A stretch of DNA of 38,766 nt, taken from the NCBI GenBank assembly GCA_018433885.1, contig JAHDQK010000057.1, forward strand, positions 1-38,766, read 5' to 3'. This stretch comes from Candidatus Cloacimonadota bacterium (GTDB lineage Bacteria > Cloacimonadota > Cloacimonadia > Cloacimonadales > Cloacimonadaceae). The notes under the pieces were generated by a model. That model saw only the letters and a program-made list of their open reading frames with translations. It did no database searches and was not told the origin of the DNA. A program made the position numbers and the translations under genes. Of this stretch, positions 1 through 38,766 are shown piece after piece. Within the stretch, counting starts at the first letter, position 1, and each line of letters begins with the position of its first letter.

Positions 1-287
1 AGTAGATTTGTCAAACCGCTTGTCGAATCACAGCTATGACAATCGGCAAACCTCTCGATTATTTGTTCCAAACCACCTGTCAAACCCCGATTTTTCCAAA
101 TGGGTTGTCGAATTTAGCCAAACACCCTGTCGCGGGATAAACACCCCTCAGATTGAGGCTAAGTTCTTTTTTTTTACTTGACTTATAAGCGTGTTAAACT
201 ATCTTTGCATCATATAATAGAGTGATTATCGTGAGTCTGTTGGAAGACTCATAGTTCTTTAGGTTTTATTCATGGGAGGAATTTATA
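1..287. other. Upstream region of the first gene, with degenerate short repeats
   Basis: No gene is visible here. The first 130 bases hold the hexamer CAAACC four times (12-17, 47-52, 69-74, 81-86) plus CAAACA at 119-124. The nonamer TTGTCGAAT occurs twice (20-28, 105-113). Spacing is irregular, so this is not a CRISPR or a clean tandem repeat. The stretch could be regulatory DNA for the secreted protein that starts at 288, or the decayed edge of an element lying left of the window. Confidence 0.4.
178..205 (+). promoter_or_regulatory. Possible promoter of the large secreted protein
   Basis: TTGACT at 178-183 and TATCTT at 200-205 are 16 bases apart and resemble sigma-70 -35 and -10 boxes. 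A perfect TATAAT lies at 213-218 but has no good -35 partner. The gene at 288 has a strong ribosome site (GGGAGG) just ahead of its ATG. The promoter is a guess from pattern only. Confidence 0.35.
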
Positions 288-3200
288 ATGCGCAAGAAGT
301 TAATTATGCTTGTGTTATTTGGGCTCTTTGCGGCGATGGTGTTTGCTGCGTCAATCACCAATGTCCAGGCAGGATTGATCACATCAAACCCTGATCCGCA
401 AAAAGCAAAGCCCGGAGACACCATTACGGTTACCTACACTTTTACGCCATCGGGCTTTGCCGAATTCGGAGTAGTCCAAGGATCGCGTCTCGCACCTGGA
501 ACTTATGATAGAATTCGGGTGCAGTGGTATTCTGCTGCCAATGGCACTGGAACGACCAGTTATGTGGATATCGATGCCAATCAATTTGAAGACCCCAGTA
601 TCATCAACGACGAGACCAACCAGAAGTCTTTGACTTTTGTGTTACCAACGCCGCCATCCAACCGTCTTAGTTTCCGCATTCGCTCCGCTTTGTACGGAGA
701 TGATGGCGATTTTAATGAAGTTGGGAGCAGTGCTGTGTTATCTGCCGGTGTGTCCGGAACTTACGGGTATATCGAGGTGGATATGAACACTGCACCAACA
801 GCCACAGTACAAATCGACAATCCCTCATTCACCAAGATTGGCCAGACTCTCGTTGGATCTTACGTATACAGTGATGCGGAAGGTGATCCCGAGGGAGCGT
901 CACAGATGGTATGGTTACGTTCTACTACCGCTGATCCAAACGGAGCTTACGTAAGCATATCCGGAGCTACGGGAAGCACCTATACTCTTGGTTCGCAAGA
1001 TCTTGGACGTTTCATTAAGTTTCAAGTAACTCCAATTGCCCAACAAGGTGTTTTGCAGGGGACTACAGTGCAAAGCGCAGCTTCCGACCAAGTCTTTGAG
1101 GCTTCCTCGATTGCGCTTGATCCCAGTTCCCCAATTTTATATGAAGCTGGAGCTAACGACGGCTCAGTTGCCGGTTTTATCCGAATCAAACTCACTAATG
1201 GAGATTTTGTCCCCAGTGTCACAACTGTTAATATTGCAAATCTACCAGCAGGGCTCTCTGTGGGTAGCATCGTCCGCATCAGCGGCCAGGAGATCCGTGT
1301 ATATCTTTCTGGGGCAGCCTTGAATCACGAACACGCATCCTCCATTTTAAACGACTATACCCTACTAGTAACAGTCCCAGCCAACCAGATAGTTGCACAG
1401 AACATCGATTTGGAGACACCTACAGGCTTCCAAATCGACTTTGCCAATAATCCGGTAAACAGTTTTGCGCGCAGTTCTGTAGGGAACAACTACGTTAGTA
1501 TTGGTTGGAACACACCATCTGGTTTGAAGGATCCCACCGCGCTGTTGAGCTTCGTCATACACCGCAATGGCAGCTTTTTGGACCAGATCGCCTATTCTGC
1601 ATCCCAGAGTTCTTACACATACATAGATACAGATCTGACCAACGGAGTAACTTACTCGTACAACATAGTTGCAAATTACAACAATTCAGACGTGAGTGAA
1701 GACCCCTCCAGCATCGAAGTAGTCGCAACGCCAATGGCGATATCTGCGTACTCGTTCCAAGCTTTGGGTTCTATCGGCACCATCGATCAGGATACCAAGA
1801 CAATTTCTCTGGAAGTGCCTGCAATCACCGACCTCAGTGCTTTGATTGCCACCTTCTCGGCAACTGCTGGGATCACTGTGAACGTGAACGGAACCCCCCA
1901 AACCAGTGGTAGCACTCCGAACGACTTCACCGATCCCGTACAGTATGTTCTTAGTGCCGTTAACGGCTCTTCCAGCACCTATACTGTAACCGTTACAAAG
2001 CTCCCATATCCTCTTGATGCTCCGGAACTTACGGAGGGTAACGTCACCACCTCCAGTTTGCAATTCACTTGGGACCCAATTGATGGTGCTCTGGGATACT
2101 CCATGGATCTTTCCACAGATTCTGAGTTCGGATCAATTGTGGACGGATACCATGATCTTGAGATATCCCCCAGCCTCAGCTCATATACCATAAATGGTAT
2201 GGATGCCAACACGAGTTACTACATCCGGATGCGTGCTCTTCATGCCAATCCATTATTACACAGCGCTTACTCCACCACTCTCAACAGCCAGACCCTATCT
2301 ACCGGAAATGGCACAGGCAGCACTGAGATCATTGGTAATGAGCCTACTGTAGTGAACATTGGTCAATACCACGATGAAGTATGGGGTTACACGATAAACC
2401 CCGCCATGACACTAGATCCCATAAGCTTCAGCCCCGGGGGAAACAACGTCGTGGAAGTATCACTTAGTATCGGCACAGCTCCGGAAGGTCTGCGATACTT
2501 GATGGATTTTGATAATGCCACAATAGGAATCGGTACCTTCACGATGTCCTATGATGGCTTGCCCTACGACCCCACTGACCTGGGATTCCGGATCAATGGC
2601 GGAGGGCTGGTATCGGTGGGTGGTACCGGCATAAACACCGAAAACAAGACCATCACTATCTCTGTGGACGCGCTCAAGAAAGGTCAGAAGGGCATCTATG
2701 CCTTGGAGTTGATTACAAACGACGCCAGTGGTGAAACTCTGCCAGTGGTACTTTCCAGCTTCACCGCCAATATCGTTTCAGGATCCAAAGTAAGGATCAA
2801 CTGGGTCACTCAAAGCGAATCTGACTTACAAGGTTTCTACATCCTGCGAGGAACCACCGCTGATCTGGATCAGGCAATCTCGGTAAGTCCTTTGATCGCA
2901 GCTACAAACACATCAAACCAAGCGAGCTATATCTATACAGATTCCGAGGTTCCAGGACCCGGAGTTTACTACTACTGGTTGATGATTCAGGATATGGACG
3001 GCTCTGCAACTTATACCAACTCGATTCTCGTAACCGTGGGACCGGGCGGTGAAGAAATCCCGGAAGTGATCAGATTTACTTCATTAAAGAACGCTTATCC
3101 CAATCCATTTAATCCCACCATCACCATTGCCTACGATATTGCTAGCCCCGGACATGTGAGCATGGAAGTGTACAACACTCGTGGCCAGAAGATCCGCACC

Positions 3201-3350
3201 CTGGTCTCGGAGGTTCAAGATGCATCCTCCTACCAAGTACGATGGGATGGTAGGGATGCTAACGGCAGGGCAGTAGCTTCCGGAAACTATCTGGTAAAAA
3301 TGAAAACCAAAGGTTATGACACTACTCGCAAGATTACGCTGATGAAATAG
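288..3350 (+). CDS. Secreted multidomain FN3-type protein with C-terminal FlgD-like sorting domain
   Basis: A 1020-residue exported protein. Residues 1-28 form a signal peptide (basic start, long hydrophobic run, Ala-rich cleavage region). The middle is Ser/Thr/Asn-rich beta-sandwich sequence, with fibronectin type III-like stretches near residues 395-485 and 580-675 and a cadherin-like or DUF5018-like beta domain between them. The last 80 residues contain the YPNPFNP motif followed by a FlgD Ig-like fold ending in KITLMK. This is the C-terminal domain that in Bacteroidota and relatives directs cargo to type IX secretion or surface attachment. The ATG follows GGGAGG, and a terminator lies right after the stop, so the gene seems monocistronic. 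No enzymatic motif is visible; a surface or adhesive role is inferred. Confidence 0.8.
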   Translation: MRKKLIMLVLFGLFAAMVFAASITNVQAGLITSNPDPQKAKPGDTITVTYTFTPSGFAEFGVVQGSRLAPGTYDRIRVQWYSAANGTGTTSYVDIDANQFEDPSIINDETNQKSLTFVLPTPPSNRLSFRIRSALYGDDGDFNEVGSSAVLSAGVSGTYGYIEVDMNTAPTATVQIDNPSFTKIGQTLVGSYVYSDAEGDPEGASQMVWLRSTTADPNGAYVSISGATGSTYTLGSQDLGRFIKFQVTPIAQQGVLQGTTVQSAASDQVFEASSIALDPSSPILYEAGANDGSVAGFIRIKLTNGDFVPSVTTVNIANLPAGLSVGSIVRISGQEIRVYLSGAALNHEHASSILNDYTLLVTVPANQIVAQNIDLETPTGFQIDFANNPVNSFARSSVGNNYVSIGWNTPSGLKDPTALLSFVIHRNGSFLDQIAYSASQSSYTYIDTDLTNGVTYSYNIVANYNNSDVSEDPSSIEVVATPMAISAYSFQALGSIGTIDQDTKTISLEVPAITDLSALIATFSATAGITVNVNGTPQTSGSTPNDFTDPVQYVLSAVNGSSSTYTVTVTKLPYPLDAPELTEGNVTTSSLQFTWDPIDGALGYSMDLSTDSEFGSIVDGYHDLEISPSLSSYTINGMDANTSYYIRMRALHANPLLHSAYSTTLNSQTLSTGNGTGSTEIIGNEPTVVNIGQYHDEVWGYTINPAMTLDPISFSPGGNNVVEVSLSIGTAPEGLRYLMDFDNATIGIGTFTMSYDGLPYDPTDLGFRINGGGLVSVGGTGINTENKTITISVDALKKGQKGIYALELITNDASGETLPVVLSSFTANIVSGSKVRINWVTQSESDLQGFYILRGTTADLDQAISVSPLIAATNTSNQASYIYTDSEVPGPGVYYYWLMIQDMDGSATYTNSILVTVGPGGEEIPEVIRFTSLKNAYPNPFNPTITIAYDIASPGHVSMEVYNTRGQKIRTLVSEVQDASSYQVRWDGRDANGRAVASGNYLVKMKTKGYDTTRKITLMK

Positions 3351-3369
3351 CTAATCTACTGAACACTCC

Positions 3370-3402
3370 AAGCCCTGCTCTCCCTGGCAGGGCTTTCTTT
3401 TT
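3370..3402 (+). terminator. Rho-independent terminator
   Basis: The stem AAGCCCTG (3370-3377) pairs with CAGGGCTT (3388-3395) across a 10-base loop, and a T-rich tail runs to 3402. It lies 20 bases after the stop of the secreted protein. Confidence 0.85.
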
Positions 3403-3511
3403 GCATAGCAAATAGTTGGATTAATCTTTGCAACCCAATATACGCACAGAAGCCACTGTCCTCTTGGACATCCATGAGCTAAAACCGTCACTCTGTACCA
3501 GGTCCCGCTAT

Positions 3512-4288
3512 CTACTGAGAATTGATGGTCGACAGTTCCTTGGCTGCGGTCCAGCTTACAAAATCCTGAGGTAAGCGAGAGAATCCAGTTTTCTCATAGA
3601 CTTTAGAAGTCGCTGGATTATCCGAGAAGAGGTACAAGTGGTTCTCGCTAATGCCTTTGTGATATAGCACCAAAGAGTGGATCATCGTGGCGGCAAAGCC
3701 TTTTCCCCGGAATTTCTCTCTGGTAAACACGTCCGAGATTCTGCTGTATCCCGCATAGGTGCAGACGGATGCCAACGCTGCCAATTCTCCGTGATGGTAT
3801 CCTCCCAAGAGATGGTAGGAGGGATGCTGCAAATGGCGTTCAACCACCCGAATAGTCCAATCCCCACCATATTCCAATGCGATTGTCTCCATGATATCGA
3901 TATCAAGGTGTTTGATTCTTTGAATCTGGAGCTCTTCGTTTGGTTTTACAATGCTCTCATGGTCGTGCAGAAAGTATTCGTAACCGGTAAGTTCGATGTT
4001 GAAACCATGTTGTTGCAGAGGAGCAGACACTTTGTCCAACTCATTTACCTGCAGGGAACTGAATATCCGCGGCGAAATGCCTTTGCCCTTATAAAATGAT
4101 TCGATGTCTCTCAGGCTACTTTCGATGCCTACGAAATCCTTGATCACCGCGTGGTTACTTTCCGCCGATGCTTTGTTGCCTTCATTCCAGAAGATCAAGC
4201 CATAATCTCTCTGAGTCATATTGGCAAAGCGTTGCGGGTAATGCAATTCCGTGTCTTTCATACGGAGGATGTTGAAGGGTATAGACAT
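3512..4288 (-). CDS. GNAT-family N-acetyltransferase
   Basis: 258 residues. The C-terminal half (about 120-250) is a GNAT acetyl-CoA-dependent acyltransferase domain. The acetyl-CoA pyrophosphate loop appears as REKFRGKGFAATMI near residue 190, followed by the usual beta5/alpha4 region with LYLFSDNPATSKVYEKTGF, the late GNAT motif where an Asn and Tyr lie near the cofactor. The N-terminal 115 residues are less conserved and may be a degenerate second GNAT domain, as in tandem-GNAT proteins. The start is supported by AGGAG seven bases upstream. The gene stands alone between the secreted-protein terminator and the ECF transporter operon. The substrate cannot be read from the sequence. Confidence 0.8.
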   Translation of the reverse strand: MSIPFNILRMKDTELHYPQRFANMTQRDYGLIFWNEGNKASAESNHAVIKDFVGIESSLRDIESFYKGKGISPRIFSSLQVNELDKVSAPLQQHGFNIELTGYEYFLHDHESIVKPNEELQIQRIKHLDIDIMETIALEYGGDWTIRVVERHLQHPSYHLLGGYHHGELAALASVCTYAGYSRISDVFTREKFRGKGFAATMIHSLVLYHKGISENHLYLFSDNPATSKVYEKTGFSRLPQDFVSWTAAKELSTINSQ

Positions 4289-4360
4289 ATCTTTACTCCT
4301 TACAATTGATTCTGCATTTACCTATATCATAGCCCGCTATTGCTCACAGACAAGCTTTTT

Positions 4361-4837
4361 TCAGCTTTTATGCAGATTTTGGATCCTAGTGTAAGCGGCA
4401 AAGAGTAATCTGCCCCCGATAAAGCCAAGGGTTGCCTGCAGGATGTTTGGAGGAAAGTCCGCCACTGCTGCGGCTTTACCAAAGCTGGGCATATACCATG
4501 TTCCCAAAAAATAAATCGCTACCATCAAGATTCCCCCTAGGATGGGCCAGGCATTTCTTAAGAAGCCGGAGGATGCCTTCCCTCTTCCCGCGCAATAGCC
4601 CAGAACTCCCTTTGCGACCAGCGTAATCGGAGCGAATAGCGGAAATCCGATGATATCGGCAATCGCAGAACCGATCCCTCCCGCCACCATCCCGGCTCGG
4701 GAACCGCCATATAGACCGCAGAACACGATCACTACATCACCAAAATTGAAGTATCCCCCTCCCGGAACGGGAATCCTGATCAATAAGGTACTGACCGCAA
4801 CCAATACCGTAAATCCAACCGTCGTGTACCATTTCAT
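4361..4837 (-). CDS. ECF transporter S component (substrate-binding membrane subunit)
   Basis: 158 residues with about five or six hydrophobic segments. The pattern PVPGGGYFNFGDVVI followed by an Ala/Gly-rich GGIGSAIADIIGF segment and a FAPITLVAKGVLGY segment is that of the PF07155-like S-component family (the riboflavin/HMP/pyridoxine-type group). S components bind a vitamin or vitamin precursor in the membrane and depend on EcfT plus an EcfA dimer for ATP-driven uptake. The gene is last in a four-gene operon and its ATG overlaps the stop of the T component by four bases. The substrate is not determinable here: no riboswitch or biosynthesis gene is adjacent. Confidence 0.8.
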   Translation of the reverse strand: MKWYTTVGFTVLVAVSTLLIRIPVPGGGYFNFGDVVIVFCGLYGGSRAGMVAGGIGSAIADIIGFPLFAPITLVAKGVLGYCAGRGKASSGFLRNAWPILGGILMVAIYFLGTWYMPSFGKAAAVADFPPNILQATLGFIGGRLLFAAYTRIQNLHKS

Positions 4838-5484
4838 TGTTTATCTCCTGAGTCTGTTAAATCCTTATTCCTTACCTGTTTGAGATGACATTGCATGATC
4901 AGGTTATCGATCCGTTCGCCCTTCATTTCTGCCTCTGCCATTATGTAAAGGATCAATGCGAGAGTAACGCTCAATGCTCTGAAGAACCTGTCTTTCACTC
5001 CGCTTGAACCTCTTTGCATCGATGGCATCATACCCTGCCACATTCGGATTTCAGCATAAGAATGAGTAGCAGCGTCGAACAGGATTTTCCCCAATATCAC
5101 ATATTTCAACCGATGAATGCTGATTCCGCTACGTAATATCTCTTCGAAAGATATCATCGCGAAACACAGTCGAAACGCAAGGATGGCATTGATCAAAAGC
5201 AACATCCTGGGCAGACCGTATGCCAGCCAATACTCAGTGGAACCTTGCCCGGAGGGATCGATCCCGATCAATATAAAACCAAGATAGATGATCGCCAACA
5301 TCCCCACGAATGGAAGCAGCAGCTTCATCTGACCCACCAGACGCCGGGCCCCCAGAAAGATAAATGACCCAACCACCAAACCGATCATCATCGCCCCTTG
5401 CAGAGCTAGATTTTGGAACCATATTATTGCAAACAACACCGTCCAGATCAAAAACAAGAGGGATGCCAGAATCAAGCGTTTCAC
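4834..5484 (-). CDS. ecfT: ECF transporter T component (EcfT)
   Basis: 216 residues, strongly hydrophobic at the N-terminus (four or five membrane segments to about residue 120), then a helical region of about 90 residues carrying small-residue and basic motifs. This is the CbiQ/EcfT layout in which coupling helices contact the ATPases. It starts with GTG at 5484, giving a GTGA overlap with the stop of the upstream ATPase subunit, and ends in an ATGA overlap with the S component, so it is translationally coupled on both sides. The assignment rests on topology plus position between ATPase and S-component genes; the exact coupling Ala-Arg-Gly motifs are not clear in this copy. Confidence 0.75.
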   Translation of the reverse strand: MKRLILASLLFLIWTVLFAIIWFQNLALQGAMMIGLVVGSFIFLGARRLVGQMKLLLPFVGMLAIIYLGFILIGIDPSGQGSTEYWLAYGLPRMLLLINAILAFRLCFAMISFEEILRSGISIHRLKYVILGKILFDAATHSYAEIRMWQGMMPSMQRGSSGVKDRFFRALSVTLALILYIMAEAEMKGERIDNLIMQCHLKQVRNKDLTDSGDKQ

Positions 5485-5996
5485 TGCGAGAGCTCCCTAG
5501 AACTGGAACCTTCATAAACCATGCTTTGGGAACCATTCACAGGCTCAAAGTTCACCGCTCGGGATTCCGGTAAATTATAGATATGTGAGCTATAGATAAG
5601 GCAGATCTCCCGCTTTAGCCCTTGGGGGATCACGAGTTTCTTCGCCTCATCAGATATCACCACCACGGGTTTGCCGTCTTTCATCTTAGCCAAATCCGTC
5701 CACATCAGATCCCACACGTCTTTTTCGTCCACGATGCGACTCTTGGGATAATAGATTGCCGCCCATGCTCTCATCGCATATAGTTGCAAATCCATTTGCT
5801 GTTGGATGCGGATCACATAGCAATCATCTCTCTTTATAATCTTTTCCCACAATACTTTGTGAATGAAGCTACTCTTCCCGCTACCATTGGGACCCGACAG
5901 ATGATACACATTGCCAGCACGAAAGATAATCTCTTCCTTCAAGGTCAAAGTAAAACCTTGCCAGACATGGTAGTTCCCCGCTTTCACCTGAATCAT
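5481..5996 (-). CDS. ECF transporter ATPase half-subunit with Walker A/B but no signature motif
   Basis: 171 residues from the ATG at 5996. An upstream in-frame start at 6053 exists, but 5996 makes a clean ATGA overlap with the preceding gene. Visible ABC ATPase elements are Walker A GPNGSGKS (35-42), a Q-loop IQQQMDLQL (64-72), Walker B VVVISDE (111-117, Asp116/Glu117) and an H-loop SSH with His138. The helical subdomain between Q-loop and Walker B is only about 40 residues instead of the usual 70-80 and has no LSGGQ. Full EcfA proteins are about 270-290 residues, so this is a compact nucleotide-binding core. The missing signature motif is on the neighbouring protein encoded just upstream. 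Together they probably energise the T/S components. Confidence 0.75.
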   Translation of the reverse strand: MIQVKAGNYHVWQGFTLTLKEEIIFRAGNVYHLSGPNGSGKSSFIHKVLWEKIIKRDDCYVIRIQQQMDLQLYAMRAWAAIYYPKSRIVDEKDVWDLMWTDLAKMKDGKPVVVISDEAKKLVIPQGLKREICLIYSSHIYNLPESRAVNFEPVNGSQSMVYEGSSSRELSQ

Positions 5997-6400
5997 GCCC
6001 GCTCCCACAAAATGTTTTTCCCGCTGTGGATGATCAAATCTCGAATCTTGCAAAACCTTCCTGGATCCAGAGAATGCTCTAGATTGATGAAGCTGATGGA
6101 GTCCGCGGGAGAGTGTAGCGCAAGCAGTGCCATCAGGATTACTTTCTGTCCTCCAGAAAGTTCTTTTAGGGAGCTGTCTGCGGATACTTCCTTTTTGCAG
6201 ATAGCACGAAAATCCAGATACAATCTATCAGCGGCTGCTGGATTGATGTTGTATAACAGCATTTCATCCCAAAGTTTATCGCTGCAGATAAGGGGATGTT
6301 CCGCATCGGCAATTAGATAGTCGTGCATGATATCCATATAGAGCAATGCCTTCGGGATCATCCTTTCTGTCAAGCAGAGTGTTGTGTAGGAGTATCCCAA
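5993..6400 (-). CDS. ECF transporter ATPase half-subunit with LSGGQ signature but no Walker A
   Basis: 135 residues if the TTG at 6400 is used, or 122 from the ATG at 6361. It carries the ABC signature LSGGQK (81-86) within a helical subdomain, then a Walker-B-like strand ISFINLEHSLDP in which the normal Asp-Glu pair is not conserved. It ends at ILWERA, just before the H-loop histidine should appear. There is no Walker A, and the frame is closed by TAA at 6413-6415. It complements its downstream partner, which has everything except the signature. ABC catalytic sites join Walker A of one subunit to the signature of the other, so one functional site could form. No good ribosome site marks either start. 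Decay of an old full-length ATPase is the alternative. Confidence 0.65.
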   Translation of the reverse strand: MGYSYTTLCLTERMIPKALLYMDIMHDYLIADAEHPLICSDKLWDEMLLYNINPAAADRLYLDFRAICKKEVSADSSLKELSGGQKVILMALLALHSPADSISFINLEHSLDPGRFCKIRDLIIHSGKNILWERA

Positions 6401-6730
6401 ATCGTCTGTAGATTAGTCAGAAAGAATCCATGCCAATAATTTGATCATTGGTTTGTGTATGTACACCCATTGCCCAAAGCAATCGCCCAGCCTCCATGAT
6501 GCAGTTCCCACTGCTTGAACAAGGCTTGGCGACAGCTTTGACGAATGGGGATGAAAGAGCTGTGTGTTCATTTCCTTCATTTTTTGAAACCTGTTTATGG
6601 TGATCTCCAGAGTTAACTGGGAAGTGGATTCCACCCAAGCATCGACTGTTGGAATCGCTTTGGAAAAAGCATTGACAAATTCTCCGGTAGCATCATCTTG
6701 GTATATTAGAAATGATGTATGGAGAACCTG
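6401..6730. other. Divergent intergenic region between the ECF operon and the sugar-phosphate transferase gene
   Basis: About 320 bases without a convincing gene. The minus-strand frame of the LSGGQ half-protein is interrupted by TAA at 6413-6415 and is then open again up to and beyond 6634. A second minus frame is also open from 6638 to 6417. Neither shows a Walker A or other recognisable motif, so they do not look like a lost ATPase N-terminus. Promoters for both directions must lie here. TTGACA at 6672-6677 and TATATT near 6702 occur on the plus strand, but their spacing (24) is too wide for a classical promoter. Confidence 0.4.
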
Positions 6731-7825
6731 ATGGATTTTCGCATATATGAGTATCTTAGCGTATTCATAATGTCACTGCTCTTTGTATATGGTCTCACGC
6801 CATTTATAATAAAGCTGGCCCTAAAAATAAACTTTGTGGATAAACCCGAAGCTCGCAAGATTCACCTGAAGAGTGTGCCCCTGATGGGTGGGCTAAGTGT
6901 CGCGCTTGGCTTTGTGCTTCTATGCGTTTACGATGTAGCCATCTCTGCCGGGAGATACTTCGATCGCCCCATGCTGGGCTATCTGGCGGGCACCGTTTTG
7001 ATAGTACTGATAGGTCTGGTGGACGACCGACGAGGGATGAAGCCTCTGGTTAAGATGTTGGGGCAGTTAGCCGTAGCTCTCACCTTTATCCTTACAAACT
7101 TCAGTTTAGTTGAGCTGGATAGAATGTTTGGCAGCATCTTTATAACCCTGCCGTTACTCGTATTGTGGATGGTGGGGCTAATGAACGCGCTGAACTTCCT
7201 GGACAACATGGATGGCATCATCAGTGGCATGGCGGGCATCCTGGGGCTGGGGTTCTTTGCTTTCGCGCTCACCAATACAACCAGCGCAAACCAGGAAGCC
7301 ATGGCTCTCATCGCGCTGATATCTCTCAGTTTTGCAGGTTCCACCCTCGGGTTTCTGCCCTATAACTTCAATCCCGCCAAGATCTTTCTAGGCGATGCAG
7401 GTAGTATGTTCATCGGCTATTTCCTATCTTCTATGGGGATCCTGATGGCGCAATATGCAGGCAACAAATACAACGATAAGATGTTCTATCTGCTTCCCGT
7501 TCTTCTACTTAGCTACGCAATTTTCGATATTTCTTTGGTCAGCTATACCAGGCGTCGGGATGGCAGACACGTAATGCAAGGTGGAAAGGATCATTCCACC
7601 CACCGGATCAACAACGTACTGTGCTCTGTAAAAGTAACTGCCACCATCATTTACACAATAAATATATTGATCGTATTGACCTCCATCATCATTTTCCGCA
7701 TCGGCTCGCGGGAGCTTTTACTAATCACCACAGTTTTGTTTGCAGCATTCTTCTTGATCTTCGGAAGAAAGCTGGATCAAGTTCCCATCGTAGTTCCCGC
7801 AAACCAAAGAAAGGATAACAAATGA
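6731..7825 (+). CDS. Polyprenyl-phosphate N-acetylhexosamine-1-phosphate transferase (WecA/TagO/MraY family)
   Basis: An integral membrane enzyme that starts surface-glycan synthesis by moving a sugar-1-phosphate from a UDP-sugar to undecaprenyl phosphate. About ten membrane segments are visible. Family motifs are in order: KPEARKIHLKSVPLMGG at the first cytoplasmic loop, the Mg-binding LVDDRRG, NALNFLDNMDGI, KIFLGDAGSMFIGY, and the late basic loop with GGKDHSTHR, which corresponds to the His-rich substrate loop of WecA/TagO. The ATG at 6731 is chosen because GGAGA lies six bases upstream; another ATG at 6719 would add four residues. It is closer to WecA/TagO than to MraY in its last loop. 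It heads an operon and overlaps the next gene by four bases. Confidence 0.85.
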   Translation: MDFRIYEYLSVFIMSLLFVYGLTPFIIKLALKINFVDKPEARKIHLKSVPLMGGLSVALGFVLLCVYDVAISAGRYFDRPMLGYLAGTVLIVLIGLVDDRRGMKPLVKMLGQLAVALTFILTNFSLVELDRMFGSIFITLPLLVLWMVGLMNALNFLDNMDGIISGMAGILGLGFFAFALTNTTSANQEAMALIALISLSFAGSTLGFLPYNFNPAKIFLGDAGSMFIGYFLSSMGILMAQYAGNKYNDKMFYLLPVLLLSYAIFDISLVSYTRRRDGRHVMQGGKDHSTHRINNVLCSVKVTATIIYTINILIVLTSIIIFRIGSRELLLITTVLFAAFFLIFGRKLDQVPIVVPANQRKDNK

Positions 7826-8559
7826 ATATCCGCATCTTGGGCACAGGCTCTGGTATGCCCAGTAAGGCATTGAACTGCAGTTCAATCTTGGTACAGTCAC
7901 AGAACAAAACCTATCTGTTGGATGCCGGAGAGGGGATATCCAAGATGTTCTTGCAGTTGGATCTTGCTCCGGATGACCTGGATGCCATCATGATCTCTCA
8001 CTACCATCCGGATCACATTGGTGGGTTATTCCTACTTATCCAGATGCTGTATCTGGCAAAACGAGAGCAGCCTCTTCACCTCTTTCTCCCGGAGCGGGAG
8101 CAGGATTTTCTTGCCATCTTAACGATGTTTTATACCTTCCCGGAAAAGTTCGGATTCCAGCTTCAGATACATCCGTTAAGCCAAGTTAGTGAGTTTTTCC
8201 CGGATGTGATAGCCCAGATCAACGACCACCTTCATGGTTATCGGGAGATAATTAGCAAAAACGCTCTAAAGAACGAGATGAAGGCATATTCGATCCGGAT
8301 TAACAGCCCCAAAGGTGCTTTTGTGTATAGCTCAGATATCTCCACTACCGATAGCATCCGGGAACTAGTAGATGGAGCACATACTGTTGTGGTGGATGCC
8401 GGTCATCCCCCCGCGGAACAAATAATTCAGCTAGAGGATTTTGGTATCAGACGGGTGCTTCTTACTCACGAACCCAGCCCAGAACTAAGGCAGCTACTTC
8501 AAGAAAACCCTCGCCCCTCTTTCGAACACGCCATCGAAGGTGTTCTCTATAATATATGA
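7822..8559 (+). CDS. MBL-fold metallohydrolase, RNase Z-like
   Basis: 245 residues of the metallo-beta-lactamase fold. The N-terminal GTGSGMPS turn, the strand LLDAGEG, the metal motif HYHPDH (His60, His62, Asp64, His65), YSSD (Asp near 173) and LLTHEP (His near 218) follow the RNase Z/arylsulfatase-like order. The extra histidine normally found between HxHxDH and the late Asp is not obvious, so one metal ligand may differ. It lacks the exosite arm expected of a true tRNA-processing RNase Z, so a general hydrolase or phosphodiesterase is as likely. The start ATG overlaps the transferase stop (ATGA) and has AAAGGA upstream. Confidence 0.75.
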   Translation: MNIRILGTGSGMPSKALNCSSILVQSQNKTYLLDAGEGISKMFLQLDLAPDDLDAIMISHYHPDHIGGLFLLIQMLYLAKREQPLHLFLPEREQDFLAILTMFYTFPEKFGFQLQIHPLSQVSEFFPDVIAQINDHLHGYREIISKNALKNEMKAYSIRINSPKGAFVYSSDISTTDSIRELVDGAHTVVVDAGHPPAEQIIQLEDFGIRRVLLTHEPSPELRQLLQENPRPSFEHAIEGVLYNI

Positions 8560-10004
8560 TTTGCATGATTAAACACTTTAGAACTACCCTCCCCCGCTTC
8601 ATGCGTAGCTTGATTCCCGGCTTTACGTTGATTTTAATCATGATGCTTTCCGGTTGCGAGATCAACCGTTTGCGCAGTGCCGAAGAGCTGTATAGAAGCC
8701 AACGCTATGCCGGAGCCATTGAAGAGTTGGATACCTTGATCCGGATTGCCCAAAATGGCGCAATCGCCACCAGGGCAGAGCTGATTCGCAGTAACAGCTA
8801 TCTGGAGCTAGGAAAAACAGCGGTGGAAAGAGACAATCGTCCTTTGGCAATCAGATTTCTGAAGCTGGCAAATTCTGAAGCTGCGGATCTTGAATTGGGC
8901 GCTCTGTATTTTCGAATGGCAGAAGAAGCAGACGAAGCCGGAAATCGGACTCTCGCGCAAAAATATTTGGAAGATATCCTGCGGGAAATCCCTGATTCAC
9001 CTCTTGTACCCCAGGTGGTTCTTCGCCGCATGAGCATCTATATGAGCGAGTATCAGGATCGCAACTCCACTTGGGAAGATTATAAGTATCTCTACGACAA
9101 CTTCCCAAATAACGCTTATGAAATCCAGGCAAGATACATCGTAATGCAGTTTATCGATTCCCGCATCGCGTACGCTATGTTGTTGAGGGATCAGGAATAT
9201 TACGACGACGCCCTTAAAGAACTCTTTGAACTCTCCCGCTACCCGGTGGTGGATGGCAAACATATAAACTCCCTGATCTCGGATGTGTATCAAGCTCAGG
9301 CAGAAGAATTTATCGACGCAGAGGACTATATGGAGGCAGACCGCCTTTATCGCATCGCAGTTCAATATGATCCCAGTAAGGAGGAGATGATCACAAAACG
9401 CCTCGAAAGCATCACTGATCTTTACATCCAAAAGGGTGATAGCCTTCTTCAGGAAAGAGATTTCGCCGGGGCGATGCTACATTACAACAAGACTTTTCAG
9501 ATAATTCCGGATTACGCGCCAGCACTTGCTGCAATTGCCCGTCTTCAGAAGCTTCAGGAAGATATCCGCCAGGCAGAGATTATCTTTGCTCAAGGCGAAA
9601 AAGCCGAAGCTGCCCAAAAGTATTCCGAAGCATTAGGACTTTACAACCAGGCAATTGCTCTGGATCCCAAGCCAGAATACCGCTCCCACGCCGGGATCAT
9701 GCAAAACATGGTGGAAGCTCAACGCGACCCCGTGGGATTTGCAAGAAGAATCCTGGCAGACTACCGTAATGGATTGATCCCCGCGCGCGTGGCAACGAAA
9801 CGGGAGGAAGTTCTTAGAACACACAACCTGAACGAAGTGCGCGACAGCGGTTGGAAATTCCTGCTCTCCACCGGACAATATAAATATGAAGCCCGATACG
9901 ATCTGCTTACTCCCACTCAGACCTTCCTGTATGTGTGGCAGATTAACCTCCGGGATCGCTCTCTTATCCCCCTCAACAAACTCTCCGAAGCCTTGATGAA
10001 ATGA
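8556..10004 (+). CDS. TPR-repeat lipoprotein
   Basis: 482 residues. A hydrophobic segment ends in a lipobox (MLSGC, Cys34 from the first ATG), so it should be exported and lipidated. The first ATG gives an ATGA overlap with the MBL gene. An internal ATG at 8601 would give a more typical 19-residue signal, but it has no ribosome site. The mature part is almost entirely helical with TPR-like pairs such as RSQRYAGAIEELDTLI, LAQKYLEDIL and EALGLYNQAIALDPK, and a short beta-rich C-terminal tail. It is probably an envelope scaffold or assembly factor. The neighbours (glycan initiation enzyme upstream, envelope proteins downstream) fit that, but no defined complex can be named. Confidence 0.75.
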   Translation: MICMIKHFRTTLPRFMRSLIPGFTLILIMMLSGCEINRLRSAEELYRSQRYAGAIEELDTLIRIAQNGAIATRAELIRSNSYLELGKTAVERDNRPLAIRFLKLANSEAADLELGALYFRMAEEADEAGNRTLAQKYLEDILREIPDSPLVPQVVLRRMSIYMSEYQDRNSTWEDYKYLYDNFPNNAYEIQARYIVMQFIDSRIAYAMLLRDQEYYDDALKELFELSRYPVVDGKHINSLISDVYQAQAEEFIDAEDYMEADRLYRIAVQYDPSKEEMITKRLESITDLYIQKGDSLLQERDFAGAMLHYNKTFQIIPDYAPALAAIARLQKLQEDIRQAEIIFAQGEKAEAAQKYSEALGLYNQAIALDPKPEYRSHAGIMQNMVEAQRDPVGFARRILADYRNGLIPARVATKREEVLRTHNLNEVRDSGWKFLLSTGQYKYEARYDLLTPTQTFLYVWQINLRDRSLIPLNKLSEALMK

Positions 10005-10020
10005 GATCAGGAAGGATGAT

Positions 10021-10605
10021 ATGAAAATAAAATTGTTACTGACCCTGCTCTTGATCTCAATTCTGGGCACTACCCTGTTTGCTCAGAGCTTCGACCTTCA
10101 GGCATTCGCCGATAGCACCAAGTATGGCTGGACAGACTATCGGGATCGCGCCCAATATAGGGATGAACTTACTTTCCGCCGCGATAAACTCCAGCTCTAT
10201 GAACTCGAAGCTATCCCGCTCACGGCAAACATTATAAAAAGCGCAGTCATCCCGGGTTGGGGACAGTTTTCTACGAAACATAATACAAAAGCCACGGTGA
10301 TTCTAAGCGCAGAACTGGTATCTGTGATCGGAGCACTGTACTTCTATAATCGTGCATTAACAAATTACGACCGCTATCAAAGCGCTACTCAGGTTGATCA
10401 GATAAACGACTATTGGGGTAAAGCCGAAACCCCCTACCACTATTCCCTGATGATGATGGGCTTGGGCGGAATAATATGGGCATATAACATGTACGACATC
10501 ATTGTAAGTACAAACGAATACAATGCAAAGGTCTGGGAAGACATTCTCAAACGCAGTAATTCACCTTTGCAAATCGGCCCCGGCGGCGTGGAAATCCGGT
10601 TTTAG
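10021..10605 (+). CDS. DUF5683-like exported membrane protein
   Basis: 194 residues with a signal peptide ending around LFAQ (residue 22). The core motif KSAVIPGWGQFSTKHNTKA, followed by a hydrophobic segment and a later GLGGIIWAYNMYDIIVSTN segment, matches the DUF5683 pattern (a Pro-Gly-Gly-Gln turn before a membrane segment) common in Bacteroidota, Chlorobiota and relatives. The function of the family is unknown. The ribosome site GGAAGGA precedes the ATG. It lies between two lipoproteins in the same operon, pointing to the cell envelope. Confidence 0.7.
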   Translation: MKIKLLLTLLLISILGTTLFAQSFDLQAFADSTKYGWTDYRDRAQYRDELTFRRDKLQLYELEAIPLTANIIKSAVIPGWGQFSTKHNTKATVILSAELVSVIGALYFYNRALTNYDRYQSATQVDQINDYWGKAETPYHYSLMMMGLGGIIWAYNMYDIIVSTNEYNAKVWEDILKRSNSPLQIGPGGVEIRF

Positions 10606-10612
10606 GTGCATC

Positions 10613-11044
10613 ATGAAAAAGATCCTGTTTCTATTTGTAGTTAGCTTCCTGATCCTGGGCTGTGGCATCAAGCGCGACAATCCGCTGGATCCTCATGCAA
10701 ACAACCTGGCTATACCCGGCGATGTATCCGGCTTTCAATACACTGCCTTCAGTAGCGGGACAAGCACCCGTTATGTGGAATTCTACTGGAATGGCAACAA
10801 CCCCAACGATACTGATGGATACTATATCTACCGCAGTCTTGGATATTATAATGCCTATGCTCTGGTGGGGTCTGTACCACATGTGCAGGGCGCATCCATA
10901 CAACAGTTTACGCATAGCAGTGCAGACGACAACACAGTGGTAGCCGGGCTTTACTATTATCGCATTTCCGCATACAAGGAGTATCCCGCCGGCAAATTGG
11001 AAGGCAGATTAAGCACTCCGATTCCTGTGCGCGTTCCGGAATGA
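10613..11044 (+). CDS. Small FN3-like lipoprotein
   Basis: 143 residues from the ATG at 10613; a longer in-frame reading from 10523 has no signal sequence and overlaps the previous gene. Residues 1-17 form a lipoprotein signal (FLILGC, Cys17). The mature part reads like a single fibronectin type III-like beta-sandwich: FQYTAFSSGTSTRYVEFYW, DTDGYYIYRS, GLYYYRISAYKE. The RDNPLDP segment right after the Cys is a familiar feature of such lipoproteins in this bacterial group. No catalytic residues are evident. Its stop overlaps the helicase start. Confidence 0.7.
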   Translation: MKKILFLFVVSFLILGCGIKRDNPLDPHANNLAIPGDVSGFQYTAFSSGTSTRYVEFYWNGNNPNDTDGYYIYRSLGYYNAYALVGSVPHVQGASIQQFTHSSADDNTVVAGLYYYRISAYKEYPAGKLEGRLSTPIPVRVPE

Positions 11045-13212
11045 TGATCGACTTTTGGGGAGATCTTAACCCCGCTCAACAAGAGGTGGTAACCGATGTA
11101 GACCACCCTATACTAGTACTCGCTGGAGCCGGTAGCGGCAAAACCCGGAGCATCATCTACCGCGCTGCCTACCTGATCCACGAAAAGAAGGTTCCGCCAT
11201 GGAAACTGCTCATTGTAACCTTCACCAATAAAGCCGCGCGGGAGTTGCAAGAGCGCTTGGAAAGCTTGTTGAACATCCCCATGCGCAGTCTGTGGGTGGG
11301 CACCTTCCACTCCATCTGCCTGCGGATCCTGCGCTACGAATCCAGCTCCTTGCCTTATAATGCGAACTTCAGTATCTATGCGGATGATGAACAGAAGTCG
11401 GTACTTAAAAAGATCTACAAAGAACACGGTTATGACCCTCAAAAGTACCCTTTCAACAAAGTGCTTTCCCGCATCGGCAGATACAAAAACCGCCTGCTGC
11501 TACCGGAAGACATCTCCCGGGAAGATATCGCCCACAATCCATTTTTAAAAGGCTTCCTGCAGATCTATATACATTATCAACAAGCCTTGATCATGAATCA
11601 GGCAATGGATTTCGACGACATCTTGCTCTATACCGCCAGGCTACTTAGAGATAACTCCGCGATTCGAGGCAAGTATCAGGAAATCTTCCAATACATCATG
11701 ATCGACGAATATCAGGATACCAACAAAGCGCAGTTTGAGATCATCCATCAGTTGGCGCAGGCTCATCAAAGAGTATGTGTGGTGGGAGACGACGATCAGG
11801 CAATCTACAGTTTTCGGGGCGCTACCCTGCGGAATATCTTGGAGTTTGAACGGGATTATAAGGATGTGAAGATAATCCGAATGGAACAGAACTATCGTAG
11901 CACCACTGCCATCCTGGATCTGGCAAATCGCGTGATCAAACAAAACAAACAACGCCATGCCAAAGAACTTTTCAGCGAGCTTGGCGAAGGCTTGAAACCA
12001 CGCTTGAACGTGTATTCAGATGCCAATATCGAAGCAGAGCAGATTGCCCATGGCATCTCACGGCAAAGGGATATGGGCAAGAATCTGCGCCAGATCGCCA
12101 TCCTGTATCGCACAAACGCGCAATCCCGTCTCTTCGAAAACGCTCTGATGCAAAAGAAGATACCCTATAGCATCGTGGGAAGCTTGAACTTCTATCAAAG
12201 AAAAGAGATTAAGGACTTGCTGGCGTATCTCTATAGCCTTGCCAATCCCGCGGACAACGAAAGCCTGCTGCGGATTATCAACGAACCTCCCCGGGGAATC
12301 GGACAAACCTCTGTAAACAGGCTACTGGGGTTTGCTACCAAGACCCGTATCTCGCTATATTCCGCCATCCAGAACCTCGGTGCCATTCAAGAATTAAACA
12401 ATACCGCCAAGAATCGTATCGGCGATTTCTGCCACATGCTGGATCAATGGCGTCAACAGTGCACTTCTCAGCCAGTTGCTGATCTGGTAAAAGAGATCGT
12501 GGAACAGCTTGGTTTGATCAGTCAATATCGGAAAAGCAGCGATCCCAAAGATATCGCCAGAGCGGAAAACCTGATAGAGTTTGTGGCATCGGTGAACGAG
12601 TTTGCAGAGCGTTTTGCCTCCGAGAACGAGCGGCAGGCTCTCCTGGTAGATTTCTTGCCCTTCGTGGCTTTGCAGACTGATCTGGATAAGGTGTCGGACG
12701 AAGTGGATAGCGTGCGCCTGATGACCCTGCACAATGCCAAGGGATTGGAGTTCGAAACTGTCTATATCGCCGGCTTGGAGGATGAACTACTGCCCCATCG
12801 CATGAGCATGGATACCGTGGAAGAAATCGAAGAAGAACGGCGTCTCTTCTATGTTGGCATCACCCGTGCCAAACGGGAACTGATCCTGAGCCTGGCGGAA
12901 GCCCGCAGGCTTTACGACACCTACACATTTACCAAGCCCAGCCTGTTCTTGGAAGGTCTAGAGAATGTTCTGGATTACCCCGGACACATCAGTAGCCCAC
13001 CTCCCAACAACTATCGCAAACCCAAAAATAAACTACGTGATAGCCACAAGTTCTTCAAGATCGGACAAAGAGTTTGGCACAAAGAACACAATCAAGGGAT
13101 AGTGCTTTCGGTGGATGGGATGGGACCGGACGCTGTGGTCACGGTTTCTTTCATGAATGGCAAACTGATCAAGATCGTGGGCAGTTTTTTACAGAGCGAA
13201 CCCATCAGCTAA
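11041..13212 (+). CDS. uvrD: UvrD/PcrA-family superfamily 1 DNA helicase
   Basis: 723 residues, the normal size for this ATP-driven 3'-5' DNA helicase of repair and replication restart. All SF1A motifs are visible: Walker A AGAGSGKT (28-35), motif Ia TFTNKAARELQERL, motif II DEYQDT (222-227), motif III GDDDQAIYSFRG (249-260), motif IV EQNYRST, motif V LMTLHNAKGLEFETVYIAGL and motif VI YVGITRAKREL. The C-terminus has the Tudor-like PcrA/UvrD domain (GQRVWHKEHNQGIVLSV) that contacts RNA polymerase or partner proteins. It starts at the ATGATG that overlaps the lipoprotein stop. Its place at the end of an envelope-type operon is likely incidental. Confidence 0.93.
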   Translation: MMIDFWGDLNPAQQEVVTDVDHPILVLAGAGSGKTRSIIYRAAYLIHEKKVPPWKLLIVTFTNKAARELQERLESLLNIPMRSLWVGTFHSICLRILRYESSSLPYNANFSIYADDEQKSVLKKIYKEHGYDPQKYPFNKVLSRIGRYKNRLLLPEDISREDIAHNPFLKGFLQIYIHYQQALIMNQAMDFDDILLYTARLLRDNSAIRGKYQEIFQYIMIDEYQDTNKAQFEIIHQLAQAHQRVCVVGDDDQAIYSFRGATLRNILEFERDYKDVKIIRMEQNYRSTTAILDLANRVIKQNKQRHAKELFSELGEGLKPRLNVYSDANIEAEQIAHGISRQRDMGKNLRQIAILYRTNAQSRLFENALMQKKIPYSIVGSLNFYQRKEIKDLLAYLYSLANPADNESLLRIINEPPRGIGQTSVNRLLGFATKTRISLYSAIQNLGAIQELNNTAKNRIGDFCHMLDQWRQQCTSQPVADLVKEIVEQLGLISQYRKSSDPKDIARAENLIEFVASVNEFAERFASENERQALLVDFLPFVALQTDLDKVSDEVDSVRLMTLHNAKGLEFETVYIAGLEDELLPHRMSMDTVEEIEEERRLFYVGITRAKRELILSLAEARRLYDTYTFTKPSLFLEGLENVLDYPGHISSPPPNNYRKPKNKLRDSHKFFKIGQRVWHKEHNQGIVLSVDGMGPDAVVTVSFMNGKLIKIVGSFLQSEPIS

Positions 13213-13224
13213 GATCGTGGCAGC

Positions 13225-13896
13225 CTATGTGATCAAGGTAAGCATCCCAAAGAAATGGCAGATGCTTCCCGCAAGAACAAACAAATGCCATAGCGCATGA
13301 TGATAAGGCATTTTCTTGGCAATATAGAAGATAACTCCAAAAGAATAAGCCGCTCCCCCCGCCAGCATCCACGCCAAAAAGCCTTTGGGAACACTCGCCA
13401 AGAGCGGTTTTATCGCAATTATCACGATCCAGCCCATCAACAGATACACCACGGTCGATACCCATTTCAGCTTGCTCATGGCAAAGATCTTCAGGATAAT
13501 CCCCACCAAGGTAAGCCCCCAGATCACACCAAACAGGGTCCAACCCCAGCCACCCCGCATTGCACCGATGGTCACCGGAGTGTAGGTGCCTGCTATTAAC
13601 AGAAAGATCGAGGAATGATCCAAAATCCGGAAGAAACGCTTTACATAGGGCTGATGAAAGGCATGATACAGGGTGGAGGAAAGAAACAGCGCTATCATTG
13701 TGGCACCATAGATGCTAAACGATACTATCTTCCATGTATCGCTGATACGCGCGGCATAGATCACCAAAATCACCAACGCAGCGATGGATAACACTACCCC
13801 TACACCATGAGTGATGGAATTGGCAATCTCCTCGCCCAAGCTCTGCTGCTGGCTTAGCGGGATGCGATCCAGAAACCGTTTGACTCTGCTACTCAT
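13225..13896 (-). CDS. Hemolysin III / PAQR-family membrane protein
   Basis: 223 residues with seven hydrophobic segments. Family hallmarks are the N-terminal GEEIANSITHGVGVVLSI, SSTLYHAFH, RILDHSSIFLLIAGTYTPV, and the last-segment PYHHALWHLFVLAGSICHFF. The conserved Ser, His and Asp residues correspond to the zinc site of the PAQR/alkaline-ceramidase-like CREST superfamily, suggesting a membrane-embedded hydrolase. Bacterial HlyIII (YqfA type) proteins have no settled substrate; the haemolysin name is historical. It is the last gene of an eight-gene run and its ATG overlaps the nadD stop by four bases. Confidence 0.88.
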   Translation of the reverse strand: MSSRVKRFLDRIPLSQQQSLGEEIANSITHGVGVVLSIAALVILVIYAARISDTWKIVSFSIYGATMIALFLSSTLYHAFHQPYVKRFFRILDHSSIFLLIAGTYTPVTIGAMRGGWGWTLFGVIWGLTLVGIILKIFAMSKLKWVSTVVYLLMGWIVIIAIKPLLASVPKGFLAWMLAGGAAYSFGVIFYIAKKMPYHHALWHLFVLAGSICHFFGMLTLIT

Positions 13897-14525
13897 CTAG
13901 TATATAGCTCGTTGATTCGGGTTTCCAACTCCGCGGGGACGAGTCCGGCGATGGATTCACGTCTGGCGATTTTATCCCGGACTAGGGATGATGATATCGG
14001 GCATAAGGGCATATCCAGAATAGTATGACGGATATAAGACAGGACATCGCAGGGAAGAACGCTTTCCGGTCGCGGTAAAATAATGAAATGCAGATTCTCT
14101 TTCAGCCAGTCAAAGTCGTGCCAATCTGGCAATTTGGGCAGATTATCCGCTCCGATGATGAAAGCAAACTTTTGTTGCGGACGTTGCGCAACCAGTTTCT
14201 TGACCAGATCGCTGGTATAGCCGCTTTCTCCACGCTCAGCATCCCATACTTCGATCGGAGTTCGAAAGTCTTCTGCGGGTTGAATGGTAAAATTGAGCGG
14301 GGTAAAGTGATCAACAGCTTCCCGGGCTAGTTTTAACCGGGTATCGTAATCCAGCACAATACTTTCGCCCTTGAAGTTATGATTAAAGCTGGGCACAAGT
14401 ATGATCTTGTGCACCGGGCTGAGGCTCAGAACTTCCTTGGCGAGATACAGATGACCATTGTGGATGGGGTCAAAACTCCCGCCCAATATAGCGTATGCAC
14501 CTTTGAGAGAATCTCTATGTGGCAT
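13893..14525 (-). CDS. nadD: Nicotinate-nucleotide adenylyltransferase
   Basis: 210 residues. NadD joins ATP and nicotinate mononucleotide to give deamido-NAD in NAD synthesis. The nucleotidyltransferase signature GGSFDPIHNGHL (15-26, with HxGH histidines 22 and 25), the substrate-loop GADNLPKLPDW near 125, and the late ISSSLVR motif (177-183) are intact. The ATG lies six bases after the bamD stop and has only a weak ribosome site, so coupling with the upstream gene is likely. Grouping of NadD with envelope lipoproteins is probably operon history rather than function. Confidence 0.93.
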   Translation of the reverse strand: MPHRDSLKGAYAILGGSFDPIHNGHLYLAKEVLSLSPVHKIILVPSFNHNFKGESIVLDYDTRLKLAREAVDHFTPLNFTIQPAEDFRTPIEVWDAERGESGYTSDLVKKLVAQRPQQKFAFIIGADNLPKLPDWHDFDWLKENLHFIILPRPESVLPCDVLSYIRHTILDMPLCPISSSLVRDKIARRESIAGLVPAELETRINELYTR

Positions 14526-14531
14526 ATCACA

Positions 14532-15251
14532 CTACTTAAATTTACGTTCCAATTTGCCAGCTTCTTTGGAGCCTGGGTACTTGGAAACAAGTTTCTCGTA
14601 GGACGCTCTGGCGGCATCCATATTCTCTTGGTGTAAGTGCAACAACGCCGAATAGTACAATGATCTGCGATCCAGGCTGTCGGTGTTGCCCAAGGCTACC
14701 ACTTCATCGAAATACATCAGGGCTGCACTGTAATCCTTCATTTTATAGTAGATGTAGCCATTCTGATATTTCTTCTCGATTAGCTTATACTGGGATCTCC
14801 GGATGAACTCCAAAGCCGATTGGAAGCGGGAGTCGCTGGGAAAACGCTCGATAAAGTTACGAAACGCATCGATTGCAGAAAGGGTTTTATCCTGATCATA
14901 AGCGGGTTTCAGAGATTCTTCAAAGAAGCAGACCGCCACTCTGTAGTAAGCATCGGAAACATTTGTATGATCCGGAAAACCATCGATAAACTGCTGATAC
15001 TTCAGTCTGGCATCAATAAACTTGTTCATGGCGAAATAGCTATCCGCAAGGCGCAGTGTGGCATAGGCAGTGGCAGCGGATTTTCGTTCGAACGAGATAT
15101 CGTCGTAGATTACAGCCGCTTTGGCATACTTTCCATTAGCATAATACTGATCCGCCTGTTGCAAGCGGGCTTCCGTGCTCAATTCAGTTTTGTTGCTGCT
15201 GCAGGCTCCCAGAGCCACAAGCGCAAGCAAGATGTAGAAATATCTTCTCAT
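14532..15251 (-). CDS. bamD: Outer membrane protein assembly factor BamD
   Basis: 239 residues. The signal ends at a lipobox ALGAC (Cys17), followed by TPR-like helix pairs: LQQADQYYANGKYAKAAVIY, YATLRLADSYFAMNKFIDARLKY, FRNFIERFPSDSRFQSALEFI, and YYKMKDYSAALMYFDEVV. This is the size and arrangement of BamD, the essential lipoprotein partner of BamA in inserting beta-barrels into the outer membrane. The IERFPSDSRFQSAL stretch is typical of the family. It lies in one run with CpoB and an unknown envelope protein. A generic TPR lipoprotein is the alternative reading. Confidence 0.82.
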   Translation of the reverse strand: MRRYFYILLALVALGACSSNKTELSTEARLQQADQYYANGKYAKAAVIYDDISFERKSAATAYATLRLADSYFAMNKFIDARLKYQQFIDGFPDHTNVSDAYYRVAVCFFEESLKPAYDQDKTLSAIDAFRNFIERFPSDSRFQSALEFIRRSQYKLIEKKYQNGYIYYKMKDYSAALMYFDEVVALGNTDSLDRRSLYYSALLHLHQENMDAARASYEKLVSKYPGSKEAGKLERKFK

Positions 15252-15261
15252 GCAAGATCCT

Positions 15262-15852
15262 TTATTCGATTGTCCAAAGTAAAAATATTATGGATGCCAA
15301 GGCTGTGCTAACGACCAACGGTTCAAACCATTGCAGGCGGGGTGCCGACAGGGCGGTATCTTGACCTGTGCTCTGCACAAAGTCGTAATCATCTATTCTT
15401 AGCAGTTTCTGCCCCGGTAGCTGTACTTGTTTCACGATAAAACTCTGCACTGGAACTCGTTCACTTCGGTAAGAGAAGAAGCTCTTGTGCTCAATTGTCT
15501 GCCATTTCAAGTTTAGTTCGATTGTCACCAAAACGGCGGATTGTAAGCCAAATCCCGCCAGGAAAAGAGGATCCGTATCCCATTCAAATGCCCCGGGAAC
15601 CTGCCCACTGCGTAGTTCGCGCAGATCAAAGGAGCGCTCCAAGAGGGTTTCGCGCATACTTTGAGCCAGCGCGGAAGTCCATTCTCCGCAGCGTATCTCC
15701 AAGAAAATCGCCTGATCGGGATCTAGCCAATCGGCAATAACAGACGAAATCTGCTGCGCATCCTCGTGCATCCTCTCTGCCCAGGCGAAACTCACTTGGG
15801 CAGAGAAGAGCAGCACTACAATTAGTAGCAGGATCCAGCGTTGGGATATCAT
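15262..15852 (-). CDS. Unrecognised exported protein with C-terminal membrane segment
   Basis: 196 residues of no family I can name. Residues 1-26 form a signal peptide (ending near SFAWA). The centre is an alpha/beta-looking segment (QQISSVIADWLDPDQAIFL, then LAQSMRETLLERSFDLREL), a beta-rich stretch follows, and the last 20 residues are a hydrophobic tail ending in LLWTIE. The gene is encoded 9 bases after cpoB and 10 bases before bamD, so it is probably co-translated with outer-membrane assembly factors. A periplasmic protein tethered to the inner membrane by its tail is inferred. Similarity of the Ala/Leu-rich helix plus beta pattern to CsgG/FlgO-type domains is only an impression. Confidence 0.6.
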   Translation of the reverse strand: MISQRWILLLIVVLLFSAQVSFAWAERMHEDAQQISSVIADWLDPDQAIFLEIRCGEWTSALAQSMRETLLERSFDLRELRSGQVPGAFEWDTDPLFLAGFGLQSAVLVTIELNLKWQTIEHKSFFSYRSERVPVQSFIVKQVQLPGQKLLRIDDYDFVQSTGQDTALSAPRLQWFEPLVVSTALASIIFLLWTIE

Positions 15853-15861
15853 TTATAGCGT

Positions 15862-16788
15862 TTATTTCAACTCGGATAAAAGCCTGTCCGCAATATCCAT
15901 GCGGGAGTATCCGGGATGGTCTGTTTTAAGTTTATTGAGCTCTGTACGTGCCTGTTGATGGTTACCCATGTTCATATAGCACATGCCGATCTTGAGCTGG
16001 GAATCTGCCACTTTCCAAGAATCAGGATAGCTGGATATCACCTTGTTGAACTCGCGCATAGCTTGGCTAAAATCAGCCTGAGCGTAGTAGCTTTCGCCTT
16101 TCCAATAGTGGGCATTGCCTGCGTAGATGCTACGTGGATACTTTGAAGCAAACGCATCCAGCTTGGTGATGGCCCCATTGAAATTGCCCTTGTAATATTC
16201 GTCGCGGGCGGCTTCATACTCGGCTTTTTCTGTTCCGCTGGCTTCTATGGGAGCTTGTTGTGAAGCTGCCGCGAGAGAGCTGGCTTGCAAGCCTTGCACG
16301 TGTTTCTTCAGCGCGCTGAGTTCAGCCTGAATGTTATCGATTCCCTTGGAGTTTGCTTCCATTTGCTTGGTATCCGGAGTAAGAGCCGCCAGCTGTTCCG
16401 GGCTCATATCCGTATTACCTAGGGTGTTTATTCTTGTTTCAAGAGCGCGGATCATATTCACGATTTCCCGATCCGAACTCACCACATTCTCACCAAGGGA
16501 ATCCAGAGTAAGCGCCATTTCCGCTACTTCATCGATCAAGCTTTTCATATCGCTTTGGTTCTGGGCAAATTGGCTTTGGATATAATCCGGATCCATGGCC
16601 TTGGCAGCAGAATCCGCGCTGCGTCTGCTTTGGGATATCTCTTTACGCAATACCACGAGTTCTTCGTTGTTTTGAGCAACCGCTTCTTCCAACGCCACGA
16701 TCTTTCCCTGTTGACTGCGGAATGCCTTGTTACTCACGCATCCGCTGAGAAGCAGCAGAGCTATAGAGATGATTACAACTTGTTTCAT
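15862..16788 (-). CDS. cpoB: CpoB/YbgF-like Tol-Pal-associated lipoprotein
   Basis: 308 residues from the ATG at 16788, chosen because AGGAG lies seven bases upstream; a TTG two codons earlier is unlikely. The signal ends at LLSGC (Cys17), so unlike E. coli CpoB it is predicted to be lipidated. Residues 25-170 are heptad-rich coiled coil (trimerisation region), followed by a low-complexity Ala/Gln linker and a C-terminal TPR domain of about 110 residues (EYEAARDEYYKGNFNGAI, AHYWKGESYYAQADFSQAM, ADSQLKIGMCYMNMGNHQQA). This is the YbgF/CpoB layout, linking outer-membrane constriction to peptidoglycan synthesis in proteobacteria. No tol or pal gene is present in the window. Confidence 0.82.
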   Translation of the reverse strand: MKQVVIISIALLLLSGCVSNKAFRSQQGKIVALEEAVAQNNEELVVLRKEISQSRRSADSAAKAMDPDYIQSQFAQNQSDMKSLIDEVAEMALTLDSLGENVVSSDREIVNMIRALETRINTLGNTDMSPEQLAALTPDTKQMEANSKGIDNIQAELSALKKHVQGLQASSLAAASQQAPIEASGTEKAEYEAARDEYYKGNFNGAITKLDAFASKYPRSIYAGNAHYWKGESYYAQADFSQAMREFNKVISSYPDSWKVADSQLKIGMCYMNMGNHQQARTELNKLKTDHPGYSRMDIADRLLSELK

Positions 16789-16799
16789 CGACAATCTCC

Positions 16800-18212
16800 T
16801 TATTTACTTTCCAAAAATGCCTTGTAACCTTTGTAGGTGGAATACAGATCCGCCTTGGAACAAAGCTCATACAGCGAGTGCATGCCCATCAAGCCCACAC
16901 CGCAATCTATTACTTCAGCACCGAGATTCGCCAGGATATAAGCGATGGTTCCGCCGCCGCCTTCATCCACTTTTCCCAGTTCACCCATTTGCCAGAACAC
17001 TCCCGCATCGCTAAAGATCTTCAGCACTTTGGCAGTGAATTCCGCACTGGCGTCGTTGCACGAATATTTGCCGCCGCTACCGGTAAATTTTGAGATCCCA
17101 ATGCCATGATTGAAAATCACCGCGTTTTGTTTTTCGTGAACGTTGGGGTAATTGGGATCCACCACCGCGGTCACGTCGCCACTCAAGATCTGGGAATTGA
17201 TGAAGCATTTCCGCAGGTTTGCCGCGGAATTGTCCTCACCTTTATATGCCATGAGATCACTCACAAAATCCTGGATAAAGATCGAGTGTGCGCCGGTTGC
17301 GCCTTGGCTGCCTACTTCTTCTTTATCCGAAAAATATACTATCATTGTGCGTTTGGGTTTTTTATCCGTGATGTCCAATAGAGCGGTCAACGCCGTGTAG
17401 GCACATATCCGGTCGTCCTGACCATAACCCACTACCATCGAGCTGTCTATGCCAGCATCCCGGGATTTTACCGCCGGCACAAGATACAATTCGGCAGAAA
17501 GAAAATCCGCTTCTTTAATCCCGTATTTTTCGTTCAGAACCTTCAGGGCATAAGTCTTTGCCGCTTCTTTTTCTTCTGAAGAGGGATCCATCATGCCGCT
17601 GAATACCAGGTTCATTTTAGAGGCATCGATGGCATCTGAGAGATTCTTGCTATATTGTTCTTTACGGGCAAGGTGGGGCAACAGATCCGGGATGATGAAA
17701 ACCGGTTCGTCGTCTTTTTCGCCCAGGCTGATATCCAATACCGAGCCATCGCTCTTGATCACCACTCCGTGTAAGGACAGCGGGGTGGATACCCATTGGT
17801 ATTTCTTGATCCCACCATAATAGTGGGTGCGCATGCACGCCATCTGAGAGCTGCCGTCCTCATACAGGGGATTTTGTTTCAGATCCACTCTGGGGGCGTC
17901 GATGTGGGAAGCCACCATATTGAAACCTTTTACCAGCGGTTCACTACCCAGAATCGCCACTGCCATCGTCTTTCCGCGAAAAATACCATAGACCTTGGAA
18001 GATCCTTTCTTCCCGCTTAACACTGTGAATTTGTGCTTTTTGAGCAAAGCTTCCATCCACTTCGTGGTCTCACGTTCTGTCTTAGCTTCGTTCAAGAAAT
18101 CTTTGTATGCCACGGCATATTGCATGGCGGCTTTTTGATCTTCAGCGGGAGCTTCTTTCCAGAAGTTTTTCCGTTCGTAACTTAGTTTGGCTTTGGCTTG
18201 AGTCTTTTTCAT
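16800..18212 (-). CDS. M18-family aminopeptidase
   Basis: 470 residues, the usual length for M18 aspartyl-type aminopeptidases, which remove N-terminal residues from peptides using two metal ions. Motifs seen: ASHIDAPR (His103, Asp105), GYGQDDRICAY (Asp266 bridging metal), the catalytic pair SDKEEVGS (Glu298/Glu299), HNAV-like QNAVIFNHGI region, and a C-terminal GLMGMHSLYE with the last His ligand. The family forms large tetrahedral dodecamers in the cytoplasm. The ATG follows GGAG by five bases, and the gene is 15 bases from the greA stop in the same operon. Peptide use fits a fermenter of amino acids, but that is inference. Confidence 0.9.
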   Translation of the reverse strand: MKKTQAKAKLSYERKNFWKEAPAEDQKAAMQYAVAYKDFLNEAKTERETTKWMEALLKKHKFTVLSGKKGSSKVYGIFRGKTMAVAILGSEPLVKGFNMVASHIDAPRVDLKQNPLYEDGSSQMACMRTHYYGGIKKYQWVSTPLSLHGVVIKSDGSVLDISLGEKDDEPVFIIPDLLPHLARKEQYSKNLSDAIDASKMNLVFSGMMDPSSEEKEAAKTYALKVLNEKYGIKEADFLSAELYLVPAVKSRDAGIDSSMVVGYGQDDRICAYTALTALLDITDKKPKRTMIVYFSDKEEVGSQGATGAHSIFIQDFVSDLMAYKGEDNSAANLRKCFINSQILSGDVTAVVDPNYPNVHEKQNAVIFNHGIGISKFTGSGGKYSCNDASAEFTAKVLKIFSDAGVFWQMGELGKVDEGGGGTIAYILANLGAEVIDCGVGLMGMHSLYELCSKADLYSTYKGYKAFLESK

Positions 18213-18227
18213 TTGATCTCCATTTAT

Positions 18228-18710
18228 TTACATTATTTCCAATATCTTAAGCATGCGTTCACCCATGGGCGCTTTGATCAGCGCGATCTCTCCCGGCTTT
18301 TTGCCCAAAAGGCCTTTGCCGATAGGAGACACCACGGAAACCACCTGCATCATGGTTTCGTTTTCATAAAAATTCAGTTCTGCGGCACCTACCACCAAGA
18401 AGCTTATCTCTTCCATGGTCTCTTCGTCACGCGTTTTACAGCTTGTCCCAAAGCGCACCGCATCCCGCGGGAATCCGCTGGGATCCACCACTTTCAACTG
18501 CGCTGCTCGGCGCCTTAGATAATCTATCTCAGAATCGATCGCTCGTTGTCGTTCCTTGGCAGCTTTATACTCCGCATTTTCACTGAGATCGCCAAACTCC
18601 CTGGCAACCGCCACAGCTTTGATTACTTCCGGACGCTCTGCCATAAGTTCGTTGATCCGCTTCTGTAATCGCTCCATCCCCTGAACCGTGATAAATATGC
18701 TGAGATCCAC
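18228..18710 (-). CDS. greA: Transcription elongation factor GreA
   Basis: GreA rescues backtracked RNA polymerase by stimulating transcript cleavage through the secondary channel. The GTG at 18710 is chosen as start. It gives 160 residues, the family norm, begins just after the stop of the upstream gene, and has AGGAG ten bases ahead; an ATG at 18848 would add 46 residues that overlap the upstream gene and match nothing in GreA. The N-terminal coiled coil carries DLSENAEYKAAKERQ (41-55) with the acidic tip residues Asp41 and Glu44. The C-terminal FKBP-like domain reads FLVVGAAE to SPIGKGLLGKKPGEI. It shares an operon with the HEAT-like protein. Confidence 0.93.
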   Translation of the reverse strand: MDLSIFITVQGMERLQKRINELMAERPEVIKAVAVAREFGDLSENAEYKAAKERQRAIDSEIDYLRRRAAQLKVVDPSGFPRDAVRFGTSCKTRDEETMEEISFLVVGAAELNFYENETMMQVVSVVSPIGKGLLGKKPGEIALIKAPMGERMLKILEIM

Positions 18711-18715
18711 TTCGC

Positions 18716-19525
18716 TCAGGCTCCTTTCTTCCGATTCAGCAGTTTTTGCGCTGCAAGCCCCGCTTTCTTTACTCTGGCGTTTCCGCTCTTGGTCCAGATC
18801 TCCACCGCGGATTCCAATTCGATAAAATAATCCACAATCGAGGAACACAATAACTCCACAATCTGAGGATCACGAGAGATGCCAAACTCTTGCCATACTG
18901 CCAGATACAATTTCGGTGAAAGCTTGGCGACAGTCTTGATGAATTGCACATGAAGTGGCTGCATCTCGCCCAGGGGATACACCCACTGGTTCTGTAGATG
19001 GCTCAGGATTTCTGGCAGCAGATCGTCTCTGCGCTTGATCAGCTTGATGCACAGATTCAACGCCGCTTTGGCGATTTCCTCATTCCCATGTTTGGTCCAA
19101 CCATAAACGCGGGAAAGGTATTTCTCCGGGTGCTTGCGCAAGAGCGGCAACATCACCCTATCCATCAGGGAATTCACCTGGCTGGCGTCCGCTTGAAACA
19201 TCATCTCTTCCATCAAGGGAATATATATCTCCGGGTTCTTGGCGGTGATCTTCGCCAAGATAGCGGCAAAGGCGAGCTTGCCATAATCTCCCTTATTGAG
19301 CCATAGATCCCGGTAAAAAGGCACATATTCCTTGTGCTTGCGGCCCAAGCGCTGAACTATCACTCCACTCACGAAGGTGATCACTTCAGAGGGAATCTTA
19401 CCATTGACGCGCTCTGGGTAGGCAATAAAAATGATCTCAAAATCGTGATTTCCATTGGGAAGCTTATTCTCAAGGTAATCCTCCGTGTCCCGTGTCAGCC
19501 TTTCTTTCCAGTCGATGGTAAGCAT
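18716..19525 (-). CDS. HEAT/ALK-like helical repeat protein of unknown function
   Basis: 269 residues, almost all helical, with repeated helix pairs such as YGKLAFAAILAKITAKNPEIYIPLME, VMLPLLRKHPEKYLSRVYGWTKHGNEEIAKAALNLCIKLIKR and AVEIWTKSGNARVKKAGLAAQKLL. The layout resembles the ALK/HEAT solenoid of AlkD-type DNA glycosylases, but the expected catalytic Trp/Asp arrangement cannot be confirmed by eye, so a scaffold protein is equally possible. The ATG follows AGGAG by six bases. It is the first gene of the run ending at 13225, and its last codons contain the ribosome site of greA, so the two are probably translated together. Confidence 0.6.
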   Translation of the reverse strand: MLTIDWKERLTRDTEDYLENKLPNGNHDFEIIFIAYPERVNGKIPSEVITFVSGVIVQRLGRKHKEYVPFYRDLWLNKGDYGKLAFAAILAKITAKNPEIYIPLMEEMMFQADASQVNSLMDRVMLPLLRKHPEKYLSRVYGWTKHGNEEIAKAALNLCIKLIKRRDDLLPEILSHLQNQWVYPLGEMQPLHVQFIKTVAKLSPKLYLAVWQEFGISRDPQIVELLCSSIVDYFIELESAVEIWTKSGNARVKKAGLAAQKLLNRKKGA

Positions 19526-19995
19526 CTATAACTCCTATATCTACAATATTTTTCAACTTATTGCATTCACCTTGATCCGCATAAAGCTGTCAAGCTAAAA
19601 TTCACACACGACTCCACCATATTTTTACTTCACTGAGTTTTAATACGATATGTATCCTTAACTATTCATATCTCCCAGTCTTTATTCCTTATAAATTGTG
19701 TGCTCCAGCATGGCTCACATGAAGAGAAGCAAGAGCCTAAATTCTTTCGCAGATTGCTATCTAGATTGTTCTTGGATATGGGCACTCGAATCATGGTATT
19801 TACGGAGAATTATTTACCGTGACATACTCTGAAGGGTTTTGGACTGCTTTAACTTATCTACCATCCTATCTTGCATCATGCTCGCATTCACAAGTTTCAT
19901 GGATTCATCCTGGATAGCTGAATAGGTTATTCCACAGACATCCTGTAACTTTTTGTGATTAGTAGGTTTACTTGGATCAGCCTCATTTGAAAGTC

Positions 19996-20072
19996 TTAAT
20001 CACACGAATATCTTCCCTTAATCAAGCGTTAATTATTAACGCTTGATTAAGGGGGGATAAAAAAGTGATTAA
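19996..20072. repeat. Nested symmetric inverted repeat with perfect 19-base arms
   Basis: Arms at 20015-20033 and 20035-20053 are exact reverse complements, separated by one base (20034). Outside them, TTAATCAC (19996-20003) and GTGATTAA (20065-20072) are also exact complements and sit at equal distance (31 bases) from the centre. TTAATCA recurs in the inner arms, so there are four half-sites at 19996, 20018, 20044 and 20066, spaced 22 bases (about two helical turns) on each side. A one-base loop is poor for an RNA hairpin but usual for a protein-binding operator or cruciform. Confidence 0.85.
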
Positions 20073-20095
20073 CACATTGGAATAAGGAACAAGAG

Positions 20096-20235
20096 GTCAT
20101 AAACTTTGATGCCAATCAGTTACGACTTACTGTGGAGTCATAACTAATCTTGAGGTCGGGACAACTCTAGAATAACAAGCATTATGACTGGTGCTGTTTT
20201 CGGTGATACAGTAGCCCGTATACTCCTGTTATGAC
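20096..20235. repeat. Four scattered copies of GTCATAA in both orientations
   Basis: GTCATAA occurs at 20096-20102 and 20137-20143, and its complement TTATGAC at 20182-20188 and 20229-20235. A one-mismatch relative, GTTACGAC, lies at 20119-20126. The second and fourth copies extend to an exact 8-base inverted pair (GTCATAAC / GTTATGAC). Start-to-start distances are 41, 45 and 47 bases. The array ends about 190 bases before the alcohol dehydrogenase start and could be a regulator-binding array. Confidence 0.5.
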
Positions 20236-20346
20236 CGATTTCTCCCATCCAGAGTTTTGGTGATAGAATGAGAAGATTGGGGCCAGGGTTTATCGTGTTC
20301 GAGATAGCTGACTCAGCATATCGCTAAATAAATCACGAAAAAGTTC

Positions 20347-20389
20347 TTGACAGAATATCAGTCTTTTTATATCGATACCCATATATCGA
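20347..20389 (+). promoter_or_regulatory. Possible promoter and operator of the alcohol dehydrogenase gene
   Basis: A perfect TTGACA lies at 20347-20352. TATCGA at 20370-20375 (17-base spacing) or TATATC at 20368-20373 could serve as -10. An inverted repeat TCGATA / TATCGA (20372-20377 and 20384-20389, six-base gap) overlaps the -10 and likely start point, where a repressor would block polymerase. The gene start at 20426 follows AAGGAG. The assignment is from pattern only. Confidence 0.45.
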
Positions 20390-20425
20390 CTAAGCAAAAT
20401 CTAAGAATATAAAAAGGAGTTAATC

Positions 20426-21637
20426 ATGTGGGAAAAACAGATTGACCTCAATGCCGTGTTCGAACTGCGCACCAGAACTACCGATTATTTCGGGATCGGT
20501 GCCATTCACAAAATGAAAGACATCGCCAAAAGCCTTGCCAACATGGGAATCAGCCGTGTTTTGATCATGACCGGTGGCTCATCATATCGCAAAAACGGTG
20601 CTTGGGATGTGGTAGAACCCGCCCTCGCGGAAGCTGGAATCCAGCATGTTCTTTACAACAAAGTGACCTCAAACCCAACCGACACCCAGGTGGACGAAGC
20701 AGTTGCCATGGGCAAACGTTTTGCCGCGCAGGCAGTTATCGGGATCGGAGGCGGAAGTCCCATCGATGCCGCGAAAAGTGCCGCAATCCTCTTGAAATAT
20801 GATGGTAGAACCGCCCGCGAACTCTATGAATTCAAGTTTAGCCCAGAGCTTGCCTTACCCATCATCGCGATCAACACCACACATGGCACTGGTACCGAAG
20901 TCAACCGTTTTGCCGTGGTGACAATCTCGGAACTGGAATACAAGCCCGCCATCGCCTATGATTGTATTTATCCGCTGTATGCCATCGATGATCCTGGGCT
21001 GATGTATGGCTTGCCAGAGAACCAGACCCGCTATGTGTCCATCGACTCCGTGAACCACGTGATAGAAGCCACCACCACTTTGGCGGCAAATCCTTATGCG
21101 ATCATGATGGGTAAAGAAACCATCCGTCTGGTGGCAGAGTATCTGCCCATCGCATTGGAGAAGCCAAAGGATCCCGCAGCGCGCTACTTTTTAACCTACG
21201 CTTCCACGATTGCCGGAATCTCTTTTGATAACGGTTTGTTGCACTTTACCCATGCTCTGGAGCATCCGCTATCAGCCATTAAACCGGATCTGGCGCATGG
21301 TTTGGGGCTCTCTATGCTATTGCCCGCAGTGATCCAAGAGATATATCCTGCCCGTCCCAAAGTATTGGCAGATCTCTTTGCGCCCATCATTCCGGGTCTG
21401 AAGGGTGAAGCTTCGGAAGCTGAGGTTGCAGCCAAAGGAATCGAAGAATGGCTCTTCCGGATGGGCATCACCAGCAAATTGAGCGATGAGGGTTTTGGTG
21501 AAGAAGACATCGACAGGTTGGTGGAACTCACCCAAAAGACCCCTTCACTGAGTTTACTCCTCAGCATGGCACCGGTGAAGGCAGATATCGCCACGATACG
21601 CAGAATATTCAGCAACAGCATGCAACCCATGAGATAA
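20426..21637 (+). CDS. Iron-containing alcohol dehydrogenase
   Basis: 403 residues of the group III metal-dependent alcohol dehydrogenases, which interconvert alcohols and aldehydes with NAD(P)H. The dinucleotide-binding GIGGGSPIDAAKS (106-118) and the HGTGTEVN segment (153-160) are intact. The metal ligands can be placed at Asp207 and His211 (SIDSVNH), His276 (FTHALEHPL) and His291 (AHGLGLS), matching the Asp-His-His-His set of FucO-type enzymes. The substrate cannot be assigned. The gene has its own promoter region and a terminator at 21671, so it is monocistronic. It would suit reoxidation of NADH during fermentation. Confidence 0.92.
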   Translation: MWEKQIDLNAVFELRTRTTDYFGIGAIHKMKDIAKSLANMGISRVLIMTGGSSYRKNGAWDVVEPALAEAGIQHVLYNKVTSNPTDTQVDEAVAMGKRFAAQAVIGIGGGSPIDAAKSAAILLKYDGRTARELYEFKFSPELALPIIAINTTHGTGTEVNRFAVVTISELEYKPAIAYDCIYPLYAIDDPGLMYGLPENQTRYVSIDSVNHVIEATTTLAANPYAIMMGKETIRLVAEYLPIALEKPKDPAARYFLTYASTIAGISFDNGLLHFTHALEHPLSAIKPDLAHGLGLSMLLPAVIQEIYPARPKVLADLFAPIIPGLKGEASEAEVAAKGIEEWLFRMGITSKLSDEGFGEEDIDRLVELTQKTPSLSLLLSMAPVKADIATIRRIFSNSMQPMR

Positions 21638-21670
21638 AGAGTTCCTTCAAAATCAGTCAATCTCCATGAC

Positions 21671-21698
21671 AAGCCCGGATCCCCCTTCCGGGCTTTTT
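21671..21698 (+). terminator. Rho-independent terminator after the alcohol dehydrogenase
   Basis: AAGCCCGGA (21671-21679) pairs with TCCGGGCTT (21687-21695) over a short C-rich loop, with a T run through 21698. Confidence 0.9.
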
Positions 21699-21770
21699 GA
21701 TTCCCGCTTGATTTTATCTTCTGAACGCTTATCATGTAATAGACTAAGAGAATTTTAATGGAGAGAAGCC

Positions 21771-23108
21771 ATGTCCGGAATCGTGTTTTTCAAAACCAGA
21801 AACTTGCCCTTGATGCGAGAGTTCTATCACCATAAGTTGGGGATGAAGCTGTGGCTGGATCAAAGAAAGTGCTTGATCTTCTCATATCGGGAGATGCTGA
21901 TCGGATTTTGCCAGGCAGAAACAGCAGAGCTTACAGGAACCATCACTTTGCTTTACAATTCTCAGCTAGAAGTGAACCATGTTTATGAGCGGCAACGAGA
22001 TATCGCCACCACAGAGCCGAAGCTGAACTCCGCTTTTAAGATCTACCATTTCTGGGCAAAAGATCCCGAAGGACGGGATCTGGAGTTTCAATACTTCCTT
22101 AGACCAGAGGAAACGGAAGAGCTGGATCATCGAACTGTTGAAATCCTGAATCCTGATCCCGCCAAACCCAAGCTACTACTCACCAGAATGCTGCCGGATA
22201 GATCCATGCAGGAGCTTCTGGACTACTTTGAAGTAAGTGCCAATACCAGTCAGCGCGATCTCACCCGCCGGGAATTGATGATGGAGATATCCAACAAGGA
22301 AGCTTTAATCTGTCTCTTGGGAGATAAAATCGATGCGGAACTTATGGATGGCGCGCCGAAGCTGAGGGTGATCTCGAACTATGCTGTGGGCTACAACAAC
22401 ATCGACCTAAGAGCCGCCAAAGTGCGAAACATCGCGGTCTGTAACACTCCCGGAGTACTTACGGAAACTACGGCTGACCTGGCATGGGCATTGATCATGA
22501 CCACGACCCGGCGCATCAACGAAAGTGAGAAGTTCACGCGGGAAGGCAAGTTCAGGGGCTGGGAACCTTTGTTGTTTTTGGGGCAGGATGTACACCATAA
22601 GACCCTGGGGATTTTAGGGATGGGGCGCATTGGGCAGGCGGTTGCGCGGCGCGCGGTAGGTTTTGGCATGAAGATCATCTACCATGCCAGAGTAGCGAAA
22701 GAATTGGATTTTGCCGCAGAACTGGTGGATTTTGAGACCATGCTAAAAGAATCCGACATCCTGAGTCTGCATCTGCCCCTTACCGATGAAACTCGCCATC
22801 TGATAGGTGAAAGAGAACTGCATCTGATGAAGAAGAGCGCAGTCCTGATCAACACCGCCCGCGGAGCCATCGTGGATGAACCGGTATTGATCCGCGCGTT
22901 GCAAGAACGGTGGATCTATGCGGCAGGATTTGACGTTTATGAAAGAGAGCCCTACATCCCCCGGGAACTGATGGAACTATCAAATGTTGTGCTACTTCCC
23001 CATATCGGCTCAGCCAGTTTGGAGACGCGGGAAGCGATGGGACATCTGGCTGCACGAAATGCCATCGCGATAGTAAGCGGAACCCAAGCCCCGGCAAGAG
23101 TTATCTGA
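21771..23108 (+). CDS. Fusion of a VOC (glyoxalase-fold) domain with a D-2-hydroxyacid dehydrogenase
   Basis: 445 residues. Residues 1-110 read as a vicinal-oxygen-chelate domain: FFKTRNLPLMREFYHHKLGM, then IYHFWAKDPEGRDLEFQYF, which carries the late Glu metal ligand (Glu105). The first-strand His of active VOC enzymes is not at its usual place, so the metal site may be incomplete. Residues 133-445 are a complete NAD-dependent D-2-hydroxyacid dehydrogenase, with GMGRIG (283-288), NTARGAIVDE with catalytic Arg364, a YEREP Glu (391 or 393) and LPHIGSAS with His411. It resembles glyoxylate/hydroxypyruvate reductases. The frame is continuous and the ATG follows GGAGAGA, so this is one polypeptide. 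Substrate is unknown; an aldehyde or 2-oxoacid pathway is inferred. Confidence 0.88.
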   Translation: MSGIVFFKTRNLPLMREFYHHKLGMKLWLDQRKCLIFSYREMLIGFCQAETAELTGTITLLYNSQLEVNHVYERQRDIATTEPKLNSAFKIYHFWAKDPEGRDLEFQYFLRPEETEELDHRTVEILNPDPAKPKLLLTRMLPDRSMQELLDYFEVSANTSQRDLTRRELMMEISNKEALICLLGDKIDAELMDGAPKLRVISNYAVGYNNIDLRAAKVRNIAVCNTPGVLTETTADLAWALIMTTTRRINESEKFTREGKFRGWEPLLFLGQDVHHKTLGILGMGRIGQAVARRAVGFGMKIIYHARVAKELDFAAELVDFETMLKESDILSLHLPLTDETRHLIGERELHLMKKSAVLINTARGAIVDEPVLIRALQERWIYAAGFDVYEREPYIPRELMELSNVVLLPHIGSASLETREAMGHLAARNAIAIVSGTQAPARVI

Positions 23109-23134
23109 CAATATCCGCAAGCGTGATATAAACA

Positions 23135-23159
23135 AAGCCCGGCTGTGAAAACCGGGCTT
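23135..23159. terminator. Bidirectional terminator hairpin
   Basis: AAGCCCGG (23135-23142) pairs with CCGGGCTT (23152-23159). It sits between convergent genes, with short T-rich stretches on either side, and could end transcription from both. Confidence 0.7.
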
Positions 23160-23181
23160 GATTATATCTAACCGAAAGAAA

Positions 23182-24534
23182 CTACAGGTACTTATTGATT
23201 ACGGTTTCGATGAGATTGCGAATCTCGTTCATTCTAGCTTCCGTTGATGCTTCGTAGCGGGTCACTAGCACGGGAGTAGTGTTTGATGCGCGAATCAGAC
23301 CCCAGCCATCGGCGAAAGTGATCCTGGCACCATCGATATCATTCACATCGTAGCCACCCTGTTTGAACTCATCACAAACCTTTTGGACCACGTCGAACTT
23401 GCGGCTATCTTCGCATTTGGTATGCAATTCTGGCGTGTTGTACATCTTTGGCTGATCTGCCAGATATTGGCTTACCGGCATTGGGGTATTTGCCACGATC
23501 TCGATGAAGCGGCAGCTCACATATATGGCATCATCGAAGCCCAGATAGCGATCTCCCAAGAAGACGTGGCCGCTCATTTCTCCAGCAAATTCCACTCCGA
23601 TCTCCTTCATGCGCATCTTGATGTTTGCGTGTCCGGTTTTGTACATGATTGCTTTGCCCCCCCGGGCTTTAATATCGTCGTAGAGATTCTTGGAGCATTT
23701 CACGTCGGCGATAATGGTTTTTCCAGGGTTTTTGGCAAGGTAATCCCGCGCGAGGATATTAAGGATCTGATCCCCAAACAGCATTTTGCCTTTTTCGTCC
23801 ACTACTCCGATGCGATCGGCATCTCCATCCAGACCGATCCCGAGCTCGTATTCGGTTTCCACTACGGCACGTGCCAGATCCACCATGTTCTTTTCCACAG
23901 TGGGATCAGGGTGATGGTTTGGGAAATCCCCATCGGGTTCACAATACATTTCTATCACTTCACAGCCTTTGCGGCGCAGGATTTCGGGCAAATAGGGTCC
24001 GCCCATGCCATTACCCCCGTCCACGATCACTTTAACCGGACGGGATATATCGATGTTATCCACAATATACTGGATGTAATCTTCCACGACGTTCTCGTTT
24101 TTGATCAATTTCCCCTCACCCTGCACGAATTTCTCGCTTTGGATAAGCTTTAGCAGGTCCTGCAAGGCATCTGCATAAACGCTGCCCAATCCCAAGTTTA
24201 GCTTACAGCCGTTGTATTGAGAGGGATTGTGGGAAGCCGTGACCATAGCACCGCCATCCTGCTTAAGCTCCCATATCGCGAAATAGAGGATAGGAGTGGC
24301 AACCATGCCAATATCAGTGATCTCACAGCCGGTTTCCAGAGCACCTTTGATGAAGGAATCCATAAAACCACGGGTGCTGTGGCGGGCATCTCCGCCGATC
24401 ACGATGGACTTCATACCCTTGTTTCTCAGCATAGTACCGAAACCTTTGCCGATCAGGTAATAGCTTTCTTCGTTGAGCTGTTCGCCCACGATGCCACGGA
24501 TGTCGTATTGACGAAATACTTCGCTTTTAATCAT
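23182..24534 (-). CDS. Phosphomannomutase/phosphoglucomutase
   Basis: 450 residues of the alpha-D-phosphohexomutase superfamily, which moves phosphate between C6 and C1 of glucose or mannose to supply nucleotide-sugar synthesis. The active phosphoserine loop TASHNPSQYNG has Ser101; the Mg loop is DGDADR (236-241); the sugar-specificity loop is GEMSGH (318-323), the Glu-Met-Ser form used by PMM/PGM enzymes; the phosphate-binding loop is RASNTTP near 420. Length and motif spacing match AlgC/ManB types. It begins seven bases after the rdgB stop with GAGG upstream, so it is the last gene of that operon. Confidence 0.92.
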   Translation of the reverse strand: MIKSEVFRQYDIRGIVGEQLNEESYYLIGKGFGTMLRNKGMKSIVIGGDARHSTRGFMDSFIKGALETGCEITDIGMVATPILYFAIWELKQDGGAMVTASHNPSQYNGCKLNLGLGSVYADALQDLLKLIQSEKFVQGEGKLIKNENVVEDYIQYIVDNIDISRPVKVIVDGGNGMGGPYLPEILRRKGCEVIEMYCEPDGDFPNHHPDPTVEKNMVDLARAVVETEYELGIGLDGDADRIGVVDEKGKMLFGDQILNILARDYLAKNPGKTIIADVKCSKNLYDDIKARGGKAIMYKTGHANIKMRMKEIGVEFAGEMSGHVFLGDRYLGFDDAIYVSCRFIEIVANTPMPVSQYLADQPKMYNTPELHTKCEDSRKFDVVQKVCDEFKQGGYDVNDIDGARITFADGWGLIRASNTTPVLVTRYEASTEARMNEIRNLIETVINKYL

Positions 24535-24541
24535 TGTAACC

Positions 24542-25156
24542 TCATAGATTTGATAATTCGGGGATACTCAGGATGCGTCTTAGAATTGGCAGCATTTCCC
24601 GTATCGCCAACCCACGATGTGAGATGCGGTTTTTGGTGGCATCATCAAGCTCTGCGTAGGTCTTGTGCAAGCCTTCCACCTCGAAGATGCTGTCGTATCC
24701 AAAACCATTGTCTCCACGTTCAAAATCCGTGATCTTGCCGTTCACAATGCCGGAAACGACACTGATCAGACCGTTGTGGTCTGCCAAGGCAAGCGCAGTT
24801 TCGAACTTGGCTTTACGATCGGGGATGGATTCCATCTGCATCAGTACTTTTCGCCGATTGTCTGCGTAACTGCATTTTTCACCTGCCCAGCGGGCGGAAT
24901 ATACTCCGGGTGCGCCAGATAAAGCGTTCACAAACATACCTGTGTCGTCTGCCAGGCACAGCATTCCGGTTTGTTTTGCCCCTTCGATCGCTTTTTTGAT
25001 GGCGTTGCCATATATGGTGTCGGCATCTTCGATAGTTTCCGGCAGATCCGGAAAGTCCAACATGCTGTGCAAGGTTATATTACAGGATTTCAAAATCTCC
25101 CGGAATTCCTGAACTTTATCGGAATTGCGGGAAGAAAGCAAAAGCGGATTATTCAT
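24542..25156 (-). CDS. rdgB: Non-canonical purine NTP pyrophosphatase (RdgB/HAM1 family)
   Basis: 204 residues, normal for this house-cleaning enzyme that hydrolyses dITP, XTP and similar nucleotides to monophosphates. The N-terminal SSRNSDKVQEF nucleotide-binding turn, the metal-binding LADDTGM (68-74), GAPGVYSARWAG (81-92), GFGYDSIF near 150 and the late SHRG motif are all present. It starts immediately after the DUF1232 gene stop (no gap) and is followed seven bases later by the phosphohexomutase gene. Confidence 0.93.
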   Translation of the reverse strand: MNNPLLLSSRNSDKVQEFREILKSCNITLHSMLDFPDLPETIEDADTIYGNAIKKAIEGAKQTGMLCLADDTGMFVNALSGAPGVYSARWAGEKCSYADNRRKVLMQMESIPDRKAKFETALALADHNGLISVVSGIVNGKITDFERGDNGFGYDSIFEVEGLHKTYAELDDATKNRISHRGLAIREMLPILRRILSIPELSNL

Positions 25157-25678
25157 TCAGATCTTTTTAATCCACTTTTTGATGCGGGTTAGCAGGTTTT
25201 TATCCAAAAACTTCTCTGCCGCGGCGGTGATCTTCTGCATTTGATGAAGGATATCTCCCTCTCCGCTCCAGTTGTCCCGCAACACTTTTTCGTCGATTTC
25301 ATTCAGAATCAGGTTCAAACCCAATACTACCAGAACGAGATCGTCCATATACCCGATCAGCGGAATGAAATCCGGAATAATATCCAAGGGTAGGATCAGG
25401 TAGGCGATGATGCCGCTAACAAACAATTTATGTTTGCTGGACACCCGTTTATCCACTGCCAAACGACTTACCAGGATGAAGAAATCTGGCAACATAAAGA
25501 GGTATTCGCCAAGCTTTCCCCCGAGTTTCCCGGTTTTTTCGTTTGTCCAGCCTTTGGCTTTGTGACGCAGGTCTTCATAAAATTTGAGCTTCACGGGATC
25601 TTCTTCGATGATCCTATCGTTTAGGTTATCTTGTTCTTCCACAGGTATTTCGCGCGATTCTAATACTTCATCATTCAT
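25157..25678 (-). CDS. DUF1232 (YkvA-like) membrane protein
   Basis: 173 residues from the ATG at 25678, which has AGGAGG five bases ahead; an in-frame ATG at 25708 lies upstream of that ribosome site and is rejected. The DUF1232 core is clear near residues 83-120: a membrane segment with YLILPLDIIPDFIPLIGYMDDLVLV. The flanking regions are charged and helical. The family is widespread and of unknown function. The N-terminal 35 residues are very acidic. It heads a DUF1232-rdgB-phosphohexomutase run downstream of the ppdK terminator. Confidence 0.82.
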   Translation of the reverse strand: MNDEVLESREIPVEEQDNLNDRIIEEDPVKLKFYEDLRHKAKGWTNEKTGKLGGKLGEYLFMLPDFFILVSRLAVDKRVSSKHKLFVSGIIAYLILPLDIIPDFIPLIGYMDDLVLVVLGLNLILNEIDEKVLRDNWSGEGDILHQMQKITAAAEKFLDKNLLTRIKKWIKKI

Positions 25679-25766
25679 GAGTACCTCCTGATGAGACATA
25701 ATAATCAATACTTTGAGGGAACGTCAAGGAAATTCTCCGCCAAGCGCGACCAATCCCTGATTACGT

Positions 25767-25800
25767 AAAAAACCGGGATACTCCTTTCAAAGCATCCCGG
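25767..25800 (-). terminator. Rho-independent terminator of ppdK
   Basis: Read on the minus strand, CCGGGAT (25800-25794) pairs with ATCCCGG (25779-25773) and is followed by six T residues (25772-25767). It separates ppdK from the DUF1232 operon. Confidence 0.88.
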
Positions 25801-25821
25801 ATATGTCTTTTGTTGTTTTAA

Positions 25822-28542
25822 TTAGCGAATGGCTGCCATGGCTGCCGCGAGTCTGGCAATCGGTACACGGTAGGGGGAACAGCTTACGTAGTTCATACCA
25901 ACTCTGTGGCAGAATTCCACGCTGGCGGGCTCACCGCCATGTTCGCCGCAGATTCCCACTTTGAGTTTGGGGTTTGTGCTACGGCCGCGGGATGTACCCA
26001 TTTCCACCAATTGACCTACTCCCTCCTGATCCAGCACCTGGAACGGATCTTGTTTCAGCAGGTTCTTGCGCAGATACACGGGCAGGAATACACCGGCGTC
26101 GTCTCTACTATAGCCAAAGGTCATTTGGGTGAGGTCGTTTGTACCAAAGCTGAAGAACTCGGCACTTTCGGCAATTTTGTCGGCAGTAAGGGCGGCACGG
26201 GGGATTTCGATCATGGTGCCCACCATGTATTCTACCTTGGAGCCGGTTTCGGCAAATACTTTCTCGACGGTGGCGCGGATGATCTCTTCTTGCAGCTTGA
26301 ATTCTGCCAGAGTTCCGATCAAGGGGACCATGATCTCCGGAAGCACTTTCACGCCTTTCTTTTGAACGTTGATGGCTGCTTCGATGATAGCGCGCGCCTG
26401 CATCTCTGTAATTTCGGGATAGGTATTGCCCAGACGGCAACCGCGATGACCCAGCATGGGGTTGAATTCATGCAAGGAGTTCACTCTATCCTTCACTTTT
26501 TGAGCTTCGATGCCAAGAGCTTTGGCGATCTCGACCTGATCCTTTTCCTCGTGAGGCACAAACTCGTGCAAGGGGGGATCCAACAGACGAACGGTTACGG
26601 GGAATCCATCCATGGCTGTGAAGATACCTTCAAAATCGCCGCGTTGCATGGGCAGCAGTTTATCCAAAGCCTTTCTGCGTCCGGCTTCATCGTCTGCAAG
26701 AATCATCTCGCGCATGGCTTTGATCCGATCTCCCTCAAAGAACATATGCTCTGTGCGGCACAATCCGATGCCTTCGGCACCGAAACTGCGGGCAACAGTG
26801 GCGTCCTTCGGAGTATCGGCATTGGTGCGAACTTTCATCTTGGTATATTTATCGGCAAGTTCCATGATCTTGGCAAAATCGCCGCTGAGTTCGGGATCCT
26901 GGGTTTCCACTTTACCTTCCAGAACCTGACCGGTAGAGCCGTTTAGAGATATCCAATCACCTTCGTTGTAGATCTTTCCTTCAACTGTCATGGTGCGGGT
27001 TTTGTAGTTGATAATTAGAGCGCCGGCACCGGAAACGCAGCATTTGCCCATGCCACGGGCAACAACAGCCGCGTGGGAAGTCATGCCACCGCGAGCGGTA
27101 AGGATGCCCTTGGCTACGTTCATACCGCGCAGATCTTCCGGAGAAGTTTCGGTGCGGACGAGGATCACGCTTTTGCCTTCATTTGCCCAGGCTTCTGCAT
27201 CATCTGCAAAGAACACGATCTGTCCGGTAGCCGCACCAGGAGAGGCGGGAAGCCCTTTGGCTATCACGTGTGCCTTGGCAAGGGCGGCTTTATTGAACAC
27301 GGGATGCAGAAGTTCATCCAGTTTCGCGGGTTCCATGCGGAGCAAGGCTGTCTTTTCATCGATCAATCCTTCTTTCAGCATGTCCACTGCTATTTTCACC
27401 ATGGCAAAGCCGGTACGCTTTCCGTTACGGGTCTGAAGCATCCACAGTTTGTTGTCCTGAATGGTAAATTCCAGATCCTGCATATCGCGGGCATGAGTTT
27501 CCAGTTTCTTCTGGATGGTAAAAAGCTCTTGATATGTCTGGGGCATCACTTCTTCCAGAGAGGGGAATTTCGCGGCACGTTCAGCTTCGCTTACGCCAGC
27601 CAGTTTTGCCCATCTCAGGGAACCTTCTTTGGTGATCTGCTGAGGTGTGCGGATGCCGGCAACGACGTCCTCGCCTTGTGCGTTGATTAGATATTCGCCG
27701 TTGAAAAGATTCTCGCCGGTGGCTGCGTCACGGGTAAATGCCACGCCGGTAGCGCTACTATTGCCCATATTGCCAAAGACCATCGCTTGTACATTCACCG
27801 CTGTTCCCCATTCGTGGGGGATGTTGTTAAGCTGGCGATAATACATCGCACGGTCGTTGTTCCAGCTATTGAATACGGCAAATACAGAGCCCCATAGCTG
27901 ATCCCAGGGGTTATCCGGGAAGTCGTGACCAGTATTGTCTTTCACCGCTTTTTTAAAGAGTACCACCAGTTGTTTGAGATCTTCACTGGTAAGTTCCAAG
28001 TCGTCTTTCACGCCCTTTTCTTCTTTCATGTGGTGTATGATTACTTCAAAGGGGTCTTCTTCTTCCTTGGTCTGAGGTTTCAGCCCCAGAACCACATCAC
28101 CGTACATCTGTACAAAGCGGCGATAGCTATCCCAGGCAAAACGTTCGTTATTGGTTTTTTTGATGATGCCTTCTACGGCGTTGTCGTTCATACCAAGGTT
28201 TAAGATGGTATCCATCATGCCCGGCATTGAAGCTCTGGCGCCGCTGCGTACGGAAACCAGCAGAGGGTTCTCGTTTGAGCCAAACTGCATGCCCATGAGA
28301 TCTTCCACATACTTCACCGCGGCTTTTACTTCATCCATCAGAAGTTCGCGCATTTTGTCCGGGCCTACTTGATTGTACTCTGTGCAGGCATCGGTTGTAA
28401 TAGTGAATCCGGGGGGAACAGGAACGCCAATGAGATTCATCTCGGCGAGGTTTGCACCTTTTCCGCCCAGTAGATTCTTCATATCGGCTTTCCCTTCGGC
28501 GTGTCCGTTACCAAACAGGTAAACGCGTTTTGTTGCAGTCAT
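25822..28542 (-). CDS. ppdK: Pyruvate, phosphate dikinase
   Basis: 906 residues, the full length for this enzyme, which interconverts pyruvate, ATP and phosphate with PEP, AMP and pyrophosphate. The N-terminal ATP-grasp domain begins with LLGGKGANLAEM and continues through SVRSGARASMPGMMDT. The swivelling phosphohistidine domain has GGMTSHAAVVARGMG with His490. The C-terminal PEP/pyruvate barrel includes GFGAEGIGLCRTEHM-type sequence and the catalytic Cys in GICGEHGG near 858. The SFGAEGIGLCRTEHMFFE and FGTNDLTQMTFGYSRDD stretches identify PPDK rather than PEP synthase. The ATG follows GGAGG. It is monocistronic by its terminator and supports pyrophosphate-linked glycolysis or gluconeogenesis in anaerobes. 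Confidence 0.96.
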   Translation of the reverse strand: MTATKRVYLFGNGHAEGKADMKNLLGGKGANLAEMNLIGVPVPPGFTITTDACTEYNQVGPDKMRELLMDEVKAAVKYVEDLMGMQFGSNENPLLVSVRSGARASMPGMMDTILNLGMNDNAVEGIIKKTNNERFAWDSYRRFVQMYGDVVLGLKPQTKEEEDPFEVIIHHMKEEKGVKDDLELTSEDLKQLVVLFKKAVKDNTGHDFPDNPWDQLWGSVFAVFNSWNNDRAMYYRQLNNIPHEWGTAVNVQAMVFGNMGNSSATGVAFTRDAATGENLFNGEYLINAQGEDVVAGIRTPQQITKEGSLRWAKLAGVSEAERAAKFPSLEEVMPQTYQELFTIQKKLETHARDMQDLEFTIQDNKLWMLQTRNGKRTGFAMVKIAVDMLKEGLIDEKTALLRMEPAKLDELLHPVFNKAALAKAHVIAKGLPASPGAATGQIVFFADDAEAWANEGKSVILVRTETSPEDLRGMNVAKGILTARGGMTSHAAVVARGMGKCCVSGAGALIINYKTRTMTVEGKIYNEGDWISLNGSTGQVLEGKVETQDPELSGDFAKIMELADKYTKMKVRTNADTPKDATVARSFGAEGIGLCRTEHMFFEGDRIKAMREMILADDEAGRRKALDKLLPMQRGDFEGIFTAMDGFPVTVRLLDPPLHEFVPHEEKDQVEIAKALGIEAQKVKDRVNSLHEFNPMLGHRGCRLGNTYPEITEMQARAIIEAAINVQKKGVKVLPEIMVPLIGTLAEFKLQEEIIRATVEKVFAETGSKVEYMVGTMIEIPRAALTADKIAESAEFFSFGTNDLTQMTFGYSRDDAGVFLPVYLRKNLLKQDPFQVLDQEGVGQLVEMGTSRGRSTNPKLKVGICGEHGGEPASVEFCHRVGMNYVSCSPYRVPIARLAAAMAAIR

Positions 28543-28588
28543 TTATCCTCCATGAAAGCAATGAATTTTCATAACTTGTGAGTTTTTC

Positions 28589-28617
28589 CATAATCTTGAA
28601 GCGCAGGATTTTGTCAA
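28589..28617 (-). promoter_or_regulatory. Possible promoter of ppdK
   Basis: On the minus strand a perfect TTGACA (28617-28612) lies 17 bases before ATTATG (28594-28589). The gene start follows about 47 bases later. The -10 box is a poor match, so confidence is low. Confidence 0.35.
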
Positions 28618-29431
28618 CCGATTTTGCGCATGATAAATTTGACTTCCAGCGTCATTACCCTTCAAATGGCAGTTAGCCCACGATAAATCCTTACTGAGAA
28701 CTTCAAATCTCATCACCAAAACTACTAATCGGGATAATCTGGTCACTACCGGGATTCGAGACAGGTAGTTTTCTTATCACAATTCTTCAAACGCAACCAA
28801 AGCATCATGGCATATATTTTTTATAAATGCAGCAAATTAGCGCTCCAGGGGCGGCACTACCCATAGCGAGGGCGTCGCCCTTGGCGAGGCTTGCTTTTGC
28901 GTGTCCTTGAGATCTAACCACGCACAGCGGTCAATTTTTATAGCCTTGGTGGATACATCAAACAATGCAGCGACCTCAGCTCCCAGCTGAGCGATTATAA
29001 TGCTCAAAAGCTTATCAATTGAGCTCTGTTTAGCCTTCTCTCCTCTTTAGCAAAAGGTATCGCCATCAGGTATCCGGGCAGTGTTGAAGCAGTCGGACTG
29101 CAGGAAGACGCCTTGACCACCAGTTTTGGACCCGAAACATCAAAGAGGATCATACATCACAGAAGAACGAATATGAACCGGTATCCGTTTTCAAGATCAG
29201 TTCACTACCGGCAGCTGCTGGCTCAAGGACATATCTGCCAATGAGCATAAGATAAGATCATCGGAAAACAGTTTCAACCCTTAAGAATACCATTAATATC
29301 TCATAAAGTGGGATCATGCCACAATTTTTGTCAAGATAGATATGTCCGAAGCCACAGGTGGGATGTCGGAAAAAATATCTTTACAGATTATGAATGATTT
29401 TTAGAGTGTGCATTTGGAGTGAAATCCGATT

Positions 29432-29444
29432 AGACTTGAAGTCT
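29432..29444. promoter_or_regulatory. Short perfect palindrome upstream of the helix-hairpin-helix barrel gene
   Basis: AGACTT (29432-29437) and AAGTCT (29439-29444) are exact complements around one base, 44 bases before the start codon. The position suits an operator, but there is no independent support. Confidence 0.3.
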
Positions 29445-29487
29445 GAGTTTAGAATTTGATAACAGCATATAAGCAAAAGGAAACGCG

Positions 29488-32253
29488 ATGAAAAAGCTCT
29501 TTTTGATGTTCCTTGTCCTGATTTTTATCGGGCTATTGGCCGCCAAGGTGGATCTAAATACCGCCAGCTTGAGCGAACTAAAGCAGCTTCCGATTACGGA
29601 AGCGCAAGCGCGGGACATCTATGAATACAGGACTTTTGTGAAGATCTTCGAAAGCATTTTTGATCTTCGCCAGATTCCCTCCATAGATCAGCGCACCATG
29701 AACTTGTTGAGACCCTTGGTAGTGGTCTCGCTTTACACCGAGACAGACGATATCGCTCTGCGCCGGGAGGAAATCCAGTATCTGATCGAAAGATTGGATA
29801 GCAACGAAGGCGCTAGCGAAGGTATGGCGGACGTATGGCAGGATTATCTGATGACGCCTCAAAACGTCAACAGGATGCATTTCAACGACTTTGTAAGCTT
29901 GCCAAACGTATCTGCCGTGGATGCAGCTGCAATCCTTAAACGTGTGGCTCGTGGAGATACCATTGCCGACACTCGGGATCTGCGCAACACTTTGGGGCTT
30001 TCTTATTATGGATATTCAAATCTGCGCAACTATGTATATTTCAAAGAACCCCCTGTAAAAAACCGTATGATGTTCGATGCTCAGATTCAATACTCCACAA
30101 GATACTTTGAAGAAGGGCAGTACGACATGTTGCACGAGCCGTTTTTACCCAGCGATTATGGCAACAATTGGCTCACCATCCCGCAATCCAAGCGAACAGC
30201 ATATTGGGGATACTTCGATCTGGACCAGGTTCAGCCGGACATCGCCATGAAGCTGCGGATGCGCTATGGGAACAACTACAAAATGGGCATCATGCACAAT
30301 TCCCCCAAGGCTCATAAAGGCTTGCAATATATGAATAGCGAAGAGTTCTTGGACGATAGCAAATACTTCGCTGGCTACGAGAACACCAAATTACCGTGGC
30401 TGGATAATACTTCCTTGAAGCTTTATTTGGGCCATTACCGCGCCACTTACGGCGAGGGGCTTACGATGGAAAACACGGATTTCTATAGTGCCCGTAAGAC
30501 CGGATTCGGTTTTAGCAAGCGCATCATGGGCATCACTCCGGATCTTTCCAAGACTCAGCAATATTCCCTGAAAGGTGCTGCGATCGAGATTGCCAATCCG
30601 AAATTCGGGGCATCGTTCTTTGTATCTCAGGACGATAAAGACGGCATCGCCTACATCACTGAGGATGGCAAATACATCATGCGGGATGAATATGGACACG
30701 ATGTCTTCACCGATGCCAATGGGGATCAGTATTTCATGGATGGCAGTGTAGTGCGCTACACCTACGACGATGGTAGCGCGGTAAGAGCAGATAAGAAGAA
30801 GTTCTTCTCGTTTGTTACGCCAAGCCTGCCCTACGATAACGACACCATGCTGGAAGCTGAGGCTCACATGAACGCTTCTCTGTATCCGGAAACCATCCCC
30901 GCCGGAGCCAGCTATGCGCCCTATCATATCCAATACATCAATCTTGCTCCAAGACGTGACGCGATCCGCGAAAAACTCTGGGGCACCCACCTGGAAGTGA
31001 GCCCCCTGATCGGCACCCGGCTTGGGTTTACTACCTACACCGCATTATACGACGACGCTCACTTCGTAGTTCCCGGATTCCGTGACCTTCTGCCCCTTAC
31101 CATTCGCGATTCCTATTATCACCCAAAGCTTCAGAAGACCATGAACGCGGAGATCTCGAACTTATATAGCACTCAGACAGACCGTTATAGCCGGGACTAC
31201 CGCCGTGTGATCGGTATCGATGGCGGCACCGTGATCGGCAATACAGCGATCCAGGGTGAATATGCCGAACTGAGCAAATATGGTGAAGATCTCAAATTGG
31301 GAGACGATCCCAAAGCCTTCCTGATAAGCTCTCACACTCAGTTTGAGAACCTCTATTTCATTACCCTGATGCGTAATTACGACGTAGGGTTCGACAACCC
31401 CTATAGCAACAGTTTCTCCGAGCACGAGAGATTTGACGACACCATCTTGGAAAAAAACATCTATGCCCTCACCAATCCGCTAGTGTCTGACATTTTCCAG
31501 AATAGCAACCAGTCTCAACCCGAACGGGGAGTTTATTTTGAGACAAGATACAAATTCAACAATTACTTCACAGTCGGCAGAAGCTATCTTGATCTGTGGG
31601 AAAGGCTTACGGACGGCAGGAGATCTGCCAGATTCCAGAGCGAATTGGAGTTTCGCCCCTTATATCAATTAGGGATGAGGCTGCGCTACAAAAACCAGGT
31701 AAACCGCTATGACGATACCGCCGAACGTGGTGTATCCAAGACCAATGAATACACGATGGCTATCCGCACCTTCCTTTCAAACCGTGATTTTTTGGAGCTT
31801 GAGTATCGTTACAATACGGTGCTCAGCCCTCCATATACTTCACTCACAAATCCGGCAGAACCGGGTAACAACACCATGGCAGCCGCCCAAACCCTGATGA
31901 CTGGGGATTACATAGGGGTGAACTACACCCACAACTTCACCCCCAGCGTCAAGCTACAAGGTTCCTTTGTATATTGGTACGGACATGGCATCTCGCACTG
32001 GGATTGGGAAGACATGGAGATAGACTTCATGGGCGAGCGCGGTGCCAAAGCGTGGATCGCCATTTCCAGCCGCATTTCGAATAATATGTATATGAACATA
32101 AAGTTCCGCAACAAGACCTATCAGGACAAGGAGATCAGGATCCGCCAATACAACGATCCCAATGATCCCGCTCTGGACGGTCAGCTCACCTATGCCGAGA
32201 GAGTGGAACACAGTGAAAACACCATTCGTTTTTCCCTTGATTATCGCTTCTAA
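29488..32253 (+). CDS. Exported helix-hairpin-helix protein with long outer-membrane-barrel-like C-terminus
   Basis: 921 residues. Residues 1-19 form a signal peptide. Residues 20-80 follow the ComEA helix-hairpin-helix pattern (VDLNTASLSELKQLP, then FESIFDLRQIPSI), but the Gly-rich hairpin that contacts DNA is replaced by ITEAQ. A second module spans about 130-190 (FNDFVSLPNVSAVDAAAILKR, then DLRNTLGLSYYGYSNLRNY). Residues 195-921 alternate aromatic and polar residues, as in outer-membrane strands, and end with FSLDYRF, a C-terminal aromatic residue typical of BAM substrates. The ATG follows AAAGGAA. It heads a four-gene operon. Similar proteins are usually annotated as HhH-domain proteins of unknown role; DNA binding here is uncertain. 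Confidence 0.75.
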   Translation: MKKLFLMFLVLIFIGLLAAKVDLNTASLSELKQLPITEAQARDIYEYRTFVKIFESIFDLRQIPSIDQRTMNLLRPLVVVSLYTETDDIALRREEIQYLIERLDSNEGASEGMADVWQDYLMTPQNVNRMHFNDFVSLPNVSAVDAAAILKRVARGDTIADTRDLRNTLGLSYYGYSNLRNYVYFKEPPVKNRMMFDAQIQYSTRYFEEGQYDMLHEPFLPSDYGNNWLTIPQSKRTAYWGYFDLDQVQPDIAMKLRMRYGNNYKMGIMHNSPKAHKGLQYMNSEEFLDDSKYFAGYENTKLPWLDNTSLKLYLGHYRATYGEGLTMENTDFYSARKTGFGFSKRIMGITPDLSKTQQYSLKGAAIEIANPKFGASFFVSQDDKDGIAYITEDGKYIMRDEYGHDVFTDANGDQYFMDGSVVRYTYDDGSAVRADKKKFFSFVTPSLPYDNDTMLEAEAHMNASLYPETIPAGASYAPYHIQYINLAPRRDAIREKLWGTHLEVSPLIGTRLGFTTYTALYDDAHFVVPGFRDLLPLTIRDSYYHPKLQKTMNAEISNLYSTQTDRYSRDYRRVIGIDGGTVIGNTAIQGEYAELSKYGEDLKLGDDPKAFLISSHTQFENLYFITLMRNYDVGFDNPYSNSFSEHERFDDTILEKNIYALTNPLVSDIFQNSNQSQPERGVYFETRYKFNNYFTVGRSYLDLWERLTDGRRSARFQSELEFRPLYQLGMRLRYKNQVNRYDDTAERGVSKTNEYTMAIRTFLSNRDFLELEYRYNTVLSPPYTSLTNPAEPGNNTMAAAQTLMTGDYIGVNYTHNFTPSVKLQGSFVYWYGHGISHWDWEDMEIDFMGERGAKAWIAISSRISNNMYMNIKFRNKTYQDKEIRIRQYNDPNDPALDGQLTYAERVEHSENTIRFSLDYRF

Positions 32254-32265
32254 CGTGGAGGAAAC

Positions 32266-33723
32266 ATGTTATTAAATAAATCTCTGATGATTTTTGGCCT
32301 GCTGTTGCTGGTCTCAGTGCTTGGCGCGTTCAGCGTTAGCGACAATTATTATGGACATCCGCCTTATGGTCAGGCATCATTAGGTCAACGTTATGGTGCG
32401 CTTGATGCCCGCAGTTTCGCAATGGGTGGAGCAGGTGCATTTGGCACCATGCGTGCAGGCGCGATCGCCTTCAACCCTGCCAATATTACCGTTCAGGACG
32501 ATTTTGCCGGCCTTAGCATTGCCGGAATGATCAACCGCACAGAAGATACCCGGATGTTGCCTTTGTACAATAGCTTCGATAGCTATATCGACGATAGCGT
32601 GTATGCCTCCAACATAAACGCCTTTTCAGATTTTGCCGGAGCCGGATACGCTTCCGTACGGTTCAATAGAATGCGGTTTGGTTTGGGTGCATATCACGCT
32701 CCAGTGCTCAGCTTCTCTGGCAAGTATGTGGAAGAAATCCGCAATAATCGTAATACCGATAACGATAGCTATCCCGAAAAGATCGCTCAAAACGAGATTG
32801 ACAACGACGGCGCTTTGATGAAGACTGCCATGGCGGTAAGCTTGGGCTATGAGATTGGTGATTATCTGAACGCTAATCTAGGAGTGGATTATGGCCTGAT
32901 GGCTGCGGACGTGTCCCAACTCACCACGATTAGATGGAGCGATTGGGCTCACCAAACCGTGGGCGCCGATATTTTGCCGGATTATACCCGCTCTCGCGAT
33001 TGGGAACTTTCCGGCGAGCAAATGAAGCTGGGCGCTACTCTTAGAGTGGGTCCACGTTGGGGACTGGGGCTTACCTACACTCCCAAAACCACTTTGGAGA
33101 TTACCGGAACCGATATGGCTATCAGAGACGCTTATCCCGGCATTGCCATGGATAGCACTCTGGTAGTGATGGATGGAGATTATGAACTGGCACCGGAGTT
33201 TCGTGCCGGATTTAGCTACTTCCCCAGAAACATTCTGCGTACCGTGTTCAATATGGATCTCGAGATGGTTCAATATAGCGAACTAAGCGATATCTACGAC
33301 GATGTATTCAACGTCTATGCCGGAGTGGAACACCACGTGGTGAACCGCATCCCCCTGAGAATGGGATTCCAAGCTGTAAGCAGCTATTTCCAGACCAAAG
33401 AAGAGTTCACCGATACCACCGGACAAAACATTACTTTTGTTTCCGCAAAGAAAGTCATCAGCCCGATGATCACCGCCGGTTCTTCTGTGCAACTGTACAA
33501 GAACGTAGTTCTGGATCTGGGATTTGGCTACAGCTGGCGCGAATATCAAGCTCTGGACCTCTTTGGCGATAAATACTACGACGACACCGTTTATACCGGA
33601 GCCGCCAACGAACAGCTCTGGCCAAACACCTATATCGACCTGCAGAATCGCGATTGGGACAACCCCGATAAAGTAAAGGAAAACATCATCACCCTCAATG
33701 CCGGTATTTCTTTTAGCTGGTAG
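32266..33723 (+). CDS. FadL/PorV-like outer membrane protein
   Basis: 485 residues with a signal peptide (cleavage near residue 23). The N-terminal mature part has the family pattern DARSFAMGGAGAFGTMRAGAIAFNPANI, in which the Met-Gly-Gly-Ala turn and the NPA motif are shared by FadL/TodX transporters and by PorV/PorQ proteins of type IX secretion. The rest is strand-like (GYASVRFNRMRFGLGAYHAP, VVLDLGFGYSWREYQAL) and the chain ends in FSW. It lies 12 bases after the HhH-barrel gene with GGAGG before the ATG. A hydrophobic-substrate channel or a secretion-associated barrel are both possible. Confidence 0.75.
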   Translation: MLLNKSLMIFGLLLLVSVLGAFSVSDNYYGHPPYGQASLGQRYGALDARSFAMGGAGAFGTMRAGAIAFNPANITVQDDFAGLSIAGMINRTEDTRMLPLYNSFDSYIDDSVYASNINAFSDFAGAGYASVRFNRMRFGLGAYHAPVLSFSGKYVEEIRNNRNTDNDSYPEKIAQNEIDNDGALMKTAMAVSLGYEIGDYLNANLGVDYGLMAADVSQLTTIRWSDWAHQTVGADILPDYTRSRDWELSGEQMKLGATLRVGPRWGLGLTYTPKTTLEITGTDMAIRDAYPGIAMDSTLVVMDGDYELAPEFRAGFSYFPRNILRTVFNMDLEMVQYSELSDIYDDVFNVYAGVEHHVVNRIPLRMGFQAVSSYFQTKEEFTDTTGQNITFVSAKKVISPMITAGSSVQLYKNVVLDLGFGYSWREYQALDLFGDKYYDDTVYTGAANEQLWPNTYIDLQNRDWDNPDKVKENIITLNAGISFSW

Positions 33724-33745
33724 TATCACCCCGTAAGAGGTTAAT

Positions 33746-35401
33746 ATGAAACGATATATAATGCTATTAGTGCTTTTTGCGGCACTAAGCGCTCTGGTGG
33801 CAGAGGATCTGAGATTGGATATCATGTGGTCTAACGACGTGCATGGTGGCATCGACAGAGCACAGGCCACCTTCATGAACCCGGAGTTTCCACCCCAACT
33901 TGGCGGTGGAGCCTCCGCCGCGACTCTGATCAAACATGTGCGATCCTGGCAAAGCCCCCAACGCCAATCGCTACTTCTGGATGCCGGAGATTTCTTTCAA
34001 GGCAGACCCGTAGGTACAGTCACCAACGGCGTTGCGGTAATAGAATATATGAATATGATCGGTTATGATGCCATGACCATCGGAAACCATGAATTCGATA
34101 TTCTGCAGGCGGATCTGGAACCTACTCTTGAGATCGCCAACTTCCCGATCCTTACCTGTAATGTGATCGATACCCGCACAGGCAAGATCCCTTGGTATGC
34201 CTTCCCCTATACCATTGTTCACAGAATGGGGCTGCGTATCGGAATCCTGGGGTTTACCACTACAGACACGGAGAAGATGAGCTTCCCGGAAAACGTGAGA
34301 AACATTCAGTTCCTGGATGAAAAAGAAAGCGTTTCCAAATACGTGAAGATTCTAAGAGAAGAAGAGAAAGTGGATCTGGTAATTGTGCTGGGACACGCCG
34401 GCTTGCCTTATGACATTGAATCCACCTACCTGAGCCGCTACGACGCCAAGGGAAATCCGCGCTATGCCACCAGAACCGCTCATTGGGGCTGGGACGCGCA
34501 GGAGATCGCCCGCGAAGTAGAAGGAATCGATCTTTTCATCGGTGGTCATATGCACCGCGGCATCCCTAAACCATGGATTGATCCGGTTACCCACAACATG
34601 GTAATTCAAGGCTATGCCTATGGCTCAAACCTGGGAATGATAACTCTGACCATAGATCCCGAAACTAAAACCGTTACCGGTTACGAACTGCCTGCTATCC
34701 GTGAAGGCGCGATGCTGACCTTGTTTGAAGATCAGTTCTTCCCGGATCCCGAAGCCAGAGATCTTATCGAAGGCTATGTAGCAATTGCGGAAGAAGGTAT
34801 GGACGAAGTAGTGGGATATGCCAAAAGCCATCTTTCTCGCACGAATGTGGATGCCCAATCCCCCATGGGAAACACCATCGTGGAATCCATGAAATATATC
34901 GTGAATGCGGATTTTGCCTTCCTAAACCTGGGCGGAGTACGGGCTGAGATCAAGAGTGGACCAGTTACATATCGCAATATCTTCGATGTAATGCCCTTTG
35001 ACAATATGGTCACCAGCTTCACCTGCGACGGCAGAACCCTGCGCAGAATCATTGAAACCCGTGTGGAAGGCAGTCGCGCCGGATTGATCGTCGCCGGAGT
35101 GGAAGTGGCTTACTCCCGCAAACGCCCAAATTTTGATCGCGTTACCAAGCTTTTGATCGGCGGTCAACCTTGGGATCCGGATAAGATATACACTGTAGCT
35201 ACCACAGATTTCTTGATGCAAGGTAATGCCGGACTCACCATGTTGATGAGCATTCCTCCCGAAAACGTGACCAACCATAATATCAACTTGCGTGACGCTA
35301 TCGTGAAGTATTTCCGGGATAAATCCCCCGTGGATACCAGAATCGACGGACGCTGGAAACGGGACGACGACTCTAAACAAGCACCCTATCTGACACAATG
35401 A
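33746..35401 (+). CDS. Secreted 5'-nucleotidase / UshA-like metallophosphoesterase
   Basis: 551 residues. A signal peptide (1-19) is followed by a calcineurin-like two-metal phosphoesterase domain to about 290. Metal motifs are SNDVHG (Asp31, His33), LLDAGDFFQG (Asp79, Asp82), GNHEFD (113-118), LGHAG and GGHMHRG near 265. The C-terminal 5'-nucleotidase domain (about 340-520) has the GNTIVESM, NLGGVRAEIKSG and DVMPFDNMV segments that form the nucleotide-binding side. Enzymes of this type release phosphate and nucleosides from extracellular nucleotides or cleave UDP-sugars. It lacks a lipobox, so it should be free in the periplasm or secreted. It overlaps the next gene by four bases. Confidence 0.9.
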   Translation: MKRYIMLLVLFAALSALVAEDLRLDIMWSNDVHGGIDRAQATFMNPEFPPQLGGGASAATLIKHVRSWQSPQRQSLLLDAGDFFQGRPVGTVTNGVAVIEYMNMIGYDAMTIGNHEFDILQADLEPTLEIANFPILTCNVIDTRTGKIPWYAFPYTIVHRMGLRIGILGFTTTDTEKMSFPENVRNIQFLDEKESVSKYVKILREEEKVDLVIVLGHAGLPYDIESTYLSRYDAKGNPRYATRTAHWGWDAQEIAREVEGIDLFIGGHMHRGIPKPWIDPVTHNMVIQGYAYGSNLGMITLTIDPETKTVTGYELPAIREGAMLTLFEDQFFPDPEARDLIEGYVAIAEEGMDEVVGYAKSHLSRTNVDAQSPMGNTIVESMKYIVNADFAFLNLGGVRAEIKSGPVTYRNIFDVMPFDNMVTSFTCDGRTLRRIIETRVEGSRAGLIVAGVEVAYSRKRPNFDRVTKLLIGGQPWDPDKIYTVATTDFLMQGNAGLTMLMSIPPENVTNHNINLRDAIVKYFRDKSPVDTRIDGRWKRDDDSKQAPYLTQ

Positions 35402-35874
35402 ACATCTGTTTGATCTACCATAGCGATACCGGAAACACCAAGAGTTTTGCGGAAGCCATCCAGAATGCCTTGGAGCAAAAAGGTCATCAGGTTACAAACA
35501 TCCAGCTCCAAAGCCTTGCTCCCATCAAGAAGGCTTCCGTGCGCGAACATCAGGATATTTCGTTTCGCAGTTTGCCCAAGGCTGATGACTACGACGCGAT
35601 CCTCTTTGGCGGACCCGTTTGGGCTTTTGGACCCTCTCCCGCCATTATCGCGGCGATACGCCAAATGACGCTGAAAGGCAAGAAATGCGCTTGCTTTGCC
35701 ACCATGGGCTTTCCCTACCATTGGATGGGAGGCAACGGTGCCATCCGCTATATGGAACGTGAACTTGGCAAAAAAGACGCACTGGTGTTGCCGGGCAGAA
35801 TCTGTTCAAGAGCCACAAGGGATATTACTGCATTAAGGAAACTCAGATCTCTGGAATTGATCAGCTCCTTGTAG
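35398..35874 (+). CDS. Flavodoxin-like protein
   Basis: 158 residues, short-chain flavodoxin size. The FMN-phosphate loop SDTGNTKSFA (9-18) is intact, followed by DDYDAILFGGPVWAFGPSPA, the loop over the isoalloxazine ring, and a central strand CACFATMGFP. It is closer to the NAD(P)H:quinone-oxidoreductase-like or EFR1-type flavodoxins than to classical electron-carrier flavodoxins, judging by the GPVWAFGPSP motif. It has no signal peptide, so it is cytoplasmic. Its ATGA overlap with the secreted nucleotidase is odd functionally. A terminator follows. Confidence 0.83.
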   Translation: MNICLIYHSDTGNTKSFAEAIQNALEQKGHQVTNIQLQSLAPIKKASVREHQDISFRSLPKADDYDAILFGGPVWAFGPSPAIIAAIRQMTLKGKKCACFATMGFPYHWMGGNGAIRYMERELGKKDALVLPGRICSRATRDITALRKLRSLELISSL

Positions 35875-35894
35875 CTTATACCTTGTACAATATG

Positions 35895-35922
35895 CCGGCA
35901 TCCTGTTGATGCCGGTTTTTTT
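35895..35922 (+). terminator. Rho-independent terminator of the four-gene operon
   Basis: CCGGCAT (35895-35901) pairs with ATGCCGG (35909-35915) and is followed by seven T residues. Confidence 0.92.
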
Positions 35923-36017
35923 ATCTATGCCAAGAATGCAGTAACTTTGATGGATTGTAAAGCGGATAAATCTTGACAAGCTCCTCAGACAAGCTCAATT
36001 GTCTCCAGAGGTAATTT

Positions 36018-36725
36018 ATGAGAATTATTATGAGCCTGATCAGTCTGATGATTTTAACCGGATGCGCGGTTATGGACCTAAACACCATGGACACAGCCGT
36101 TCCAATCTATCCGGATAAACTGGCCGTAAGCTCCTATGCGGGTTTGGGGGTGGATTACAGCTCCCCCTTTTTTAGGGATGATTACCAGTCCAACAGCGAA
36201 GAAGAGCCTGAGGGCGTAGGCACAGATGCAGTAGGTGCCTATAAGGTAGGTGTAGCCTTGCAGGAAGATTTGGACATTCAAGGGAAGGTATATGTAGCTT
36301 CCAGTAGCTGGGGTGTCAAAGCCGGAGTAAAGAAGCTTCTGCACCAAGAAGGCAAAACCTATTATGCGATCATGCCGATGCTCACCCATGTTTCTGGGAT
36401 AAAAGAAAATGACGACGAGTACGGTAATGATGACAAGTTCAAATCCTATGGAATGGAGGTTACCGGCTTGATTTCCCGACAGATCAGCCAGTATTTTACG
36501 GGAACTATCGCGATGCGTTACAACCTAAGCCAATATCAGGAGCACAGTGCAGAATACGACGGCGAAAGCTACCTGATCACTCATGGAGGAATTACCGCGA
36601 ACCTGCGCCTCAAATCCAGGGCATTGTTTCTTGGAGTAGAATACGGAGTCGAGATCCTGCCCAACCCAGCGGTCGAGATTCAACTGATCCCAACCATTGC
36701 TTTGGGGATTGGGTTTCAATTATAG
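36018..36725 (+). CDS. Barrel-like lipoprotein of unknown function
   Basis: 235 residues. The signal ends at MILTGC (Cys16), so it is lipidated. The remainder alternates polar and hydrophobic residues in short strands (KVGVALQEDLDIQGKVYVA, SYGMEVTGLISRQISQYF, TGTIAMRYNLSQY, ALFLGVEYGVEI) and ends GIGFQL, like a small eight-to-ten-strand outer-membrane barrel. It has an acidic linker near residues 57-70. The start has AGAGG upstream. It is alone between two terminators. I do not recognise a named family. Confidence 0.65.
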   Translation: MRIIMSLISLMILTGCAVMDLNTMDTAVPIYPDKLAVSSYAGLGVDYSSPFFRDDYQSNSEEEPEGVGTDAVGAYKVGVALQEDLDIQGKVYVASSSWGVKAGVKKLLHQEGKTYYAIMPMLTHVSGIKENDDEYGNDDKFKSYGMEVTGLISRQISQYFTGTIAMRYNLSQYQEHSAEYDGESYLITHGGITANLRLKSRALFLGVEYGVEILPNPAVEIQLIPTIALGIGFQL

Positions 36726-36749
36726 ATAACCGATATTTAGATACAAAAT

Positions 36750-36777
36750 AATGCCACGAGAGGATTCCCGTGGCATT
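36750..36777. terminator. Bidirectional hairpin between convergent genes
   Basis: AATGCCACG (36750-36758) pairs exactly with CGTGGCATT (36769-36777). It lies between the lipoprotein gene and the convergent Spy-like gene. There is no strong T run on the plus side, so efficiency is uncertain. Confidence 0.6.
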
Positions 36778-36815
36778 GTCTGTGTGTGTTACTGAGGAGG
36801 GATTAAAGTTACTTA

Positions 36816-37373
36816 TTAGTGTTTTTTGCCTTTCATCATGCCGCAGTCATCGCAATCGTGATCTCTGTCTTTCATCCGCATTTGGTTACGCTTCATATTG
36901 TTTCGCTGCATGTTTTTACTCATTCCCATCTGGTGACCTTCGCCTCCACCCATCATCATGGGCAGATTTTTCAGCATGATCGCTTTTTGATCTTTATCAA
37001 GTTCTTTCAGATGGTTAGCCATCATGTCCACCCGGGCATTCTTGAGTAGTAGCTCTTTGTCGCTGATCTGCTTATTAAGCTCTTTCACCCGCTTGATGTT
37101 TTCGGCTTTGAGGGCAGCCACGATATCTAGCTTGAGGTTTTTGATCTCCGCTTCAAGGGTGTTTTGCTGTCTTTCGAAAGCGATTTTGTGTTCGGCGAAC
37201 TTTGCCTTTTGAGCATCGGTTAGGTTCAATTCATCCATGCACTTCTGCATCGGGTTTACCATGTTGTGCATAGCGTGCATTTTGGGTGCGGCTTTACCTT
37301 CAACGGCTCTTTGAGCCAGCAGGGCGCCGGCGGCCACCAAAAGCACCAGGCTTATAATGATCGTTTTTTTCAT
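36816..37373 (-). CDS. Spy/CpxP-like periplasmic protein with metal-ligand-rich tail
   Basis: 185 residues from the ATG at 37373, which has AAGGAG eight bases upstream and begins a clean signal peptide (cleaved near ALLAQ); the longer frame to 37436 is rejected. The mature part is helical with a Spy/CpxP/heavy-metal-resistance pattern: CMDELNLTDAQKAKFAEHKIAFERQQ, then LEAEIKNLKLDIVAAL. Both ends are rich in possible metal ligands: HAMHNMVNPMQKCM near the N-terminus and HDCDDCGMMKGKKH at the C-terminus. It probably binds metal or protects unfolded envelope proteins. The neighbouring sigma/anti-sigma pair likely controls it. Confidence 0.78.
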   Translation of the reverse strand: MKKTIIISLVLLVAAGALLAQRAVEGKAAPKMHAMHNMVNPMQKCMDELNLTDAQKAKFAEHKIAFERQQNTLEAEIKNLKLDIVAALKAENIKRVKELNKQISDKELLLKNARVDMMANHLKELDKDQKAIMLKNLPMMMGGGEGHQMGMSKNMQRNNMKRNQMRMKDRDHDCDDCGMMKGKKH

Positions 37374-37824
37374 TTGATTTTCTCCTTTCATGGATTCTGC
37401 TAAATTTATTACTACGTCGTTCAATTTGTGCGGCACGTGCTTCGAAATACTCGCTAGCCTCCGCCCTGCTCATCTTTGAACGCAATTCTAAAAACCTTAT
37501 TGCCAGAGCTTTTTCCAATTGAGCCTGGTCGGATAGAGATGAATCTATCAAGGCATTGGCAAGCTGCACATCGTAATCCGCTTTTGCAAGTTCACGCATC
37601 AGCAATATACGATCCCTGTCATAAGCTTGCCGCAGATCCCTCAGAGAGGGGTCCCACGGCAATTCCTGCAGATGTTCAGGAAGCTGCGGGCGATCGTTGC
37701 GCTCATGAAAACGGGGATGGTGTTTGGGTCGCTGAGAATGTAGCCAGAAGACGCTTCCCAACACAGCCAGGTTGAATGCCAAAGAGATAAACAGAAGAAT
37801 AGTGAGCAAGTTCTTACTCATCAT
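37300..37824 (-). CDS. Membrane-anchored periplasmic metal-sensor-like protein (CnrX/Spy type)
   Basis: 174 residues, starting at ATG 37824 or 37821. An N-terminal hydrophobic anchor (about 5-28) is followed by a His-rich stretch (KHHPRFHER) and then a helical region with LRDLRQAYDRDRILLMRELAKA and AIRFLELRSKMSRAEASEYF, the pattern of the heavy-metal-resistance/CnrX-like family (PF13801-like). The start overlaps the anti-sigma stop. The C-terminal basic tail overlaps the start of the next gene by 74 bases in another frame, an unusually long overlap. In cnr-type systems such a protein senses metal and controls release of the sigma factor; that role is inferred by gene order. Confidence 0.68.
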   Translation of the reverse strand: MMSKNLLTILLFISLAFNLAVLGSVFWLHSQRPKHHPRFHERNDRPQLPEHLQELPWDPSLRDLRQAYDRDRILLMRELAKADYDVQLANALIDSSLSDQAQLEKALAIRFLELRSKMSRAEASEYFEARAAQIERRSNKFSRIHERRKSNEKNDHYKPGAFGGRRRPAGSKSR

Positions 37825-38230
37825 ACATCTCCATCAAACTATTTTCGCCAAAGCTAAGCTGATATGTTTGCTGAGTGGGATTGGCGGCAGAATATCCGCT
37901 TTCCTGATACCCACGAATCCCTGTAAGTGCTCCAAAAAAGAGGCTACAGGCAATAGCGAGAGTAGCTCCGGATATAGTAAAAGCGGGTTTGAAAAGCCAG
38001 AAACGCGCTTTAGGTTGAGGGAGATTGTGCATGATACGCTGGTGCATCCAAGACGGATAAACAGGTTCCGGGATTTCTGTAAGTCTGGTTTGTAACAGCC
38101 TGGTATCCGCAAGAAAGGCAGCGCAGGAGGAACAGTGCTTCAGATGTTCATCGAGCTTGGAGCTGTGCTTTGGCTTAAGTTCCCGGTCGAGCCTAAGGCT
38201 GATGTATAGTTCAGCGGTTTTGCATCTCAT
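37814..38230 (-). CDS. Anti-sigma factor with ZAS zinc motif
   Basis: 138 residues from the ATG at 38230, chosen for AAGGAG six bases ahead; an earlier frame start at 38275 overlaps the sigma gene. The N-terminal domain carries the zinc-binding anti-sigma pattern Cys3 plus HLKHCSSC (His29, Cys33, Cys36). A membrane segment lies at about 84-105 (FTISGATLAIACSLFFGALTG), leaving a short periplasmic tail of about 35 residues. Such proteins hold an ECF sigma factor at the membrane until a signal releases it. The adjacent sigma gene lies 41 bases upstream. Confidence 0.85.
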   Translation of the reverse strand: MRCKTAELYISLRLDRELKPKHSSKLDEHLKHCSSCAAFLADTRLLQTRLTEIPEPVYPSWMHQRIMHNLPQPKARFWLFKPAFTISGATLAIACSLFFGALTGIRGYQESGYSAANPTQQTYQLSFGENSLMEMYDE

Positions 38231-38271
38231 CGTTCTCTCCTTTTTTAGTTTGAACGCTTGTGGCGTACTGG

Positions 38272-38664
38272 TCATATTACCCGGTTGTCCGGCTTTTCCT
38301 GCGAGATTTTTTTGCGAAGTACTCTTTTCGCCCTAACCAATAGTGATTCAACTGCTTTGAGGCTTATTCCGAGGCGCTCTGAGATATCTTTGTAAGATAG
38401 ATTTTCATAATATTGAAGCTGAATCACAGCCGCCATCCGGGGTGGCAGTTCTGCCAGAGCCTTGTGTAGAAAACTGTAATCTACTTCCGGTTCCGGCACT
38501 GGAGCTTTTAAGACATCTCGAAAATTAGCCGGGTCCACATCTACATAGCGTGATTTCTTCTTCAGAAAGGTCATAGCTTTATTGTGAGCAACCCGATAGG
38601 TATAAGAAAGCGCGGTGGGTTCTTCGATGTTAAGTCCCAAATGTTGGTGTAAATTCCAACTCAT
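38272..38664 (-). CDS. ECF-type RNA polymerase sigma factor, apparently missing its N-terminal part
   Basis: 130 residues. Region 4 is complete: ALAELPPRMAAVIQLQYYENLSYKDISERLGISLKAVESLLVRAKRVL, with the helix-turn-helix that reads the -35 element. Region 2 is only partly present: ALSYTYRVAHNKAMTFLKKK matches the end of region 2, but the first 50-60 residues of a normal ECF factor (about 180 residues), including the DxxQE core-binding segment, are absent. In-frame TGA codons lie just upstream of the ATG, and there is no clear ribosome site. The window ends 102 bases further on, so a frameshift or genuine truncation cannot be separated. It precedes an intact anti-sigma gene. Confidence 0.75.
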   Translation of the reverse strand: MSWNLHQHLGLNIEEPTALSYTYRVAHNKAMTFLKKKSRYVDVDPANFRDVLKAPVPEPEVDYSFLHKALAELPPRMAAVIQLQYYENLSYKDISERLGISLKAVESLLVRAKRVLRKKISQEKPDNRVI

Positions 38665-38667
38665 TGT

Positions 38668-38709
38668 TTCTCAGGTTATTTGAGAACATCTTATAGTCCT
38701 CGTTTCTCA
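38668..38709. promoter_or_regulatory. Repeated TCTCA motifs at the sigma-gene start
   Basis: TTCTCA (38668-38673) and TGAGAA (38681-38686) form an inverted repeat, and GTTTCTCA recurs at 38702-38709. On the minus strand this gives GAGAAAC twice flanking a TATAAG-like box, a layout that could be an autoregulated promoter. If the sigma gene really extends upstream, these would instead be coding bases. Confidence 0.3.
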
Positions 38710-38766
38710 CATTCTATGTTAGGCCAAGCGACCAATTGCATTCTTTCCAATCTCATTCCAGTGGTC

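Follow-up and report, generated by a model that had tools for sequence, protein, structure and literature searches.

In the usual description, an ABC motor is a dimer that closes around two molecules of ATP, and the D-loop of a signature-bearing ABC domain faces the same site as the signature. In SMC and Rad50 proteins, a single domain is assembled from the N- and C-terminal lobes; one of these lobes contributes Walker A, and the signature, Walker B and H-loop come from its counterpart. Each site of an ABC dimer consists of the Walker A and Walker B motifs, Q-loop and H-loop of one domain together with the signature of its partner; the middle of the interface is occupied by the D-loop (PMC7756269). 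The motors of known ECF transporters (EcfA/EcfA'/EcfT/EcfS; for example ECF-FolT, HmpT in 4hzu and CbiMQO in 5x3x) are built from two full-length ATPases with two ATP sites, both of which are needed where tested; in the L. delbrueckii ECF module, mutation of the catalytic Glu in either subunit abolishes ATPase activity and transport (PMC10368641). EcfT carries two X-Arg-X docking motifs, one per ATPase (PMC10368641). Heterodimeric ABC exporters (TM287/288, TAP, MRP1) combine one consensus and one non-catalytic site in an asymmetric mechanism; both domains have their full length, and ATP binding persists at the degenerate site, for which a role as glue has been suggested (PMC7756269). Why heterodimers keep a dead site, usually one that still binds ATP, is debated (PMC7756269).

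Here we describe a locus in a Candidatus Cloacimonadota genome, contained in a 38,766-nucleotide stretch of one contig (hereafter the window), in which two short genes, A and C, appear to take the place of the ATPase pair, followed by genes for a membrane protein (T) and an ECF substrate-binding component (S). The locus resembles ECF transporters in its recognised S component (PF07155), in its compact operon encoding two ATPase-derived subunits and a membrane partner, and in the predicted fold of C, which matches CbiO and an ECF module; however, A and C are each trimmed, only one site can form between them, and T is unrecognisable as EcfT. Likewise, one consensus and one non-catalytic site are reminiscent of the heterodimeric exporters, whereas the second site of the A/C pair is absent rather than altered, with no Walker A and no signature, and should bind no ATP. 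The literature searched contained nothing on ECF transporters in Cloacimonadota and no account of such split ATPase halves.

Gene layout and conservation of the locus

The open reading frames of the window placed C, A, T and S in that order as four minus-strand genes, with a 4-bp overlap at each junction. The genes and their motifs are as follows.

5993..6328, minus strand: gene C, the signature half, 111 aa from ATG 6328 (114 aa from the alternative start, ATG 6337); helical subdomain, LSGGQ, vestigial Walker B strand, D-loop and last core strand
6146..6160, minus strand: LSGGQ signature of C, residues 57-61, conserved in 31/31 pairs
6065..6070, minus strand: D-loop Leu-Asp of C, residues 87-88, conserved in 31/31 pairs
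5481..5996, minus strand: gene A, the Walker half, ATG at 5996, 171 aa, complete P-loop core
5868..5894, minus strand: Walker A of A, GPNGSGKSS, residues 35-43
5799..5801, minus strand: Q-loop Gln66 of A, conserved in 31/31 pairs
5646..5663, minus strand: Walker B strand of A with Asp116-Glu117, conserved in 31/31 pairs
5583..5585, minus strand: H-loop His138 of A, conserved in 31/31 pairs
4834..5484, minus strand: gene T, a 216-aa membrane protein that starts with GTG and overlaps A by 4 bp; candidate EcfT by position
4361..4837, minus strand: gene S, ECF substrate-binding component of 158 aa, PF07155, overlapping T by 4 bp

An earlier reading of the sequence alone (the sequence-only reading) had described two overlapping half-genes joined by an exact ATGA; this was confirmed on the minus strand, where C ends at 5993 and the junction with A is an ATGA overlap of 4 bp. 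The C and A genes also overlap at most junctions among the loci of relatives, which fits coupled translation. The start common to all relatives lies just before a YLIADA-like strand, the first core strand of C, and the upstream extension of C is not conserved among relatives and is interrupted by stops in two of them; C therefore probably starts at ATG 6328 or ATG 6337. A longer C from TTG 6400 was ruled out, as this extension is unconserved and contains stops in relatives.

The surroundings of the operon varied between loci. Inspection of neighbouring genes for a clue to the substrate revealed none common to all loci besides C, A, T and S, and no Rfam element was found within the window. A GNAT acetyltransferase gene located downstream of the operon (window 3512-4288) was present only in six loci of the window's genus, and in 12 loci (L050-L061) C is preceded, at a distance of about 0.6 kb, by a tadA-like deaminase gene. 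In these same 12 loci, the frame preceding C often resembles a translated tRNA gene (GYPGFESLTLRH), suggesting that the operon may begin right after a tRNA.

In a first search of 60 relatives with each half as query, A and C identified the identical 26 genomes, all belonging to the window's Cloacimonadaceae-like family and distributed over ten genera, and the order C-A-T-S was kept at every one of the 26 family loci, which came from 25 relatives and from the window itself. A phylum-wide search of 125 Cloacimonadota genomes showed that strong matches to A, C and S coincide in 34 genomes, all from the family, which corresponds to 34 of the 49 family genomes; the matching set includes one single-contig genome. 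Beyond Cloacimonadota, the search consisted of one degenerate pattern scan (SGGQKVxLM), which would miss the diverged type found in family f9 (see below), and its named matches were all Cloacimonadota, including Candidatus Syntrophosphaera thermopropionivorans. For pairs of relatives with measurable dS, dN/dS was 0.05-0.26 in both genes, indicating purifying selection on A as well as on C.

Two short overlapping ORFs look at first sight like a broken gene, that is, a frameshift, a sequencing error or a decaying pseudogene of one normal EcfA. However, the signature part comes first, in reverse of the order within one ATPase, and the arrangement recurs at 26 loci and in 34 genomes, including the single-contig genome, with dN/dS well below 1; conservation and dN/dS together rule this explanation out, leaving it next to no probability. 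The sequence-only reading, which had argued against a simple frameshift, was thus borne out: no relative fusing both frames into one normal ATPase was found, and decaying codon patterns were not seen, both halves showing purifying selection instead.

Division of the ATPase motifs between the two genes

In the window, A contains GPNGSGKSS, Q66, VVVISDE and an SSH H-loop, and an LSGGQ-like motif is absent. C contains LSGGQ and SLD, lacks Walker A, has Asn-Leu at the position of the Walker B Asp-Glu, and stops ahead of the H-loop. The full set of ABC motifs is thus divided over two chains, neither of which carries it alone, and A and C are not two full-length ABC ATPase subunits of the kind found in an ECF transporter. 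Consistent with this, A matched PF00005 under the cut-off (E=0.01), and C gave no match to it.

Analysis of 31 distinct A/C pairs revealed the same division throughout. Walker A was present in 31/31 A proteins (Gly-x-Asn-Gly-[SA]-Gly-Lys-[ST]-Ser) and 0/31 C proteins, and the signature LSGG[QE] in 31/31 C proteins and 0/31 A proteins; Q66, D116, E117 and H138 of A and L87-D88 of C were invariant in all pairs. The catalytic Glu was absent from every C (31/31), with Asp, Asn, His or Ala followed by a hydrophobic residue at the position of the Walker B Asp-Glu. These motifs were kept in all 31 pairs even where identity to the window protein fell to its lowest values, 24% for A and 34% for C (amino acids), and the invariant columns of the A alignment were almost exactly the catalytic motifs. 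No hidden Walker A was found upstream of C in any frame within 450 bases at the 26 loci. With all motifs kept in 31 of 31 pairs, the arrangement is far beyond chance.

The motif losses track the ATP site rather than the domain: the elements of one composite site are all kept, each of them once, and those of the other are gone. The division of motifs in 31/31 pairs supports the earlier proposal that the A/C pair could form one working and one dead site, and the D-loop, which that proposal had left out, follows the same partition. The description of A as a protein of 171 aa with Walker A, Q-loop, Walker B and H-loop and without LSGGQ also held, both in the window and across the 31 pairs. For C, the presence of LSGGQ, the lack of Walker A and H-loop and the altered Walker B stood, but the length of 122-135 aa did not, the protein probably having 111 or 114 aa.

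Predicted folds and diverged relatives

AlphaFold2 predicted each half separately and with confidence from only 20 sequences, at a pLDDT of 92 and a pTM of 0.86 for A and a pLDDT of 96 and a pTM of 0.90 for C. The A model contains the P-loop core strands, including those of the Q-loop, Walker B and H-loop; the signature helix, the D-loop and the helix following it are missing, and a 14-residue helix-free loop joins the Walker B and H-loop strands. The same three strands recur in the C model as separate copies, arranged around the helices of C. Since the same core strands are kept in both, A and C are predicted to be two trimmed ATPase domains rather than one divided domain.

A fold search with C gave 25 PDB matches at E<=1e-3, all of them ABC-type ATPase domains by description; CbiO (5x3x) and, with a TM of 0.71, an ECF module (8bms) were among them. 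The matches of A were weak, none reaching E<=0.001, and comprised ABC and other P-loop ATPases, with ABC domains giving the top TM-scores; the ABC identity of A therefore rests on its motifs, layout and context. Comparison of sequence profiles linked A to the Walker A region of ABC proteins, including EcfA of 4hlu at E=0.0026, and C to the LSGGQ regions of SMC and ABC proteins. The first PDB match of the C profile was SMC3, through LSGGQ and the strand following it. Despite this likeness to SMC/Rad50-type ATPases, the division differs, as A keeps Walker A, Walker B and the H-loop together, and only the signature and D-loop are separate, in C.

Two kinds of relative were found outside the family. 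Three genomes of family f9 have the same C-A-T-S order with strongly diverged halves: C carries LSGGE, with SLS in place of SLD, and A carries GDNGSGKTT, MDET and SHN. Profile comparison joined these halves to those of the window (C, E=1e-9; A, E=1e-14), and the f9 S protein is 37% identical to the window S. Family f10 (genome G054, locus L085, 3998-5383) encodes instead an unsplit 461-aa protein with two tandem ATPase domains, in the order ATPase-T-S. Domain 1 has LSGGE and WLD, with GNENKAFT at the Walker A position, MHG at Walker B and LEQEY at the H-loop; domain 2 has Walker A, SQFPESQ, LDEP, SLD and SHAHG intact, and its signature is replaced by LSFAEMK (LGFAEMK in a second, truncated f10 locus). 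Window C aligns to domain 1 (84-191, E=1e-8), and the best match of A in this protein is the Walker A of domain 2. The f10 S protein is 50% identical to the window S; the T profile gave no alignment with the f10 T protein.

The f10 protein thus shares with the window the operon order and the same split of roles, here between domain 1 and domain 2, but it is one protein with both domains at full length, its losses are substitutions, and domain 2 retains its D-loop. It was the only full-length version of the ATPase found, and because it shows the same pattern of one good and one dead site, it supports the one-site idea rather than opposing it. The f10 tandem ATPase is a plausible intermediate towards the A and C halves. 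In the simplest history, whose direction we infer, a tandem or paired ATPase would have lost one site by substitution and then deleted the unused parts.

The predicted folds and the f10 protein also bear on whether A and C co-fold as a single ordinary ATPase domain, so that two A-C units would make a normal dimer with two ATP sites. The helical subdomain is missing in A and present in C, and the 4-bp overlaps suggest matched synthesis, both of which would suit such complementation of fragments. However, the Q-loop, Walker B and H-loop strands occur in both predicted halves and would be duplicated, C keeps a vestigial Walker B strand without Asp-Glu, and the unsplit f10 relative consists of two full tandem domains, with C aligning to the first. 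We consider co-folding into one domain unlikely.

Membrane partners and the candidate one-site motor

S is a recognised S component of an ECF transporter (PF07155, E=4.9e-22, above the cut-off), and its closest solved structure is chain S of 4hzu (E=9e-5), which is HmpT (PMC4860826). T has several hydrophobic segments and is always located between A and S (26 loci), and comparison with known EcfT by Pfam, PDB and profiles gave no match. The C-terminus of T carries a conserved [KR]GE.ID motif, which, by eye only, coincides in position with a docking Arg-Gly of EcfT, one of the two Arg motifs there; a second Arg docking motif was not seen in T. The main check proposed by the sequence-only reading, a search of relatives for the two genes beside an S component, was positive at 26/26 family loci; the neighbour that it took for ecfT is unrecognisable as EcfT by sequence.

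Two further architectures of these membrane proteins were observed. In genus g5, T and S are encoded in a single open frame (L050, L051, L052, L054 and L058; for example, L054 5014-6111), a natural fusion, and in several further g5 genomes S lies within an open frame 369-416 aa long. The protein encoded at L090 (2754-3848, genome G097) combines an S-component-like membrane domain with a C-terminus that has HAMP-like and coiled-coil parts, and resembles a receptor.

The lack of detectable similarity between T and EcfT would be in keeping with another reading, in which A and C formed one ATP site in a complex with a role other than import, or T were a new kind of membrane partner and no EcfT. 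The constant position of T between A and S, the joining of T and S in one open frame in one genus, and the [KR]GE.ID motif at the docking Arg-Gly position, as placed by eye only, all speak against this alternative, to which we assign a very low probability.

The halves could also be regulators or relics, with a standard EcfA pair encoded elsewhere driving the transporter in trans. A standard ECF set is indeed present in the window genome (contig 16, L092) and in many relatives, and for known systems a sharing of one ECF module among different S components has been proposed (PMC7755397). On the other hand, at least eight family genomes with C-A-T-S have no PF02361 match for EcfT, although a divergent one could be missed by this profile, and some of these genomes (G008, G028 and G032) are 95-99% complete; moreover, the catalytic residues of A are invariant, and a regulator would not need them. 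Driving in trans is thus quite unlikely. The standard set of the window genome (L092, G000 contig 16, 36500-43500) adjoins a thiamine diphosphokinase gene (TIGR01378), and its 192-aa EcfA has LSKGT in place of LSGGQ, a milder loss of one site.

The explanation we favour is that A and C probably serve as the ATPase pair in an uptake transporter of the ECF type, one with its motor reduced to a single ATP site. A would contribute Walker A, the Q-loop, the H-loop and a Walker B that includes the catalytic Glu, and C would contribute the LSGGQ signature and the D-loop, closing over the ATP bound to A. Of the two sites in a normal ABC dimer, the second would be gone, with C lacking Walker A and A lacking the signature. 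ATP binding would clamp A onto C, and hydrolysis would release them and reset the motor; this closing and opening would drive T and S, with T passing the movement to S. The 1:1 A:C heterodimer, ATP hydrolysis, coupling via T and transport are steps that we infer. As the ECF transporter tested depends on both of its catalytic Glu residues (PMC10368641), an ECF motor with one site would need another mode of working. We lean, by a narrow balance, towards a stricter form of the one-site motor, in which each cycle of the A-C pair would involve the binding and hydrolysis of just one ATP, a second nucleotide site being absent altogether, even for binding. This motor would have evolved stepwise, by point mutation of a tandem ATPase (f10) followed by deletion of all dead-site parts (f1, f9).

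By its sequence features, the A/C pair represents a new form of ECF/ABC motor; it is conserved in one family at least, and another family has a diverged version. If the one-site motor is real, these uncultured bacteria would drive a vitamin-type uptake pump with a conserved natural motor from which the second site has been physically removed, which would mean that one site suffices and that the two-ATP sandwich is dispensable for an ABC transporter. With an ATPase of only about 280 residues, it would also offer a very small system in which to test how one ATP drives closing and opening.
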